From positions 1,116,001 through 1,180,000 of the forward strand of contig NZ_CP044232.1 in NCBI RefSeq assembly GCF_008727775.1: a stretch of 64,000 nucleotides of DNA, in the 5' to 3' direction. Numbering within the stretch: position 1 is the first letter of the stretch; each line of letters starts with the position of its first letter. Below the pieces are notes generated by a model. That model saw only the letters and a list, made by a program, of their open reading frames with translations. It was not told the origin of the DNA and searched no databases. Source of the DNA: Microbacterium lushaniae (lineage in GTDB: Bacteria > Actinomycetota > Actinomycetes > Actinomycetales > Microbacteriaceae). Positions 1 through 64,000 of the stretch are shown one piece after another. A program made the translations under genes and the position numbers.

Positions 1-950
1 GCGAACCCGGCGAAGTCGATCGTCGGGCTGAGCCCGTCGGTGAGGGCCCGGTACCAGATGCGGCCGGCCCGTTCCCACGCCTTCCCGCCCAGGGCGGCGG
101 CGGTGAGGTAGAACGCGCGGTTGGGGATGCCGGAGTTGATGTGCACGCCGCCGTTGTCCTCGGCGGTCTCGACGTAATCGCTCACGTGCGCCGGCTGCGG
201 GTCGCGCCCGAGCACGTCGTCGTCGTACGCCGTGCCGGGGTCTTTCACCGACCGCAGGGCCACGCCCTGCACCGCATCGGTGAAGATGCCCGCGCCCACG
301 AGCCACGATGCGTCCGCCACGCCGTGACCGGCGGCGTGCTGTTCGGCGAGCACCCCGAACACATCCGAGAGCGACTCGTTGATCGCTCCCGACTGCCCCT
401 GGTACTCCAGGCCCCCCTCGGCGTCGGTGAGCCCGTGGGCCAGCTCATGCGCGATGATCGACAGCGACCGCGTGAAGCCGGCGAACACCTCGCCGTCCCC
501 GTCGCCGAAGACCATCCGCTCGCCGTTCCAGAACGCGTTGTCGTACTCCACGCCGTAGTGCACGGTCGCCGCCAGTGACCCCCCGGCGCCGTCGATGCCG
601 TTCCGCCCGAAGGCGTCCCACAGGAAGTCGAAGGTCGCCCCCAGGCCGTCGAAGGCCTCGTCGACGGCCTCGTCGCCGCTGGGCGGGTCCTCCTCGCCCC
701 GCACCCGGACTCCGGGGAGCTCCTCGCGGTTCTGCGCGTCGGAGACCACCCGGTCGGGGGCGGGGGAGGTCTCGGCCACAAGGGTGCCCGATTCCTCGAT
801 CGACAGCCGCAGGCGCTCCCGGGCGAGGCCGCGCGCGGGACGCGGGACGGAGAGCGTCCGCGCCGCCGCCGCGGCCGCGCGGGCCAGGCGCGGATCGGCG
901 GTGCCGGCGATGCGGGCCAGGAGGAACGGCGGGACGATGGCGGGGGTCAT
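1..950 (-). CDS. M4-family (protealysin-like) neutral metalloprotease, C-terminus off the window
   Basis: Zinc-dependent thermolysin-family endopeptidase, 316 codons visible before the left edge. I see the zinc motif HELAH (HEXXH) and, further on, [15 protein letters not shown], which carries the catalytic His region of M4 enzymes. There is no signal peptide. The N-terminus [11 protein letters not shown] resembles the short PPxL propeptide of protealysins rather than the long secreted-thermolysin propeptide, so the enzyme may be intracellular or non-classically exported (inference). The ATG at 950 is the first start that includes that propeptide. It lies 38 nt downstream of the peptide importer operon on the same strand, so co-transcription is possible. 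The C-terminal domain and any adjacent emfourin-type inhibitor gene would lie outside the window. Confidence 0.9.
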
Positions 951-988
951 GCGACGACTGTACGACCCGGTTCCGACCCGGGCGCGGA

Positions 989-1780
989 TCAGGGGCTGAT
1001 GGTCGGGATCGAGGCCAGCAGCGCGCGCGTGTAGGCGGCCTGCGGCTGGAGGAGCACCTTTTCGGTGGGGCCCTCCTCCACGATGCGGCCGTCCTTCATC
1101 ACGACCACCTGATCGCACAGGTTCTGCACGACGCCGATGTCGTGGCTCACGAGCAGCAGCGTCAGGCCGGTGCGCTCGCGGAGATCGGCGAGAAGCCGCA
1201 GGATCTGCGCGCGCACCGTGACATCCAGCGCCGAGAGCGGCTCGTCGCCGACGAGCAGGCGCGGACGGTGCACGATCGCGCGCGCGATGGCGATGCGCTG
1301 GCGCTGCCCGCCGGAGAACTCCTGCGGGTAGCGCTCGGCCATCGCCGCATCCAGTCCGACCTCCTCGAGCACCTCCCGCACGCGCGCCCGGCGGTCGCCG
1401 GGGACATCCAGCGCCCACAGCGGCTCGCCCACGATCCGCCCGACGCTCATGCGCGGGTCCAGCGACCCGTACGGGTCCTGGAACACGATGCCGGTCTCAT
1501 GTCGGAGCCAGTGCAGCGCGCGGCTGCTCATGCGGGCATCGACGAGGCGGCCGTCGAACTCCACGGTCCCGGCGGTGGGGACATCCAGCGCCAGGAGCAG
1601 CCGCATGAGGGTGGATTTGCCCGAGCCCGACTCGCCGATGACGCCGACCGCGGAGCCGGCGTCGACGTCGAGATCGAGGTCGTCCAGTGCCGTGGTCCGC
1701 ACGCGCGGGCCGAACAGTGTGCGGCGCGGGGAGAGGTGGCGGCGGGTGAGCCCGCGGGCCCGCAGCAGCGTGTCGCTCAT
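989..1780 (-). CDS. Oligopeptide ABC transporter ATP-binding protein (DppF/OppF type)
   Basis: ATPase subunit of a dipeptide/oligopeptide importer, 263 aa. Walker [10 protein letters not shown], signature [14 protein letters not shown], Walker [14 protein letters not shown] and the switch His in LLVSHDIG are all present. I place the start at ATG 1780, whose ATGA overlaps the stop of the preceding ATPase gene by 4 nt; an in-frame codon at 1816 would add an unnatural extension. It is the last gene of the five-gene importer operon. The substrate (peptide versus nickel or another oligopeptide-family ligand) cannot be read from the sequence. Confidence 0.92.
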
Positions 1781-2580
1781 GCCGTGGCTCCCGGGTGGTC
1801 GGGTTCGGGGCGCCACAGGGTGGCCGTTGCATCGCGCAGCAGCGCCCGTGTCACCGGGCTCGCGGGCGCGGTCAGCAGCTGGGTCAGCGGGCCGTGCTCC
1901 ACGACGCGGCCGCGTTCGAGCACGACGGCGTGCGTGGCGATCTGGCTGAGCACCGCGAGGTCGTGGGTGATGAAGACCAGCGACATGCCCGACTCCTCCG
2001 CGAGCGAACCCAGCAGGCGCAGGATGCCGGCCTGGATGGTGACGTCCAGCGCCGTGGTGGGCTCATCGGCGATCAGCAGGCGCGGGCCGCACACGAGCGC
2101 CATCGCGATGGCCACGCGCTGTCGCTGTCCGCCGGAGAGCTGGTGCGGGTAGCGCGCCACGATCGCGTCGGGGTCGGGGAGGGCGACGCGTTCGGCCTCG
2201 GCGACGGCGCGGCGGCGGGCCTCGGCGCGCGGGACGCGTTCATGGATGCGAAGGGACTCGGCGATCTGCCGCCCGATCGTGCGGATGGGGTTCAGGGCGG
2301 TGGCCGGCTCCTGGAAGACGATGCCGATGTCGTTGCCGCGCAGGCGCGCGAGGTGGTGGTCGGGCAGGCCCAGGATCTCCTGCCCGTCCCAGCGCACGCT
2401 CCCGCTGGCGCGTGCGCCGTCGGGGAGGAGGCCCAGGATCGCCAGCGCCGTGAGCGATTTCCCGGAGCCGGATTCGCCGATGAGTCCGAGGCGTGCGCCG
2501 TCGGGGACGTCGAAGGAGATGCCGTCCACGACGCGCTCGCCGCCGATCTCGATCGCGAGATCCCGTACCTCCAGGCTCAT
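1777..2580 (-). CDS. Oligopeptide ABC transporter ATP-binding protein (DppD/OppD type)
   Basis: Second ATPase of the importer, 267 aa, beginning [14 protein letters not shown]. Walker [11 protein letters not shown], signature [14 protein letters not shown], Walker [14 protein letters not shown] and FITHDLAV are intact. It would pair with the neighbouring DppF-type subunit as a heterodimeric motor at the cytoplasmic face of the membrane. It starts at ATG 2580, overlapping the permease stop by 4 nt, and overlaps the next ATPase start by 4 nt, so translation of the block is probably coupled. Confidence 0.92.
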
Positions 2581-3467
2581 GCGACCACCTCCGGCACCTG
2601 CAGCCGTGCCGACGGGGCGCGCTCCGCGAGGGTGGGGTCGGTGGCCTCGCGCAGGGCGTCGCCGAGGAGGTTCAGGCCCAGCACCGTGAGGGTGATCGTG
2701 AGTCCCGGCCACACCACCGACAGCGGATGCAGCGTGATGTAGCGCTGCAGATCCGCCAGCAGCACGCCCCACGACGGCTGGGTCACCGGGGCCCCGAAGC
2801 CGAGGTAGGACAGTCCGGCCTCGGCCAGGACCGCGACGGCCATGCCCCACGACAGCTGCACGATGAACACCGGTGCGACGTTGGGGAGCAGATGGCGCCA
2901 CAGGTTCTGCGCGGGGGAGAGGCCGCTGGCCCGCCCGGCCAGCACGAAGTCGCTGTGCAGCACGCGGCGCAGCTCCGGGCGGGTCACGCGGGCGATGTTG
3001 ACGCCGAAGCCGATGCCCACCGCCCACACGACCACCCACAGCGAGCCGCCCCACACCGCGGAGATCATCATCGCGATGATCAGCACGGGGAAGGCGATGA
3101 GGATGTCCACGAGCACGGCGACGCTCTCGCGCACCCATCGCCGGGTCAGGGCTCCCAGGGCCGCCAGGCCCAGGCCCAGCGCGGTGGCGATCACACCGGC
3201 GCCGACGGCGACGAAGATCGTGGTGCGGGCTCCGGCCATGAGCAGGCTCAGGATGTCACGTCCGTTGTTGTCGGTGCCCAGCAGGTGCGGCCAGCCCGGC
3301 GCCGCCCAGCGGTCGCCGAGGTCCACGCGCTGCGGCGGGAACGGGGTCCACACCGCCGCCACGATCGCGGTGAGCACGATGACGGCCACCACGATCAGTC
3401 CGAACCGCCCGGTGCTCAAGCGCCACAGGCGACCGAGCCACGCCGTGCGACCGCGGGGCGCGCTCAT
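2577..3467 (-). CDS. Oligopeptide ABC transporter permease (DppC/OppC type)
   Basis: Inner-membrane permease of 296 aa with about six hydrophobic segments. The N-terminal OppC-like segment is followed by the periplasmic LGTDNNGRDILS motif typical of DppC/OppC proteins (position about 70) and by the EAA loop around ASGLSPAQNLWRHLLPN. ATG 3467 overlaps the upstream permease stop (ATGA). It forms the transmembrane channel with the DppB-type subunit. Confidence 0.92.
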   Translation of the reverse strand: MSAPRGRTAWLGRLWRLSTGRFGLIVVAVIVLTAIVAAVWTPFPPQRVDLGDRWAAPGWPHLLGTDNNGRDILSLLMAGARTTIFVAVGAGVIATALGLGLAALGALTRRWVRESVAVLVDILIAFPVLIIAMMISAVWGGSLWVVVWAVGIGFGVNIARVTRPELRRVLHSDFVLAGRASGLSPAQNLWRHLLPNVAPVFIVQLSWGMAVAVLAEAGLSYLGFGAPVTQPSWGVLLADLQRYITLHPLSVVWPGLTITLTVLGLNLLGDALREATDPTLAERAPSARLQVPEVVA

Positions 3468-4417
3468 GCGACCGTCTCCCGCTGGCGGGGGTCGAGGGCG
3501 CGGTGGAGGAGATCGACGAGGAAGCCGACGATCAGCACGAAACCGGTCAGCACGAACAGCTCCCCCTGCACCTTGGGCAGGTCGCGCGCGCCCACATCGG
3601 CCACCAGCATCCGCCCGACGCCGGGGAGGGTGAACAGCTGCTCGATGACGACGGCGCCCACGAGGACCCCGGCCACCTGCAGGCCCAGTACCGTCACGAC
3701 CGACAGGGCGACGTTGGGCAGGCCGTGGCGCAGGAGGGCCTGTGTGCGTGTCAGGCCCTTGGCGGCCGCGGTGCGCACGTAGTCCTGCCCGATCGCCTGC
3801 AGGGTCGCGCTGCGCACGAACCGCATGAGCATGGCCCCCTCGATGATGCCGATCGTCAGGGCCGGCAGGATCAGCGCGCGCAGCGCCGCCGCCGGATCGC
3901 TCCACCCGCCGCGCGGGAAGCCCTGCGCGGGGAGGACCCCCAGCCACACCGCGAAGACCACGACGAGCATCATCCCGGCCCATACCGCAGGCACCGCGGC
4001 GAGGGCCTGCGCCACCACGCTCAGGGCGGTGCCCGCGGGCCGCCGGCGGCGCACAGCGGAGAGCACACCGAACGGCACGGCGATCGCGAGGGCGATCAGG
4101 AGGGCCAGGATGCCGAGGGGAACCGTGATGCGCGCCTTGTCGGCGAGCTCGGCGGCCACCGACGAACCGGTCACCAGCGATGAGCCGAGATCGCCCCGGA
4201 CGAGTCCGCCGATCCAGTCCAGATACTGCGCCGGCAGCGGTGCGCCCAGGCCCAGCCGCTCGCGGATGGCCGCGACCTGTGCGGGCGTGGAGTCGGTGCC
4301 GGCGATCAGCAGGGCGACGTCGCCGGGGAGCACCCGCAGCGAGAGGAAGATGAGCACGCTGGCAACGAGCAGCCCCACGACCAGCAGGGCCAGTCTCGTC
4401 AGCGTGTAGCGGATCAC
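3464..4417 (-). CDS. Oligopeptide ABC transporter permease (DppB/OppB type)
   Basis: Inner-membrane permease of 317 aa. The N-terminus IRYTLTRLALLVVGLLVAS is the classic DppB first helix; the EAA loop AAKGLTRTQALLRHGLPN and the motif VVIEQLFTLPGVGRML are present. I chose GTG 4417 because it forms a GTGA overlap with the stop of the binding-protein gene and gives the usual family N-terminus. Confidence 0.91.
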   Translation of the reverse strand: MIRYTLTRLALLVVGLLVASVLIFLSLRVLPGDVALLIAGTDSTPAQVAAIRERLGLGAPLPAQYLDWIGGLVRGDLGSSLVTGSSVAAELADKARITVPLGILALLIALAIAVPFGVLSAVRRRRPAGTALSVVAQALAAVPAVWAGMMLVVVFAVWLGVLPAQGFPRGGWSDPAAALRALILPALTIGIIEGAMLMRFVRSATLQAIGQDYVRTAAAKGLTRTQALLRHGLPNVALSVVTVLGLQVAGVLVGAVVIEQLFTLPGVGRMLVADVGARDLPKVQGELFVLTGFVLIVGFLVDLLHRALDPRQRETVA

Positions 4418-5928
4418 TCCGAAGACACCGTCACACCGGCCAGGTCGATCCGCGAGTTGACCGAGTCGACCGGGAACCCGGACACCCCGTCGCCGACCGC
4501 GGTGATCGTGGCGCCGGTGTACAGCCAGTCGGCGGCGTGATCCTCCGACACGATGCGCGCGGCCTCCGCCAGCAGCTCCGCCGATTCGTCGGGGTCGACG
4601 GCGACCTGCGCCTGGGCGTGCAGGTCCTGCACCTCCGGATTGTCGTAGCCGAAGTAGTAGGTGGGATCGGCGAAGTTGCCGACGTCGCGCGGCTCCACGT
4701 GCAGCACGAAGCTCAGCTCGTAGTCGTGGTTGGTGTAGACATCCTGCAGCCACGTCGCGAACTCGACGGATTCGACCTCCAGGGTCACGCCGATCTCGTC
4801 GAAGTCCGACACCAGCACCTGCGGCACGGTGGTGCCGTAGAAGGAGGGGATGGTCAGAGTCAGCTCCAGGTCGTCCGCCCCGGCCTCCTCGAGCAGCTCC
4901 ATGGCCCGCTCCGGATCGTACGGCGCGACGTCGGAGAGGTCCTCGTAGCCGGGATCGAGTTCGGGGATGGGCCCGTACTGCGTCTGACCGCTGCCGATGG
5001 CCTCCACGAGGGCCTCATGGTCGATGGCCAGCCGCAGCGCCTCGCGCACGCGGGCGTCGTCGAGCGGGGCGACGGCGTTGTTGAAGGCGAGCGTGCCCTT
5101 GTCGGTGGTCTGGCCCGTCGTGAGGGTGAACCCGCTGGCCTCGTCCAGCTGCGCGGACAGATCCGGCTGGACCGCGGTGAGCACGTCGAGCGACCCGTCC
5201 AGGGCCGCGTTCACGCCGGCGGTGAAATCGGGGATGTACTGCAGGACCACCTCGGCCACCCCCGCCGGCTCCGCCCAGTAGGCGTCGTTGCGCACGAGCT
5301 GGATGCTGTCGCCCTGGTTCCACCGCTCCAGCGTGAAGGGCCCCGTGCCGTTCGCGGCGGTCTGGAAGTCGGTGGTGTCGCCGGTCTTGAACACCAGGCC
5401 CGCGGGCCCGGTGAGGGTGAACAGGAAGTTCTGATTGGGCTCGGTGAGCGTGATGACCACGGTGCTGTCGTCGGCGGCGGTGATCGAGGCGACGCCGGCG
5501 AACTCGGTGTTGCCGACGATCTCGGGATCGTCCTTGACCTGCGTGAGAGAGGTCACGACGTCCTCGACGGTCAGCGGGGTGCCGTCGTGGAAGGTGACGC
5601 CGTCCGACAGCGTGAAGGTGTAGGTGAGGCCGTCATCCGATACCTCGAAGGCGCTCGCGAGCGAGGCGACGATCTCGTTCTCCTGCGTGCGGGTGACCAG
5701 GCCCTCGTAGACGTTGTCGATGAGGATCTGCTCGAGGGCCGCGCCGCTCGTGCGGCGGATGTCGAGGTTCGTCGGTTCCAGCACCAGCCCCACGGTGAGC
5801 GAGGCGTCGGGGTCGGGTTCGCCGGCCGAGGTCGTGGCGGGGGCGCTGCCGCCTCCCGAGCACGACGCAAGCGCCAGCGTTCCGGCGATCAACAGGGTCG
5901 TCGCGGCCAAGGCTGTGCGGCGTGGCAT
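4414..5928 (-). CDS. Oligopeptide-binding lipoprotein of ABC importer (SBP family 5)
   Basis: Extracellular solute-binding protein, 504 aa, first gene of the importer operon. It has a lipoprotein signal peptide: a charged start, a hydrophobic stretch TLLIAGTLALA, and the lipobox LASC with Cys at about residue 23, followed by a Gly/Ser/Ala-rich linker. Mature-domain features typical of family 5 are visible, such as TFTLSDGVTFHDGTPLT and AANGTGPFTL. ATG 5928 has a good AAAGGAA Shine-Dalgarno sequence. The four downstream genes overlap stop-to-start. The next gene in the direction of transcription after the operon is an M4 protease, compatible with peptide uptake (inference). Confidence 0.93.
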   Translation of the reverse strand: MPRRTALAATTLLIAGTLALASCSGGGSAPATTSAGEPDPDASLTVGLVLEPTNLDIRRTSGAALEQILIDNVYEGLVTRTQENEIVASLASAFEVSDDGLTYTFTLSDGVTFHDGTPLTVEDVVTSLTQVKDDPEIVGNTEFAGVASITAADDSTVVITLTEPNQNFLFTLTGPAGLVFKTGDTTDFQTAANGTGPFTLERWNQGDSIQLVRNDAYWAEPAGVAEVVLQYIPDFTAGVNAALDGSLDVLTAVQPDLSAQLDEASGFTLTTGQTTDKGTLAFNNAVAPLDDARVREALRLAIDHEALVEAIGSGQTQYGPIPELDPGYEDLSDVAPYDPERAMELLEEAGADDLELTLTIPSFYGTTVPQVLVSDFDEIGVTLEVESVEFATWLQDVYTNHDYELSFVLHVEPRDVGNFADPTYYFGYDNPEVQDLHAQAQVAVDPDESAELLAEAARIVSEDHAADWLYTGATITAVGDGVSGFPVDSVNSRIDLAGVTVSSE

Positions 5929-6061
5929 GGCGGGTTCCTTTCGCAGGTCCGGCGTCATCTTCGATGGTGTCGGATGACGCCGGAGGCAACTCGGTGCGAT
6001 ATCAGCCTATTGCGGTGGCCGCCGGGGAGTCGCCGTGTTACCGGCAACACCGTGGCAGCCC
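5929..6061 (-). promoter_or_regulatory. Leader/promoter region of the peptide importer operon
   Basis: This 133-nt gap separates the importer from the alpha/beta hydrolase, which is transcribed towards it. It holds an inverted repeat GTGTT-ACCGGC-AACAC (6034-6049) and, read on the minus strand, a TAGGCT hexamer that could be a -10 box. The repeat could be an operator or a weak terminator of the hydrolase gene. No specific regulator can be assigned. Confidence 0.4.
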
Positions 6062-7021
6062 TCATCCTTCTCCGGATCCCGCGGCCTCTCCGGCCAGCCC
6101 GCGCAGCAGGCGGCCGAGCTCGAGGGGGGCGTCCTCCTGAAGGTTGTGACCGCCCGCCACGGTGACCACGCGGGCCGCCGGGAAGCGGCGGCTGAACTCC
6201 TCCGCGTCGGCAGGGGTGACGTACCCCCGCGCGCCGCGCACCAGGGTCAGGGGTGCACGGACGGCGGCGAGGTCGTCCCATCCGGTCGTGGAGAGCAATG
6301 CCGCCATGCCGTCGCCCTGCGCGGGGGCGTCGGCGCCGCCGTTGGCGGCCGCCGCGGCCAGGTGGGCGAAGTGATGCTTCCACTCGACGCGGCCGTCTGG
6401 GCGCACGCGGGAGTTCAGGTACACGCCGCGCTCGGCGGTGCGCCGGGCGCCCCCGCCGAGCCCGAACGACAGTGCCCGGTCGACGAGCTCGTCCCGCGAG
6501 GCCCAGTCGGTGGGGCCGGCGAAGAACGAGCGGATCTGGGTGGGGCCGGCGTCCGGGTCCACGCCCGGGGTGATGTCGACGACCACGAGCTGCGCGATCT
6601 TCTCGGCGACGGCGGCTGCGACAGCGGGCGCCGTGAGCCCGCCGAGCGACTGACCCACGAGCAGCTGGGGGCGGTCCGTCCATGCCTGCAGGGCGGCCAC
6701 GACATCGGGCGCCAGCGTGCCGGCGGTGTAGGTGGCGTCCTCCCGCCATGACGAGTCGCCATGACCGGGGAGGTCGAGGGCGAGGGCGGGAAGGCCCATC
6801 GCGAGGACGGTCGTATCCCACGTGTGCGCGTTCAGCCCGGCTCCGTGCAGCAGTGTCACGCGCGGCGGCTCCTGCCCGTACCGCAGCGCGCTGAGGGTGC
6901 GCCCGTCGCCGAGGGTGAGACGCAGGCGCTGCACCGGGGGGAGCGGGCCGGGGATGCCGTTGTCGGCTGCCTGATCGGGCAGGAACGAGAACTCGTCGAA
7001 CACGTCGGTGGATTCGGTCAC
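6062..7021 (-). CDS. Alpha/beta-fold hydrolase
   Basis: Predicted cytosolic hydrolase of 319 aa. It shows the oxyanion region LLHGAGLNAHTWD, the strand-turn DLPGHGDS, the nucleophile elbow GQSLGG, an acid-side region near TLVRGARGYVTPADAEEF and the terminal catalytic His in GGHNLQEDAP. The GTG start at 7021 is preceded by AAGGAG. Family members act on esters, epoxides, lactones or haloalkanes; nothing here identifies the substrate. The gene appears to be a single transcription unit, with the divergent AhpD-like gene about 75 nt away. Confidence 0.85.
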   Translation of the reverse strand: MTESTDVFDEFSFLPDQAADNGIPGPLPPVQRLRLTLGDGRTLSALRYGQEPPRVTLLHGAGLNAHTWDTTVLAMGLPALALDLPGHGDSSWREDATYTAGTLAPDVVAALQAWTDRPQLLVGQSLGGLTAPAVAAAVAEKIAQLVVVDITPGVDPDAGPTQIRSFFAGPTDWASRDELVDRALSFGLGGGARRTAERGVYLNSRVRPDGRVEWKHHFAHLAAAAANGGADAPAQGDGMAALLSTTGWDDLAAVRAPLTLVRGARGYVTPADAEEFSRRFPAARVVTVAGGHNLQEDAPLELGRLLRGLAGEAAGSGEG

Positions 7022-7097
7022 GGGGCTCCTTCGGGCCGCAGGCGGTCGGCACCATTGTGCCCGTCGCGCGGCCGGATGGCGCCATTACCCTGGAGGG

Positions 7098-7574
7098 ATG
7101 AGCGAAGAGGAGCGCGTGCACCTGTCGCGATCGGCGCCGCAGGCCTATCAGGCGCTCGCCGGTCTGTCCAAGACAGCGGGCCTGCTGGCAGCCGAAGCGG
7201 GCATCGAGCCGCGGCTCAAGGAGATCGTCCTCATCCACGCGTCCCAGCTGAACGGCTGCTCGTACTGCGTGCGCATCCACGTCGACCGCGCCGTGGCGGC
7301 GGGACTCGACGCCGACACCATCGCCCAGATCGCGGCCTGGCGCGACTCCGGCGTCTTCTCCGAGCGCGAGCGCGCGGCGCTCGAGCTGGCGGAGTCGTTC
7401 ACGTTCATCTCCGAGGCGGGCATCCCCGACGAGGTGTACGACCACGTCGGCGGCATCTTCAGCGAACAGGAGTACGTGGCGCTGAGCTGGCTGCTCGTGT
7501 CCATCAACGCCTTCAACCGCGTCGCGATCGCGGGGCGCTACCCCGTGCCCCCGCGCGAGGAGCCGGAGCGGTGA
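7098..7574 (+). CDS. Carboxymuconolactone decarboxylase/AhpD-like protein
   Basis: Small all-helical protein of 158 aa of the CMD/AhpD-like superfamily. The redox motif LNGCSYCVRIHVDRA contains the CxxC pair and downstream His of alkylhydroperoxidase AhpD-like proteins, so a thiol peroxidase or disulfide reductase role is likely. ATG 7098 directly follows GGAGGG and lies 6 nt after a TACCCT hexamer, so the transcript may have little or no leader. Its TGA overlaps the GTG of the phosphatase gene. Confidence 0.85.
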   Translation: MSEEERVHLSRSAPQAYQALAGLSKTAGLLAAEAGIEPRLKEIVLIHASQLNGCSYCVRIHVDRAVAAGLDADTIAQIAAWRDSGVFSERERAALELAESFTFISEAGIPDEVYDHVGGIFSEQEYVALSWLLVSINAFNRVAIAGRYPVPPREEPER

Positions 7575-8290
7575 CCGAGTCCCTCGTCTCCGGAACGCTG
7601 AACTTCCGCGACGTCGGAGGTCTGCCGGCGGGGGACGGCCGCACCCGATCGGGTGTGCTGTACCGCTCGGGAAACCTCGCCCACGTGGATGAGGCCGGTG
7701 CCGCGTCGCTGCGCCGGCTGGGGCTGCGCCGCATCATCGACCTGCGCGACGACGACGAGGTGCGGTGGGCGCCCAGCAGGGTGGACGGCCTCGACCTCGT
7801 CACCCAGCGGGTGCCGCTCTTCCTCGGCTCGGTGATGTCGTTCTTCGAGGACGACGCGAACCTGCCCGGGATGTACTCGAGCCTCATCGACGGATCCGCC
7901 GACAAGGTCGTGGAGGTCGTCCGCGGCATCCTGCACGACCAGCCCGTCCTCGTGCACTGCACGGTCGGCAAAGACCGCACGGGCGTCACGGTCGCCCTCA
8001 CCCTCGCGGCAGCCGGCGTGGATACGGAGGCGGTCGTGGCCGATTACGCCCGCACCGAGGCGCTGCTGCCGGAGGCGCGCAACCGTGCCGTGGTCGCGCG
8101 CCTGCGGGCGCTGCATCCGGAGTCGCTGCATCTGGAAGACCTCGCCACGCGGTCGCCGGCGCCGGTCATGCGGGAGGTGCTGGAGCGGCTGGATGCGGTG
8201 TTCGGCTCGCCCGCGGATTACCTGCGCGCGCACGGCTTGGTCGACGACGAGCTCGAGGAGCTGCGTCGCATCCTCGTCGTCCGGTCCTGA
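7571..8290 (+). CDS. Tyrosine-protein phosphatase (DSP/PTP-like)
   Basis: Protein of 239 aa with the phosphatase loop VHCTVGKDRTGVT, fitting HCxxGKDR(T/S), and the N-terminal family signature NFRDVGGLPA. Actinobacterial relatives (PtpB-like) act on phosphotyrosine or phosphoinositides. The start is GTG 7571, in a GTGA overlap with the AhpD-like gene, so the two are translationally coupled. The substrate is unknown. Confidence 0.88.
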   Translation: MTESLVSGTLNFRDVGGLPAGDGRTRSGVLYRSGNLAHVDEAGAASLRRLGLRRIIDLRDDDEVRWAPSRVDGLDLVTQRVPLFLGSVMSFFEDDANLPGMYSSLIDGSADKVVEVVRGILHDQPVLVHCTVGKDRTGVTVALTLAAAGVDTEAVVADYARTEALLPEARNRAVVARLRALHPESLHLEDLATRSPAPVMREVLERLDAVFGSPADYLRAHGLVDDELEELRRILVVRS

Positions 8291-8330
8291 CGCGGGGGAG
8301 CGTGCCGAGCACTGCCTGCGAGTGCGCCGA

Positions 8331-8353
8331 ACAAAGGTTAGGCAACCCTTTGT
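8331..8353 (+). promoter_or_regulatory. DtxR/IdeR-type iron box upstream of the SIP gene
   Basis: A 23-bp near-perfect palindrome, ACAAAGGTTAGGC (8331-8343) continuing as AACCCTTTGT (8344-8353). Its core resembles the DtxR/IdeR consensus TTAGGTTAGGCTAACCTAA. It sits where a -35 element would be for the TATAGT -10 at 8361-8366. Fe(II)-loaded repressor would therefore block transcription of the siderophore-interacting gene. Assignment is by pattern and context. Confidence 0.8.
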
Positions 8354-8360
8354 GTCGGGG

Positions 8361-8366
8361 TATAGT
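8361..8366 (+). promoter_or_regulatory. -10 box TATAGT of the SIP gene
   Basis: A good actinobacterial -10 hexamer 9 nt before ATG 8376 and just downstream of the iron box. This spacing would leave almost no 5' leader, so the mRNA may be leaderless. Confidence 0.6.
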
Positions 8367-8375
8367 GGCGATGCC

Positions 8376-8840
8376 ATGTCCGCTTCACCCGAACACAATC
8401 CGACCGCGTGCCGCGCATCGCGTCACACGCGCGTGCAGCACCTGGTGACCGCCGACGAGTCCTCGCTCCCCGAGCTCGAGGCGCTGCTGGCCACCCTGCC
8501 GCTGTGCTCCACCGGACGCGTGTTCATCGAGGTCCCGGACGAGTCGTGGATCGGCCGCGTCGCCGCCCCCGCCCGCATGACCGTGACGTGGCTCGACCGC
8601 TCCCGCCGCACCGGCGCGGCCGGCACGGGCCGCGCGTGCGCGCCCGGGCAGGCGCTGGCACGGGCGGTCTCGGCGTGGGCCGGTGAGATGCTCGGTCACG
8701 AGGACGACTCCACCCGCGTGATGCTGCTGGGCGGCTACCTCGGCACCGCCGAGATCGTCGACGACCTCACCGAGCGTCGCGGCGTGGCCCCTGCCTCGAT
8801 CCACACGCCCGAGCGCTTCGGTCTCGCCACCGCCCGCTGA
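8376..8840 (+). CDS. Short siderophore-interacting (SIP-domain) protein
   Basis: Protein of 154 aa matching only the C-terminal SIP domain of ferric-siderophore reductases: LVTADESSLPELEALLATLP, VFIEVPDE, the central region ending in a Trp-containing helix, and LGGYLGTAEI near the end. The N-terminal FAD-binding half of full-length proteins (about 270 aa) is absent and there is no flavin gene beside it. It may be a reductase module partner or a stand-alone iron-handling protein. The iron box just upstream supports expression under iron limitation. Start ATG 8376 is in frame and near the -10; an ATG at 8371 is out of frame. Confidence 0.82.
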   Translation: MSASPEHNPTACRASRHTRVQHLVTADESSLPELEALLATLPLCSTGRVFIEVPDESWIGRVAAPARMTVTWLDRSRRTGAAGTGRACAPGQALARAVSAWAGEMLGHEDDSTRVMLLGGYLGTAEIVDDLTERRGVAPASIHTPERFGLATAR

Positions 8841-8858
8841 GCGGGCTCGCGGCGGCGT

Positions 8859-9314
8859 TCACGCGTCGCGCGGCACGTAGTTGCCGTCGGCCAGGCCCGC
8901 TTCGATCTCGAACCGGTTGCGGAGCGGGTTGCGCCCCGACGCCCAGTAGAGCACCGGCATCAGGAAGCCGAACCGGCGCCACTGCCGGGCATGGGCGGCC
9001 TCGTGGCGCAGGAGAGCGGGCGTCACGCGGCCGTCACCGGTGAGGAAGCAGCCGCCCACGGCGACCCCGCCGCGGGGGTAGGCCCACCGCGGCATCCCGC
9101 GGAAGATCCACATGCCCTCGCGCCGCTCCACGCGGCCGGTGCTCCACAGCGACCCCCACACCCAGCCGACCGCGGTGCCGTACAGGTAGCCGAGGTGGCT
9201 GACGGGGGAGTCCAGGAGCACGCGGGGCACGCGGTCCTCGATGCGGCGGCTGCGGGCGACGGCGCGCTCGGCGTCCTCCCGCCAGTTCGCGGGGGGTGCC
9301 GGGATGGGGCTCAC
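8859..9314 (-). CDS. Uncharacterised protein with HExxHxxQ motif
   Basis: Protein of 151 aa with no signal peptide; family not recognised. Its middle holds LLRHEAAHARQWRRFG, an HExxHxxQ arrangement seen in some zinc-metalloprotease-like domains, preceded by a hydrophobic aromatic region (GYLYGTAVGWVWGSLW) and followed by RNRFEIEAGLADG, which could supply a third metal ligand. Start GTG 9314 overlaps the stop of the ureohydrolase gene (GTGA), so the two are one operon. Metal binding is a prediction from the motif only. Confidence 0.7.
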   Translation of the reverse strand: MSPIPAPPANWREDAERAVARSRRIEDRVPRVLLDSPVSHLGYLYGTAVGWVWGSLWSTGRVERREGMWIFRGMPRWAYPRGGVAVGGCFLTGDGRVTPALLRHEAAHARQWRRFGFLMPVLYWASGRNPLRNRFEIEAGLADGNYVPRDA

Positions 9315-10120
9315 GCGACGGCTCCGACCAGGCGGAGGATCGCGCCCAGGTCGTCGCCTGCGGCGGCGGGGCTGGCCGGGGCGAATCCGGCGACGGTCGC
9401 GCCGACGATCGGGGTCCGCTCGCGCAGCGTCCGCAGCGCCGCGACGAGGTCGGCGACGGGGATGCCGAAGGGGATGCCCCACGCCGATCCGCGGAACTCC
9501 GACGGGTCGAGCACGTCCAGGTCGAGATGGACGTACACGCGTGCGGCGCCGGTGGCAGCGACCGCGTCCGCCAGCGCGGCCGGGTCGGCGAGGGCGGACT
9601 CGGTGAGGTGACGGATGCCGCTGGCGGCCAGGTACGCCTCCTCCGCGTCGTCGCGTTCCCGCGCGCCCACGAGCACGACGCGCTCGGGCGCCACGGCGGC
9701 GGTGCCGAGCAGGTCGGGCACGCCGCCGAGGAGCGCGCGCAGCGCCATGCCCGCCGACGACCCGGAGGGCGAGCCGGCCGGGTCGTTGAGGTCGGCGTGG
9801 GCGTCGATCCACACCACCGCCATGTCGTCGGCTGCCCAGCGCGCCGCCGCGGCGACGGTCACGCTGCAGTCTCCGCCGATCACCACGGCGCGCTCGGACG
9901 ACATCGACAGCGCATCATCCGTCAGCGCGGACGTGCGCCGCACGGCGCTGAGGCGGTGGATGCCGGTGCCCTGGGCGTCGCCGGCTTCCAGCGGCACATC
10001 CAGTACGACCGTCGCCGAGCGGGGGAGGTCTCCCGCGATCGCCTCCGCTCCGTCGCGCAGCAGCATCGCGCGCGCCGAGGGACTGCCTTGCCATTGCGGT
10101 ACCACCACGAACCGGGTCAC
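9311..10120 (-). CDS. Arginase/agmatinase-family ureohydrolase
   Basis: Protein of 269 aa of the arginase fold. Metal-binding motifs are VWIDAHADLN (DAHxD) and HLDLDVLDP (DxDxxD). The first motif, normally GGDHS, reads GGDCS, so one Mn-ligand His is replaced by Cys. Substrate could be arginine, agmatine, formiminoglutamate or another guanidino compound; this is unresolved. GTG 10120 is preceded by AGGATG. It is followed, with overlap, by the HExxHxxQ protein. Confidence 0.83.
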   Translation of the reverse strand: MTRFVVVPQWQGSPSARAMLLRDGAEAIAGDLPRSATVVLDVPLEAGDAQGTGIHRLSAVRRTSALTDDALSMSSERAVVIGGDCSVTVAAAARWAADDMAVVWIDAHADLNDPAGSPSGSSAGMALRALLGGVPDLLGTAAVAPERVVLVGARERDDAEEAYLAASGIRHLTESALADPAALADAVAATGAARVYVHLDLDVLDPSEFRGSAWGIPFGIPVADLVAALRTLRERTPIVGATVAGFAPASPAAAGDDLGAILRLVGAVA

Positions 10121-10187
10121 GGGTTCATCCTGCCACCCCGCCGGGGCCCGGCCGCACCGACGTCGTCGGTTGCGGAACATGCGAGAA

Positions 10188-10213
10188 GGGGCCTTCGCCG
10201 TAGCGAAGGCCCC
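10188..10213 (-). terminator. Hairpin terminator after pspA
   Basis: Perfect 11-bp stem GGGGCCTTCGC / GCGAAGGCCCC with loop CGTA, located just 3' of the PspA gene on the minus strand. There is no long T-tract, as is common in high-GC genomes. Confidence 0.75.
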
Positions 10214-10227
10214 CTCTGCGACGCGGG

Positions 10228-10989
10228 TCAGACCGTGTCGGGGCTGGGTGCGTCGATCGCCGCTCGCGGCTGCGCCGAGCCGCCGACCTTCAGCGCCGCC
10301 AGCCGCGCCTCGACCTCGGTCAGCTCGCCGATGTCCTCCAGGCTGTTGAACTGGGCGTCGATGCTGGATGCGGCCAGCTCCTGCTTGCCGGCGGCGAGGG
10401 CCTCTTCGCGGCGGATCTTGTCTTCGAACCGGCCGAGCTCGCTCGTGGGGTCCAGCACGTCGATCGAGCGGACCGCGTCGTGCACCTTGATCTGCGCCTC
10501 GGCGACCTTGGCGCGCGCGAGCAGTTCGCTGCGCTTGCCCTTGAGCTGCTCGAGCTTGCCCTTCATGCCGTTGAGGCCGTCCTTGAGCTTGTCGACCACC
10601 TCGGTCTGCGACGCGATGGTCGGCTCGGCCGACTTGGCCTCGCCCTCGGCGGAGATCTGACGCTGCAGGGCGATCTTGGCGAGGTTGTCGAACTTGTCGG
10701 CCTCGCCGGCGTTGCCGGCGGTGCGCAGCTCGTCGGCCTTGCGGCTGGCGGCGAGTGCCTTGTTGCCCCACTCGGCGGCCGCCTGCACGTCCTCCTGGTG
10801 GTCGCGCTCGAGCAGGCGCAGGTTGCCGATCGTCTCGGCGATGGCCGACTCGGCGTCGGCGATCGAGTTGGTGTAGTCGCGCACCAGCTGGTCGAGCATC
10901 TTCTGCGGGTCCTCGGCCTGGTCGAGGAGTGCGTTGATGTTCGCCCGCATGAGTGTGGAGATGCGACCGAAGATGGACTGCTTAGCCAT
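10228..10989 (-). CDS. pspA: PspA/IM30 (ESCRT-III-like) membrane-stress protein
   Basis: Protein of 253 aa, almost wholly helical and coiled-coil after the N-terminal amphipathic helix KQSIFGRISTLMRANINALL. The family segment DPQKMLDQLVRDYTNSIADA is present. PspA/IM30 proteins assemble into rods that bind and repair the cytoplasmic membrane. It lies 87 nt downstream of a TPM-domain gene on the same strand, a recurrent pairing. A GGAAAGGAAA tract precedes ATG 10989. Confidence 0.9.
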   Translation of the reverse strand: MAKQSIFGRISTLMRANINALLDQAEDPQKMLDQLVRDYTNSIADAESAIAETIGNLRLLERDHQEDVQAAAEWGNKALAASRKADELRTAGNAGEADKFDNLAKIALQRQISAEGEAKSAEPTIASQTEVVDKLKDGLNGMKGKLEQLKGKRSELLARAKVAEAQIKVHDAVRSIDVLDPTSELGRFEDKIRREEALAAGKQELAASSIDAQFNSLEDIGELTEVEARLAALKVGGSAQPRAAIDAPSPDTV

Positions 10990-11076
10990 CGCGGGGTTTC
11001 CTTTCCTATCGACGTCGTGTCGAGTGTGTCGGCGGTTGTTGTGAGATTCGTGGGATCGGCGGAGGGCTCGCGGGGG

Positions 11077-13101
11077 TCAGAATCGGCCACCTCCCCGGCG
11101 TGAGCGTCCGCCCCCGCCGCTGCGGCTGCGCCCGCCGCCGCCGAAGCCGCTGCTGCGCCGGCTCGAGGATCCGCCGCCGAAGCCGCCGAAGCCGCTGCTG
11201 CGCCGGCCGCCCCCGCCTCCGCTCAGGAGGGAGTTCAGCACGATTCCGCCGATCATGGCACCCATCATGCCGTCACCGGAGGACCCTCGGCCGCCGCCGT
11301 ACCCGCCGTCGAAGGCGCCGACGTCGTTCTGCGCCGAACGCGACGCGGCCGCCGCCAGCTGCGCCGAGCGCTGCGCGGCGGCGAGGGCGGCGGCGGGATC
11401 GGCCGCCCGGAGCTGCTCGGCATGGTGCAGCGACGTGCTCGCCTCGGCCAGCCGCGTGCGGGCTTCGGCGCCGACCGCGCCGCGGCGCGCGCCGATGAAG
11501 TCCTCCGCCGCCGACACCTGCGCGCGGGCTTGGAGGAGAGCCTCGTCCAGCTGGAGTGCCGCGCGTCGCTGGCGTTCGGCGGCATCCCGGCCCTCGGCGA
11601 TGACGGCGTCGAGGGCGGCGTTGGCGGCATCCAGCCCCGCGAGTGCCTCCAGGGGCCGCCGGCCTCCCGACGACAGCGCCTGGCGACCGCGGGTGAGCTG
11701 CTCGCGCGCGGCGGCGACGGCGGCGGCGATCCGGCCCTCGGGGTCGGGCAGGGCGGATGCCGCGGTGATGTCGTTCTCCACCTCGCGCATGAGTTCGCCG
11801 GCCCGCGTGCCGGCGGCGGCGAGGTCGGTGCCCACGCGCGTGACGGCGTCTTCGAGCAGGCGGGCCTGCGCGACCGCCTCCTGCGCGGCGCGGATGCCCA
11901 CCGCGGCCTCGCCGCCGCGGCCGGCGGCGAGGGCGGACTGCGCCGCGGTCAGCTGCGCGTCGGCGAAGGCGATGCGCTCGCGCGCCTGAGCAGGATTGTC
12001 GGCGACGGTGGTGAGGGCGTCGTCGGCGTACTCGGCGTGCAGTGCCGCCAGCTGCGCCTCGGCGGCGCTGATCGCGGCGGCGACGGCGGTGCGCTCCTGC
12101 TGGGTGCGGGCGAGCTCGGCGGGGGCGTTGGCCTCGAGGTCGCGCAGCGCATCGAAGGCGTCGGCCTTGGCGTCGAGCGCTTCTTCGGCCGCCGCGGTGA
12201 GGGTGAGGATCTCCCCGCGCCATGCGCGGATCTGCTCCTCCGTGTCGGGGGTGGCGTCGTCGAGCTGCTGCTGCAGCGTGAAGGCGCGGTCGAGGTCTGC
12301 CTTGGCCTGGGCGAGCACCGTCTCGAACTCGGCCACGGCGTCGTCGCCGAACTGGGCGCGGGCGAACCCGAGCTCCTGCTCGCTGGTCTTGACCGCCTCG
12401 TCGGCGGCCACGAGCGCCGAACCGGAGCGGCGGGTCAGCTCCTCCAGGCTCATCTTCGCCGCAGGCGCGTTCGGGCCGGTTGCGGCGCGCTTGCGCCGCA
12501 CGGCGAGCCAGATCAGCGCGATCGCGAAGACGGCGACCAGGAGCAGCACCACGAGGATGAGCGACCAGTTCATGCCCCCGCCGTCGGAGGCGTCGGCGCC
12601 GGGGACGCCGCCGGTACCGCCGGCCGCGGCATCCTCGAACCCGTCTGCGGCGGCGTCGATCGCGCCCGACCAGTCCTCGTCGCCGAGGGCGGGGCGCACG
12701 CGCTGCTGTTCGATGGCACTGAGCTGGTCGCCGGTGATCGGGCCGATCTCCAGGTCGCCGGAGATGTAGTACTGCCGGCCGTCCACGGCGACGGCGAGGA
12801 GGTATTGCGTCGGGCCGAGGCCGTTCACGACGGCGGCGGTGTTCGCCCAATCCTCCGGGCTGTCGGGGTCGGTGAACTCGTCGACGAACACGACCCACAG
12901 GTCCAGCCCCGTCTCGTCGAAGAGCTCGTCGAGACGTTCGTCCGCAGCGCGCACCTGCGCGCCGCTGAGTACGCCGGCCTCGTCGAGCACGTAGCCGCTC
13001 TCGAGTGTCACGGGAGGGGTGGCGTGCGCGGCGGGCGCGATCGCGAGGCCGATGGCGGCGGCCAGTGCCGTTGTCAGCGCCAATGCCCAGCGCGCGCGCA
13101 T
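11077..13101 (-). CDS. TPM-domain membrane protein with coiled coil and Gly/Arg-rich tail
   Basis: Protein of 674 aa. A signal peptide (residues 1-27, ending AHA-TPP) is followed by a TPM domain (YVLDEAGVLSGAQVRAADERLDELF, about 40-160), a transmembrane helix near 185-205, a long Ala/Glu-rich helical coiled-coil region (about 215-600), and a low-complexity tail rich in Gly, Ser and Arg. TPM proteins are membrane-associated and some have phosphatase activity; that activity is not demonstrable here. A perfect AGGAGG precedes ATG 13101. The gene precedes pspA, suggesting an envelope-stress role. Confidence 0.87.
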   Translation of the reverse strand: MRARWALALTTALAAAIGLAIAPAAHATPPVTLESGYVLDEAGVLSGAQVRAADERLDELFDETGLDLWVVFVDEFTDPDSPEDWANTAAVVNGLGPTQYLLAVAVDGRQYYISGDLEIGPITGDQLSAIEQQRVRPALGDEDWSGAIDAAADGFEDAAAGGTGGVPGADASDGGGMNWSLILVVLLLVAVFAIALIWLAVRRKRAATGPNAPAAKMSLEELTRRSGSALVAADEAVKTSEQELGFARAQFGDDAVAEFETVLAQAKADLDRAFTLQQQLDDATPDTEEQIRAWRGEILTLTAAAEEALDAKADAFDALRDLEANAPAELARTQQERTAVAAAISAAEAQLAALHAEYADDALTTVADNPAQARERIAFADAQLTAAQSALAAGRGGEAAVGIRAAQEAVAQARLLEDAVTRVGTDLAAAGTRAGELMREVENDITAASALPDPEGRIAAAVAAAREQLTRGRQALSSGGRRPLEALAGLDAANAALDAVIAEGRDAAERQRRAALQLDEALLQARAQVSAAEDFIGARRGAVGAEARTRLAEASTSLHHAEQLRAADPAAALAAAQRSAQLAAAASRSAQNDVGAFDGGYGGGRGSSGDGMMGAMIGGIVLNSLLSGGGGGRRSSGFGGFGGGSSSRRSSGFGGGGRSRSGGGGRSRRGGGRF

Positions 13102-13246
13102 CCGTCCTCCTGAGGGGCTGTGGGGCAGGTTCTGTCGAGTCTATGGTCCGGCCCGTGCGAGCCGGTACGGCCTCCGGGCGGATCGGCGTGGGTGCCCGCC
13201 GGGGCGGGAGGGCCGGGTTAGGGTCGGGGCTTCGGAGGAGACGGCA

Positions 13247-14080
13247 ATGGATGATCGCTACGGAACCGACGTGCTGGCCAAGGGATGGCGCGATGCCGGG
13301 CGTCGCGTCGTGCCGCAGGTGCCGGCCGAGCGCGACCTCGTCGTCGAGGTGGCCGGCGACGGGTACTGCGGCGCGGTGACGAAGGTCGCGTCGGGCACCG
13401 TGGAGCTGGAGGACCGGCACGGCCGCCGCCGGCTGTTCCCCCTCGGGCCGGGATTCCTCGTGGATGGTGCCGCCGTCGTGCTGACCGCGCCCAAGCCCGC
13501 AGCGCCGACGGGGACCAAGCGCACCGCGTCCGGGTCGTTCGCGGTGGAGGATGCCAGGGCGCGGGTCGCCCGCCCCAGCCGCATCCTCGTGGAGGGGCGC
13601 CACGACGCGGAACTGGTGGAGAAGGTGTGGGGACACGACCTGCGCGTGGAAGGCGTCGTCGTGGAGTACCTGCAGGGCGTGGATCTGCTCGCCGACGCGC
13701 TGGAGGCCGAGCCCCCCAGCGCCGACCGGCGGTACGGCGTGCTGGTGGATCACCTGGTGCCGGGGTCGAAGGAGACGCGGATCGCGGAGGCGATCGCGCG
13801 GGGCACGCACGGAAAGCACGTGCGGATCGTGGGACACCCGTTCGTGGACGTGTGGCAGTGCGTGCGCCCGGAGTCGCTCGGCATCGCACGGTGGCCCGAG
13901 GTGCCGCGGTCGATCGAGTGGAAGGTCGGCGTGTGCCGCGCGCTCGGGTGGCCGGCAGAGGATCAGGCCGATCTGGCCCGCGCGTGGCAGCGGATCCTGG
14001 GGCGCGTCACGACCTTCCGCGATCTGGAGCCGGCACTCCTCGGTCGCGTCGAGGAGCTCATCGACTTCGTCACCGCCTGA
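13247..14080 (+). CDS. DUF3097 family protein
   Basis: Conserved actinobacterial protein of 277 aa with no known biochemical function. The conserved core runs from IEGRH-like ILVEGRHDAELVEKVWGHDLR through GVLVDHLVPGSKE to HPFVDVWQ. The acidic/Asp-rich pattern GRHDAE...LVDH is reminiscent of Toprim-like folds, which is only a suggestion. GGAGGAG lies 8 nt before ATG 13247 and a TAGGGT -10-like hexamer is at 13219-13224, so this gene has a conventional leader. Confidence 0.85.
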   Translation: MDDRYGTDVLAKGWRDAGRRVVPQVPAERDLVVEVAGDGYCGAVTKVASGTVELEDRHGRRRLFPLGPGFLVDGAAVVLTAPKPAAPTGTKRTASGSFAVEDARARVARPSRILVEGRHDAELVEKVWGHDLRVEGVVVEYLQGVDLLADALEAEPPSADRRYGVLVDHLVPGSKETRIAEAIARGTHGKHVRIVGHPFVDVWQCVRPESLGIARWPEVPRSIEWKVGVCRALGWPAEDQADLARAWQRILGRVTTFRDLEPALLGRVEELIDFVTA

Positions 14081-14115
14081 CCCGCCCCTCGCCCCCGCGG
14101 GAGCGCAGTTCCAGG

Positions 14116-14182
14116 CGAAACACCACATCCCGTCCGAAACACCCGGCGACGCCTGATGCGTCGGACGGGATGTGGTGTTTCG
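14116..14182. repeat. 67-bp palindromic intergenic repeat, copy 1
   Basis: Two 22-nt arms, CGAAACACCACATCCC followed by GTCCGA (14116-14137) and the exact reverse complement (14161-14182), flank a 23-nt centre with its own small inverted repeat (GACGC...GCGTC). Copy 2 at 17145-17211 has the same length and nearly the same centre. It lies between two plus-strand genes, DUF3097 and trmB, 36 nt after the stop. It could be a REP/MITE-like element and could also act as a terminator. Confidence 0.85.
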
Positions 14183-14242
14183 ACGCGGGGAACGGCGTAT
14201 CCCCGTCGGGAGGCGGGTGGGGCACTGGGTAGCCTGGAGGGT

Positions 14243-14977
14243 ATGCCCGAAACCCCCGCCGCACGTGGCGATTTCCGCGACCGGCCCGTGTCGTTCGTGC
14301 GCCGGAGCGGACGCATGTCCGACGGGCAGGAGCGGGCGTGGGAGCGCCTCTCGCCCTTCTACCTCCTCGAGGCGCCGCGGGATGCCGCGGCCACGAGCGT
14401 GCGCGCGGGCTCGGAGATCGAGCCGGCCGCCGTGTGGGGGAGGACCGCGCCGCTCGTCGTGGAGATCGGCTCGGGGCAGGGTCACGCGATCGTGCACGCC
14501 GCGACGGAGCATCCAGACACCGATTTCCTCGCCGTCGAGGTGTTCAAGGCCGGTCTTGCCCGCACGATGCTGGACGCCGATCGTGCCGGCGCGCGCAACC
14601 TCCGCCTCGTGGAGGCCAACGCACCCGAGGTGCTCGAGCACCTGCTGCCGGCGGCATCCGCCGACCAGGTGTGGGTGTTCTTCCCCGACCCGTGGCACAA
14701 GAACAAGCACACCAAGCGCCGCCTCATCGACGCGGAGTTCACCCCCATCGCCGCGCGGGCGCTGAAGCCGGGCGGGATGCTGCGCCTCGCGACCGACTGG
14801 GAGGACTACGCGCGTCAGATGCGCACGGTGCTGGATGCGTCGCCCCTGTTCGAGCGCGCGTTCGAGGGCGACTGGGCCGAGCGCTTCGACGGGCGCGTGC
14901 TCACGGCGTTCGAGCGCAAGGGCGCACGCGCCGGCCGCGCCATCCGAGACCTGGCCTACCGGCGGATCCCGGCGTGA
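14243..14977 (+). CDS. trmB: tRNA (guanine-N7)-methyltransferase
   Basis: SAM-dependent enzyme forming m7G46 in tRNA, 244 aa. Visible features are the SAM-binding motif VVEIGSGQGHAIVHAA, the family signature FFPDPWHKNKHTKRRL and LATDWEDYARQM. ATG 14243 follows GGAGGG and lies 7 nt after TAGCCT, so the transcript start may be at or near the start codon. Its TGA overlaps the GTG of the MFS gene. Confidence 0.94.
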   Translation: MPETPAARGDFRDRPVSFVRRSGRMSDGQERAWERLSPFYLLEAPRDAAATSVRAGSEIEPAAVWGRTAPLVVEIGSGQGHAIVHAATEHPDTDFLAVEVFKAGLARTMLDADRAGARNLRLVEANAPEVLEHLLPAASADQVWVFFPDPWHKNKHTKRRLIDAEFTPIAARALKPGGMLRLATDWEDYARQMRTVLDASPLFERAFEGDWAERFDGRVLTAFERKGARAGRAIRDLAYRRIPA

Positions 14978-16248
14978 CCGTCGTGCACGCGGCACGTCGC
15001 GACCGGTTGCGGGCGGTCCGCCCGCTCGGTCACCGCGACTTCCGTGTGCTGTTCGCCGCCGTCGTGCTGTCGGTGTTCGCCGCCGGCATGTGGGCGGTGG
15101 TGATGGTCTACGCCGTGATCGACTCAGGCGGCGGCCCGCTGCAGCTGTCGATCGTGGCCACCGCCAACGCCGTCGGACTCCTGGCATGCGCCATCCCCGG
15201 CGGAATCGCCGCCGACCGCGTCCCGCGGCGCCTCATCGTCCGCGCGGTCGCGCTGGTGGATGCTGCCGCCGTCGCCTCGATCGTGGCCGCCGGCGCACTC
15301 GGCGCGCTGACGATCCCGCACGTCGCGGCGGTGGCGTTCCTCCTGGGCGCGGGGTCGGGGTTCTTCTTCCCCGCCTACAGCGCGATCCTTCCCCGTATCC
15401 TGCCCGCCGAGCACCTCCTGGCCGCGAACGGCCTGGAGGGCGCCATCCGCCCCGCTCTGCAGCAGGCGGCGGGACCGGCGGCGGCCGGATTCCTCCTGGC
15501 AGCGCTCCTGCCTGCGTACGCGGCGATCTTCGTGTGCGCCGCGTACGGTCTCGCCTTCATCCTCCTGCTCTTCCTGCGCCACGAGCCGGTGGCCGGCGCC
15601 GAAGACGCGCCGCTCCCGCGCGGGGTCCTCCACGACCTCCGCGAAGCGGTCGTCTTCACCGTCCGCACCCCGTGGCTGCTGTGGACGCTGCTGTTCGCCA
15701 CCGGGTGGGTGCTGGTGTCCCTCGGGCCCGAACAGGTCCTCCTGCCCTTCCTCGTGCGCGAACGCGTCGGTGAGGATCCGCGGTTGTTCGGATTCCTCCT
15801 GGCAGCCCTGGGCGCCGGGGGAGTGGTGGGTTCGCTCGTGGCGTCGTCGATGCGGATGCCGCGGCGTTATCTCACCGCGATGATCGTGGTGTGGGCGGCG
15901 GGGACGACACCCTTCGTCGTGATCGGATTCACCGACCGGTACTGGCTGCTGCTGGTGTGCTGCTTCGTGCTGGGATGCGCATTCAGCTACGGCAACGTCA
16001 TCTGGGGCACGCTGCTGCAGCGCCGCGTGCCGCGGCACATGCTGGGGCGCGTGTCGAGCCTGGACTTCTTCGTGTCCCTCGCGCTCATGCCGGTCTCGAT
16101 GGCGCTCGCCGGCCCCCTGGCCGAAGTCCTGCCCCTGTCGACGATCTTCCTGGCCGCCGGCGCCCTGCCGCTCGCGTTCGGCCTCATCGCCCTGCTCGCC
16201 GCCCGCATGCCGCGGGACGAGATCGCCCACCCGTTGGAGGCCGCATGA
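14974..16248 (+). CDS. MFS transporter
   Basis: Membrane protein of 424 aa with about twelve hydrophobic segments in two halves. The loop GGIAADRVPRRLIVR between helices 2 and 3 matches MFS motif A (GxxaDrxgrR). The N-terminus GHRDFRVLFAAVVLSVFA resembles the drug/siderophore exporter branch (MFS_3, EntS-like). The substrate is unknown. GTG 14974 overlaps the trmB stop, and the TGA overlaps the next ATG, making a three-gene unit. Confidence 0.88.
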   Translation: MTVVHAARRDRLRAVRPLGHRDFRVLFAAVVLSVFAAGMWAVVMVYAVIDSGGGPLQLSIVATANAVGLLACAIPGGIAADRVPRRLIVRAVALVDAAAVASIVAAGALGALTIPHVAAVAFLLGAGSGFFFPAYSAILPRILPAEHLLAANGLEGAIRPALQQAAGPAAAGFLLAALLPAYAAIFVCAAYGLAFILLLFLRHEPVAGAEDAPLPRGVLHDLREAVVFTVRTPWLLWTLLFATGWVLVSLGPEQVLLPFLVRERVGEDPRLFGFLLAALGAGGVVGSLVASSMRMPRRYLTAMIVVWAAGTTPFVVIGFTDRYWLLLVCCFVLGCAFSYGNVIWGTLLQRRVPRHMLGRVSSLDFFVSLALMPVSMALAGPLAEVLPLSTIFLAAGALPLAFGLIALLAARMPRDEIAHPLEAA

Positions 16249-17117
16249 CCGCCCACGCCGTTCCGCCCGCCCCGACCCGGCCCGCGCTGTCGTGGGGGCT
16301 CGTCCCCGCGCTGCTGGTGTGCCTGGCCGCTCCCGCGTTCTTCGTGCTGCAGATCGCGTGGCTGGGGTGGATCCTGCTCGCGGCGGGCCTGGTCTCCGCG
16401 TGGCTCGTCGAGCGGCGCGACGGCACCGCATCCCTCCGCCGCCGCGACGAGGACGAGCCGCCGAGCCTCCTGCGCGACCTGTCGCTCATCGCGCTCGGGC
16501 AGCTGATCGTCAGCGCCATCCCGCTGAAGGCGGAGCTGGACAACATGGCGATGCTGCGGTTCACCATCGCGCTCGGCGGGGCCGTGCTGGTGCCCTACCT
16601 CGTGTCGCGCTACGTGTACCGCGACTACGCGATCCGTTTCCCCTGGCGCGGGGGCGGGCGATGGACGGCCCTGCAGTGGGGATGGCTCGTCGCCGTGCTC
16701 GTGCTCGGGTGGCTGATCCTGCCGTTCTACTTCATCACGTCGGGCGTCTACACGAACTGGCCCGTCGTGGACACCCCGGAGATGATCGCACGCCTGTTCG
16801 TGGGCGTGGGGGCCGTGGGCATCTGGGACGAGCTGTTCTTCATCTGCACCGTGTACGTGCTGCTGCGCCGCCACTTCCCCGACTGGCAGGCCAACCTGCT
16901 GCAGGCGGTCGTGTTCGTGTCGTTCCTGTGGGAGCTCGGCTATCAGGCCTGGGGGCCGGTGCTCACCATCCCGTTCGCGCTGGTGCAGGCGATCCTGTTC
17001 CTGCGCACGCGCTCCCTCGGCTACGTCGTGACGGTGCACCTGCTCTTCGACGCGGTCGTGTTCGGGGTGCTCGTGCACGCCCACAACCCCGGCCTGATCC
17101 CGATCTTCCTCCTCTAG
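16245..17117 (+). CDS. Polytopic membrane protein, CPBP/Abi-like
   Basis: Protein of 290 aa with about eight hydrophobic segments. The C-terminal half resembles the CPBP (Abi, CAAX-protease-like) family: WDELFFICTVYVLLRRHFP, a middle aromatic helix, and VTVHLLFDAVVF with the final His/Asp. The canonical glutamate pair EExxxR is reduced to DE without the spaced Arg, so proteolytic activity is doubtful. ATG 16245 overlaps the MFS stop by 4 nt. Confidence 0.72.
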   Translation: MTAHAVPPAPTRPALSWGLVPALLVCLAAPAFFVLQIAWLGWILLAAGLVSAWLVERRDGTASLRRRDEDEPPSLLRDLSLIALGQLIVSAIPLKAELDNMAMLRFTIALGGAVLVPYLVSRYVYRDYAIRFPWRGGGRWTALQWGWLVAVLVLGWLILPFYFITSGVYTNWPVVDTPEMIARLFVGVGAVGIWDELFFICTVYVLLRRHFPDWQANLLQAVVFVSFLWELGYQAWGPVLTIPFALVQAILFLRTRSLGYVVTVHLLFDAVVFGVLVHAHNPGLIPIFLL

Positions 17118-17144
17118 CCCCCGCCCCGCCCGCTCCCTCGGCGC

Positions 17145-17211
17145 CGAAACACCACATCCCGCCCGAAACACCCGGCGACGCATGATGCGTCGGACGAGAT
17201 GTGGTGTTTCG
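17145..17211. repeat. 67-bp palindromic intergenic repeat, copy 2
   Basis: Same length and design as 14116-14182: left arm 17145-17166 starting CGAAACACCACATCCCG, right arm 17190-17211 ending GATGTGGTGTTTCG. Two arm positions differ, giving C:A on the plus strand but G:T on the minus strand, so minus-strand RNA would still pair through wobbles. It lies 27 nt after the CPBP-like gene and just before the guanidine riboswitch. Confidence 0.85.
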
Positions 17212-17249
17212 ACCGGGGGTACGCTGGATGGCGGATGCCGACCGCATCC

Positions 17250-17290
17250 CCGGACGAGGGATCAGTACCCGGACAGCGACAAGACTGGCC
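17250..17290 (+). promoter_or_regulatory. Guanidine-III riboswitch (ykkC-III)
   Basis: The 41-nt element begins CCGGACGAGGG, continues GTACCCGGACAG and ends CGACAAGACTGGCC, matching from memory the ykkC-III consensus (CCGGACGAGG...GUACCCGG.CAG.GACAAGAC). The region 17260-17266 can pair with 17284-17290 as the H-type pseudoknot. The AAGGAG ribosome-binding site of the SMR gene starts at 17291, directly after the element. This suggests translational control in which guanidinium binding alters access to the site. The downstream gene is an SMR exporter, the expected partner. Confidence 0.9.
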
Positions 17291-17303
17291 AAGGAGCTCT
17301 GTC

Positions 17304-17621
17304 ATGTCGTGGATCGTTCTGGTCGTCTCCGGTGTCCTCGAAGCGGTCTGGGCGACCGCGCTGGGCAGGTCGGAGGGGTTCACCAAGCTCTGGCCGACGG
17401 TGATCTTCGGTGCCGCCCTCGTGGCGAGCATGGGCGGCCTCGCGTGGGCACTGCGGGAGATCCCCACCGGCACCGGCTACGCCGTGTGGGTCGGGATCGG
17501 GGCCACCCTGACCGTCGCGTACGGAATGTTCACGGGCACCGAGCCGGTGTCGCTCGTGAAGATCCTGCTCATCCTGGGCCTGGTCGGCTGCATCATCGGA
17601 CTGAAGCTCGTCAGCTCCTGA
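17304..17621 (+). CDS. gdx: SMR-family guanidinium exporter (Gdx/SugE-type)
   Basis: Four-helix small multidrug resistance protein, 105 aa. It has the essential Glu in helix 1 (LVVSGVLEAVWATALGRSEGF), with the surrounding VLEAVWA typical of Gdx/SugE, and GTGYAVWVGIGATLTVAYGM in helix 3. The upstream guanidine-III riboswitch strongly supports guanidinium as the exported substrate, by proton antiport in a dual-topology dimer. ATG 17304 has AAGGAG 7 nt upstream. Confidence 0.92.
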   Translation: MSWIVLVVSGVLEAVWATALGRSEGFTKLWPTVIFGAALVASMGGLAWALREIPTGTGYAVWVGIGATLTVAYGMFTGTEPVSLVKILLILGLVGCIIGLKLVSS

Positions 17622-17658
17622 CGCGGGCCGCCGCGTCAGGGGTCGATCGCGGGGAGAC

Positions 17659-17901
17659 ATGGACGGACCGTCGGCCCCTCTGCTCCCGCTCGTACTGACC
17701 GGACTCGGCATGGCCGCCGCCGGCGTGCTCCTGGTGTGGCTCGCCCGACGAGGCCGCGACGGCCGGCTGCCGCGCAATCAGTTCGCCCGGGTGCGCACGA
17801 TGCTGACGCTCGGGACGGCGGTGTGGATGGTCGGGTGGGTGCTGCGCGGAGCCGCGGCCGCCCAGCGCGCCGCGCGGGCCGCCGTGGAGGGGCGCCACTG
17901 A
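17659..17901 (+). CDS. Small membrane protein, possibly SdpI-like
   Basis: Protein of 80 aa with two hydrophobic segments (about 8-28 and 50-65) joined by a basic loop. The loop RNQFARVRTMLTLGTAVW resembles the R-N...R-T...W core of the SdpI family, but the match is short and I am not sure. GGGGAGA precedes ATG 17659. It follows the SMR gene by 37 nt and may share its transcript. Confidence 0.65.
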   Translation: MDGPSAPLLPLVLTGLGMAAAGVLLVWLARRGRDGRLPRNQFARVRTMLTLGTAVWMVGWVLRGAAAAQRAARAAVEGRH

Positions 17902-17955
17902 GGGGTCAGCCGGTGTCGGGAGAGGGCGCGCGCCGGTGATAACCTCGATCAGTAC

Positions 17956-18028
17956 GCCTCCGTAGCTCAGTGGATAGAGCGCCGGTTTCCGGTACCGTAG
18001 GTCGCAGGTTCGACTCCTGTCGGGGGCA
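17956..18028 (+). tRNA. tRNA-Arg(CCG)
   Basis: A 73-nt cloverleaf. Acceptor GCCTCCG pairs with CGGGGGC, with A as discriminator and no encoded CCA. D-arm is GCTC/GAGC. The anticodon loop TTCCGGT gives anticodon CCG, reading CGG (Arg). T-arm is GCAGG-TTCGACT-CCTGT. The 27-43 pair is a C-T mismatch, the only irregular pair. Confidence 0.93.
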
Positions 18029-18079
18029 CTGAAGATCGTACGCAGAACGGGGCTCGATCCGTGCGCGGAACGGCCCAGA

Positions 18080-18120
18080 ACGAGAAATGCGCCGCCTGGT
18101 TTCAGGCGGCGCTTTCTCGT
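18080..18120. terminator. Strong hairpin terminator after tRNA-Arg
   Basis: Long near-perfect inverted repeat: ACGAGAAA and GCGCCGCCTG on the left, CAGGCGGCGC and TTTCTCGT on the right, with one bulged T. The T-rich descending arm suits termination of the tRNA transcript, and its symmetry would also work for the opposite strand. Confidence 0.85.
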
Positions 18121-18245
18121 TTCGCGGGTCTCGGGCGCCGGCTTCGTCTCACTCCGCCGCAGAGCATCCGAGGGGCGAAGAGGAGCTTTCCGCCCACCGC
18201 TTTCCCCGCCGCCGGTTGCCGGGCACGCATCGCCAGCGGTGCACT

Positions 18246-19328
18246 TCATCGCAGATCGAAGGTGTCGAGCATGTGGGGGGTGTCCAAGAGGGTGTGCGGC
18301 GCGAAGGCGTGATAGGCCCACACGTGAACCCACGCATTGCCCGTGCGCACCGTGAGGTAGGTCTTGATCATGCCCGGCCCGAGGTAGGTGAAGAGCAGGA
18401 AGATCAGCGAGAGGGTCGTGGTCTGCGGGGATGTGAAGACGGTCCAGGCGTCCCAGAAGTGCAACCCGGCGTAGGTGAGGCCGCCGCACAGCACGGTGGC
18501 TGTGACGGAGCCGGTGAGCTTGAGGTAGCGCGGAACCAGGATGGCGTACACGAACACCATCGCGGGCAGCACCGCGCCTGCCATGTACAGCAGGAAAGTC
18601 AACGCGGCTCCCGCGGCCAGCTGCCCCGGCGGCAGGCCGAGCGTCGCGGGGGCCAGTGCGAAGATTTGGAACGCCGTCTCCAGCGCGAGCACGACGATGA
18701 TGACGAGGACGTCGTTCTTGGCGTCGGTCGAGCGAAGCCCGAGCGCGACCGACGAGTACCGTCGACGGAAATACAGCAGCGGGATCACCGCATAGACGGC
18801 CACGTTGTACCCGGCCCACGTCAAGACCTCCGCCGGGGGAAGGTGCTCATGGGTGCCGAACAGTGTTCCCGCGAGGTGAAGGCCGAAAGGGTGCCATCCG
18901 AACGCTCGAGCGAGAAGGAAGCCCCCGAGCAGCCCGGTCGCTCCGTACGCGAGCAGCGCGAAGGTCTCGGCGCGGGCCCGGTGGCGATCGGGCGCACGTC
19001 CCGCGACGTCCACGGGCGCACGACGCCGGGTCAGCAGGTACACCACGCCCATCAGCATCAGAACCTCCACCAGCGCCAGGTTGACCTCCACCAGGATCTG
19101 CCACGTGGATTTCCCGGCGCGCGCGGGCCAGCCGAACGGCAGCGCACCGGGCGCGGTGATCGCCACCCAAACGTTCGCAGCCACCCATCCCGCGGTCGCC
19201 ACCCACAGACTCCAGTGCCCCGGAAGCCGCCGTCTGCCGTGACGACCGGAAGCTGACGCATCAGCGGCGTCATCCGTCTTCACGCGGGGAACCGCCGCTG
19301 ATCCGCGCGTGTCACGTGACCCGTCCAC
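18246..19328 (-). CDS. Polytopic membrane protein of unknown function, divergent from a TetR gene
   Basis: Protein of 360 aa with a basic cytoplasmic N-terminus of about 40 residues and about eight hydrophobic segments. No catalytic motif is certain; the His-rich C-terminus (HVWAYHAFAPHTLLDTPHM) is notable and might bind metal or heme. It is divergent from a TetR regulator with a palindromic operator between them, so it is probably the regulated target. Function unknown. Confidence 0.75.
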   Translation of the reverse strand: MDGSRDTRGSAAVPRVKTDDAADASASGRHGRRRLPGHWSLWVATAGWVAANVWVAITAPGALPFGWPARAGKSTWQILVEVNLALVEVLMLMGVVYLLTRRRAPVDVAGRAPDRHRARAETFALLAYGATGLLGGFLLARAFGWHPFGLHLAGTLFGTHEHLPPAEVLTWAGYNVAVYAVIPLLYFRRRYSSVALGLRSTDAKNDVLVIIVVLALETAFQIFALAPATLGLPPGQLAAGAALTFLLYMAGAVLPAMVFVYAILVPRYLKLTGSVTATVLCGGLTYAGLHFWDAWTVFTSPQTTTLSLIFLLFTYLGPGMIKTYLTVRTGNAWVHVWAYHAFAPHTLLDTPHMLDTFDLR

Positions 19329-19354
19329 GTTGCCTCCCTGGTGCTAGTACGCCT

Positions 19355-19376
19355 GTGATACTTCGGAAAGTATCAC
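19355..19376. promoter_or_regulatory. Palindromic operator between TetR and membrane-protein genes
   Basis: Perfect 9-bp arms GTGATACTT / AAGTATCAC around CGGA. A second, half-conserved copy GTGATAC-AA-CGGAAAG starts at 19381, a 26-bp direct spacing that keeps the CGGAAAG part. It sits just before the TetR start and inside the divergent intergenic region, the expected place for an autoregulating TetR site. Confidence 0.75.
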
Positions 19377-19396
19377 GACTGTGATACAACGGAAAG

Positions 19397-19987
19397 GTGC
19401 CGAGAATGGTTGACGCCGATCAGCGCAGAGACGAGATCGCTTCGGCGGTGTGGCGGGTCATTCGCCGCGATGGTCTGGAACGGGCGTCCGTGCGGGAGGT
19501 GGCGCGCGAAGCCGGGCTGTCCACGGGGTCGCTGCGGCACTATTTCAGCAGCCAGCCGGAGTTGCTGGTCTTCACGATGAGGTCGGTGATGGAGCGGATC
19601 GAGCGGCGCGTCGCGGCGGTGCATCAGCCGGATGATGCGTTGCAGGCCGCGAAGCTGGTGCTGGCGGAGCTGCTGCCGTTGGACGACGAGCGGCAAGCAG
19701 AGAACGAGGTGTGGATGGCCTTCACTTCTCGGGCTCTGGTCGACCCTCAGCTCGGATCACTGCGCGACGAAGCCTATGACCGGATGCGTGAGGCCTGTGT
19801 GCTGTGGGTCGGCCGGTTGTGCGGTGACGCCGGCGAGGACGTGCGCGAGGTGGAAGCGGAACGCTTGTTCGCCGTGCTCGACGGCCTGGCCGTCCACGCA
19901 GCCATCCGGCCAGAACGTGCGACGCCCGCTCGGCTGCGGGCCGCGCTCGATCATCACCTGGACCAGGTCACCTCGTCGTGTCGCTGA
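19397..19987 (+). CDS. TetR/AcrR-family transcriptional regulator
   Basis: Protein of 196 aa. The N-terminal HTH is seen in RRDEIASAVWRVIRRDG and VREVAREAGLSTGSLRHYFSSQPELL; the C-terminal part resembles the BetI-type ligand domain. GTG 19397 gives the usual MPRMVDADQRR start; an ATG at 19406 has the better-spaced GGAAAGG and is an alternative. Likely represses the divergent membrane-protein gene and itself through the operator at 19355. Confidence 0.88.
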   Translation: MPRMVDADQRRDEIASAVWRVIRRDGLERASVREVAREAGLSTGSLRHYFSSQPELLVFTMRSVMERIERRVAAVHQPDDALQAAKLVLAELLPLDDERQAENEVWMAFTSRALVDPQLGSLRDEAYDRMREACVLWVGRLCGDAGEDVREVEAERLFAVLDGLAVHAAIRPERATPARLRAALDHHLDQVTSSCR

Positions 19988-20092
19988 CATCAGGAACCGG
20001 CCGCAAACCTTCATCGATCATCCCCGGTGCCACTGGCGTGCGAGGTCTCCCACGCTCGTGCCGACCGCCGTCAGAATCCCGCAGGTCCGTCG

Positions 20093-20587
20093 TCAGCCGT
20101 AACCGCCCAGCAGGGCGATGCACGGGCCGATCACGATGAGCCATGCCGCGCCCGTCATGATGAGCATCCCGGTGCCGTAGGGGCGGGTGCGCGGAGAGAA
20201 CATCAGGGCGATGGAGACGACGGCGATGGCGATGAACGGCCATAGGAAGCCGAAGATGGTGCTCGCGACGCCGAGCGTGCCGAGGGCCAGCACGATGCCC
20301 AGCACGTAGGCGCCGCAGCCGATGCCGAGGCCCGCCGCGATGCCTCTGCCGAACCTCCGGCGGTCACCGGGCGGCTGCTGCGGCGCGGGAGCAGGCTGCG
20401 GCCCCCCGGGCGGCGGCGCGAACTGCGGCGGCGGTGGTGTGCCGTACGGTGCGGGGGCGGGCGGCACCGCAGGCGCGGGCGGGCCGGCGACGGCGTCCGC
20501 GTCACTGGGATCGGCGGATTCCGGCTCCTCGGGCGTGCCCGGCGCGTCGCGCGGCGGCTCTTCGGGGTCGTCAGGCGTGCTGGGCAT
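20093..20587 (-). CDS. Proline-rich membrane protein, last gene of the radical SAM/Lgt-like operon
   Basis: Protein of 164 aa. The first about 85 residues are acidic then strongly Pro/Ala-rich and disordered, followed by about three hydrophobic segments (AAGLGIGCGAYVLGIVLALG onwards). The family is not recognised; such proline-rich plus DUF4190-like layouts are common in actinobacteria. ATG 20587 is preceded by AGGAAGGA and overlaps the end of the Lgt-like gene by 17 nt, indicating co-transcription. Confidence 0.72.
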   Translation of the reverse strand: MPSTPDDPEEPPRDAPGTPEEPESADPSDADAVAGPPAPAVPPAPAPYGTPPPPQFAPPPGGPQPAPAPQQPPGDRRRFGRGIAAGLGIGCGAYVLGIVLALGTLGVASTIFGFLWPFIAIAVVSIALMFSPRTRPYGTGMLIMTGAAWLIVIGPCIALLGGYG

Positions 20588-21395
20588 TCGACGTCGTCCT
20601 TCCTGATTCGGTTTCGGGGTCGGCGGTTTCGCGGAGCGTCCCGCGCCGCGCCATCCACACGATGCGTGCGAGCAGCAGCGGGATGGTGACGGCCAGGAAC
20701 AGCTGCGGGCGCGTGAGGCCGAGCCAGGCGACCTCGTTGCCGCGCACGAACTCCACACCGAAACGGAAGAGCGCGTACGCCGCGATGAACAGCGTGAGCG
20801 TCTCCCCGGCGGCGACCGGGCGGTGGCGCAGCCAGAACCACAGCAGGGCGAAGGCCGCCGCATGGAAGACGATCTCGTAGACGAAGCTCGGATGCAGCGG
20901 CACCCCGGCCTCGGCCCCCACCCGTGCGGCGGCCGCCGGGTCGAGCACGATGCCCCATCCGCCGCCGGTGGGGGTTCCGGGCTTCTCGGTGAGGAGGCAT
21001 CCGATGCGCCCGATCACCATCGCCAGCGCGACGGCGGGGGCGAAGAGGTCGCCGGTGCGATCGGGGAAGCGCACGATGCGCTTGGCCACGTGCACGCCCA
21101 GCCACGCGCCCACCAGCGCCGACAGCATCGAGGCGTTGCCGTACGCGAGCTGATCGATGAGGCTCAGGTTCCGCGAGGGATCCAGGTGCTGGGCCCACGT
21201 GCCCAGGCGGGAGAACACCGCCGCGCCCATCAGTGCCCCGAGGACGATATAGGCCACCCGCGGATCGCTCACCCCGCGGCGGCGTCTCTCCACCAGGAAC
21301 ACCACGCCGGCAGCTCCCAGGCCCAGGGCGACGAAGACGGCGTGCGTGTCCACCGGCGGCAGCCACGGGATGAGGTCGCGAAGAGTGGGGAACAC
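20571..21395 (-). CDS. Divergent prolipoprotein diacylglyceryl transferase (Lgt) homologue
   Basis: Membrane protein of 274 aa with about seven helices and Lgt family motifs: GRIGCLLTEKPGTPTGGGWG in place of GRxGNFxNxE, then HPSFVYEIVF, and RFGVEFVRGNE near the end. The Asn after GRxG is Cys, and the HGG motif on the preceding helix is absent (LSALVGAWLGVHVAKR). It therefore looks like a paralogue with altered chemistry, rather than the housekeeping Lgt. Start GTG 21395. It lies between a small membrane protein and a proline-rich protein, downstream of a Tes-like radical SAM gene. Confidence 0.82.
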   Translation of the reverse strand: MFPTLRDLIPWLPPVDTHAVFVALGLGAAGVVFLVERRRRGVSDPRVAYIVLGALMGAAVFSRLGTWAQHLDPSRNLSLIDQLAYGNASMLSALVGAWLGVHVAKRIVRFPDRTGDLFAPAVALAMVIGRIGCLLTEKPGTPTGGGWGIVLDPAAAARVGAEAGVPLHPSFVYEIVFHAAAFALLWFWLRHRPVAAGETLTLFIAAYALFRFGVEFVRGNEVAWLGLTRPQLFLAVTIPLLLARIVWMARRGTLRETADPETESGRTTSNAQHA

Positions 21396-21398
21396 CGG

Positions 21399-21716
21399 TC
21401 AGCTCAGCAATCTCACCCACATCATGACCCACAACGGGGTGGCCACCAGTGCCAGCACCTCGAGGACCCAGAGGTAGACCAGGACCAGACGCGTGTCGCC
21501 GAGCCGGCAGCGCGAGCGGAGGAGCCCCGCCCGCCGGGCGCGGGTGTACCCGGCGATGGCGACGCCGGCGAAGACGGCCACGACGATCGGGCCGAGGAGG
21601 GCGGCGATCGCGGCGACGGTCGTGAACACGCACAGCCGCAGCGGGTCGAACGGCGCAGCGGGGTCGGCCACCGACGGGTCGCGCTGATTGAGGTGGCCGA
21701 AGTCGGCGGTGCTCAT
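21399..21716 (-). CDS. Small membrane protein of the radical SAM/Lgt-like operon
   Basis: Protein of 105 aa with two or three hydrophobic segments (about 30-52 and 76-103). Family not recognised. ATG 21716 overlaps the radical SAM stop (ATGA) and the stop lies 3 nt before the Lgt-like GTG, so it is firmly inside the operon. Confidence 0.75.
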   Translation of the reverse strand: MSTADFGHLNQRDPSVADPAAPFDPLRLCVFTTVAAIAALLGPIVVAVFAGVAIAGYTRARRAGLLRSRCRLGDTRLVLVYLWVLEVLALVATPLWVMMWVRLLS

Positions 21717-23302
21717 GCGACGCTCACGGGGATCTGCCGGCGACCGCCGGTGGCCGTGGAGATGCGGGTGCGCGAGAGCGGTGCCCACGCCTGCACGGCG
21801 CAGAACGGCGCGCACTGGTGGGCGGCGGTGGTCTCGTTGACGGTCGCCACGTGCACGCAGCACTGGGTGAGGCGCTCTTCGATCATCGTGTTGATGTCCA
21901 TGAAGGGCTTGACCGTGATGCGCAGCACGCGCTCACCCATCATCTTCCGCAGCCGCGCGTGCTGACCGGGGAGCTTGGATGCGGCGAGGGTCGCGAGCGT
22001 GCCGATCCCGAGGTCGCAGTTCTGGCAGATGTCGCGCCAGATGGTGGCCATCGACGGGTGCGACAGCGACGACTGCTCGCTCAGCAGGTCCAGCAGCGAG
22101 CCCTTCACGACCTCCCGGATCGCCTTGTTCACGTTCGAGTCGGCGATGCGGTTGGCGAGCATGTCGGGCTGGAGGTCGAGGAAGCCCTTCAGCTGGTCGT
22201 GGCCGATCAGCCCGACGAGCGATTTCCAGTCGCCGGAGTCGTCCTTCAGCAGGTACCCCACCGAGCAGCAGTGCGGATGGCTGCACGGCAGCGCCGTGAG
22301 GTCGCGCCACGTGACCTCGCCGCCGGTCTGCGGACCGAGCCTGGCGAGCACCCCCGTGTGGGTGAGGCGCGCGGTGGGGTCGATGCCGGAGGAGCGTCCG
22401 GAGCCGAACACCGGCTGGATCGTGACGCCGCCGACGAAGGGCGTCGCCATCGCGCGGCGGATGACGTCACCCATCTCGCCGTCGTTGACCCCGAGCGTCG
22501 CGGTCATGGTGAGCGTCATGAACACACCCGCATCCGAGAGCCGCTGGATCGCGCGCTCCTTGAATCGGCGGATGTCGGCTCCCCGGTGGAACCGGGACGA
22601 TTCGGCGGATTCGCCGTCGTACTGCAGGTAGATCTCCACGCGCTCGCGGTGCTTCTTGAGCGTCTCCACGAATGCGTCGTCCTGGGCGATGCGCAGGCCG
22701 TTGGAGTTGATCAGGATGCGCACGACCGGCCGCGCCACGAGGTGCTCGAGCAGCTGCTCGAGCCACGGGTACAGCGTCGGTTCGCCGCCGGAGAGCATGA
22801 GCACGTCGATCCGGCCGTTCTCCCGCGCCAGTCGTGCGTCGACCGACGCGAGCACCTCCGCCAGCGGCGCGATGGAGGATGCGGCGGGGCTGGACTCCGC
22901 GAAGCACGTGGGGCAGCGCAGGTTGCAGTGGTCGGTGAGGTCTTCCAGCAGGATGCACGTGTGCTGGGTCTGCATCTGCGGCAGCCCGTCCTCGTACGCC
23001 GACGGCACCGGCTTGAAGTTTCCCGCGAGATCGGGGGTGTGCACCTTGGTCGGCGCCGTCCACTGCTCGAGGTACGTGAGGATCTCGGCGGACTCGTCGT
23101 AGAGCGTGCGGATGAGGCCGTGATCGGGGCATCCGCGCTCGAGCCAGATCGTCCCGTCGCGATCGGCGAGCCACCCCGACAGCCGCCGGACCTCGCTCAG
23201 CGGGCGGTCCGGATCCTCCTCGTGGCATTGCGGGCAGAATGCGTTGACGTATCGATGGACGCGGTAGTCGCGCAGGGGCATCCCCGCTCCGGCCTGGCTC
23301 AT
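21713..23302 (-). CDS. Radical SAM protein, Tes/MJ0619-like (candidate lipid-tail C-C coupling enzyme)
   Basis: Protein of 529 aa. An N-terminal rubredoxin-like knuckle (FCPQC at about 22-26, then RGCPDHG at about 57-62) precedes the radical SAM core with C126-x3-C130-x2-C133 in DHCNLRCPTCFAESSP and SGGEPTLYPW. The C-terminal half is Cys-rich (CSHPHCCSVGYL, DICQNCDLG, QCCVHV, CAPFC), consistent with auxiliary Fe-S clusters. This architecture matches the archaeal tetraether lipid synthase family (Tes, MJ0619) and its bacterial homologues, which join lipid chains at unactivated carbons. ATG 23302 starts the operon; ATG 23281 is an alternative. The substrate in this organism is inferred, not shown. 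Confidence 0.85.
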   Translation of the reverse strand: MSQAGAGMPLRDYRVHRYVNAFCPQCHEEDPDRPLSEVRRLSGWLADRDGTIWLERGCPDHGLIRTLYDESAEILTYLEQWTAPTKVHTPDLAGNFKPVPSAYEDGLPQMQTQHTCILLEDLTDHCNLRCPTCFAESSPAASSIAPLAEVLASVDARLARENGRIDVLMLSGGEPTLYPWLEQLLEHLVARPVVRILINSNGLRIAQDDAFVETLKKHRERVEIYLQYDGESAESSRFHRGADIRRFKERAIQRLSDAGVFMTLTMTATLGVNDGEMGDVIRRAMATPFVGGVTIQPVFGSGRSSGIDPTARLTHTGVLARLGPQTGGEVTWRDLTALPCSHPHCCSVGYLLKDDSGDWKSLVGLIGHDQLKGFLDLQPDMLANRIADSNVNKAIREVVKGSLLDLLSEQSSLSHPSMATIWRDICQNCDLGIGTLATLAASKLPGQHARLRKMMGERVLRITVKPFMDINTMIEERLTQCCVHVATVNETTAAHQCAPFCAVQAWAPLSRTRISTATGGRRQIPVSVA

Positions 23303-23384
23303 TGGCTCACCATAGCCGGGCCATAGCTGCGGATCAGACGCGGCTCGCGCGCATCATCCTGCCGCGCCCGCGCGGCCGGGCGGC

Positions 23385-23738
23385 TCAGCCGGTGACGGGC
23401 TCGCCGGGGTCGCGCGCGTCGCTGAGCCCGATCATCCGCCCGCCGGCGGTGGACCCGGGGCGGTGCGAGGTGCCGGGCGAGAACACGACGTAGGTTCCCG
23501 CCGGATACGTCGTGCCGTTGTCGTCGATCTCGCCGGACGCCACGTAATAGCGCTCCTCGAGCACGTGATGATCCGTGGTGGGCCACCGCGTCCCGGGAGC
23601 GAAGTCGTAGGCCCACGCGCGGATCAGGTCGGTCGCGGGCAGAAGGCGCCCGGTGATGCCGGGGGTCACCTCGAAGGTGGGCAGTTCGTCGATCCGCACG
23701 ACCTGGATGTCGGCGGGGGCGGGGGAGTGCTCGGTCAT
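23385..23738 (-). CDS. Cupin-domain protein
   Basis: Protein of 117 aa with a single cupin barrel. The region TTDHHVLEERYYVASGEI carries the metal-binding His/His/Glu of cupin motif 1, and YVVFSPGTSHRPGSTAGG is motif 2 with the second His. No enzymatic function can be assigned. I chose the ATG at 23738 because it matches the length of the fold; the upstream in-frame codon at 23789 adds an arginine-rich stretch. Confidence 0.8.
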   Translation of the reverse strand: MTEHSPAPADIQVVRIDELPTFEVTPGITGRLLPATDLIRAWAYDFAPGTRWPTTDHHVLEERYYVASGEIDDNGTTYPAGTYVVFSPGTSHRPGSTAGGRMIGLSDARDPGEPVTG

Positions 23739-23832
23739 GCCGCCATCGTGGACCCGGCGCGGCCGTTCCCGCCCGCGCCGGTCGGTCAAGGGGAAGCGGG
23801 ATCCTGCCAGCGCGCTCCCGCGACGATGTCGT

Positions 23833-24036
23833 CTACTCCGCGCCGCTGTCGGTGTCGGTCTGCGGGGCGTCGATCACGCCGATGCCGACCGCTTCATGAT
23901 CGGGCTCCGCATCCAGCGGCTTGTCGGCCTTGGGTTCTTCCCCTGGGTCCTTCTCGGTGCTGGGCTCGATGAGCTCGTCGCCGGCGGGCATGTCGTCGTC
24001 GTTGCGCTGTCCGTCCGCATCGGCCGAATTGCTCAT
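23833..24036 (-). CDS. Small acidic protein
   Basis: Protein of 67 aa with 21 Asp/Glu and only 4 Lys/Arg, no Trp, Tyr or Phe, and presumably disordered. Not recognised. GGAG lies upstream of ATG 24036. It belongs to a set of five such genes in this window (also at 25408, 35471, 37675 and 37857). Confidence 0.65.
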   Translation of the reverse strand: MSNSADADGQRNDDDMPAGDELIEPSTEKDPGEEPKADKPLDAEPDHEAVGIGVIDAPQTDTDSGAE

Positions 24037-24302
24037 TCTCTGACTCCGTTCGTCGTGTCCTCATCAGCAGGGTGCCACCGAAGGCCCGCTGCGGACAGAG
24101 GGTTGACCCGCAGCGGCAGGTCACCCACTGCGCGCCGGCAGTACACCGCTCCGGTCGGCGGGGCCGATCCCGCCACCGGGCACCGCGGCCCGGGGGAGAA
24201 GTGGATGCCGGGCGGGATGCGCAAGACCTGGCACGCGCGGTGGCGAGCGGGTTGGGTGGGGAAGCGGCCGGTGCCAGAGCCGCAGACGATGAGGAGCGCA
24301 GC

Positions 24303-25328
24303 ATGCGTGCAGTGATGATGTACGGGCCCGGCGATGTGCGGGTGGAGGAGCGGCCCAGACCGGAGATCCTCGCGCCGACGGATGCGGTCATCCGCGTGAC
24401 GGCGACCTGCATCTGCGGGTCCGACCTGTGGCCGTACCGCGGGCTCGAGCCGCTCGCCGCGACTCCCCAGCGGATGGGCCACGAGTACATCGGTGTCGTC
24501 GAGGAGATCGGAGCGGAGGTGCGGAACCTGACGGCGGGAGACTACGTCGTGGGGTCCTTCGTCGCCTCCGACAACACGTGCGAGATCTGCCGTGCCGGAT
24601 ACCAGTCCCGCTGCGTGCATCAGGTGATGATGGGCGCGATCGGCACGCAGGCGGAGTACGCCCGCATCCCGCTGGCCGATGGAACTCTCGTCCGGACCCC
24701 GGCAGAGCCGACCCCGGAGCAGGTGCCCTCGCTCCTGGCGGCATCCGATGTGCTCGGCACCGGGTGGTACGCCGCGGTGGCCGCCGAGGCCGCGCCGGGA
24801 AAGACGGTCGCCGTCGTCGGCGACGGAGCCGTCGGGCTGCTCGGCATCCTCGCCGCCAGTCAGCTGGGTGCCGAGCGGGTCATCGCGATGTCGCGTCACG
24901 CCGACCGGCAGGCCCTGGCGCGCAGGTTCGGGGCGACCGACATCGTCGCCGACCGCGGTGAGGCCGGTGTCGCGGCCATCAAGGACATGACCCACGGCCT
25001 GGGCGCCCACAGCGTCATCGAGGCGGTGGGCACGCAGGGGTCGATGGAGCAGGCGATCCGCTCCACCCGGCCCGGCGGCCACATCGGGTACGTGGGCGTG
25101 TCGCACGACGTGACCCTCGACGGCGCCGAGCTGTTCTTCGCCAGCGTGCACCTGCACGGCGGACCGGCGCCGGTGCGCCGTTTCCTGCCCGAACTCGTCG
25201 AGCTGATCTGGGACGGCGTCATCGTCCCCGGCGACGTGTTCGACCTCACCCTGCCCCTGGCGGATGCGGCGGAGGGCTACCGTGCGATGGACGAGCGCCG
25301 CGCGATCAAGGTTCTGCTGACCCTGTGA
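24303..25328 (+). CDS. Zinc-dependent alcohol dehydrogenase (MDR family)
   Basis: Protein of 341 aa. The catalytic zinc site is seen in TCICGSDLWPYRG and MGHEYIGVVEEIG; the second, structural lobe DNTCEICRAGYQSRC keeps three of the four usual cysteines. The NAD(P)-binding VVGDGAVGLLGILAASQLGAERVIAMSRH fits the Rossmann GxGxxG pattern. GAGGAG precedes ATG 24303. The substrate is undetermined; the family includes threonine/sorbitol-type and generic secondary-alcohol enzymes. Confidence 0.86.
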   Translation: MRAVMMYGPGDVRVEERPRPEILAPTDAVIRVTATCICGSDLWPYRGLEPLAATPQRMGHEYIGVVEEIGAEVRNLTAGDYVVGSFVASDNTCEICRAGYQSRCVHQVMMGAIGTQAEYARIPLADGTLVRTPAEPTPEQVPSLLAASDVLGTGWYAAVAAEAAPGKTVAVVGDGAVGLLGILAASQLGAERVIAMSRHADRQALARRFGATDIVADRGEAGVAAIKDMTHGLGAHSVIEAVGTQGSMEQAIRSTRPGGHIGYVGVSHDVTLDGAELFFASVHLHGGPAPVRRFLPELVELIWDGVIVPGDVFDLTLPLADAAEGYRAMDERRAIKVLLTL

Positions 25329-25407
25329 TGCGCGCCGTCGGCGCTGCGAGTGCCGGCGGAGCGCGGGGTGCCCGGCGCGCACGTCGCGTCAGGCACCCCG
25401 CGTGCGC

Positions 25408-25590
25408 TCAGATGCTCGTCGCGCCACCCGCGTCGCCGTCGGTGACGGCATCGGCGGCGGCTTCTTCCGCCGCGGCGCCCTCCTCCGGAGACTCCGAGCC
25501 GGTCTGGGCGGCGGTGTCGTCGGCGGCGGGTGAATCGTCCTGCTGCGAGCCGCTGTTCTCGGAACGGTCGCTGTGGGTGGCGTCGGTCAT
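25408..25590 (-). CDS. Small acidic protein
   Basis: Protein of 60 aa, about a quarter Asp/Glu with one Arg, and otherwise Ala, Ser, Thr and Gly; presumably disordered. A clear AAGGAG precedes ATG 25590. It lies divergently from the glutaminase gene. Function unknown. Confidence 0.65.
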   Translation of the reverse strand: MTDATHSDRSENSGSQQDDSPAADDTAAQTGSESPEEGAAAEEAAADAVTDGDAGGATSI

Positions 25591-25705
25591 GATTCTCCTT
25601 CGATCGGATCCCAGCCAACAGCAGCGGTGCCCGCGGGCGGAAGGGCTTGCGGATCGGGAGGTCCCCTGGCAGGCGACGGACAGGAGCTGCTGGCACGCTG
25701 GAGGG

Positions 25706-26632
25706 ATGAGCCGTTCCGCAGACCCTGCCCGATACGACCTCGAGGGGCTCCGCGACCGGGTGCTCGCCGAAGAGGGCGGGACGGTGGATGACAGCATCCC
25801 CGAGCTCGCCGGTGCCGACGCCGACCTGTGCGCGATCGCGCTGGCGCTGCCCGACGGCACGGTGCGCGGCAGCACGCAGGCGGATGTGCCGTTCAGCATC
25901 CAGTCCGCCGTCAAGCCGTTCCTCTTCGCGCTCGCGCTGGTGGACACCGGCGGCGAGGCGCTGCACCGCATCGGGATCGAACCGACCGGCGAGGCGTTCG
26001 ACGCGATCAAACTGGAAAGCGGCACGGGGCGTCCGCCCAACCCGATGGTCAACGCCGGTGCGCTGCTGACGGCGGCTCTCGTCGACGGTGGCGATGTCGA
26101 GGGTCGCAACGAACGCATCCGGCGCGGCCTCGCGGCGTTCGCGGGGCGGGAGCTCGAGGTCGACGAAGACGTCGCGCGCAGCGAGCATCTGCTCGGCGAC
26201 CGCAATCACGCCCTCGCGCACCTGATGCGCGCCGAGGGCACGCTGGAGGTGGGGGCCGACGACGCGGTCGCCGTGTATGCGCGCGCGTGCGCGACCCTCG
26301 TGGACGCCGAGGCGCTCGCGGTCATGGGGGCGACGCTGGCGTGCGGGGGTGTGAACCCGGTGACGGGGGAGCGCGTGCTGCCGGAGGAATCGGCTCGTGA
26401 CGTCGTGTCGGTCATGGCCACGTGCGGTGTCTACGACGGATCGGGCCGGTGGATGCGCGGCGTCGGCATCCCCGCGAAATCCAGCGTCTCCGGCGCCATC
26501 GTGCTGTCGGCGCCGCGGACCCTCGGCGCCGCCGTGATCAGCCCCCCGCTGGACGAGCGGGGCACGAGCGTGCGCGGGCGCATCGCCTGCGAACGCCTCA
26601 GCGACGAACTGGGCCTGCACGTCTTCGGCTGA
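25706..26632 (+). CDS. glsA: Glutaminase A
   Basis: Hydrolyses L-glutamine to glutamate and ammonia; beta-lactamase-fold glutaminase of 308 aa, the usual length. The Ser-x-x-Lys catalytic pair is in FSIQSAVKPF and the substrate motif is RPPNPMVNAGA. Tyr and Ser motifs continue in MATCGVYDGSG and GIPAKSSVSG. ATG 25706 follows GGAGGG with very short spacing. Confidence 0.92.
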   Translation: MSRSADPARYDLEGLRDRVLAEEGGTVDDSIPELAGADADLCAIALALPDGTVRGSTQADVPFSIQSAVKPFLFALALVDTGGEALHRIGIEPTGEAFDAIKLESGTGRPPNPMVNAGALLTAALVDGGDVEGRNERIRRGLAAFAGRELEVDEDVARSEHLLGDRNHALAHLMRAEGTLEVGADDAVAVYARACATLVDAEALAVMGATLACGGVNPVTGERVLPEESARDVVSVMATCGVYDGSGRWMRGVGIPAKSSVSGAIVLSAPRTLGAAVISPPLDERGTSVRGRIACERLSDELGLHVFG

Positions 26633-26759
26633 CGGGCTTCAGCGGCGGTGGCGCCCCGCGCACACGCGCCCCGTCGAGTCAACCCACCCGACGAACAGGC
26701 CCCGCTCGTCGTAGACCTGTCATACGTCAGAATCCCCCCCGGACTCCGAGAGGATCGTC

Positions 26760-27806
26760 ATGTCGGAGAAGACCACATCCCGCCCCGACCCCGAGAGCGA
26801 TGCCAAGCCCGATTCGCCCGCTGAACTCACCAAGCGCTCCTGGAAGTACGTCCTCGTCAAGTCCGTCCGCGAGTTCTCCTCCGATCAGTGCCTGGACATC
26901 GCCGCCGCGCTGACCTACTTCGGGGTGCTCGCGCTGTTCCCCGGCCTGATCGCCGTCTTCTCGCTCCTGGGTGTGTTCGGGCAGGGCGGCGAGTCCGCGA
27001 AGGCCGTCCTCGAGATCGTCGACCAGGTCGCTCCCGGCGGGACGGCCGACACCCTGCGCGAACCGATCGAGCAGCTCGCTTCGGCGCCGGGGGCGGGTTT
27101 CGCCCTGGTCAGCGGAATCGTGCTGGCGATCTGGTCGGCCTCGGGGTACGTGGGCGCTTTCAGCCGGGCGATGAACCGCATCTACGAGATCGAGGAGGGG
27201 CGTCCCTTCTGGAAGCTCAAGCCCATCCAGCTCCTGCTGACGGTCATCCTCGTCATCCTCGTGACCCTCGCCGCCTTGATCCTCGTGGTCTCCGGGCCGA
27301 TCGCCGAGGCGCTCGGCAGCGCCATCGGGCTGGGGGATGTGGCCCTGACGGTGTGGCAGATCGCCAAGTGGCCGGTGCTCCTGATCATCGTCGTCCTCGC
27401 CCTCGCGATCCTCTACTACGGAGCCCCCAACGCCAAGCAGCCCAAGTTCCAGTGGATCAGCGTGGGCGCGATCATCGCGATCGTCGTGCTGGGCATCGCC
27501 ACGGCCGGGTTCTTCTTCTACGTCTCGAACTTCTCCAACTACGACCGCACCTACGGGTCGCTGGCCGGTGTGATCATCTTCCTTCTGTGGCTGTGGATCG
27601 CCAACCTTGCGATCCTCTTCGGCGCCGAGGTGGATGCCGAGCTCGAACGGGGCCGACAGCTCCAGGCGGGCGTGGCGGCCGAGCGTGACATCCAGCTCCC
27701 TCCCCGCGACACCCGCAAGAGCGACAAAGCCGCCGAGAAGGAGAAGAAGGACATCGAGGAGGGCCGCCGGATCCGCATGGAGCACGGTGACGATCGCGAC
27801 TCATGA
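26760..27806 (+). CDS. YihY/virulence factor BrkB family membrane protein
   Basis: Inner-membrane protein of 348 aa with six hydrophobic helices (from AAALTYFGVLALFPGLIAVF at about 45 to the segment near 290) and a charged, Lys/Glu-rich cytoplasmic tail of about 55 residues. The sequence YGSLAGVIIFLLWLWIANLAILFGAEVDAELE is the family's C-terminal signature. Function in bacteria is unclear. An AGAGG tract precedes ATG 26760. Confidence 0.88.
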   Translation: MSEKTTSRPDPESDAKPDSPAELTKRSWKYVLVKSVREFSSDQCLDIAAALTYFGVLALFPGLIAVFSLLGVFGQGGESAKAVLEIVDQVAPGGTADTLREPIEQLASAPGAGFALVSGIVLAIWSASGYVGAFSRAMNRIYEIEEGRPFWKLKPIQLLLTVILVILVTLAALILVVSGPIAEALGSAIGLGDVALTVWQIAKWPVLLIIVVLALAILYYGAPNAKQPKFQWISVGAIIAIVVLGIATAGFFFYVSNFSNYDRTYGSLAGVIIFLLWLWIANLAILFGAEVDAELERGRQLQAGVAAERDIQLPPRDTRKSDKAAEKEKKDIEEGRRIRMEHGDDRDS

Positions 27807-27875
27807 GCTCGTGGTCACGCGCACGTTGTCTCGCTTGGCTTCGGTAAACGGGAATACCATGCGAGAGTAGCGAGC

Positions 27876-29051
27876 GTGAACTCGTTCGGTGATTCCGTGG
27901 AAGTCTGGCCTGCGCACCGGTTCGAGGGCGACGGGGCTGCCATCCCGCCGAGCATCGCCGAGCTGGACTACGCGCCGTCGCTGCGCACCGTCGGAACGTG
28001 CGAGGCGGCGCTCATCGCCGTCGCGCAAGCGGATGCCCACGCCGCAGGGTCCCGCGGGGCGCTGTCGCAGTTCATGGTCAGATGCGAGTCGATTGCCTCG
28101 GCGCGCATCGACGGGATCCGCGCAGACGAAGGCCAGTACGCCCAGGCGCTCGCCGGCATCGGCGAGGATGACAGTGCCAGGCGCGTGGTCGCCACCGCGT
28201 CCGCCGTGGCGCATCTGCTCGACCGGGTCGACGCGCGCGGGGCTTTCGCCGTGGGCGACCTGCAGTCTGCTCACGTCGTCCTGATGGGGACAGAGGCGGG
28301 ACCCCGGTCCGCAGACGATCCGATCAGTCACACCCAGACCTCGACACGATCGCCCTCGGATGCGCCCTATGTCCCGCCGCGGCCGGACCGCGTCCCCGCG
28401 CTCCTGGACGACCTCGTCGCTTTCCTCAATCGCGACGACGTCCCCGTCATCGTTCAGACCGCCATCGCGCACGCTCAGTTCGCGTCGATCCGCCCGTTCG
28501 CCGACGGCAACGGCCGCATCGGACGCGCCCTGCTCGTGGCCTCCCTGCGGCGTCGCGGTGTGAGCAGCCACGCCGTGGTGCCGGTGGCCGGCGGCCTGGA
28601 GGCGAGGCAGGAGGAGTACGCCGAGTCGCTCGTGGCCTACCGGGACGGCGACCCTTCGCCGATCATCGTCCTGGTGGCCAACTGCGCGCGTGTGGCCGCC
28701 ATCGAGTCACGCATCACCGCGGCGCGCGTGAAGGAGCTCCCCGACGCGTGGCGGGCGGCAGTCAAACCGCGGCGGGGCTCCGCGGCGGCGGCGCTCGTGG
28801 CGGCCTTCGCCGAACACCCGGCCATGGGTGCCGCCGAGCTCGAGCGGTACGGCGGTGCCGGACGGGCTCGCGCCTATGAGGCGGTGGAGAGACTGGTATC
28901 GGCCGGCGTCATCCGCGAGGTCACGGGCCGCAAGCGCGGCCGCGTATGGGCGGCCACCGATCTCCTGGCCGAGGGGGAAGACCTCGGCCGGCGAATCCGG
29001 GCCGGCATGGGTGGCGGGCGGAGGGAGCCCGCATCCGCGCCCCCCGCGTGA
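27876..29051 (+). CDS. Fic-family protein with substituted catalytic histidine
   Basis: Protein of 391 aa: Fic_N-like region (SQFMVRCESIASARIDGIRA at about 64-83), Fic core, then a winged-helix-like C-terminus (about 300-385). The core reads IRPFADGNGRIGR, where HPFxDGNGRxxR is expected, so the catalytic His is Arg (about residue 206, codon CGC); the rest of the nucleotide-binding loop is kept. The inhibitory motif (S/T)xxxE(G/N) appears as SARIDG, with Asp for Glu. AMPylation is therefore doubtful; nucleotide binding and DNA binding remain possible. GTG 27876 is the start. Confidence 0.85.
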   Translation: MNSFGDSVEVWPAHRFEGDGAAIPPSIAELDYAPSLRTVGTCEAALIAVAQADAHAAGSRGALSQFMVRCESIASARIDGIRADEGQYAQALAGIGEDDSARRVVATASAVAHLLDRVDARGAFAVGDLQSAHVVLMGTEAGPRSADDPISHTQTSTRSPSDAPYVPPRPDRVPALLDDLVAFLNRDDVPVIVQTAIAHAQFASIRPFADGNGRIGRALLVASLRRRGVSSHAVVPVAGGLEARQEEYAESLVAYRDGDPSPIIVLVANCARVAAIESRITAARVKELPDAWRAAVKPRRGSAAAALVAAFAEHPAMGAAELERYGGAGRARAYEAVERLVSAGVIREVTGRKRGRVWAATDLLAEGEDLGRRIRAGMGGGRREPASAPPA

Positions 29052-29055
29052 GCGG

Positions 29056-29463
29056 TCAGACGGACGGATAGGACCGGACGAAGCCGCGCAGCGCGTCCTC
29101 TTCCGGAAGATCCACCCACAGGCGGATGCTGTCGGTGTCCGCCCCGACTCCGTTGACCAGCGCCGCCCCGCCCAGCTGGTCCAGCAGTGGGGCCATTCGC
29201 TCGGCACGCACGGTCGAGACGTACCCGATGCTCCGGCCCTGCGCGTACACGGCGATGGCCGACGGATCGCGGCGGTTGGCGGGTTCGCGACGCAGGACGT
29301 AGAGCCGGTCGCCGGCCAGTCTCCGCTCGGGGTCGTGCACACGGTACGGGGTGCCCTTCACCCGCACGCGCGTGGAGGCCAGCTCCCGCAGGTCGGGGAG
29401 AGCGGAGTGGTCAAGCTCCGACATCGACAGAAGATGTCGCACGCGTTCCCACCAGATAGGCAT
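29056..29463 (-). CDS. HIRAN-domain protein
   Basis: Protein of 135 aa. The C-terminal 90 residues match the HIRAN pattern: VRVKGTPYRV, then GDRLYVLRREPANRRDPSAIAVYAQGRSIGYVSTVRAERMAP. HIRAN domains in other proteins bind DNA ends or 3'-OH termini. It is free-standing here, convergent with the Fic gene (stops 5 nt apart). Role unknown. Confidence 0.78.
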   Translation of the reverse strand: MPIWWERVRHLLSMSELDHSALPDLRELASTRVRVKGTPYRVHDPERRLAGDRLYVLRREPANRRDPSAIAVYAQGRSIGYVSTVRAERMAPLLDQLGGAALVNGVGADTDSIRLWVDLPEEDALRGFVRSYPSV

Positions 29464-29517
29464 GCTTCGACAGTATCCGCCGGCGCCTGGGAGACCGCCC
29501 GGGCGGGACGGTCGCGC

Positions 29518-30345
29518 TCAGCGCACGACGGCGGTGGCCGTGGCGAGCGTGAGCAGGACGTCGTGGCTGGTGGATCCGAGCAGGAACCGGGCGACGGCGC
29601 CGCGTCCGCGGGAGCCCACGACGGCAAGGCGCGCCTCCGCCGACACCCGGTTCACCAGCGCGGCGGGGTCGGCGGCTTCGACGATGCGGCGCACCTCGAG
29701 GTCGGGGTAATCCTGCGCGAGGCCCGCGAGCGAGAGCCCCATGGCTTCCTCGGCCAGATGCTGGGCGTTCTCGCGGTAGTCGTCGGGGTAGGTGATGACG
29801 CCCAGGGGCGCGGTGACGGGCATCCACGCGGTGACGGCGATCAGCGGCTCGCCCTGGCGGTCGGCCTCGGCCGCGGCGAATCGGATCGCCGCCTCGGAGA
29901 GGTCGGATCCGTCGACTCCGACCACGACGCCGCTGCGGCCGGACAGGTCCGACTGCGGCACGACGACCACGGGGCACGACGCCGCCGCGGCGATCCGGAC
30001 GCCGTGAGGGCCGCGGGCGACCCGGGATCCGGTTCCCCGGTAGTCGCTGCCGATGACCAGGAGGTCGGCGTTCTCGGATGCGGCGAGCAGCTGTTCGACC
30101 GGCTTGCCGCGGGTGACCCGCACCTCGGCGGCCCCCAGCTCCTCGGCCATGCGTTCGAGGTGCCCGCGGGTGACCGCGAGGGCATCGTCGAGCACGGCAC
30201 CCTCGCCGACCACGCCGAGCGCGCCGCCGACGACCGACATCAGCACCAGCCGATCGCCGCGATCGGACGCGCGCTGGGCAGCCCACTCCGCCGCTGCGCG
30301 CGCCGCTGGGGAGTCGGTCATCCCGACCAGGATCGTTCCGTTCAT
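29518..30345 (-). CDS. Universal stress protein, tandem UspA domains
   Basis: Protein of 275 aa with two UspA domains. Each ends with an ATP-binding G-2X-G-9X-G(S/T)-type motif: GSDYRGTGSRVARGPHGVRI in the first and GSRGRGAVARFLLGSTSHDVL in the second. The N-terminus GTILVGMTDSPAARAAAEWA is typical. ATG 30345 is preceded by GGAGG 8 nt upstream. In actinobacteria such proteins are often stress- or hypoxia-regulated; no regulator site could be recognised here. Confidence 0.9.
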   Translation of the reverse strand: MNGTILVGMTDSPAARAAAEWAAQRASDRGDRLVLMSVVGGALGVVGEGAVLDDALAVTRGHLERMAEELGAAEVRVTRGKPVEQLLAASENADLLVIGSDYRGTGSRVARGPHGVRIAAAASCPVVVVPQSDLSGRSGVVVGVDGSDLSEAAIRFAAAEADRQGEPLIAVTAWMPVTAPLGVITYPDDYRENAQHLAEEAMGLSLAGLAQDYPDLEVRRIVEAADPAALVNRVSAEARLAVVGSRGRGAVARFLLGSTSHDVLLTLATATAVVR

Positions 30346-30451
30346 GCGTATGCCTCCGCTGCCAGCGTATCGGCGTGACATCCACACCCCGTGCAGGGCG
30401 GGGCGCCGGGACGGTGCTCAGCCGCTCCGTCGCGCGTCACCGAGTCCCGTG

Positions 30452-31957
30452 TCACCGCGGGGTGGCCGCGGCGCGCCTGCGTCGCGTCGGGCTGGCGATG
30501 ACCAGCAGCGAGCCGACCACGAGGCCGCCGGCGCCGGCCCAGAGGAGAGGCGCGGGAGTGTCCGCTCCCGTGGCCGGGAGCACCCCGGGCACCTCTGCGC
30601 GGCGCGTCACCGTGTTGGTGATCGTCGCCGTTGCCCCCGTCTCGGCGATGAAGACCTCCTGAGGCGCGTCGGTCGTCACATCCACCATGGACGTCGCACC
30701 GGTCGCGGGCTCAGCGATGACGCAGGTCGCGCCGACGGCGATGCCCGGGAAGGTGAAGACCTGGGTCGTGGACGCGCCCTGCGGGATGTCCGCTACCCGT
30801 GCCACGCCGTCACCGCAATCGACGGTCAGCTGACTGGCCCCTTGTTGGCCCACTCCGGCCCCCGCGAAAGCCTTGTTGACGGTCAGACTGGCCGCCGCGA
30901 CGAACTGGGCAGGCGCTTGGGCGGTGGCCTCCAACGTGGCGGTTTCGGCAAGGATGAGTTTTTGCAACTCATCGACGCCCGGTGCCAGACCGTCATAGAG
31001 GTACACCCGCCCGCGCTGGACGGCCACGACCGCTCGAGCGCTCAGCAGCGTCTCGTCCACCGCGCCGGTTCCGCTGCCCACCCACACCTGGGCCCCCGAG
31101 GTGGTCGGGTAGGGGTTGGGGAGAGGAGCGGTGGCCGCCGCGTCACCGTACATCGTGTACCCGTCGGGCACGGAGAGGGTCACGCTCGGGGCGTCCGTTG
31201 TCACGGTGAACGGGCCGGCCGCCGACCCCACCGGCGCGGCGGCAGCGGGCGGGGTGATGGACACCGCCGGGGGAGGAGGCTCGGTCACAGGGCCGTTGAG
31301 CTGCGCGGCCGCGATGATTCCTGCCGTCGCTGCCCGGATCGGCAAGCCTGTGTTCAGGATGAAGCCGTCCGTGAAATACCAGATGGCCGATTGCACGGCG
31401 GCGGCCTGTTCGCCTTCGGACAGACCCGCCGGTGCGCCGGGGACCGCGGGGTAGAAGTTGTTCAGAATGTAGGTGACGTACCCGAGGTTCTGGACGTTGG
31501 ATTCGTCCCACGTCCCGTTCTCGTAACCGCCGCCGATCAGGGTCCCGACGCGGATGTCGATGCAGTACATCTCGGCGGTCAGTGCCGGATCCGTCACGCT
31601 CGCGGTGTTGATCAGCGCGGTGAAGCCGCCGCCCTGGGTGTACTCCGCGGGGGGTGCAGCGGGGTAGGGCGCCGTCGGGTCCTGCGGCGTCGGGGTGGCC
31701 GGATACCCTCCCGTCAACCTCGCTCCGGCCCCGAGGCCGGTCACCTCGATATCGGTGTTCGGTCCGTCCGGCGATTCGATGATGGGAGACTCCTCGGTGA
31801 GCCTCGCTTGGGCAGACCCCCCGACGGGGAGGAAGATGACGAAGGTGAGAGCGGCCACCCCGGCGATCGCGGCCATCGCGGCCGTCGCCCAGAGGACGGA
31901 CGCGGGGAGACGTCTGCCGGGGTTCCGGGATCGAAGACGGGGGCGCGAGTAGGTCAC
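30452..31957 (-). CDS. Thioester-domain, LPXTG-type surface protein (paralogue 1)
   Basis: Cell-wall-anchored protein of 501 aa. It has a signal peptide with a long basic N-region and a hydrophobic core about 21-44, then a thioester (TQxA-like) domain with Cys at about 132 in MYCID and Gln at about 189 in AVQSAIWYFTDGF, which could form an internal thioester bond to host or surface nucleophiles. A DUF5979-like domain follows (VNKAFAGAGVGQQGASQLTV). The C-terminus is LPATG at about 460, a hydrophobic helix and RRRR, a sortase signal. GTG 31957 has GAAAGG upstream and lies 37 nt downstream of its paralogue's stop, so the two form an operon. Confidence 0.87.
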   Translation of the reverse strand: MTYSRPRLRSRNPGRRLPASVLWATAAMAAIAGVAALTFVIFLPVGGSAQARLTEESPIIESPDGPNTDIEVTGLGAGARLTGGYPATPTPQDPTAPYPAAPPAEYTQGGGFTALINTASVTDPALTAEMYCIDIRVGTLIGGGYENGTWDESNVQNLGYVTYILNNFYPAVPGAPAGLSEGEQAAAVQSAIWYFTDGFILNTGLPIRAATAGIIAAAQLNGPVTEPPPPAVSITPPAAAAPVGSAAGPFTVTTDAPSVTLSVPDGYTMYGDAAATAPLPNPYPTTSGAQVWVGSGTGAVDETLLSARAVVAVQRGRVYLYDGLAPGVDELQKLILAETATLEATAQAPAQFVAAASLTVNKAFAGAGVGQQGASQLTVDCGDGVARVADIPQGASTTQVFTFPGIAVGATCVIAEPATGATSMVDVTTDAPQEVFIAETGATATITNTVTRRAEVPGVLPATGADTPAPLLWAGAGGLVVGSLLVIASPTRRRRAAATPR

Positions 31958-31994
31958 GGGGAGGCCTTTCGTCGGTGTCGGGGGACCAGCGCGG

Positions 31995-33509
31995 CTACGA
32001 CCAAGGCGGTCGCGCCGAGTTCCCGGGTTGGCGGAGGAGCGTCAGACGCGCGGCTACCAGGAGGGCGCCCCCCAGCAGCCCCGCGAGGCCGCCCCACAAG
32101 AGCGGGAACGGAGTTTCCGTGCCCGTCGCCGGGAGAACTCCGGGCACATCCCCACGCCGTGTCACGGTATTGGTGATCGTCGCCGTCGCGCCCGTGTCGG
32201 TGATCACGACCTGCTGAGGCGCGTCGCTGGTCACATCCACCGCGGTGGTCGCACCCGTCGTCGGTTCGGTGATGACGCACGTGGCCCCCACCCCGATACC
32301 CGTGAACGGGAACGACTGAGTCGTGGACGCGCCGGCTGGGATGGTCGTCGAACGCGGAACCCCGTCGCCGCAGTCGACGACCAGCTCCATCGCTCCCTGC
32401 TGGCCGACGGCGTCACCGGCGAAGGCCTTGGTGATCGTGAGGCCGGCCACGGCGAAGAACTCGGCGGTCGCCTGCGCCGTCGCCGTCGTCTCCAGCTGGG
32501 CCGTCTCGGCGAGAATGAGAGGCTGGGACTCCGGGAGGCCCGGTGCCAGGCCGTCGTAGAGGTAGACCCGGCCACGCGGCACGGCGACCGATGCGGTCGC
32601 GGTCAGGACCGTCGTATCGGCCGCGCCGGATTCGCTGCCGACCCACACCTGTGCGCCCGAGGTGGTGGTGTACGGGTTGGGGAGAGGGGTGCCCCCGACC
32701 GCACTGCCGTACATGGCGTATCCGGCGGGGACAGCGAGGGCCACCGCCGCGGCGTCGGCGGTGACGGTGAACGGTCCGGCAAGGGAGCCCACCCCCACGG
32801 AGCTCGAGGCCGGAGTGATGGCGAGCGGGAGCTCAGGCTCCGGGGCCGGGGAGTTCCCCTGCGCGTCGGCGATGATCTCGGCCGTGGCGGCACGGACGCT
32901 GTCGGCCGGGTCGAGCACGAAGCCGTCGGTGAAGTACCAGATCGCCGCCTGTACCGCGGCGGCGCGCTGGTTCGGCGTGCCCAGCGTGGCCGGGGCGCCG
33001 GGGACGGCCGGGTAGTAGTTGTTCAGGATGTAGGCCACCTGCCCGAGGTTCGCTACCTCCGACTCGCTCCAGGAGCCGGACTCGTACCCGACACCGACGT
33101 ACGCGGGGGTGCGAGCGCTGATGCAGAACACCTGCCCCCTTTGGCTCAGATCCGAGACGCGGGCCACGTTGAGCACGCCGGCGAACCCGCTCCGCACGGT
33201 ATACCCCGCGGGGGGTGCGGCAGGGTAGTCCGCTTGCGGATCCGGCACGACGGCGGTGGCCGGATATCCGCCGCTGATCCTCTGGCCCGCGCCGGTCGAC
33301 GCCAGCTCGATCGCGGTGTCCGGCCCGTCCGGCGACTCGATGACCGGCGCACCGTCCTCGATCCACGCGTTGGCCGCTCCGCCAACGGGGACGATCAGCA
33401 TCGCGGCGATTGCAAGCGCCATGACCAGGGCCGCTTTTGCGGAGCGGGCGCGCGGCGGCCGCGATCGCGACGAGGCCGCCGAGCGGCTTCGAGCAGCGTG
33501 CGGATCCAT
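31995..33509 (-). CDS. Thioester-domain, LPXTG-type surface protein (paralogue 2)
   Basis: Protein of 504 aa with the same layout as its neighbour: signal peptide (hydrophobic core ALVMALAIAAMLIVPVGG), thioester domain with Cys in VFCISA and Gln in AVQAAIWYFTDGF, a DUF5979-like region (ITKAFAGDAVGQQGAMELVV), then LPATG at about 459 and a membrane helix. An AGGAGG precedes ATG 33509. First gene of the pair, transcribed divergently from the DevR-like regulator. It probably arose by tandem duplication. Confidence 0.87.
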   Translation of the reverse strand: MDPHAARSRSAASSRSRPPRARSAKAALVMALAIAAMLIVPVGGAANAWIEDGAPVIESPDGPDTAIELASTGAGQRISGGYPATAVVPDPQADYPAAPPAGYTVRSGFAGVLNVARVSDLSQRGQVFCISARTPAYVGVGYESGSWSESEVANLGQVAYILNNYYPAVPGAPATLGTPNQRAAAVQAAIWYFTDGFVLDPADSVRAATAEIIADAQGNSPAPEPELPLAITPASSSVGVGSLAGPFTVTADAAAVALAVPAGYAMYGSAVGGTPLPNPYTTTSGAQVWVGSESGAADTTVLTATASVAVPRGRVYLYDGLAPGLPESQPLILAETAQLETTATAQATAEFFAVAGLTITKAFAGDAVGQQGAMELVVDCGDGVPRSTTIPAGASTTQSFPFTGIGVGATCVITEPTTGATTAVDVTSDAPQQVVITDTGATATITNTVTRRGDVPGVLPATGTETPFPLLWGGLAGLLGGALLVAARLTLLRQPGNSARPPWS

Positions 33510-33674
33510 GGCGCCTCCTGGGGGTCGCTCCCAGTGAATCGCCCGGGTAGAAGGCCGCACAGGGTCCAAGGTCCCGGCGCCGGATCCGCCCCCTGTCAGG
33601 CGACGCGCGCAAGCCCCTCTTGCAATTCCCGCAGACGTGCTTATGGTGTGTGCACCTGGACGGGAGGTGCCCCC

Positions 33675-34400
33675 ATGTTCGGAGAATCGGTGACCGCGCC
33701 TGCGGTGGTCCGGCAACGTGTTGTCGGCCAAGAATCGATACTCATCAGGATTTTCCTGATTCATTCCCACGAGATATTCCGACGAGGCCTGCGAGATCTC
33801 ATCGGCGCGGCGCGCGACCTGGTGGTCGTCGGCGAATCCGGCTCGGTGCACGAGAGCGCCCGCCGGATCGCGGTGAGCCTGCCCGATGTGGTGATCATCG
33901 ACGCCGTGCTGCCTGATGGCAACGGCGTCGAACTGGCCCGCAGCATCCGCGCGCAGAATCGCCGCGCCCGCTGCCTCATCCTCGGCCGACCGGGCCGCGA
34001 GGAGGTGCGCGGGGATGCGGCGGCCGCCGGAGCCCACGGATACCTGCCCGACGACGTGCAGGCCCGCATCCTGCTCGATGTGATCCGTCGGGTGGCGCGA
34101 GGCGAGCAGGTCGCCGCGCGCATCGCGGTGTCACCCCGGCCCGAGCCCGAGACGACTCCGGCGCCCGACGGCGACCGCGACCCGCATCTGACGACGCGGG
34201 AGCGACAGGTGCTGCGCCTCATCGCTTCGGGGATGAGCAACCGGCAGATCGGCGAACAGCTCGGCCTGGCGGAGAAGACCGTCAAGAACTACGTGTCGGC
34301 GCTGCTGGCGAAGCTGCATGTGCAGCGCCGAACGCAGGCGGCGATCTACGAGATGACGCACAAGCCCGGCATCGAGGCAGATGCGCCGCGGACGCGGTAG
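33675..34400 (+). CDS. NarL/DevR-like response regulator with degenerate receiver
   Basis: Protein of 241 aa. The receiver-like domain (about 24-140) keeps an Asp at about residue 76 in VVIIDAVLPDGNG, but the usual acidic pair is replaced (IFLIHSHEIFRRGL), and the conserved Thr/Ser and Lys positions are missing. The C-terminal LuxR-type HTH (LTTRERQVLRLIASGMSNRQIGEQLGLAEKTVKNYVSALLAKL) is intact, and its AEKTVKNYVS stretch is very like mycobacterial DevR. No histidine kinase is adjacent. It faces the thioester-protein operon and may control it. Confidence 0.86.
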   Translation: MFGESVTAPAVVRQRVVGQESILIRIFLIHSHEIFRRGLRDLIGAARDLVVVGESGSVHESARRIAVSLPDVVIIDAVLPDGNGVELARSIRAQNRRARCLILGRPGREEVRGDAAAAGAHGYLPDDVQARILLDVIRRVARGEQVAARIAVSPRPEPETTPAPDGDRDPHLTTRERQVLRLIASGMSNRQIGEQLGLAEKTVKNYVSALLAKLHVQRRTQAAIYEMTHKPGIEADAPRTR

Positions 34401-34424
34401 GCGACGGATCGCGAGAAGAACAAG

Positions 34425-34462
34425 GGGTCGGTGGCGAGACCTCGACGACCCGCCACCGACCC
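34425..34462. terminator. Bidirectional hairpin between convergent genes
   Basis: Perfect 12-bp stem GGGTCGGTGGCG / CGCCACCGACCC with a 14-nt loop, between the end of the DevR-like gene and the end of the SDR gene on the other strand. Confidence 0.75.
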
Positions 34463-34466
34463 GGTC

Positions 34467-35306
34467 TCACAGGATCGGCTTGCCGCCGGTCACAGCGATG
34501 CGGGCACCGGAGACATAGCTCGCCTCATCCGACGCCAGCAGCACGTACACCGGCGCGAGCTCGGCCGGCTGCGCGGCGCGACCCAGGGGTGTCTGCTCCC
34601 CGAAGCTGGCGACGGTATCGGGCGGCATCGTGGCGGGGATCAGCGGCGTCCACACCGGCCCTGGCGCGACGCTGTTGGCACGGATGCCGCGCTCGCCGAG
34701 CATCTGGGCGAGGGAGGCGACCATGCTCGCGATCGCGGCCTTGGTCGCGGCGTAGGGCAGCAGGTTCGGCGAGGGCTGATCGGACTGGATAGACGACGAC
34801 CCGATGATGGATGCCCCGGCCTTGAGGTGGGGCAGCGCCGCCTTCACCAAGTGGAAGAAGGCGCTGACGTTGGTCGCCCAGGTGTAGTCCCACTCTTCGT
34901 CGGAGACCTCCTCGAGGCTGGGGTGATCCATCTGGAACGCGGCGTTGCTGACGAGGATGTCGAGGCCGCCCAGCTCTTCGATCGTCTTGGCGACCAGCGA
35001 TCGGCAATGTGCGGGATCGGAGATGTCGCCAGGGAGGAGGAGTGCCCTGCGGCCGGCGTCCTCGATGAATCTCTTCGCCTCCTCGGCGTCCTCATGCTCG
35101 TTGAGATAGCTGATCGCGACGTCCGCGCCCTCCCGGGCGTAGGCGAGGGCCACCGCCTTCCCGATGCCGCTGTCGCCACCGGTGATGAGCGCGACCTTGC
35201 CCTCGAGCCGGCCGGAGCCACGGTAGCTGTCCTGACCGTAGTCGGGCTTGGGATCCATCACCTGATCGGATCCGGGCACCGGCTGCTGCTGGGCGGGCTG
35301 GTTCAT
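34467..35306 (-). CDS. SDR-family oxidoreductase (general-stress-protein-39 type)
   Basis: NAD(P)-dependent short-chain dehydrogenase of 279 aa. An N-terminal extension rich in Gln and Pro precedes the cofactor motif TGGDSGIGKAVA; NNAAF-type motif appears as VSNAAFQ; the catalytic Ser and Tyr-x-x-x-Lys are in SSSIQSDQPSPNLLPYAATKAA. This extended subfamily includes Bacillus GsiB-regulon-type general stress proteins. An AAAGG precedes ATG 35306. Divergent from a small acidic protein gene. Confidence 0.88.
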   Translation of the reverse strand: MNQPAQQQPVPGSDQVMDPKPDYGQDSYRGSGRLEGKVALITGGDSGIGKAVALAYAREGADVAISYLNEHEDAEEAKRFIEDAGRRALLLPGDISDPAHCRSLVAKTIEELGGLDILVSNAAFQMDHPSLEEVSDEEWDYTWATNVSAFFHLVKAALPHLKAGASIIGSSSIQSDQPSPNLLPYAATKAAIASMVASLAQMLGERGIRANSVAPGPVWTPLIPATMPPDTVASFGEQTPLGRAAQPAELAPVYVLLASDEASYVSGARIAVTGGKPIL

Positions 35307-35470
35307 GGGGCGACCTTTCTCGGATTCCTGGATTGCCGACCCTTCGATGCGACATCATCGCGGCCGATTGTTCAGTGGGGTTGACACGCGCGGGGAAGCG
35401 CTCCGTTTGTCAAGGGGCCCTCCGCGGCGGCGTCGGCATCGTTCGATGGAAGCAACCGAGAGGAGCAACC

Positions 35471-35809
35471 ATGAGCGACACCGATAGCGATTCCTTCGCC
35501 GAGACGGAGGATGCCGGCATCCAGCCGTTGCGTGACGGGGACACCTCGATCGACCCGGATGCGGCGGCCGACCCGGCGCAGGCGGAGTGGGAGGCGACGA
35601 TCGCGCTGGATGAGGGTGCGTCGCCGGAGGACCTCCACCCGCCCACGGCGACGGGGGACGACCCCGCCCAGATCCCCGGTGACATGGACGAGATCCCGGC
35701 CGAGGACCTGGTGGCCGACTGGCAGCAGCCCGAGACGCAGGGCCTCGACCCCGAGATCGCCGTGCTCGGCGACGAGGGCGAGGGCGACCTCGCCCCAGAG
35801 GACTACTGA
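35471..35809 (+). CDS. Acidic protein of unknown function
   Basis: Protein of 112 aa, rich in Asp and Glu with few basic residues, likely disordered. Short repeats of the type DPAQ and D/E-rich turns are seen. GAGAGGAG precedes ATG 35471. Third member of the small acidic set in this region. A TTGACA hexamer at 35375 might be its -35 element, without a convincing -10. Confidence 0.68.
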   Translation: MSDTDSDSFAETEDAGIQPLRDGDTSIDPDAAADPAQAEWEATIALDEGASPEDLHPPTATGDDPAQIPGDMDEIPAEDLVADWQQPETQGLDPEIAVLGDEGEGDLAPEDY

Positions 35810-35814
35810 GCGAC

Positions 35815-35846
35815 GCCCCGGCGGCGCGGCCACGCGCCGCCGGGGC
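35815..35846 (+). terminator. Hairpin terminator after the acidic-protein gene
   Basis: Perfect 14-bp stem GCCCCGGCGGCGCG / CGCGCCGCCGGGGC with loop GCCA, 6 nt after the stop. Confidence 0.75.
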
Positions 35847-35871
35847 GCGCAGCCGGCGCTAGCATGACACG

Positions 35872-36537
35872 ATGCGCACCGCCCTGATCACCGGCATCGC
35901 CCGCACCGGCGGCATCGCCGAGGGGATCGCCCCGAGGCTGCGCGCGGACGGCTGGAACGTCGTCACGAGCGACCTGGACTCCGGCGACGTCCCGTGCGAT
36001 CTGGCCACCTCGGACGGCCCGCCGTCGCTCGTGGCAGAGGTGAGCCGCGCCCATGGGCCGATCAGCGCGCTGGTCCTCAGCCACGCTCACGACGTCGAGT
36101 CGGGGATCCTCGACACCACGGCGGAGAGCTTCGACCGGCACGTGGCCGTCAATGCCCGCGCGAGCCTCCTGCTCCTGGCCGCCTTCGCCCGGCAGGTGCC
36201 CGAATCCGGTGGCGCCGTGGTGGCTCTCACCAGCGACCACACGACCGGCAACCTCCCGTACGGAGCATCCAAGGGTGCGCTGGATCGCATCGTGATCTCG
36301 GCGGCCCGCGAGCTCGGACCCCGCGGTATCTCGGCGAACGTCCTCAACCCCGGCCCGATCGACACCGGCTGGATGGATGACGGGACCCGCGCGGCGCTGA
36401 CGGCCGCGCAGCCCCTGGGCAGACTCGGCACTCCGCCCGACATCGCCGAGGTGGTCGCGTTCCTGGTCTCCGACGCGGGCCGATGGGTCTCGGGGCAGCT
36501 GCTGCACGCCGACGGCGCCTTCTCCGCGCGCTTCTGA
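35872..36537 (+). CDS. SDR-family oxidoreductase
   Basis: Protein of 221 aa with the short-chain dehydrogenase fold. The cofactor motif TGIARTGGIAEGIA is atypical; the catalytic triad is seen as LTSDHTTGNLPYGASKGALD with Tyr-x-x-x-Lys, followed by NVLNPGPIDTGW. Short for the family. TAGCAT (35860-35865) lies 6 nt before ATG 35872, so the mRNA is probably leaderless. Substrate unknown. Confidence 0.83.
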   Translation: MRTALITGIARTGGIAEGIAPRLRADGWNVVTSDLDSGDVPCDLATSDGPPSLVAEVSRAHGPISALVLSHAHDVESGILDTTAESFDRHVAVNARASLLLLAAFARQVPESGGAVVALTSDHTTGNLPYGASKGALDRIVISAARELGPRGISANVLNPGPIDTGWMDDGTRAALTAAQPLGRLGTPPDIAEVVAFLVSDAGRWVSGQLLHADGAFSARF

Positions 36538-36580
36538 TCAGCCCTCGCGGCGCGAGGGGCCGGGCGCTAGCGTCGGGGAC

Positions 36581-37660
36581 GTGACGCACCGCCTCACGAT
36601 CGACCAGGCCCGGCGCATCATCGTGCGGGCTCAGCTGCTGGATGCCGAGCGGCCCGGCGACGTCGTCGAAGTGGCCGAGCAGCTCGGGTACATCGGGATC
36701 GACCCCACCGCGACGATCGCGCCGTGCGAGCACACCGTGCTGTGGTCGCGCATCGGGTGGCCGTACGAGGCCGGCCAGCTGCACAAGGCCGTCGAGTCCG
36801 ACCGTCTGCTGTTCGAGTTCGACGGCACGTTCCGGCCGATCAGCGTGCTTCCCCTCCTGCTCCCCGAGATGCGGAAATGGCCACGGCGCGAGAGCAGCCG
36901 GCAGTGGCTCGAGGCCAACGACCGCTTCCGCAGGGACGTGATCGCGCGGCTGCGCGCGGAAGGGCCCCTGCTGAGCTCGCAGATCCCCGACACCGCTCAG
37001 GTCGGCAGGGCGCCGGACGGGTGGTCGGGCACCAATGCCGTGCCGCACATGCTGGAATTCCTCATGCGCCAGGGCGTCGTGGCCGTCAGCGGACGGGAGG
37101 GCCGGCACCGCCGGTGGGACCTCGCCGAACGCGTGTATCCGTCCGATCTGCCCGAGTACGCCGACGACGAGGCCGAGTACCTGCGCCACGAACGCCGCCT
37201 GCAGGCGGCGGGTCTGGCCAAGCAGAAGTCACCGTGGACGCGCGTCGGCGATGCCGGCGAGCCGGCCGTGATCGAAGGAATGCGCACGGGATGGCGCGTC
37301 GACCCGGAGGCCGTCGCCGCGCTCGACGACGACGCGGGCGGGCGCGTGGCGCTGCTCAACCCCTACGACAGCGTGCTGTTCGACCGCCCGAGGCTGAAGG
37401 ACGTGTTCGGATTCGCGTACGTGCTCGAACAGTTCAAGCCGAAGCCGCAGCGCCGTTACGGCTACTTCGCGCATCCGATCCTGCTCGGTGACCGTTTCGT
37501 GGGGATGCTGGACGCGGAGGTGGATCGGGCCGGCGGCGTGCTGCAGGTCAACGCCGTGCACGAGTTCCTCCCCTTCGAGTCGGAGGAGGACGAGATGGTC
37601 CGGGCCGAGATCGCCGACCTGGGGGAGTGGCTGGGGCTGACGGTCTCAGGATTGGCGTGA
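36581..37660 (+). CDS. AlkX/YcaQ-like winged-helix protein (putative DNA glycosylase)
   Basis: Protein of 359 aa of the HTH_42/YcaQ-AlkZ family of DNA glycosylases, which remove bulky or crosslinked alkyl adducts. Family landmarks: LTIDQARRIIVRAQLL near the start, GYIGIDPTATIAPCEHTVLWSRIG, and LLNPYDSVLFDRPRLKDVFGFAYVLEQFKP. I cannot assign the catalytic QxQ/QxD motif with certainty. TAGCGT (36568-36573) lies 7 nt before GTG 36581, so it is probably leaderless. Confidence 0.82.
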   Translation: MTHRLTIDQARRIIVRAQLLDAERPGDVVEVAEQLGYIGIDPTATIAPCEHTVLWSRIGWPYEAGQLHKAVESDRLLFEFDGTFRPISVLPLLLPEMRKWPRRESSRQWLEANDRFRRDVIARLRAEGPLLSSQIPDTAQVGRAPDGWSGTNAVPHMLEFLMRQGVVAVSGREGRHRRWDLAERVYPSDLPEYADDEAEYLRHERRLQAAGLAKQKSPWTRVGDAGEPAVIEGMRTGWRVDPEAVAALDDDAGGRVALLNPYDSVLFDRPRLKDVFGFAYVLEQFKPKPQRRYGYFAHPILLGDRFVGMLDAEVDRAGGVLQVNAVHEFLPFESEEDEMVRAEIADLGEWLGLTVSGLA

Positions 37661-37674
37661 CGCCGGGCCACCGG

Positions 37675-37860
37675 TCACGCTGAGGGCGCGCCGGGATCGA
37701 ACGAGCGCAGCATGTCCTCCTCGACGGCGTTGTCGGCGTGGAGTTCGTTCTCGGTGCCCTCATCGCCACCGGTGGGGGCGTCATCGCCGGTGGGGGCCTC
37801 CTCGCCCGACGGCGTCGTCGGCTCAGCCGATGCCGGATGCTCCTCCTCGGGCGTGCTCAT
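37675..37860 (-). CDS. Small acidic protein (pair member)
   Basis: Protein of 61 aa rich in Glu, Asp, Pro, Ala and Thr. ATG 37860 overlaps the stop of the preceding acidic gene (ATGA), so the two are translated as a pair. Not recognised. Confidence 0.65.
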   Translation of the reverse strand: MSTPEEEHPASAEPTTPSGEEAPTGDDAPTGGDEGTENELHADNAVEEDMLRSFDPGAPSA

Positions 37861-38042
37861 GCGCTCTCTCCGTCCTGGTCGGCGGCGATCGCGTCGGCGT
37901 CGGCGCTGTTGACGAGGTCGTCGTTGACGTCCTCATCCAGCACCTCGTCGCCGTCGACCGTGCGGGTCGCGTCCACGTCGGCGTCCTGGGCTGCGGAGTC
38001 CTCCCCGCCCGGGACGATGGGGGGCAGCGGGTTGTTCGTCAT
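37857..38042 (-). CDS. Small acidic protein (pair member)
   Basis: Protein of 61 aa, more than a quarter Asp/Glu, with no Trp, Tyr or Phe. GAGAGGAGAGGAG lies directly upstream of ATG 38042. First gene of the acidic pair. Function unknown. Confidence 0.66.
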   Translation of the reverse strand: MTNNPLPPIVPGGEDSAAQDADVDATRTVDGDEVLDEDVNDDLVNSADADAIAADQDGESA

Positions 38043-38194
38043 GATGTCTCCTCTCCTCTCTCCCGACGCTACGTGGAGCCGCCGCGCCCGCCTCCGGGGT
38101 TGTCCCGGCGGCGGCCGCGGGTGTAGACCTGTCTGCTCGGCCGCCGGGTGTCAACCCCTGGAGAGCCGGCGCGCGCACCGGCGAGGCTGGGAGC

Positions 38195-38353
38195 ATGGTC
38201 GGAGTCGCAGTCGTCCTTGTCCTCGTCGGTCTCGTCCTGCTGCTGCTGGGCATCTTCGTCCAGGCGGTGAAGTTCCTCCTGTGGATCGGCGCGGTGCTCC
38301 TGATCCTCGGCGTCATCGCGTGGCTCATGCGCTACATCCGCCGGCAGACCTGA
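38195..38353 (+). CDS. 52-aa double-spanning membrane protein
   Basis: Begins MVGVAVVLVLVGLVLLLL and ends RYIRRQT. Two hydrophobic helices (about 4-21 and 26-45) are followed by a basic end, so N-in/C-in topology is likely. GGGAG sits just before ATG 38195. Codon third positions are G/C as in neighbouring genes, supporting coding. Similar small hydrophobic proteins are common in Microbacteriaceae; no function can be given. Confidence 0.7.
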   Translation: MVGVAVVLVLVGLVLLLLGIFVQAVKFLLWIGAVLLILGVIAWLMRYIRRQT

Positions 38354-38393
38354 GCCCTCGCGCCTTCCGCCGTGCTCTGGCACGATCGGTCTC

Positions 38394-38840
38394 ATGAGCG
38401 TCGCCCTGTCGCCCGAGCGAGCGCGTGACCTTGCGCTCCTCCGCCGCGTGCGCGACCGCATCGACCGCGAGTACGCGCTGCCGCTGAGCGTCGAGGCCCT
38501 CGCGCGCGACGTGCACATGTCGGCGGGTCATCTGAGCCGCGCGTTCCGGGCGGCGTTCGGGGAGTCGCCGTACGCGTACCTGATGACCCGCCGGATCGAG
38601 CGAGCGATGGCACTCCTGCGCCGCGGAGACCTCAGCGTCACCGAGGTGTGCTTCGCGGTGGGCTGCTCCTCCCTGGGCTCATTCAGCACGCGCTTCAGCG
38701 AACTCGTGGGCATGCCGCCCAGCCTCTACCGCGATCAGGCGGCGGGGGCGACGGCCGGCATGCCCGCGTGCACGGCCAAGCAGGCCACCAGACCGGTCAG
38801 GAATCGAGAAGCGGCGCGGGCGGCCTCGGCCGTAGCGTGA
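38394..38840 (+). CDS. AraC-family transcriptional regulator
   Basis: Protein of 148 aa, essentially a stand-alone double HTH: LSVEALARDVHMSAGHLSRAFRAAFG and RRGDLSVTEVCFAVGCSSLGSFSTRFSELVGMPPSLYR. No N-terminal ligand-binding domain. The VOC-family gene starts 5 nt after its stop, an AraC-VOC pairing seen often in actinobacteria. Confidence 0.87.
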   Translation: MSVALSPERARDLALLRRVRDRIDREYALPLSVEALARDVHMSAGHLSRAFRAAFGESPYAYLMTRRIERAMALLRRGDLSVTEVCFAVGCSSLGSFSTRFSELVGMPPSLYRDQAAGATAGMPACTAKQATRPVRNREAARAASAVA

Positions 38841-38845
38841 GGCGC

Positions 38846-39256
38846 ATGGACATCACCATCCACTCCTCTTTCCTTCCGCACACCGATCCCGATGCTTCCC
38901 TGGCGTTCTACCGCGACGTCCTCGGGTTCGACGTCCGCGGCGACGTCGGCTACGGCGGGATGCGGTGGATCACCGTCGGGCCGGCCGGGCAGCCCGACAC
39001 CGCCATCGTCCTGCAACCGCCCACCGCCGCGCCCGGCCTCACCGACGAGGAGCAGCGCCTGCTGCTCGAACTGGTCGCCAAGGGCAGCTATTTCGGGGTG
39101 AACCTGGCCACTTTCGACCTGGACGCGACCTTCGCCGCGCTCGAGCAGGCCGGCGCTGAGGTCGTGCAGGAGCCCACGGATCAGCCGTACGGGCTGCGTG
39201 ACTGCGCGTTCCGCGACCCTGCCGGGAACATGATCCGGATGCAGCAGTCTGGCTGA
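38846..39256 (+). CDS. VOC/glyoxalase-superfamily protein
   Basis: Protein of 136 aa with two beta-alpha-beta-beta-beta modules: LAFYRDVLGFDVRGDVG and ATFAALEQAGAEVVQEPTDQPYGLRDCAFRDPAGNMIRMQQ. The final Asp/Asn-rich motif is typical of metal-binding dioxygenase/glyoxalase-like or resistance VOC proteins. TAGCGT (38833-38838) lies 7 nt before ATG 38846, an internal leaderless start in addition to co-transcription with the AraC gene. Confidence 0.85.
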   Translation: MDITIHSSFLPHTDPDASLAFYRDVLGFDVRGDVGYGGMRWITVGPAGQPDTAIVLQPPTAAPGLTDEEQRLLLELVAKGSYFGVNLATFDLDATFAALEQAGAEVVQEPTDQPYGLRDCAFRDPAGNMIRMQQSG

Positions 39257-39263
39257 CGCGCCC

Positions 39264-40091
39264 TCAGCGGCCGACCGGCTCCAGCACCCCGTCGGAGGTC
39301 GAATCCGCCGGCGCGTCGGCGACGACGTCGGCCGGCGTGGTCATCGCGGTCAGAGCGTTCGCCACGCGTTCGGCGAGGTACGCGTGTCCTGCCGTCGAGG
39401 GGTGATCGCGGCCGATCTCGCCGGTGTCGATGACGGACGGGTAGTTCGCCGGTGTGACCCACTCCTCGGCGATGGGGGAGATGTACCACCAGCCGCGCGC
39501 GGCGGCGAGGGCGGACAGATCGGCATCGATGCGGGCGGTCGCCGCCTCCACGGGCAGGACCTGCGGCGCCGGCCCGAGGATCACGATGACGGCGGCGGGG
39601 AACCGTGCGGCCAGCGCGTCCCAGCCGGCCGAGACGGCGTCCCGGTATCCGTCGGCGGGGAGGCGTCGGTCGTTGATCGAACCCTGCAGGATCACGAGGT
39701 CCGGAGCCAGCGCCGGGTCCAGTGCGGCGATGCGCTCGCCGAACGAACCGCCGTCCCATCCGGGCTTGAGGTAGCCGCTGCCGCGCACGCCGTCAACGAC
39801 CGTGTCCCACCCGAGGGCGTGGCCCAGCACGTACGCGTAACCGAGGGTGGGGTCGGATGCGGCCGAGCCGTAGGTCCACGAATCGCCGAAGATCAGCACG
39901 CGCGGATCCTCCGGCAGCGCGAGGGCCGCCGGCGCCACGACGGACGCGGCGTCCGCGCCGGCCGACACGGCCGCGCCGGTCGGCGCCCACGGGCGCCAGG
40001 CGGCCAGCGCGCACAGCGCGGCCACGGCCACGGCGAGGACGGCGAGCGGCCACCGGGGACGGCGCGGGCGGCGCGGGACGGGGGTGCTCAC
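39264..40091 (-). CDS. Exported SGNH/GDSL-type hydrolase
   Basis: Protein of 275 aa. A basic N-terminus and one hydrophobic helix (about 15-32) give a signal anchor. Block I is FGDSWTYGSA with the catalytic Ser, block III is LQGSINDRR, and block V is DHPSTAGH with catalytic Asp/His. Such enzymes deacylate lipids or wall polymers outside the membrane. Convergent with the VOC gene (7 nt between stops). GTG 40091 is the start. Confidence 0.87.
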   Translation of the reverse strand: MSTPVPRRPRRPRWPLAVLAVAVAALCALAAWRPWAPTGAAVSAGADAASVVAPAALALPEDPRVLIFGDSWTYGSAASDPTLGYAYVLGHALGWDTVVDGVRGSGYLKPGWDGGSFGERIAALDPALAPDLVILQGSINDRRLPADGYRDAVSAGWDALAARFPAAVIVILGPAPQVLPVEAATARIDADLSALAAARGWWYISPIAEEWVTPANYPSVIDTGEIGRDHPSTAGHAYLAERVANALTAMTTPADVVADAPADSTSDGVLEPVGR

Positions 40092-40236
40092 GCGCAGAGC
40101 CTAAGCCATGCCGCCCATGCCGAGCGCAACGATTCCCACGCCGTGGCCGCGACGCGTCCGACCGCTGGAGGCATGGCCCTGCCGCGGCGTCCTCCGGTGT
40201 CGCGGCCGGCTGCCGGCCGCATGCGAGGATTGCTCG

Positions 40237-41037
40237 GTGCCGCGCCTGATGACCGCCGAACTCGACCTCGATCTGGGGGCGTCGGTGGACCTGATCTTCC
40301 AGATCACGGTCGCCCGCGAAGCCGCCGGGCTGACCGAGCACCTCGCGTTCACGCAGGGCGACCGGCAGTACACCGCCGCCGAGCTGGTGGACGGCGCCGG
40401 CAGCCGCCTGCACCGCTTCACGGCGGAGGCCGGACCCCTTCACGTGCGGTACTCCGCGACGGTGACGGGGCGCGCGTCGCCGCGCGGCGACGATGCGCTG
40501 GAGAACATCACCTATCTGCGGCCGAGCAGGTACTGCCAGTCCGACGAGCTGTTCGCGCAGGCGCGCCGGCAGTTCCGCGGGCTGGCGGGCGTCGCGCTCG
40601 TGCAGGCGGTGTCCGCATTCGTGTCGGCGGCCGTCACGTACACGCCGGGGCTGAGTCTGGGCACCGACAGCGCCGTCACGACGCTGCAGACGGGTCAGGG
40701 CGTGTGCCGCGACTACGCGCACGCAGTGATCGCGCTGCTGCGGGCGATGGACGTTCCGGCCAGGTATGCCGCCTGCTATGCGCCGGGGCTGGAGCCGATG
40801 GACTTCCACGCCGTCGCGGAGGCGTTCGTCGACGGCGCCTGGTATGTCGTGGACGCGACCCGGCTGGCCGACCGGCGTTCGCTCGTGCGCATCGCCACGG
40901 GCCGGGATGCCGCGGACTGCGCGTTCCTCAGCTACCACGGCGGCAACGTCGTCCTCGAGCGGATGACCGTCACCGCCGAAGCATCCACCGACGCCGCCGA
41001 GCCCGACGATCACGTCGCCCTGGTGTCGATCGCCTGA
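40237..41037 (+). CDS. Transglutaminase-like cysteine protease/transglutaminase-domain protein
   Basis: Protein of 266 aa with an N-terminal beta-sandwich (Bact_transglu_N-like) and a transglutaminase core. The catalytic triad is visible as GVCRDYAHAVIALLRAMDVPARY (Cys), DFHAVAEAFVDGAWYVVDATR (His, Asp). GAGGA lies 8 nt before GTG 40237; ATG 40249 is an alternative. The biological substrate is unknown. Confidence 0.85.
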   Translation: MPRLMTAELDLDLGASVDLIFQITVAREAAGLTEHLAFTQGDRQYTAAELVDGAGSRLHRFTAEAGPLHVRYSATVTGRASPRGDDALENITYLRPSRYCQSDELFAQARRQFRGLAGVALVQAVSAFVSAAVTYTPGLSLGTDSAVTTLQTGQGVCRDYAHAVIALLRAMDVPARYAACYAPGLEPMDFHAVAEAFVDGAWYVVDATRLADRRSLVRIATGRDAADCAFLSYHGGNVVLERMTVTAEASTDAAEPDDHVALVSIA

Positions 41038-41062
41038 CGCGCCGACGCGCGTGCCGGGGGAT

Positions 41063-41106
41063 TCTTGAAGAACTCTTGCGCTGGTCTTGCGCTGGCGTTG
41101 CGGGTG
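41063..41106 (+). repeat. Four tandem 11-bp direct repeats (TCTTG-type)
   Basis: Four 11-mers in register: TCTTGAAGAAC, TCTTGCGCTGG, TCTTGCGCTGG and CGTTGCGGGTG, at 41063, 41074, 41085 and 41096. One-turn spacing of short direct repeats is the usual layout of OmpR/PhoB-type response-regulator sites. It lies 25 nt after the transglutaminase gene and about 150 nt before argS. Confidence 0.75.
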
Positions 41107-41130
41107 CCCTGACAGCCTTTCGTCATCGGT

Positions 41131-41144
41131 CCTCGTGATCGAGG
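41131..41144 (+). other. Small hairpin between the repeat array and argS
   Basis: CCTCG-TGAT-CGAGG, 5-bp stem, directly 5' of the larger hairpin at 41152. The two could form a leader structure or a short transcript's 3' end. Confidence 0.45.
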
Positions 41145-41151
41145 GGGAAAT

Positions 41152-41186
41152 GAGCGGTCCGCCGTCGGGGGACCGGCGGACCGCTC
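41152..41186 (+). terminator. Strong hairpin upstream of argS
   Basis: Perfect 13-bp stem GAGCGGTCCGCCG / CGGCGGACCGCTC with a 9-nt loop. It could end transcription coming from the transglutaminase gene or from a promoter at the repeat array. No T-tract follows. Confidence 0.65.
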
Positions 41187-41253
41187 GCTCCGCCCCCGCG
41201 GCCCGGCCCGCTCTCGGTGGCCTCACGGCGCGCGACCCTAGGATGAGATGGCT

Positions 41254-42921
41254 ATGGATCCTGATGCCCTCTCCGCCGCCCTGCTCGCCGTCCTGACGCC
41301 CATCGCGGAGGCGCGACGCGAAGGATCCAGCGCCGGGCTCACCGCCGCCGACCTGCCCCTGGAACGGCCCAAGAACCGCGATCACGGCGACTGGGCCTCC
41401 AACGCCGCCCTCAAGCTCGCCAAGAAGACCGGCGCCAACCCCCGGGAACTGGCAGCCGAGGTCGCCGACGCCCTCACCGCGGTCGAGGGCATCGCGAGCG
41501 TCGAGGTGGCCGGCCCCGGCTTCATCAACATCCGCCTGGACGCCGCCGCCGCCGGAGCGCTGGCCAAGACGATCGTCGAGGCCGGCGCCGCCTTCGGCAG
41601 CAACGACTCCCAGCGCGGGAACACCATCAACCTCGAGTTCGTCAGCGCCAATCCCACCGGGCCGCTGCACATCGGTCACACCCGCTGGGCCGCCCTCGGC
41701 GACGCCATCGCGCGCCTGCTGCTGGCCAGCGGAGCGACGCTGGTGCGGGAGTTCTACATCAACGACGCCGGCGCACAGATGGACCGGTTCGGCGCATCCG
41801 TGCTGGCTGCGGCGCTGGGCGCCCCCACGCCGGAGGACGGATACGCCGGCGCGTACATCGATGAGCTCGGCCGCCGCGTGCTCGCGGCGCGACCCGACCT
41901 CGCCGAGCTTCCCGCCGACGAGCAGCTGGTCCTCGCGCGCGACCTCGCCTACCGATTCCAGCTCGGTGAGATCCAGGCCTCGCTGGAGGCGTTCAACGTG
42001 CACTTCGACGTCTGGTTCTCCGAGCGCGAGCTGCACGCCGCACCGCCCAGCGGCGGGCCGAGCCTCGTCGACGAGGCCGTGGACCGCCTGCGCGCGCAGG
42101 GGCACGTGTTCGACCAGGACGGCGCGGTGTGGGTGCGCACGACCGACTTCGGCGACGACAAAGATCGCGTCATCCGCCGGGCCAACGGGGTGTACACCTA
42201 TTTCGCCGCCGACGCGGCGTACTACCTCAACAAGGGCGACCGCGGCTTCGCGCACAAGATCTACCTCCTGGGGGCCGACCATCACGGCTACGTGCACCGT
42301 CTCAAGGCGCTCGCCGGTGCCGCCGGAGACGATCCCGACGCGGACATCGAGGTGCTGATCGGCCAGCTCGTCTCGATCAACGGCGCGCGCTTGTCCAAGC
42401 GCGCCGGCAACATCATCGAGCTCGACGACCTGCGCGAGTGGCTGGGCACCGACGCCCTGCGGTATTCGCTGGGGCGCTACCCCGCCGACTCACCGCTCAC
42501 GCTGGACCCCGAGATCCTGCAGAAGCGGACGAACGACAACCCGGTGTTCTACGTGCAGTACGCGCATGCGCGCACGCACAACGTCGCGCGCAACGCCGCC
42601 GACTCGGGCGTTGACCGCTCGGAGTTCGCGCCCGAGCTGCTCGTGCACGAGACGGAGTCGGCGCTGCTGGGCGCGCTGCAGGAGTTCCCGCGCACCGTCG
42701 CCTTCGCCGCCGAGGTGCGCGAGCCGCACCGCGTGGCCCGCTACCTCGAGGAGCTCGCCGGCCTGTACCACCGGTGGTACGACAACTGCCGCGTCATCCC
42801 CCTCGGCGACCAGCCGGTGGAGGCGGTGCACCGCACGCGCCTGTGGCTCAACGACGCCACCGGTCAGGTGCTGCGCAACGGGCTCGACCTGCTCGGGGTC
42901 AGCGCGCCCGAGCGGATGTGA
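41254..42921 (+). CDS. argS: Arginyl-tRNA synthetase
   Basis: Class I synthetase charging tRNA-Arg, 555 aa. The N-terminal additional domain is followed by [20 protein letters not shown] (HIGH) and later by [10 protein letters not shown] (KMSKS equivalent), then an anticodon-binding helical domain. TAGGAT (41239-41244) lies 9 nt before ATG 41254, favouring this start; ATG 41248 would be only 3 nt from it. It is followed immediately by an LmeA-like gene. Confidence 0.95.
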
Positions 42922-42923
42922 CG

Positions 42924-43730
42924 ATGGGCGACGCGGCGCCGACGCTGCCCTTCCCGGCGGAAGAGCAGCGGCCGCGGCGCCGGTCGCGCAGGTGGCCGTG
43001 GATCGTCACGCTCGTGATCGTCCTGGCCCTCGTCGCGGCGGCGGCCGTCGGCGCCGAGGCGCTGGCCCGCGGTGCCGTGCAGACCGGCGTGCGGCAGATC
43101 GTCGTGACGCAGCTGGACCTCCCCGCCGACCAGGAGGTCGACGTCGAGGTGGACGGCCTCGTGCTGCCGCAGCTGCTGTCGGGCCGGCTGGATCGGATCA
43201 CCGTGGCCTCCGACGACGTCGCACTGGGACCGGTCACCGGCGACGTGCACGTCGCTCTCACCGAGGTGCCGCTGTCCGCCGATGCCGCCGCCGGGCCCGG
43301 CACGGCCACGGTGCGCCTGGACGAGGAACAGCTCCGATCCCTCCTCGCCACGATCGACGGATTCCCCGCCGACACCCTCGGCATCGCCGCCCCCGACCTC
43401 ACGATCGGCACCGAGCTGTCGGTGTTCGGCGCCGCCTTCCCGATCGGCGTGGCGCTGCTGCCCGGCGCCGCCGAGGGCGACCTCACCCTGACTCCGACGC
43501 GGTTCACGCTCGGGGAGACGGATGTGGACGCCGACGCCCTGCGCGCGCAGTTCGGTGGCGTGGCCGACGCGGTGCTGCGCACGTGGGACGTGTGCATCGC
43601 CGAGCACCTGCCCGCCGCCCTCACCCTCACCTCGGTGCAGGTCGACGGCGACACGCTCGTGGCCGGCTTCGACATCGACGGCGCCCTCGTGATCGATCCC
43701 GACCTGCGCGCCGCCGGCTCCTGCCCGTGA
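42924..43730 (+). CDS. LmeA-family (DUF2993) phospholipid-binding protein
   Basis: Protein of 268 aa with a basic Pro/Arg-rich cytoplasmic start and one membrane helix (about 25-48), then an exported DUF2993 domain (ARGAVQTGVRQIVVTQLDL; VDVEVDGLVLPQLLSGRLDRI). Mycobacterial LmeA binds phosphatidylinositides and affects lipomannan maturation. A GTG at 42918 overlaps the argS stop and is an alternative start. Confidence 0.84.
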   Translation: MGDAAPTLPFPAEEQRPRRRSRRWPWIVTLVIVLALVAAAAVGAEALARGAVQTGVRQIVVTQLDLPADQEVDVEVDGLVLPQLLSGRLDRITVASDDVALGPVTGDVHVALTEVPLSADAAAGPGTATVRLDEEQLRSLLATIDGFPADTLGIAAPDLTIGTELSVFGAAFPIGVALLPGAAEGDLTLTPTRFTLGETDVDADALRAQFGGVADAVLRTWDVCIAEHLPAALTLTSVQVDGDTLVAGFDIDGALVIDPDLRAAGSCP

Positions 43731-43857
43731 CGCCCGCGCAGGCGCCGCGGGCGTCCCGCTAGACTGCAAGCACTGCCCGGTGTGATCGTCTCCGCCGCGG
43801 CACCCGCTGCCTCCCGCGGCCGACTGCACCGCCGCATCCACCCGATTGGTCCTGCCC

Positions 43858-45270
43858 GTGTCCGCCTCGCACTCTGCCTCGCCGGTACCCGATGGCCTGC
43901 GCACGCCGGCGGATGCCAACGACCTGAGCCCGGCGATCTGGCCCGACTCCGCACGCCGCGACGACGACGGTGCACTGCACATCGGCGGGGTCTCCGCGCG
44001 CGAACTCGCCGCCGACTACGGCACGCCCCTGTACGTCATGGACGAATCGGAGGTGCGCGCGCACGCCCGGCGGGCGCTGACCGCGTTCGGGGACGCCGCG
44101 GCAGCGCACGGCGGCCGGGCACGCGTCTATTACGCCGGCAAGGCGCTGCTGACCACGGACGTCGTGCGGTGGGTCACCGAAGAGGGGCTGCGGGTGGATG
44201 TCTGCAGCGCGGGCGAACTCGAGGTCGCCCTCGCCGCCGGCGCCGAGCCGGCCCTGCTGGGGTTCCACGGGAACAACAAATCCCCTGCCGCGCTCGAGCG
44301 TGCCGTCGAGGTGGGTGTGGGCACCGTCATCGTCGACAGCGACATCGAGATCGAGCGGCTCTCGGCCATCGCCGAGCGCCGTGACGCCGTCCAGTCGGTG
44401 CTCGTGCGGGTGCGCACGGGCGTCCACGCCGAGACGCACGCGTTCCTGGCCACCGCCCACGAGGACCAGAAGTTCGGTTTCGCCCTCGACGACGTCCCGG
44501 CCGCCGTCGCGCGGATCCGGGAGCTGCCGGGGCTGCGGTTCGTGGGACTGCACGCCCACATCGGGTCGCAGATCTTCGACGCCGACGGCTTCATCGCCTC
44601 CGCCGCGCGGCTGGTCGACCTCCACGCCGAGCTGCTCCACGGCGGCGACATCCCCCTGCTCAACCTCGGCGGCGGCTTCGGCATCGCCTACACCTCCGCC
44701 GACGACCCGCGTCCCCTCGAGCAGGTGGCGGTGGGCATCATCGACGCCGTGGCCGACGAGTGCGCGGTGCGCGGCATCCCTCTGCCCGAGCTCGCCTTCG
44801 AACCAGGCCGGGCGATCGTGGGCCAGGCGGGTGTCACGCTGTACGAGGTCGGCACCGTCAAGCCGGTGCAGGTGACCGCGGACCTCGAGCGCCTCTACGT
44901 CAGCGTCGACGGGGGGATGAGCGACAACGCCCGGACCGCGCTGTACGGTGCGCAGTACTCCGCACGACTGGCCTCCCGCGTCAGCGACGCCGCCCCTGCG
45001 CTCGTGCGCGTCGTGGGGCACCACTGCGAATCCGGCGACGTCGTCGTGGACGCCGAGTACCTGCCCGGCGACGTCACGCCGGGCGACCTGCTGGCCGTGC
45101 CCGCCACCGGCGCCTACTGCTTCTCGCTGGCCGGCACCTACAACTACACGCCGCGCCTGCCGGTCGTCGCCGTGCGCGACGGCCGGGCGCGCGTGCTCGT
45201 CCGACGGGAGACCGTCGCCGACCTCCTCGCCCGCGACACGGGCGCGGGGCCGAACGAAGGGAACGCATGA
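43858..45270 (+). CDS. lysA: Diaminopimelate decarboxylase
   Basis: PLP enzyme converting meso-diaminopimelate to lysine, 470 aa. The PLP-lysine motif is YYAGKALLT, the His/Gly-rich GLHAHIGSQI and GGGFGIAY motifs bind the cofactor phosphate, and EPGRAIV and GHHCESGD complete the active site. GTG 43858 is the start. A TAGACT -10-like hexamer (43760-43765) lies about 90 nt upstream, so this operon may have its own promoter apart from argS. Confidence 0.94.
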   Translation: MSASHSASPVPDGLRTPADANDLSPAIWPDSARRDDDGALHIGGVSARELAADYGTPLYVMDESEVRAHARRALTAFGDAAAAHGGRARVYYAGKALLTTDVVRWVTEEGLRVDVCSAGELEVALAAGAEPALLGFHGNNKSPAALERAVEVGVGTVIVDSDIEIERLSAIAERRDAVQSVLVRVRTGVHAETHAFLATAHEDQKFGFALDDVPAAVARIRELPGLRFVGLHAHIGSQIFDADGFIASAARLVDLHAELLHGGDIPLLNLGGGFGIAYTSADDPRPLEQVAVGIIDAVADECAVRGIPLPELAFEPGRAIVGQAGVTLYEVGTVKPVQVTADLERLYVSVDGGMSDNARTALYGAQYSARLASRVSDAAPALVRVVGHHCESGDVVVDAEYLPGDVTPGDLLAVPATGAYCFSLAGTYNYTPRLPVVAVRDGRARVLVRRETVADLLARDTGAGPNEGNA

Positions 45271-46631
45271 CCGACTATCGCCGTCTGCGCGTCGCTCTCC
45301 TGGGAGCCGGCGCCGTGGGCTCGCAGGTCGCGGCTCTGCTGCTGCGCCATGCCGACGAACTCGCCGACCGTGCCGGAGCGACGCTGGAGCTCGTCGGGAT
45401 CGCCGTGCGCGACCTCGACGCGACCCGCGACGTCGAGCTTCCGCGCGAACTGCTCACGACCGACCCCGAACCGCTCCTGGTGGGTTCGGACATCGTGATC
45501 GAGCTCATGGGCGGCATCGAGCCCGCGCGCACGAACCTGCTCCAGGCGATCAACGCCGGGGCCGATGTCGTGACGGCGAACAAGGCGCTGCTGGCAACGC
45601 ACGGCCCGGAGATCTTCGACGCCGCCGACCAGGTCGGGGCGCAGGTCTACTACGAAGCCGCCGCCGCCGGGGCGATCCCCATCATCCGCCCCCTGCGCGA
45701 CTCGCTCGCCGGCGACCGCGTGCAGCGCATCATGGGCATCGTCAACGGCACGACGAACTACATCCTGGACCGCATGGACGCCGAGGGCGCCGAGTTCGCC
45801 GACGTGCTCGCGCAGGCGCAGGCCCTGGGCTTCGCCGAGGCGGATCCCACGGCAGACGTCGAAGGCTACGACGCCGCGCAGAAGGCCGCGATCCTCGCGA
45901 GCCTCGCCTTCCACACCACCGTGCCGCTGGACAAGGTGCACCGCGAGGGCATCACCGCGATCGACAAGGACATGATCGACGCCGCCCGCCACGCCGGGTA
46001 CGTCATCAAGCTCCTCGCCGTGTGCGAGCGCCTGCCCGGCGACGACGACACGGGCGAATCGATCTCGGTGCGCGTGTACCCGGCCCTCGTCGACCGCGCC
46101 CACCCGCTCGCGAGCGTCCACGGCGCGAACAACGCCGTGTTCGTGCAGGCCGAAGCCGCCGGCGACCTGATGTTCTACGGCGCCGGCGCCGGGGGAGTGC
46201 AGACGGCCTCCGCCGTCCTGGGCGATGTCGTCTCGGCGGCTCGGCGGCACATCGCCGGGGGCAAGGGCGTGGGCGAATCCACGCGCGCCAACCTCGCCGT
46301 CGCGCCGATCGGGCGCGTCACGACGCGCTACCAGATCACGCTCGAAGTCGACGACCGCCCGGGCGTGCTCGCCACCGTCGCGGGGATCCTCAGCGACGGC
46401 CACGTGTCGATCGCCACCGTCGAGCAGACCGTCATCGAGCCGGCACCCGGTTCGCCCGTTACCCCCGCGGATGCTCCGGCGGCCGCATCCGCCCCTGCGA
46501 TCCCGATGGCGCGACTGGTCATCGGCACCCACCGAGCACGCGAACAGCACCTGAGCGACACCGTCGCGCGGCTGGCCGAGAGCGACGTCGTCGAGCGCGT
46601 CGTCTCGGTGCTGCGCGTGGAAGGAGACTGA
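45267..46631 (+). CDS. hom: Homoserine dehydrogenase
   Basis: NAD(P)-dependent reduction of aspartate semialdehyde to homoserine, 454 aa. Cofactor motif LGAGAVGSQVAALL, catalytic core MGIVNGTTNYILDRM and AQALGFAEADPTADVEGYDAAQK, and a C-terminal ACT domain (QITLEVDDRPGVLATVAGIL) for threonine feedback. ATG 45267 overlaps the lysA stop. Confidence 0.95.
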   Translation: MTDYRRLRVALLGAGAVGSQVAALLLRHADELADRAGATLELVGIAVRDLDATRDVELPRELLTTDPEPLLVGSDIVIELMGGIEPARTNLLQAINAGADVVTANKALLATHGPEIFDAADQVGAQVYYEAAAAGAIPIIRPLRDSLAGDRVQRIMGIVNGTTNYILDRMDAEGAEFADVLAQAQALGFAEADPTADVEGYDAAQKAAILASLAFHTTVPLDKVHREGITAIDKDMIDAARHAGYVIKLLAVCERLPGDDDTGESISVRVYPALVDRAHPLASVHGANNAVFVQAEAAGDLMFYGAGAGGVQTASAVLGDVVSAARRHIAGGKGVGESTRANLAVAPIGRVTTRYQITLEVDDRPGVLATVAGILSDGHVSIATVEQTVIEPAPGSPVTPADAPAAASAPAIPMARLVIGTHRAREQHLSDTVARLAESDVVERVVSVLRVEGD

Positions 46632-46632
46632 C

Positions 46633-47714
46633 ATGGCACACGTCTGGCGCGGAGTCCTCCGCGAATACGCCGATCGGCTGGGCGTCACCGACGCCTCGAC
46701 GGTGGTCACCCTCGGCGAGGGGGCACGCCCCTGCTTCCCGCCCCCGCGCTCTCGCGCCGCACCGGCGCCGACGTGTGGGTGAAGTACGAGGGCATGAACC
46801 CCACCGGGTCGTTCAAGGACCGCGGCATGACCGTCGCGCTCTCCCGTGCGGTGGAGCACGGGGCCAAAGCCGTCATCTGCGCCTCCACGGGCAACACCTC
46901 CGCGTCCGCCGCCGCCTACGCCGCGCACGCCGGGATCACTGCGGCCGTGCTCGTGCCCGAGGGCAAGATCGCGATGGGCAAGCTGAGTCAGGCGGTGGCC
47001 CACAACGGCCGCCTCATCCAGGTGCGCGGCAACTTCGACGACTGCCTCGAGATCGCCCGGGAGCTCGCCGACCACTACCCCGTGCACCTGGTGAACTCCG
47101 TCAACCCCGACCGGATCGACGGACAGAAATCCGCCGCGTACGAGATCGTGGAGACTCTCGGGGATGCGCCCGATTTCCACTTCATCCCCGTCGGCAATGC
47201 CGGCAACTACACCGCGTACTCGCGCGGCTACCGCGAGGAGGCCGAGCGCGGTGTCGCCACGCGCGTGCCCCGCATGTTCGGCTTCCAGGCCGCCGGCAGC
47301 GCCCCGCTCGTGCGCGGCGAGATCGTCCGCGCGCCCGAGACCGTCGCCAGTGCCATCCGCATCGGCAACCCGGCGTCGTGGGAGCTGGCCCTGGAGGCCA
47401 GGGACGCGACCGACGGATACTTCGGCGCGATCGAGGACGACCGCATCCTCGCCGCCCAGAAGCTGCTCGCCGCCGAGGTGGGCATCTTCGTCGAGCCGGC
47501 CTCGGCCATCAGCGTCGCCGGGCTCCTCGACCGTGCGGCGGCCGGCATCGTGCCCCGCGGGGCGCGCGTCGTGCTGACCGTGACCGGCCACGGCCTGAAA
47601 GACCCGCAGTGGGCGCTGCGCAATGCCGACGGCAGCTCCGTCGAGCCCACCGTCGTCGACGCGGCCACCAGCGAGGTCGCCGCCGTCCTGGACCTCGTTC
47701 CGGCCTCGGCATGA
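46633..47714 (+). pseudogene. thrC: Threonine synthase, interrupted by an apparent 1-nt frameshift
   Basis: PLP-dependent threonine synthase. From ATG 46633 the reading frame gives [18 protein letters not shown]... up to the five-G run at 46719-46723, then goes out of frame and stops at about 46780. One added G restores [27 protein letters not shown], joining the rest: PLP Lys in [23 protein letters not shown], and [14 protein letters not shown] to the stop. The C-terminal frame alone (from about 46773) lacks the N-terminal substrate region. Either a homopolymer sequencing error or a true mutation; the latter would imply threonine auxotrophy unless another copy exists. Confidence 0.85.
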
Positions 47715-48640
47715 GCGAAGGGCGTCGCGTGCTGGTGCGGGTGCCCGCCACCAGCGCCAACCTGGGCCCCGGGTTCGACACCCTCGGCCTCGCCCTGAGC
47801 GTCTACGACGAGCTGGTCGTCACCGAGCGGGGCGACGACCAGCTCGACATCGAGGTCACGGGGGAGGGCGCCGCCGACGTGCCGCGCGACGGCTCGAACC
47901 TCGTCGTGCGCGCGATGGCGCACGCCTACGCCTCGGTCGGACGCACGCTTCCCGGCGTGCGCCTGGAAGCGCGCAACGTCATCCCGCACGGGCGGGGCAT
48001 GGGCTCCTCCGGGGCGGCCGTCGTCTCCGGACTCCTCGCGGCGAAGGGGCTGCTGGCCGGCGACGTCGAGTTCGGACCCGACACGCTGCTGCGCCTGGCC
48101 ACCGAGATGGAGGGGCATCCCGACAACGTCGCGCCCGCGCTGTTCGGCGGCCTCACGATCGCGTGGATGGATGAGACCGGACCGCAGCACAAGCAGCTGA
48201 TCGTCCATCGCGGCGTCGCACCGCTCGTGCTCGTGCCGGAGTTCACGATGTCGACCCAGGTCGCCCGGAGCCTCCAGCCGCTGCAGGTGCCGCGCGAGGA
48301 CGCGGTGTTCAACGTGTCGCGCTCGGCGCTGCTGATCGCGGCCCTCACCCAGAGTCCCGAGCTGCTCATGGCCGCCACCGAGGACAAGCTGCACCAGAGC
48401 TATCGCGCGCAGGCGATGCCCGAGACCGACCGGCTCGTGCGCGCGCTGCGCGCCCAGGGTTTCGCGGCGGTCGTCTCCGGCGCCGGGCCCAGCGTGCTCG
48501 TGCTCGCCGACGGCCCCGGTCGCCGCCTCGAGGCGGCCGAGTTGGCGGCATCGCTGGTCGACACCCCGTGGGAGGCGCACATGCTCGCCGTCGACGTCAG
48601 GGGTGGTACAGTGAAGGAGTATTCGGAGGGTTCCACGTAA
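47711..48640 (+). CDS. thrB: Homoserine kinase
   Basis: GHMP kinase phosphorylating homoserine, 309 aa. N-terminal [24 protein letters not shown] loop [12 protein letters not shown], and C-terminal [12 protein letters not shown] are all intact. ATG 47711 overlaps the thrC stop, so it is the last gene of lysA-hom-thrC-thrB. Confidence 0.95.
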
Positions 48641-48798
48641 CCACGTGACTCTGGCCTCCGGCGCAAATCTGCGAACCACCACCGCACGCACCCGCAACCC
48701 GAATCGGCCCTTCCGGCCAGCGAATCGCGCGGAGCATCGATGCCTGTCTCTTCCGGCGTCGGCTGCGGCTTGATCATCCGTTTCACAAGGGAGTACTC

Positions 48799-50988
48799 GT
48801 GGAGTCCATCTCCGAGATCCAGGGTGTCGACGCGTCTTCGGACGACGCGGCGAACACCGAAGACACCGTCTCTGCTGCGGCTGAGACCACCGACACCGCC
48901 GCGCAGTCCGCTGCCACCGGCCAGGCCGCGCCGGCCGAGGAGGTCGCCGCCGACGCGGTCGATGCGACCCCGGTCGACGAGGCGCCTGCCGCCGAGGTCG
49001 CCCCGTCCGAGGCTGCCCCGTCCGAGGCTGCGCCTGCCGCCGAGGCGCCCGCCGCCGAAGACGCGCCGCCCGCCGCCGCTGAGAAGCCCGCGAAGGCCCC
49101 GCGCAAGCGCGCGCCGCGCCGCGCCAAGAGCACCGACATCCCCGCCGACGCACCGGCCGACGAGGCGCCCGCCGTGGCAGCCGACGCTGCCACCGCCGAC
49201 GCCCCTGCCGCTGAGGCGCCCACCGCTGAGGCGCCCACCGCTGAGGCGCCTGCCGCTGAAGCACCTGCTGCTGAGGCGCCCACCGCCGACGCGCCTGCCG
49301 CCACTGAGGTGCCCGCCGCCGCTGAGGCGCCTGCCGCCGCTGAGGCGCCTGCCGCCGCTGAGGCGCCGGCCGCCGAAGGCGCACGCGCCAGGGGTGGACG
49401 CCGTCGCGCGTCTTCCGAGAGCGCTGCCCAGACCCCGGAGCCCGCAGCCGAGGCCCAGGCCGACGCGCCGCAGGCCGAGTCCGGGTCGAACGACGAGTCC
49501 GGCGAGGAGGGCGCGTCCTCCGGTCGCAACCGCAACCGCAACCGGAACCGCAACCGCAACCGCGGCGGCAACGGCGAGGGCGACAAGCAGCCCGAGAAGC
49601 AGCAGAACGAGCGTCAGCAGAACGAGCGTCAGCAGAACGAGCGTCAGCAGAGCGAGCGTCAGCAGCCCGAGCGCCAGCAGCCCGAGAAGCAGCAGCCCGC
49701 GGCGGAGGCCGATGGAGAGCAGCAGGGCGGCGGCCGCAACCGTCAGCGCAACAAGCGCCGCGGCGGTCAGACCCCCACTGACGAGTTCGACACCGAGATC
49801 ACCGAGGACGACGTCCTCATCCCGATCGCCGGCATCCTGGACGTGCTCGACAACTACGCGTTCGTGCGCACCACCGGCTACCTGCCCGGACCGAGCGACG
49901 TCTACGTCTCCCTCGGCCAGGTGAAGAAGTACAACCTGCGCAAGGGCGACGCCGTCGTCGGCGCCATCAAGCAGCCTCGCGAGGGCGAGCAGTCGGGCCG
50001 GCAGAAGTACAACGCGCTGGTCAAGGTCGACGCGATCAACGGCCTGTCGATCGAGGATGCCGCCACGCGCGTGGAGTTCGGCAACCTCACGCCGCTGTAC
50101 CCGCAGGACCGCCTCCGCCTGGAGACGGCCCCGGAGAAGCTGACGCAGCGCATCATCGACCTCGTCGCTCCCATCGGCAAGGGTCAGCGCGGCCTCATCG
50201 TCGCCCCGCCCAAGGCCGGCAAGACGATCGTGCTGCAGCAGATCGCCAACGCCATCGCGCAGAACAACCCCGAGGTCCACCTCATGGTCGTGCTCGTCGA
50301 CGAGCGGCCGGAAGAAGTCACCGACATGCAGCGCACCGTGCGCGGCGAGGTCGTGGCATCCACCTTCGACCGTCCCGCCGAAGACCACACCACCGTCGCC
50401 GAACTCGCGATCGAGCGCGCCAAGCGCCTCGTCGAGCTCGGCCGCGACGTGGTCGTGCTGCTGGATTCGATCACGCGCCTGGGCCGTGCCTACAACATCT
50501 CGGCCCCGACGTCGGGTCGTGTGCTCACCGGCGGCGTCGACGCATCTGCGCTGTATCCGCCCAAGCGCTTCTTCGGCGCCGCGCGCAACATCGAGAACGG
50601 CGGATCGCTCACGATCCTCGCGACCGCGCTCGTGGAGACCGGGTCGAAGATGGACGACGTCATCTTCGAGGAGTTCAAGGGCACCGGCAACAGCGAACTG
50701 CGCCTGAGCCGCCAGCTGGCCGACAAGCGCATCTTCCCCGCGGTGGATGTCAACGCCTCCAGCACGCGGCGCGAGGAGATGCTCCTCTCGCCCGACGAGG
50801 TCAAGATCACGTGGAAGCTGCGCCGCGCCCTCGCGGGCCTGGACACCCAGCAGGCACTGGAGGTCGTCCTCGGCAAGCTGAAGGAGACGCAGTCCAACGT
50901 CGAGTTCCTCGTGCAGATGCAGAAGTCGATCCCCGCTCCCGCGCACGGCGCGGGCGGCGCACACGGGCACGACAACAGCATCCGCTGA
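48799..50988 (+). CDS. rho: Transcription termination factor Rho
   Basis: Hexameric RNA helicase ending transcription, 729 aa. Residues 1-205 are Ala/Pro/Glu-rich low complexity, 206-330 include an Asn/Arg run and Gln-rich repeats, then the conserved core starts at about 335 ([24 protein letters not shown], primary RNA site), with Walker [24 protein letters not shown] and [14 protein letters not shown] cannot find the usual N-terminal Rho_N (SAP-like) helical domain. GTG 48799 follows AAGGGAG. The 158-nt leader before it has no obvious terminator. Confidence 0.95.
49195..49376 (+). repeat. Ala-Pro-Glu codon repeats within rho
   Basis: Imperfect repeats of a 15-nt unit around GCTGAGGCGCCCACC, encoding [10 protein letters not shown] runs. 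These lie in the disordered N-terminal part and are a likely site of length variation. Confidence 0.7.
49589..49697 (+). repeat. 15-nt repeats in rho encoding Gln/Glu/Arg-rich pentapeptides
   Basis: About seven near-identical 15-nt units (type GAGCGTCAGCAGAAC) encode [10 protein letters not shown] pentapeptides after an Arg/Asn run. Perfect units suggest recent slippage or recombination. Their charge suits RNA binding. Confidence 0.75.
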
Positions 50989-50994
50989 CCGGAC

Positions 50995-52089
50995 GTGTCC
51001 GAGACCGGCATGTTCGCCTCGGTCGAGGCGCTCATCGACGAGCACCGCGCGGTGCAGGAGGAGCTCTCCGACCCCGCGGTGCACGCCGATGCCGCCCGCG
51101 CCAAGCGCGTGAACCGGCGGTACGCGGAGCTCTCGCGCATCGTGAAGGCGCACGAGGACTGGCTCGCCGCATCCGAGGATCTGACGGCGGCGCGCGAGCT
51201 CGCCCGTGAGGACGCCGCGTTCGCCGAGGAGGTGCCCGGGCTGGAGGCACGGGCGGCGGAGACGCACGAGCGGCTGCGCCGTCTGCTCATCCCGCGCGAC
51301 CCCGACGACGCCCGCGACGTGATCATGGAGATCAAGGCGGGGGAGGGCGGCGCCGAGTCGGCGCTGTTCGCCGCCGACCTGCTGCGCATGTACCTGCAGT
51401 ACGCCGCGTCGAAAGGCTGGAAGACCGAGCTGCTCGAGCGCAACGAATCCGACCTGGGCGGCTACAAGGACGTGCAGGTCGCGATCAAGGGATCCTCGAC
51501 CGATCCCGCGCAGGGCGTGTGGGCGCACCTGAAGTACGAGGGCGGCGTTCATCGCGTGCAGCGCGTGCCGGCGACGGAGTCGCAGGGGCGCATCCACACC
51601 TCCACGACGGGTGTCCTGGTCTTCCCCGAGGTCGACGAGCCCGAAGAGATCCAGATCGACCCGAACGACCTGAAGATCGACGTCTTCCGCTCGTCCGGAC
51701 CGGGCGGGCAGTCGGTCAACACGACGGACTCCGCCGTGCGGATCACGCACGTCCCCACCGGCATCGTCGTGTCGATGCAGAACGAGAAGTCGCAACTGCA
51801 GAACCGCGAAGCCGGCATGCGCGTGCTGCGCGCCCGGCTGCTCGCGAAGCAGCAGGAGGAGCAGGATGCGGCAGCATCCGACGCCCGCAGGTCGCAGATC
51901 CGCGGCATGGACCGCTCCGAGCGCATCCGCACCTACAACTTCCCGGAGAACCGCATCGCCGACCACCGCACCGGGTACAAGGCCTACAACCTCGACCAGG
52001 TCATGGACGGCGCCCTGGAGCCGGTGATCGCCTCGCTCATCGCGACGGACGAGGAAGAGCGCCTCGCCGCACTCGCCGGCGACGCCTGA
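50995..52089 (+). CDS. prfA: Peptide chain release factor 1
   Basis: Reads UAA/UAG and triggers peptidyl-tRNA hydrolysis; 364 aa. It has the GGQ loop ([14 protein letters not shown]) and the N-terminal coiled region. The PVT-type stop-codon motif lies in the segment before the GGQ domain, at [22 protein letters not shown] 50995 is 4 nt past the rho stop; ATG 51010 gives the usual family start (MFASVEALI) and may be the true one. Confidence 0.94.
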
Positions 52090-52097
52090 CCCGGCCG

Positions 52098-53495
52098 TCA
52101 GCCGGTCGGCGGATGCGGCAGCGGCCCGCGGTGCCGCTCCAGCTGCGCCGCGAGAGAAAGCAGCCCAGCCTCGCCGCCGGGGCGCCCCACCAGCTGCACC
52201 GAGACGGGGTGCCCGGACGCGTCGGAGGCCACCGGCACGGTGAGGGCCGGCAGCCCCGCGACGTTGACGAAGCTCGAGTAGGGCGCGTACTCCACCTGCA
52301 GCGCGAACGTGCGCTCGGGGTCGTGCCCGTCGTACCAGCCCACCGGACGCGGCGACTGCGCCAGCGCCGGCATGAGCACCGCGTCGAACGGCGCGAACGC
52401 TTCGATCGTCTCGCGTTCGAAGACGCGGGCGGCGGTGAGCCCGCCGAGCAGGTCGGTTGCGCTGAGCCCGCGCCCTTCGCGCACGAGCCACGCCGTGAGC
52501 GGCTCGACGACGGCGAGGTCGGTCTCCGAAAGCGGAATGCGCGCGGCACTCGCGCGCCAGAGGATGCGGAACAGTGAGGCGTAGCCGTGCGGGCGCCAGA
52601 CCGCGTCCTCGACGCTGTGCCCGTCGCCGGTGAGCCACTCCGCGGCGGTCTCCACCGCCGTGCGGGTGTCCTCGTCGAGCACGATGCGCTCATCCCCGTC
52701 CCACGGCGATACCGTCGTCACGCCGATGCGGGCGAGGCCCCGTTCGCGCCGGGCCGCGTCCAGGAACGGACCGGACCCGGGTGCGGCGGTGGCGTAGCGG
52801 AAGGACGCGAGCCCGACCAGGGCGTCCAGGAGGAACGCGGCATCCTCGGCGCTGCGGGCCACCGGGCCGGTGACGGCGAGCCCGTCGGGCGCGTCGAACC
52901 CCGATCCGATCGGCAGCCGCCCCCGCGAGGGCTTGAGTCCGACGACGCCCACGGTGGCCGCCGGGATGCGGATCGACCCGCCCCCGTCGGAGGCGACGGC
53001 AAGGGGCAGCATCCGTGCCGCCACCGCCACGGCGGCTCCGCCGCTGGACCCGCCCGCGCCGTGCGCGGGGTTCCAGGGGTCGCGTGCGGGGGGAGCGGTG
53101 CGCGGCTCGGTGTAGCCGGTGAGTCCGAACTCGCTTGTGGCCGTCTTGCCGACATTCACCACGCCGGCGGTGTCGAGGGCCGCGGCGAGGGGGTCGGATG
53201 CGGCGGGGACGAGGCCGGCGCGCGAGAGCGAGCCGTACCGCGTGGGGACCCCCGCGCGGGCGACGAGGTCCTTGTCGGCGTGCGGCAGCCCCCACAGCGG
53301 CCCGGCCGGCGGCCCGGCGTCGAGCGCGCGGGCGCGCTGCAGCGCGGCATCCGCGGTGACCTCGGCGAACGCGCCCAGACCGGCGTGCGCGGCGATCCGC
53401 GCCAGGTAGTGCGCGGTGACCTCCGCGGCGGAGACCTCGCGGCGCCGCAGCAGTCCGGCCAGTTCGACCGCCGACAGCTCGTGCAACGCGCTCAT
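52098..53495 (-). CDS. Amidase-signature family hydrolase
   Basis: Protein of 465 aa with the Ser-Ser-Lys triad: Lys in PHADKDLV, the Gly/Ser-rich [15 protein letters not shown] and the nucleophile region [16 protein letters not shown]. The substrate (amide, urea derivative or Gln-tRNA-like) is undefined; no gatB or gatC is adjacent. Start ATG 53495 follows GGGAGG directly. Convergent with prfA (8 nt between stops). Confidence 0.88.
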
Positions 53496-53568
53496 CCTCC
53501 CGAGCGTAGCCACCTCGCCCACCCCGCCGCCCGTCCCGCCGTCCCGTCGTCGCGCCGTCGCTCCGTCA

Positions 53569-53651
53569 CGCACAACGGCGGGGATCGCGGGCGACGCGCG
53601 GGGGCGGTGGTGCGGGCGCGGCGTGTCGCGCAGGATCCCCGCCGTTGTGCG
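53569..53651. repeat. Palindromic intergenic repeat type B, copy A
   Basis: Left arm CGCACAACGGCGGGGAT (53569-53585) and exact reverse complement (53635-53651), 83 bp overall. Inner parts, GCGGGCGACGCG and GGCGTGTCGCG, form a second imperfect inverted repeat. Confidence 0.85.
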
Positions 53652-53718
53652 CGAGGTCGAGGACGGGCCGTGGCGGATGCTGCGGCGCGGGGTGTCGCGA
53701 ATGCTCCGTGCGCCGTCC

Positions 53719-53802
53719 CGCACAACGGCGGGGATCGCGGGCGACGCGCCGGGGCGGATGGTGTGGGCGCGGCGTGTCGCGGGGAATCCCCGCCGTTGTG
53801 CG
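53719..53802. repeat. Palindromic intergenic repeat type B, copy B
   Basis: Same 17-nt arms (53719-53735 and 53786-53802) with a closely similar inner sequence, 84 bp. The 67-nt spacer before it contains a fragment like the inner right half (GCGGCGCGGGGTGTCGCG), perhaps a decayed third unit. Confidence 0.85.
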
Positions 53803-53834
53803 CGAGGTGGAGACCGAGTCGCCCGGGAGGGGGT

Positions 53835-54404
53835 CTAGATCGAGTACTCGGGGGCGGTGAGCACGGCCCGGGTGTCCTCGCCCACGCGGCGCGCCCGCGG
53901 CGTGGCCGGGACGCCCACGAGCACGGAGTCCGCCGGCGCATCCTTGGTCACGACCGCGTTGGCGCCCACCACGGTGCGATCGCCGATCGTGATGGGGCCG
54001 AGGATCTTCGCACCGGCGCCGACGGCCACGCCGTCACCGAGCGTGGGATGGCGCTTGCCGCCCTCACGCTGACGACCCCCGAGGGTCACGCCGTGGTAGA
54101 TCAGCACGTCATCGCCCACCTCGGCCGTCTCGCCGATCACCACGCCCATCCCGTGATCGATGAACAGGCGCCGCCCGATGACGGCGCCGGGGTGGATCTC
54201 CACGCCGGTGAGCCATCGCGTCAGCTGCGACAGCAGCCGCGCGGGGAAGCGGAAGCCCCGTCGCCACAGCCGGTGGCTCACGCGGTGGGCCCACACGGCG
54301 TGCAGCCCCGAGTACAGCAGGACCAGTTCGAGGGTGCCGCGGGCGGCGGGGTCGCGGAGCTTGGCAGCGGCGATGTCTTCGCGCAGGCGCGGGAGGGGGC
54401 CCAC
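53835..54404 (-). CDS. cysE: Serine O-acetyltransferase
   Basis: Makes O-acetylserine for cysteine synthesis, 189 aa (short EpsC-type). The hexapeptide-repeat left-handed beta-helix is seen in [44 protein letters not shown], with the catalytic Asp/His DHG. GTG 54404 immediately follows the cysK stop with no gap. Confidence 0.93.
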
Positions 54405-55343
54405 TCAGTCCTCGCGCAGGTGCTCGTACAGAGCGGTGGAGAGGTACCGCTCGCCGAAGGAGGGGATGATCACGACGATGTTCTTCCCCGCCGCCTCCGG
54501 GCGCTTGGCGATCTCCAGCGCCGCCCAGATGGCCGCGCCGCTGGACATCCCCACGAGGATGCCGTCCTTGGTGGCCGTGTCACGGGCGAGACGGATCGCG
54601 TCGTCGAACTCGACGTCGATGACCTCGTCGATCACGGCGCGGTCGAGGATGGCGGGGACGAAGTTCGGCCCGATGCCCTGGATCTTGTGCGGGCCGGGGT
54701 GCCCCTTGCTGAGCACGGGGGAGTCCGACGGCTCGACGGCGACGACCTGCACGCCCGGCACGCGTTCCTTGAGCACCTGGCCGACGCCCGTGATGGTCCC
54801 GCCGGTGCCGATGCCGGCGACGAAGTAGTCGACCTTGCCGTCGGTGTCGCGGAGGATCTCCTCGGCCGTGGTCCTGCGGTGGACCTCGGGGTTCGCCTCG
54901 TTCTCGAACTGACGCGCCCACACCGCCCCCGGCGTCTCCGACACGATGCGCTTGGCCTCGTCCACCGCGTACGACATGCCCTTGGTCGGGTCGGTCAGCA
55001 CGACCTCGGCGCCGAACGCCTTGAGCAGCGCGCGCCGCTCCTTGGACATGGATGCGGGCATCGTGAGGATGACGCGGTAGCCGCGCGCCGCGCCCACCAT
55101 CGCCAGGGCGATGCCGGTGTTGCCGCTCGTGGACTCCACGATCGTGCCGCCGGGCTTCAGCTCGCCGGAGGCCTCCGCGGCATCCACGATCGCGATCCCC
55201 AGGCGGTCCTTGACGCTGCCGGCGGGGTTGTAGAACTCGAGCTTCGCGAGGATGTTGGCGTCCACCCCCTCGGCGACGCGGTTCAGGCGCACGAGCGGAG
55301 TGTCGCCGAACGCGGACGTGATGTCGGGGTGGATGCCGGGCAT
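54405..55343 (-). CDS. cysK: Cysteine synthase A
   Basis: PLP-dependent O-acetylserine sulfhydrylase, 312 aa. Lys of the PLP link is in [13 protein letters not shown], the substrate loop is [12 protein letters not shown], and the phosphate-binding [12 protein letters not shown] is intact. The C-terminus does not end in the Ile typical of CysE-binding tails in the partner, but the partner CysE ends APEYSI, whose Ile can dock in this active site. GAAAGG precedes ATG 55343; a TAGGCT -10 hexamer (minus strand, about 55379) lies close by. Confidence 0.95.
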
Positions 55344-55451
55344 GGCGGGCCTTTCGCCGTCGGACGGTGGGTTCCCAGCCTACCGAGGGCCGCCTGGGCC
55401 CCGCCCGAGTGTGACGCGTGCGGTTGGGCGGGTCGTAGGCTGGTCGCACCC

Positions 55452-56327
55452 ATGCCCGCACCCGCCGCCGCGTCCGTCGCCGCCCTCGTCCGCGACGCCA
55501 CCGCACGCCTCGCCGCCGCCGGCGTTCCCGACCCCGACGTCGACGCCGAACTGCTCGCCGCGCACGTGCTGGGCGCCGGTCGCGGCGCGGTGCAGGCCGC
55601 CGCCATCCGCGGAGACGGCATGGATGCGGAGTCCGCGGCCGCGCTGGAGGATCTCGTGCAGCGCCGGTGCGCGCGTGTGCCGCTGCAGCACCTGACCGGG
55701 CGCGCGCCGTTCCGTCACCTCGAGCTGGCCGTGGGGCCGGGGGTGTTCGTGCCGCGGCCGGAGACGGAGATGGTCGCCCAGCTGGCCATCGACGCCCTGG
55801 CCGCCGCCGCAGGGGCGGAGCCGGTCGCGGTGGACCTCGGCACCGGCAGCGGGGCGATCGCCCTGGCGATGGCCACCGAGGTGCCGCACGCGCGCGTGTA
55901 CGCGGCGGAGAAGTCCGCCGACGCGTTCGTGTGGGCGACGGAGAACGCCCGGCGCGTGGGGGCTGCGAACCTCACGGTGGTGCGGGCAGACCTGGCCGAC
56001 GCCTTCGGTGACCTCGACGGCACCGTGTCGGTCGTGGCGTCCAACCCGCCGTACGTGCCCGACGGGGCGATCCCGCGTGATCCCGAGGTGCGACTCTTCG
56101 ACCCGCCCGCAGCGCTGTACGGCGGCCCCGACGGGCTGGACGTCGTGCGCGTGCTCAGCCGCGTGGGGCTGCGGCTGGCGCATCCGGGCGGTGTCATCGT
56201 GATCGAGCACGGCGAATGGCAGGGCGCGGCGATCCGCGAGCTGCTGACGGCCGACGGATGGCGCGCGGCTGCGACGCACCCCGACTTGACGATGCGCGAC
56301 CGGGCCACCACGGCGCTGCGCCCGTGA
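55452..56327 (+). CDS. prmC: Release-factor glutamine methyltransferase
   Basis: N5-methylates the Gln of the GGQ motif in release factors such as the neighbouring prfA product, 291 aa. SAM motif VDLGTGSGAIALAMA, catalytic NPPY in ASNPPYVPDG, and a helical N-terminal domain with CARVPLQHLTGRAPFRHLELAV. TAGGCT (55436-55441) lies 10 nt before ATG 55452, so the leader is very short. Confidence 0.93.
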   Translation: MPAPAAASVAALVRDATARLAAAGVPDPDVDAELLAAHVLGAGRGAVQAAAIRGDGMDAESAAALEDLVQRRCARVPLQHLTGRAPFRHLELAVGPGVFVPRPETEMVAQLAIDALAAAAGAEPVAVDLGTGSGAIALAMATEVPHARVYAAEKSADAFVWATENARRVGAANLTVVRADLADAFGDLDGTVSVVASNPPYVPDGAIPRDPEVRLFDPPAALYGGPDGLDVVRVLSRVGLRLAHPGGVIVIEHGEWQGAAIRELLTADGWRAAATHPDLTMRDRATTALRP

Positions 56328-56382
56328 GCCCGGCGGCGGCTCTCGCGGGAGTCGCAGGCGCCGCACGTAGACTGGGCGGGAC

Positions 56383-57075
56383 ATGTCACCCGTTTACGAC
56401 TGCCGTGACGAGGCCCAGCTGCTCTCCGGCATGCGTCACGCACGCCAGACGCTGAGCCGCGGCGAACTGGTCGTGCTGCCCACCGACACGGTGTACGGCA
56501 TCGCCGCCGACGCCTTCAACGCCCGCGCGGTCGCGGGCCTGCTGGCTGCGAAAGGCCGTGGGCGACAGCAGCCGCCGCCGGTGCTGGTGGCCGGGGTGAG
56601 CACGCTCCGCGCGCTCGTGGCCGACGTCCCCGAACCGGTCGAGCGCCTCGTGGAGGCATTCTGGCCCGGCGGGCTCACGATCGTCCTGCCCTCGCAGCCG
56701 TCGCTGTCGTGGGATCTGGGGGAGACCCGGGGCACGGTCGCGGTGCGCATGCCCGCGCACCGGATCGCCCTGGAGCTGCTGGAGGAGACCGGGCCGCTGG
56801 CGGTCTCCAGCGCCAACCGCACCGGAGCGCCGGCGGCGGTCACGATCGACGAGGCGCGCGACATGCTGGGAGAGTCGGTCGGGGTGTACCTGGACGACGG
56901 GCCGAGCCACACCGGCATCGCGTCGACGATCGTGGATGCCACGCGCCTGGTGGGTGGCGACGAGCCGCTCGTGCGCGTGCTGCGCGAGGGTGCCGTGCCA
57001 CGGGAGCGGCTGCGCGACGTGCTCGGCGATCTGCTGGAGCCGGACGTCGAGGACGAATCCGGCGGTGCCGCGTGA
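56383..57075 (+). CDS. L-threonylcarbamoyladenylate synthase (Sua5/YwlC/YrdC type)
   Basis: First step of t6A37 tRNA modification: threonine, bicarbonate and ATP give threonylcarbamoyl-AMP. 230 aa with the YrdC core: LPTDTVYGIAADAF, FWPGGLTIVLP, VAVRMPAH and PLAVSSANRTGAP. No C-terminal Sua5 domain, as in the short bacterial form. TAGACT (56368-56373) lies 9 nt before ATG 56383. Confidence 0.92.
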   Translation: MSPVYDCRDEAQLLSGMRHARQTLSRGELVVLPTDTVYGIAADAFNARAVAGLLAAKGRGRQQPPPVLVAGVSTLRALVADVPEPVERLVEAFWPGGLTIVLPSQPSLSWDLGETRGTVAVRMPAHRIALELLEETGPLAVSSANRTGAPAAVTIDEARDMLGESVGVYLDDGPSHTGIASTIVDATRLVGGDEPLVRVLREGAVPRERLRDVLGDLLEPDVEDESGGAA

Positions 57076-58226
57076 AGCAGTACCTCCTGCTGGTGCTGTT
57101 CACCGCGGTGGTCACGTTCGTCCTGACGTGGGCGGTGTGGCGCCTGAGCCTGCGCTTCAAGCTGTATCCCGGCATCCGCGAACGCGACGTCCACAAGACG
57201 CCCACCCCGCGTCTGGGCGGTGTGGCGATGTTCCTGGCGGTGGCTGCCGCATTCCTCTTCTCCAGCCAGCAGCCCTTCTTCTCCGTCATCTGGGCCAATC
57301 CCGGCCCGGTCCTCGCGGTGCTCGGGGCGACCCTCGTGATCGTGCTGGTGGGCGTGGCCGATGACCTGTGGGACCTGGACTGGATGATCAAGCTCGGCGC
57401 GCAGTTCGTCGCCGCCGGCATCATCACGCTGCTGGGCGGACTGCAGATCCTCTCGCTGCCGATCGGCGGCCTGACCGTGGGGTCGGGCTGGATGAGCTTC
57501 ACCCTCACGGTCTTCGCGATCGTGATCGTGATGAACGCGGTGAACTTCATCGACGGGCTCGACGGCCTGGTGGCCGGGGTGTGCCTGATCGCCAACGGCG
57601 TGTTCTTCGCCTACTCCTACCTGCTCGTGCGCGACACCGGCGCCAGCACGTACTTCAACCTCGCCTCCTTCCTCGCCGCGGTGCTCATCGGGGCGTGCAT
57701 CGGCTTCCTCCCGTTCAACTGGAACCCGGCCAAGATCTTCATGGGCGACGCCGGCGCGCTCATGCTGGGCCTGCTGATGGCCTCGTCGGCGGTGGCGATC
57801 ACCGGCCAGATCGACCCGGCCGTCCTCGACCCCGAGCAGCTCGGCCGCTCGCAGCTGCTGGGCGCGTTCATCCCGATCCTGCTGCCGGTGGTCGTGGTGC
57901 TCCTGCCGCTGCTGGATTTCGGTCTCGCGATCATCCGGCGCATGCGGGCGGGGAAATCCCCGTTCTCACCCGACCGCAAGCACCTGCACCACCGCATGCT
58001 CGACATGGGCCACTCCGACCGCGACGCCGTGCTGATCTTCTACGCGTGGACGGCGGTGGTGGGGTTCTCATTCCTGCTGATGTACATCGGCACCGGCCAG
58101 AGCTGGCCGGGTGACTACGCCCTGGGCGTCGTGTTCGGCGTCGTGGGCGTCGCCGCGTGCCTCGTCCTGACCTTCCTCCCCTCCCGGCGCCAGGCGCGTC
58201 CCGCCCCCCTCAAGGAGCCCGCATGA
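57072..58226 (+). CDS. wecA: Polyprenyl-phosphate GlcNAc-1-phosphate transferase (WecA/TagO/MraY family)
   Basis: Membrane glycosyl-1-phosphate transferase of 384 aa with about eleven helices. Family motifs: DVHKTPTPRLGG, GVADDLWDLDWMIKL, NFIDGLDGLVAG, FMGDAGALMLG and DRKHLHHRMLDMG. It starts wall polysaccharide or teichoic-type polymer synthesis. GTG 57072 overlaps the Sua5 stop and the TGA overlaps the next ATG. The position before atp genes is typical of actinobacteria. Confidence 0.92.
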   Translation: MKQYLLLVLFTAVVTFVLTWAVWRLSLRFKLYPGIRERDVHKTPTPRLGGVAMFLAVAAAFLFSSQQPFFSVIWANPGPVLAVLGATLVIVLVGVADDLWDLDWMIKLGAQFVAAGIITLLGGLQILSLPIGGLTVGSGWMSFTLTVFAIVIVMNAVNFIDGLDGLVAGVCLIANGVFFAYSYLLVRDTGASTYFNLASFLAAVLIGACIGFLPFNWNPAKIFMGDAGALMLGLLMASSAVAITGQIDPAVLDPEQLGRSQLLGAFIPILLPVVVVLLPLLDFGLAIIRRMRAGKSPFSPDRKHLHHRMLDMGHSDRDAVLIFYAWTAVVGFSFLLMYIGTGQSWPGDYALGVVFGVVGVAACLVLTFLPSRRQARPAPLKEPA

Positions 58227-58693
58227 CCTCCAGTCCCGTCTCCAGCACGCCGGTGCTGCGCACCGCCCTGACCTGGGGAGGCATCGTCGCGGGGGTCCTG
58301 GCCGTCGTGGGCGCCCTCATCGGCTACGCCGTGAGCGGGGGAGACGGGGTGGCCAGCGCGCTGGTGGGCGTGCTGGTGGGCGGGTTCTTCTCCGCGGTGA
58401 CGGCCGCGAGCATCCTCATCGCCAACCGGTGGTTCGGTGACGACCTGTACGTGCCGATCTTCTTCGGCGTGGTCCTGGGCGGGTGGATCCTCAAGCTCGT
58501 CCTCTTCATCGTCGCGCTCGTGCTCCTGCGGGATCAACCGTGGATCGACACCACCGTGTTCTTCCTCGCCCTGGTGGCCAGTGTCCTCGGTTCGCTCGTG
58601 GTCGACATGGTCGTCATGATGCGGATGCGGATCCCCCACGCGAGCGACGTCTCGCTGCCCACCGACCCCGAGGCGGGAGACCGCACCGACTGA
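58223..58693 (+). CDS. AtpI-like membrane protein
   Basis: Protein of 156 aa with four hydrophobic segments in the place normally held by atpI, just before atpB. Resemblance to ATP synthase protein I, which assists c-ring assembly or Mg transport, is by position and topology. ATG 58223 overlaps the wecA stop. Confidence 0.72.
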   Translation: MTSSPVSSTPVLRTALTWGGIVAGVLAVVGALIGYAVSGGDGVASALVGVLVGGFFSAVTAASILIANRWFGDDLYVPIFFGVVLGGWILKLVLFIVALVLLRDQPWIDTTVFFLALVASVLGSLVVDMVVMMRMRIPHASDVSLPTDPEAGDRTD

Positions 58694-58762
58694 GCGGCAT
58701 CGGCCGGTCCCGTCATTTGATAGGGTTGACCTGCGCCCGCACGCTCTCAGAGCGCCCTCGGG

Positions 58763-59915
<1,153 letters not shown>

Positions 59916-59943
59916 TCGCGCCCCCTCGAGGTAAGGAGACAGG

Positions 59944-60513
59944 ATGCTGAACGCTCTTGTCGCATTCGCCGCGGAGCCCGCGGGGGAAGAGGCGGCACAC
60001 AACCCGCTGCTTCCGGCCTACTACGACATCATCTGGTCGGCGGTCTGCTTCGTCGTCATCCTCTTCGTCTTCTGGCGCGTCGTGCTGCCTCGGATGCAGA
60101 AGCTGCTCGACGAGCGCGGAGCCGCGATCGAAGGAAACATCGCCAAGGCCGACGAGGCGCAGCGGCAGGCCGAGCTCGCGCTGGAGCAGTACACCGCCCA
60201 GCTCGCCGAGGCCCGCAAGGAAGCCGGCGAGATCCGGGAGGCTGCCCGCGAGGACGGCAAGAAGATCGTCGCCGAAGCTCGCGACGCGGCATCCGCCGAG
60301 GCCGCGCGCATCACCGCGACCGCGCACACGCAGATCGAGGCCGAGCGCCAGGCGGCGCTCGTGTCGCTGCGCTCCGAGGTCGGTTCGCTCGCGCTCGACC
60401 TCGCCGGCAACGTCATCGGTGAGACCCTCTCCGACGACCAGAAGGCGCAGGCGGTCGTGGACCGCTTCCTCGCCGACCTGGAAGCCTCTGAGAACGCCAA
60501 GGCGGCCCAGTAA
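59944..60513 (+). CDS. atpF: ATP synthase subunit b
   Basis: F0 stator subunit, 189 aa: one membrane helix (about 28-48), then a long coiled coil rich in Ala, Glu, Arg and Lys. GTAAGGAGACAGG precedes ATG 59944. Its TAA overlaps the atpH ATG by one base. Confidence 0.94.
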   Translation: MLNALVAFAAEPAGEEAAHNPLLPAYYDIIWSAVCFVVILFVFWRVVLPRMQKLLDERGAAIEGNIAKADEAQRQAELALEQYTAQLAEARKEAGEIREAAREDGKKIVAEARDAASAEAARITATAHTQIEAERQAALVSLRSEVGSLALDLAGNVIGETLSDDQKAQAVVDRFLADLEASENAKAAQ

Positions 60514-61304
60514 TGGGAAGCGCGACCACTCAGGCCCTCGAGGTCACGACCGCGGCGCTCGGCGCCGCACAGGGCGTGGACCTCGAGGTCGCCGGCGAGC
60601 TGTTCGCTGCGGCCCGCGCCATCGGCGGTTCGCTGCAGCTGGGCGGCGCGCTGGCCGACTCGTCGGCTTCGCCGGAGTCCCGCGCGAAGGTGATCGCCGA
60701 CGTGTTCGGTGCGTCCTTCCGGCCCGTCACGGTGTCGCTGCTGAGCTCGCTGGTCGACCAGCGCTGGTCGCGCGCATCCGACCTCGTGGACGGGATCGAG
60801 GAGCTCGCCATCCGTGCGGCGGCGATCGGTGCGACCGGTTCCGACGTCGAGGCGGAGCTGTTCTCCTTCTCGCGCACCGTGGCACAGAACCCTGAGCTGG
60901 AACTCGCCCTCGGCAGTCGCCTGGGCGACTCCTCGGCCAAGGGCGCGCTCATCACCGACCTGCTGGGGGAGCGCGCCAGCGCAGCCACGACGCTCATCGT
61001 CTCCTCGCTCGTCCGGCATTCGCGTGACCGTCGCGTTCGCAGTCTCCTGAACCGTGCAATGTCACTCGTCGGCGACCAGCGCGGACGCACGGTGGCGACG
61101 GTCGTGTCGGCCGCGCCGCTGAGCGACGTGCAGCGGACCCGCCTGACCTCTGCGCTCTCGGCGCGGTACGGCGGCGACGTCTCACTCAACGTCGTGATCG
61201 ACCCGTCGGTGGTGGGCGGGCTGCGCGTGCAGATCGCCGACGACGTCATCGACGCGAGCATCTCCACCCGCCTGGCCGGCCTGCGCCAGCGCCTGGCGGG
61301 TTAA
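60513..61304 (+). CDS. atpH: ATP synthase subunit delta
   Basis: F1-stator link protein, 263 aa, longer than the about 180 aa of E. coli, as usual in actinobacteria. The N-terminal helical domain ends near SSLVRHSRDRRVRSLLNRAM; the C-terminal hallmark GGDVSLNVVIDPSVVGGLRVQIADDVIDASI is complete. Confidence 0.92.
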   Translation: MGSATTQALEVTTAALGAAQGVDLEVAGELFAAARAIGGSLQLGGALADSSASPESRAKVIADVFGASFRPVTVSLLSSLVDQRWSRASDLVDGIEELAIRAAAIGATGSDVEAELFSFSRTVAQNPELELALGSRLGDSSAKGALITDLLGERASAATTLIVSSLVRHSRDRRVRSLLNRAMSLVGDQRGRTVATVVSAAPLSDVQRTRLTSALSARYGGDVSLNVVIDPSVVGGLRVQIADDVIDASISTRLAGLRQRLAG

Positions 61305-61375
61305 ACTACAAGGCTTTGCCGTCCGCGAGGACCGCACATCTCGGGGCGTATCGCCCCACAACATGAAGGAAGACA

Positions 61376-63013
61376 ATGGCAGATATCACGATCAGCCCCG
61401 ACGTCATCCGTGACGCGCTGAAGGACTTCGTCGCCGCCTACGAGCCCACCGGCGCCGCCGCGACCGAGGTGGGCACCGTGGTCGACGCCGGAGACGGCAT
61501 CGCGCACGTCGAGGGACTGCCGGGCGTCATGGCCAACGAGCTGGTCCGCTTCGCGGACGGCACGCAGGGTCTCGCGCTGAACCTCGACGAGCACCAGATC
61601 GGTGTCGTCGTGCTCGGCGAGTTCTCCGGCATCGAGGCCGGTCAGGAAGTCACCCGCACGGGCGAGGTCCTCTCCGCCCCCGTCGGCGACGGCTTCCTCG
61701 GTCGCGTCGTCGACCCGCTCGGCAACCCCATCGACGGTCTCGGCGAGGTCGCCAGCGAGGGGCGCCGTGCTCTCGAGCTGCAGGCCCCCGGCGTCATGGC
61801 GCGCAAGAGCGTGCACGAGCCGATGCAGACCGGCATAAAGGCGATCGACGCGATGATCCCCGTCGGCCGCGGTCAGCGCCAGCTGATCATCGGCGACCGC
61901 CAGACCGGTAAGACGGCCATCGCGATCGACACGATCATCAACCAGAAGGACAACTGGGCGTCGGGCGACGTCAGCAAGCAGGTGCGCTGCATCTACGTCG
62001 CGATCGGCCAGAAGGGTTCCACGATCGCCGCCGTCAAGGGCGCCCTCGAGGACGCCGGCGCGATGGAGTACACCACCATCGTCGCCGCCCCCGCGTCCGA
62101 CCCGGCAGGCTTCAAGTACCTCGCCCCCTACACCGGCTCGGCCATCGGCCAGCACTGGATGTACGGCGGCAAGCACGTCCTGATCATCTTCGACGACCTG
62201 TCCAAGCAGGCCGAGGCCTACCGCGCCGTGTCGCTGCTGCTGCGCCGCCCGCCGGGCCGCGAGGCATACCCCGGTGACGTGTTCTACCTGCACTCCCGTC
62301 TGCTGGAGCGTTGCGCGAAGCTGTCCGACGAGCTCGGTGCGGGCTCGATGACGGGTCTGCCGATCATCGAGACCAAGGCCAACGACGTGTCGGCCTACAT
62401 CCCGACCAACGTCATCTCGATCACCGACGGCCAGATCTTCCTGCAGTCCGACCTGTTCAACGCGAACCAGCGTCCGGCCGTGGACGTGGGCATCTCGGTG
62501 TCGCGCGTGGGCGGTGACGCCCAGGTCAAGTCGATCAAGAAGGTCTCCGGCACGCTCAAGCTCGAGCTCGCCCAGTACCGCTCGCTTCAGGCCTTCGCGA
62601 TGTTCGCGAGCGACCTGGATGCCGCTTCCCGCCGCCAGCTGTCGCGCGGTGCTCGCCTGACCGAGCTGCTCAAGCAGCCGCAGTACTCGCCGTACCCGGT
62701 GGAGGAGCAGGTCGTGTCGATCTGGGCCGGCACCAACGGCAAGCTCGACTCGATCGAGGTCTCCGACGTGCTGCGTTTCGAGCGCGAACTGCTGGACTAC
62801 CTGCGCCGCAACTCCACGATCCTCGACACCCTGCGCGAGACCAACGTCCTCGACGACGACACCGCCGCCGAGCTGGAGCAGAAGGTGGACGCGTTCCTCC
62901 TGGAGTTCCAGGCCGGCGATGGACAGGGCATCGGCGCTCCCGGCAACGAGACGGTCGAGGCCGCTGCGCTCGGGGACGTCAACCAGGAGAAGATCGTCAA
63001 GGGCCGCCGCTAA
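61376..63013 (+). CDS. atpA: ATP synthase subunit alpha
   Basis: F1 subunit alpha, 545 aa. Non-catalytic P-loop GDRQTGKTA, the arginine finger region in [15 protein letters not shown], and [36 protein letters not shown] are intact. GAAGGAAG precedes ATG 61376 after a 71-nt gap that contains a small hairpin (GGGGCG-TAT-CGCCCC). Confidence 0.96.
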
Positions 63014-63034
63014 CAGCGGCGCGAGGACACAACC

Positions 63035-63931
63035 ATGGGCGCACAACTGCGGGTCTACAAGCAGAAGATCAACTCTGCTCAGACCACCAAGAAGATCACG
63101 AAGGCGATGGAGCTCATCGCGGCTTCGCGCATCCAGAAGGCGATGGCGCGGGTGCGCGCGTCGTCGCCGTTCGCGAATGCCGTGACGCGCGCCGTCTCGG
63201 CCGTCGCCACGCACTCCGACGTCGATCACCCCCTCACGGCCGAGCGCGTCGACATCCGGCGTTCCGCCGTGGTGATCTTCGCCTCCGACCGGGGCCTGGC
63301 CGGTGCGTTCAACTCGCAGATCCTCCGTGAGGGTCTGGAGCTGGCGGCCCTCCTGCGCTCCCAGGGGAAAGAGGTGGCCTTCTACCTCGTCGGCCGCAAG
63401 GCGGTGGGCTACTTCCAGTTCCGTCGCCTCGCCACCGAGGCGGAGTGGACCGGTGACACCGACACGCCGCAGTTCCGCACCGCGGAGGAGATCGCCGCCA
63501 CCCTCATCGACGCCTACAACCGCGGCGGCGGCGAGGGCGGCGTGGACGAGATCCACCTCGTGTACAACCGCTTCGTCAGCATGATGACCCAGAGCCCGGA
63601 GTCGGTGCGCCTGCTCCCGCTGGAGGTCGTCGAGGCCGAGGAGGGTCCGGGCGGGCAGGTGTACCCGCTGTACGAGTTCGAGCCCGAGGCCGAGACCGTG
63701 CTGGACGCGCTCCTGCCGGTGTACATCCAGAGCCGTGTCTTCAACGCCCTCCTGCAGTCCTCGGCCGCCAAGCACGCCGCGACGCAGAAGGCGATGAAGT
63801 CCGCCAGCGACAACGCCGACAAGCTCATCACCGACTACACGCGCCTGCGCAACAACGCACGCCAGGCCGAGATCACGCAGCAGATCGCCGAGATCGTCGG
63901 CGGCGCCGACGCCCTGGCGTCGGGCAAGTAG
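63035..63931 (+). CDS. atpG: ATP synthase subunit gamma
   Basis: Rotor shaft subunit, 298 aa. N-terminal coiled helix [36 protein letters not shown] and C-terminal [22 protein letters not shown] form the central shaft. Starts 21 nt after the atpA stop. Confidence 0.95.
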
Positions 63932-63953
63932 ACCCAGAGAAAGAGAAGAAGCC

Positions 63954-64000
63954 ATGAGCCTCACCGCCGAGAAGACCGCGGTCGTCGGGCGCGTCGCGCG
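63954..64000 (+). CDS. atpD: ATP synthase subunit beta, first codons only
   Basis: ATG 63954 opens MSLTAEKTAVVGRVAR, the usual start of actinobacterial F1 beta; the window ends after 15 codons. AGAGAAGAAG precedes the start, 22 nt after the atpG stop. Confidence 0.9.
   Translation, partial: MSLTAEKTAVVGRVA

What the first reader, a model, noticed from the sequence alone, without database searches (positions are those of the whole stretch)
20093..23302. Operon joining a Tes-like radical SAM enzyme with a divergent Lgt homologue
Four minus-strand genes are tightly coupled: a 529-aa radical SAM protein with a rubredoxin-like knuckle and Cys-rich C-terminus (the architecture of MJ0619/tetraether lipid synthase), a 105-aa membrane protein, an Lgt-fold protein, and a proline-rich membrane protein. 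Tes enzymes couple lipid tails; Lgt moves a diacylglyceryl group from phosphatidylglycerol. The pairing suggests a membrane-lipid or lipid-anchor modification system, for instance membrane-spanning or ether-like lipids. I know of no described pathway with this set, but could not search.
Basis: partly seen in the sequence, partly recalled or inferred. Interest (0 to 1): 0.78.

Follow-up and report, generated by a model that had tools for sequence, protein, structure and literature searches.

The report
Probable four-gene lipid-modification cassette
A Microbacterium genome carries a small conserved gene set that joins a radical enzyme built like the one that fuses archaeal lipid tails to an altered copy of the enzyme that puts lipid anchors on proteins, so it probably makes an unknown membrane lipid or lipid-linked molecule.

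Summary
Window 20093-23302 (-) encodes a 529-aa radical SAM enzyme (rSAM), a 105-aa membrane protein (TM105), an Lgt homologue and a proline-rich membrane protein (ProTM). The pairing is not chance: in three genome samples the rSAM and Lgt-like families occur in exactly the same genomes, 10/396, 24/394 and 17/119. They are adjacent in 77 of 80 named loci; the 3 misses are contig ends. ProTM (73/80) and TM105 (73/80) belong to the cassette.

Best reading: a lipid or lipid-conjugate pathway with phosphatidylglycerol as donor. The product is unknown; membrane-spanning lipids are possible, not shown. My searches found no description in print.

The parts
21713..23302 (-). Tes-fold radical SAM enzyme, 529 aa (core gene)
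23096..23257 (-). rSAM residues 16-69: rubredoxin-like knuckle C23/C26/C58/H61
   Evidence: PF23545 match; the four ligands identical in 90 of 90 aligned rows; same C-X2-C..C-X2-H pattern as the Tes rubredoxin site (PMC9433317 passages)
22454..22936 (-). rSAM residues 123-283: radical SAM core, C126-X3-C130-X2-C133
   Evidence: PF04055; C126, C130, C133 identical in 90 of 90 rows
21800..22027 (-). rSAM residues 426-501: C-terminal auxiliary-cluster region (C426, C429, C481, C482, C497, C501), with K465 in place of Tes Met439 and V485 in place of Tyr459
   Evidence: census; residue mapping from the 7tol alignment with a 20-residue offset that also recovers C33/H36 and C73/C77/C80 of the paper
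21399..21716 (-). TM105, small membrane protein (by eye) with DPLRLC and R-S-x-C-x-L-x-DTR motifs (accessory)
   Evidence: found in 73 of 80 named loci; absent genome-wide in 7 of 14 genomes tested; no Pfam or NCBIfam family above cut-off
20571..21395 (-). Lgt-like protein, 274 aa (core gene)
   Evidence: PF01790 89.2 bits; TIGR00544 46.7 of 118.9; canonical Lgt elsewhere in the genome; adjacent to rSAM in 77 of 80 named loci
20985..21011 (-). Lgt-like signature GRIGCLLTE (R143 and E151 kept, N146 replaced by Cys)
   Evidence: 88 of 88 have R, C and E at these columns
20742..20765 (-). Lgt-like R-x3-E-x2-R (E. coli R239, E243, R246 equivalents)
   Evidence: 86 of 88, the other 2 are gaps
20093..20587 (-). 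ProTM: proline-rich N-terminus plus hydrophobic segments with a TR-x2-G-x-G-xLIG..G-x-C motif (cassette member)
   Evidence: TM-only profile finds it on the same strand in 73 of 80 named loci; 0 hits among 5301 ORFs farther away (more than 4.5 kb before or 5.5 kb after the rSAM start); single copy in own genome

Best explanation
The four genes form one membrane-associated biosynthetic cassette. The cytosolic, Tes-fold radical SAM enzyme makes a 5'-deoxyadenosyl radical and attacks an unactivated carbon of a lipid (or lipid-sized hydrophobic) substrate held in a Tes-like pocket next to the C-terminal cluster; in Tes this gives C-S and then C-C bonds. The Lgt-like protein still binds phosphatidylglycerol (PG) and activates its C3-O bond, but passes the diacylglyceryl group to an acceptor other than a lipobox cysteine, using a re-tooled site with His, Leu and Cys in place of Tyr26, His103 and Asn146. 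TM105 and ProTM are small membrane proteins that probably hold the two enzymes or the substrate at the membrane. The product would be an unusual glycerolipid or diacylglyceryl conjugate; tail-coupled (membrane-spanning) lipids are one specific form. Shown here: gene set, linkage, co-occurrence, predicted fold, residue changes. Inferred: lipid substrate, PG donor, acceptor, product, roles of the two small proteins.
Against: No biochemistry was found for this clade. It is 23-24% identical to Tes, lacks [Fe4S4]N, M439 and Y459, and sits on a long stem, so the substrate may have changed. The pocket itself was not compared residue by residue. Loss of H103 or N146 kills E. coli Lgt, so the Lgt-like protein could be inactive as a transferase. 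However, the own genome's canonical Lgt has Tyr at the H103 position, so that His is not universal. The Y26-to-His reading depends on where a short gap is placed. An Lgt-like model could not be obtained. Membrane character of TM105 and ProTM was judged by eye.
Confidence: 0.5

Rival explanations
1. Lipid-anchored small molecule or peptide: the rSAM builds or modifies a soluble acceptor (a pterin-, nucleoside- or peptide-like compound), which is exported, and the Lgt-like protein tethers it to the membrane with diacylglycerol from PG.
For: Some source names for these proteins are 7,8-dihydro-6-hydroxymethylpterin dimethyltransferase and the N-terminal domain is Pfam 'HMPTM', a name that goes back to an earlier assignment of MJ0619 (recalled); the best NCBIfam match is TrsS, whose substrate the call does not state; the Lgt-like protein keeps the donor side and changes other residues.
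Against: Whole-length Tes fold; apart from rSAM and Lgt-like, no gene of 110 aa or more recurs in more than 7 of 26 loci, so no dedicated exporter or further synthesis enzyme is seen; short precursor genes were not looked for beyond TM105 and ProTM.
Confidence: 0.2
2. Variant lipoprotein anchoring: the Lgt-like protein lipidates a protein cysteine, possibly in TM105 or ProTM (both have strongly conserved Cys), and the rSAM alters the anchor or the protein.
For: Fold membership in PF01790; DPLRLC and SxC motifs of TM105 and the GxC motif of ProTM; both genes are cassette members.
Against: H103 and N146 are replaced in 87 of 87 and 88 of 88 rows with a residue there; TM105 is missing genome-wide in 7 of 14 genomes that keep the pair; neither protein has a standard lipobox (by eye); the genome already has a canonical Lgt.
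Confidence: 0.13
3. The Lgt-like protein is a dead enzyme that binds PG and presents its acyl chains to the rSAM, which alone does the chemistry.
For: Tyr26, His103 and Asn146 of E. coli Lgt are all replaced, and mutants there are inactive.
Against: The residues proposed to activate the C3-O bond are kept in 86-88 of 88 rows, and the replacements are themselves near-invariant, which points to retained but changed catalysis.
Confidence: 0.1
4. Chance neighbours or a generic operon of unrelated membrane functions.
For: Lgt genes and rSAM genes are both common.
Against: Perfect co-occurrence in three samples, adjacency kept across changed gene orders, and no other gene of 110 aa or more recurring in more than 7 of 26 loci.
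Confidence: 0.01

Closest known systems
Tetraether lipid synthase Tes / GDGT-MAS (MJ0619)
   Different: No C73/C77/C80/His [Fe4S4]N motif (0 of 89); Met439 to Lys, Tyr459 to Val, Cys438 to Val/Ile; 157.1 of 450 bits on the Tes model; always paired with an Lgt-like protein where the flank is held; found here in Actinomycetes and related classes rather than archaea
Radical SAM (seleno)protein TrsS, NF045646
   Same: Best NCBIfam match, residues 39-503
   Different: 193.4 of 490 bits; I had no source at hand for its context or substrate
Prolipoprotein diacylglyceryl transferase Lgt
   Same: PF01790; R143, E151, Y235, R239, E243, R246 positions kept
   Different: Y26 to His, H103 to Leu/Ile, N146 to Cys, N149 to Thr in nearly all rows; TIGR00544 46.7 of 118.9 bits; a second copy beside the genome's canonical Lgt
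Other bacterial Tes homologues (Acidobacteria, Planctomycetota, Chloroflexota and others)
   Same: MJ0619-like rSAM in bacteria, function untested (PMC8941075, PMC9433317, PMC11868695 passages)
   Different: The 12 distant actinobacterial rows read here all keep the [Fe4S4]N motif, and none of 5 of them checked has an Lgt-like, TM105 or ProTM match within about 8 kb

Membership tests
Tes (GDGT-MAS) | Whole-length Tes fold with rubredoxin, radical SAM core and C-terminal auxiliary domain | tested here: met
Tes (GDGT-MAS) | Score above the curated Tes model cut-off | tested here: not met
   157.1 of 450 bits; 144.9, not over the cut-off, in the genome search
Tes (GDGT-MAS) | [Fe4S4]N ligated by C73, C77, C80 and His | tested here: not met
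   Motif in 0 of 89 distinct family proteins, each with a single Cys (C116) between residues 82 and 125; present in 12 of 12 distant rows; alignment
Tes (GDGT-MAS) | Met439 and Tyr459, completely conserved in 1,000 archaeal homologues (PMC9433317) | tested here: not met
   K465 in 89 of 90 rows (1 gap); V485 in 87 of 90, 1 Ala, 2 gaps. The paper reports that variants at both sites stay active, so this does not exclude the chemistry
Tes (GDGT-MAS) | Joins two alkyl chains, C(sp3)-C(sp3) | not testable with these tools
   Needs an assay or lipidomics
TrsS | Score above the NCBIfam TrsS cut-off | tested here: not met
   193.4 of 490 bits
Lgt | Lgt fold family PF01790 | tested here: met
   89.2 bits, cut-off 24.9
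Lgt | Equivalog score, TIGR00544 (cut-off 118.9) | tested here: not met
   46.7 bits
Lgt | PG-binding and activating residues R143, E151, Y235, R239, E243, R246 | tested here: met
   86-88 of 88, the rest gaps
Lgt | Essential Y26, H103, N146 (PMC4728403, PMC8689077 passages) | tested here: not met
   His 87 of 88, Leu/Ile 87 of 88 (1 gap each), Cys 88 of 88. The own canonical Lgt has Tyr at the H103 site
Mss, Gms and GrsAB lipid enzymes | Membership in these families | not tested
   No model was chosen for them; none is named among the 25 NCBIfam matches shown (41 were found)

The most novel reading that the evidence does not exclude
A new lipid pathway in (mostly aerobic, recalled) Actinomycetes: a Tes-fold radical enzyme and a neofunctionalised diacylglyceryl transferase, working in one membrane complex with two small proteins, make a PG-derived lipid in which diacylglyceryl units are joined both by a new head-group linkage and by radical C-C or C-S bonds in the acyl chains. 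That would be a bacterial membrane-spanning or macrocyclic lipid made by a route unlike Tes, Mss or Ger. I would expect usual fatty-acid methyl ester profiling to miss it.
Probability: 0.15. Interest if true: 0.93.

Novelty: new variant of a known kind. Interest (0 to 1): 0.74.

Why it matters
Bacterial Tes homologues are known, but the papers seen say that their function has not been shown (PMC8941075, PMC9433317, PMC11868695; passages read), and the enzymes behind bacterial membrane-spanning lipids are still partly open. This cassette defines a clean clade of such homologues with a fixed partner, an Lgt paralogue in which essential residues have been swapped for other near-invariant ones, and a patchy distribution among close species: 17 of 119 Microbacterium genomes. 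That makes direct comparison of culturable carriers with non-carriers possible. If the product is a new lipid, it would bear on membrane chemistry, lipid biomarkers and the evolution of Lgt.

Tried and rejected
Chance neighbours: rejected by co-occurrence and adjacency.

TM105 as the obligatory substrate: weakened, since it is missing genome-wide in 7 of 14 genomes that keep the pair (the 14 were chosen to include those that lacked it nearby).

Phage or defence origin: PHROGs gave only generic radical SAM matches and PADLOC only weak viperin matches to the rSAM core (40.2 bits at best); the other three proteins gave none at E 0.01.

RNA or regulatory element at the operon: Rfam at gathering thresholds found none in it, and the consensus scan found no promoter or terminator in 19900-23500.

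Conserved further genes: an all-against-all comparison of ORFs of 110 aa or more in 26 loci found only rSAM and Lgt-like (and their frame shadows) in all 26; the next gene family reached 7, of which 5 are Nocardioidaceae. That cut missed the short TM105 and ProTM, which were found separately. The first ProTM profile included its proline-rich half and was dropped as biased; the TM-only profile was used. The first control for it was mis-specified (its 7 'far' hits lie in loci whose rSAM is not at 10 kb) and was redone by distance from the rSAM, with 0 hits in 5301 ORFs. The ProTM profile was built iteratively from these same loci, from seeds picked by motif with nine or so removed by eye as other proteins, so its count is partly circular; the first round already gave 75 of 93.

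Wrong 'canonical Lgt' picked (a different protein); corrected before any count was made from it.

Print: searches were run. None of the passages that I read describes this gene pair; the other papers were seen only as listings. One search found 4 papers with both terms; passages of 2 were read and the other 2 seen only as listings. Subscription papers are not held, so absence in print is not proven.

The tree has long branches, and the Tes row holds only the aligned part; its deep order is not used.
Full report
What is there. The window lies in a 3.65-Mb single-contig genome; the closest named proteins are from Microbacterium (98% and 92% identical). On the minus strand, four genes run rSAM (21713-23302), TM105 (21399-21716), Lgt-like (20571-21395) and ProTM (20093-20587), with overlaps of 4 and 17 nt and one 3-nt gap. 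No neighbour outside this set recurs in more than 7 of 26 loci from other genera and lineages (ORFs of 110 aa or more).

How it differs from Tes. Lloyd et al. (PMC9433317, passages read) give the rubredoxin ligands C9, C12, C33, H36; [Fe4S4]N ligands C73, C77, C80 and His; a labile Met439 at [Fe4S4]C; and Tyr459. In the alignment a 20-residue offset recovers C33/H36 and C73/C77/C80, so the other positions can be mapped. In 90 aligned rows (89 distinct proteins, the window counted twice) the rubredoxin ligands and core cysteines are identical in 90, Met439 is Lys in 89 (1 gap) and Tyr459 is Val in 87 (1 Ala, 2 gaps). The CxxxCxxC..His motif of [Fe4S4]N is in 0 of 89 distinct family proteins, which have a single Cys between residues 82 and 125, but in 12 of 12 distant actinobacterial rows at 27-36% identity. 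Further cysteines (C116, C340, C345, C426, C429 in 89-90 of 90; C497 in 87) may serve the C-terminal cluster or another one; this is inference. In a tree of 47 rows the family is one side of a branch with support 100/100, on a long stem. The paper reports that Met439 and Tyr459 variants stay active, so their loss does not rule out Tes-like chemistry.

The Lgt-like protein. The genome's canonical Lgt lies elsewhere (E 5.1e-68 against 4.4e-25 for this one). In 88 distinct family proteins, the equivalents of R143 and E151 are kept in 88, and Y235, R239, E243 and R246 in 86 with 2 gaps; Tyr26 is His in 87, His103 is Leu or Ile in 87 (1 gap each), Asn146 is Cys in 88 and Asn149 is Thr in 86. The Tyr26 column depends on where a short gap is placed. 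In E. coli Lgt, mutants at Y26, H103, R143, E151, Y235, R239, E243 and R246 fail (Y235T is partly active), R143 and R239 are proposed to activate the C3-O bond of PG, H103 is proposed to act on the acceptor cysteine, and N146A loses activity (PMC4728403 and PMC8689077, passages). The own canonical Lgt has Tyr at the H103 position, so that His is not universal. I read this as an enzyme that keeps PG use and has a changed acceptor or chemistry; that is inference.

Conservation of the pair. These are the closest relatives, so they do not sample the far edge of the family. The Lgt-like gene lies beside the rSAM on the same strand in 77 of 80; in the three misses (L105, L108, L130) the rSAM reaches a contig end. 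In drawn samples the rSAM family and the Lgt-like family occur in the same genomes: 10 of 396 of the phylum (rSAM rows at 57% identity or more; Lgt-like rows above 150 bits, next row 82), 24 of 394 of the class and 17 of 119 of the genus, with none having only one. The samples overlap (5 genomes between the first two; the window's genome and G489 in all three). The other 11 rSAM-positive genomes of the phylum sample hold only the distant type. For the 29 genomes of the first two samples the pair is on one contig and strand, 33-767 bp apart, with the Lgt-like gene upstream in 28 and downstream in the window's genome; the 17 of the genus are likewise side by side by their coordinates. Identity between members is correlated for the two proteins (r = 0.90, 84 loci; 0 of 2000 permutations as high), as expected of joint inheritance. 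Beyond these samples, several rSAM and Lgt-like protein clusters report the same longest-contig length (for example 1495015, 128973 and 104357 bases), which suggests but does not prove linkage there.

The two small proteins. TM105 (motifs DPLRLC and RSxCxLxDTR) is in 73 of 80 named loci; two of the seven misses are contig ends. It is absent from the whole genome in 7 of 14 genomes tested, all of which keep the pair, so it is accessory. ProTM was first seen because other lineages have a gap of some 250-700 bp between the Lgt-like and rSAM genes, which turned out to hold a proline-rich protein like the window's fourth gene. A profile of the TM part alone finds it in 73 of 80 named loci, on the same strand each time. 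Five of the seven misses are cut by contig ends (L062, L076, L092, L105, L130) and two are plain (L123, L124). No hit falls among 5301 ORFs farther away. Its place varies: after the Lgt-like gene, between it and the rSAM, before it, or after TM105. The profile was built from these same loci, so the count is partly circular. A cassette that keeps its content while its order changes is good evidence of joint function.

Controls. Five distant Tes-like loci, read over about 8 kb on each side, have no Lgt-like, TM105 or ProTM match. In five Nocardioidaceae loci the cassette sits near genes that look like rpsB, pyrH, frr and cdsA (names by eye).

How it most likely works. The rSAM's predicted fold and cysteines place radical chemistry beside a pocket that in Tes holds phospholipid tails. 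The Lgt-like protein's retained residues point to PG. The simplest joint reading is a pathway on PG-derived lipids in which one enzyme alters tails and the other moves the diacylglyceryl unit to a new acceptor, with the small proteins as membrane partners. I give this 0.5. The main rival is a lipid-anchored small molecule made by the rSAM (0.2).

Known or new. The existence of bacterial Tes homologues of untested function is in print (PMC8941075, PMC9433317, PMC11868695; passages). I found no description of this Lgt-linked clade or cassette in the searches listed under Tried and rejected. I call it a new variant of a known kind: the enzyme folds are known, while the clade, the partner and the cassette appear undescribed.

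Limits. Everything is computed from sequence. Genome samples share ancestry, so the chance estimate overstates independence. The Lgt-like model was not obtained. Some MAG names (Gemmatimonadetes, Herpetosiphonaceae, a Mycobacterium MAG) may be misbinned.

Noticed in passing
window 17229-17293 (+): Guanidine-III riboswitch (56.2 bits, gathering 36) just upstream of or overlapping the start of an ORF ending at 17621 that looks like a small multidrug-resistance-type guanidinium exporter (name recalled).
   Followed up: no
window 17956-18029 (+): tRNA-Arg (anticodon CCG) gene.
   Followed up: no
L040/L055 (G311), about 1289-1503 of L040: The rSAM frame of this genome carries an in-frame insertion of 93-base tandem repeats (2.3 copies, 99% matches) between the parts matching window residues up to 355 and from 355 on.
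   Followed up: partly
L033 (G489) against the window: Two versions of the cassette exist within one genus: 67% identical rSAM, with ProTM lying between the Lgt-like and rSAM genes instead of after the Lgt-like gene, which may mean horizontal transfer.
   Followed up: partly
L081 and L122: Two neighbouring ProTM-like frames occur in one cassette.
   Followed up: no
L094, L097, L109, L112, L118: In these Nocardioidaceae the cassette sits downstream of what look like rpsB, pyrH, frr and cdsA (names by eye), so it may share a neighbourhood with phospholipid synthesis there.
   Followed up: no
L042-L048: Distant MJ0619-like proteins (30-36% identical) with the full [Fe4S4]N motif occur in other Actinobacteria, including a 9.7-Mb genome of the same class, without Lgt-like partners in the loci checked.
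   Followed up: partly
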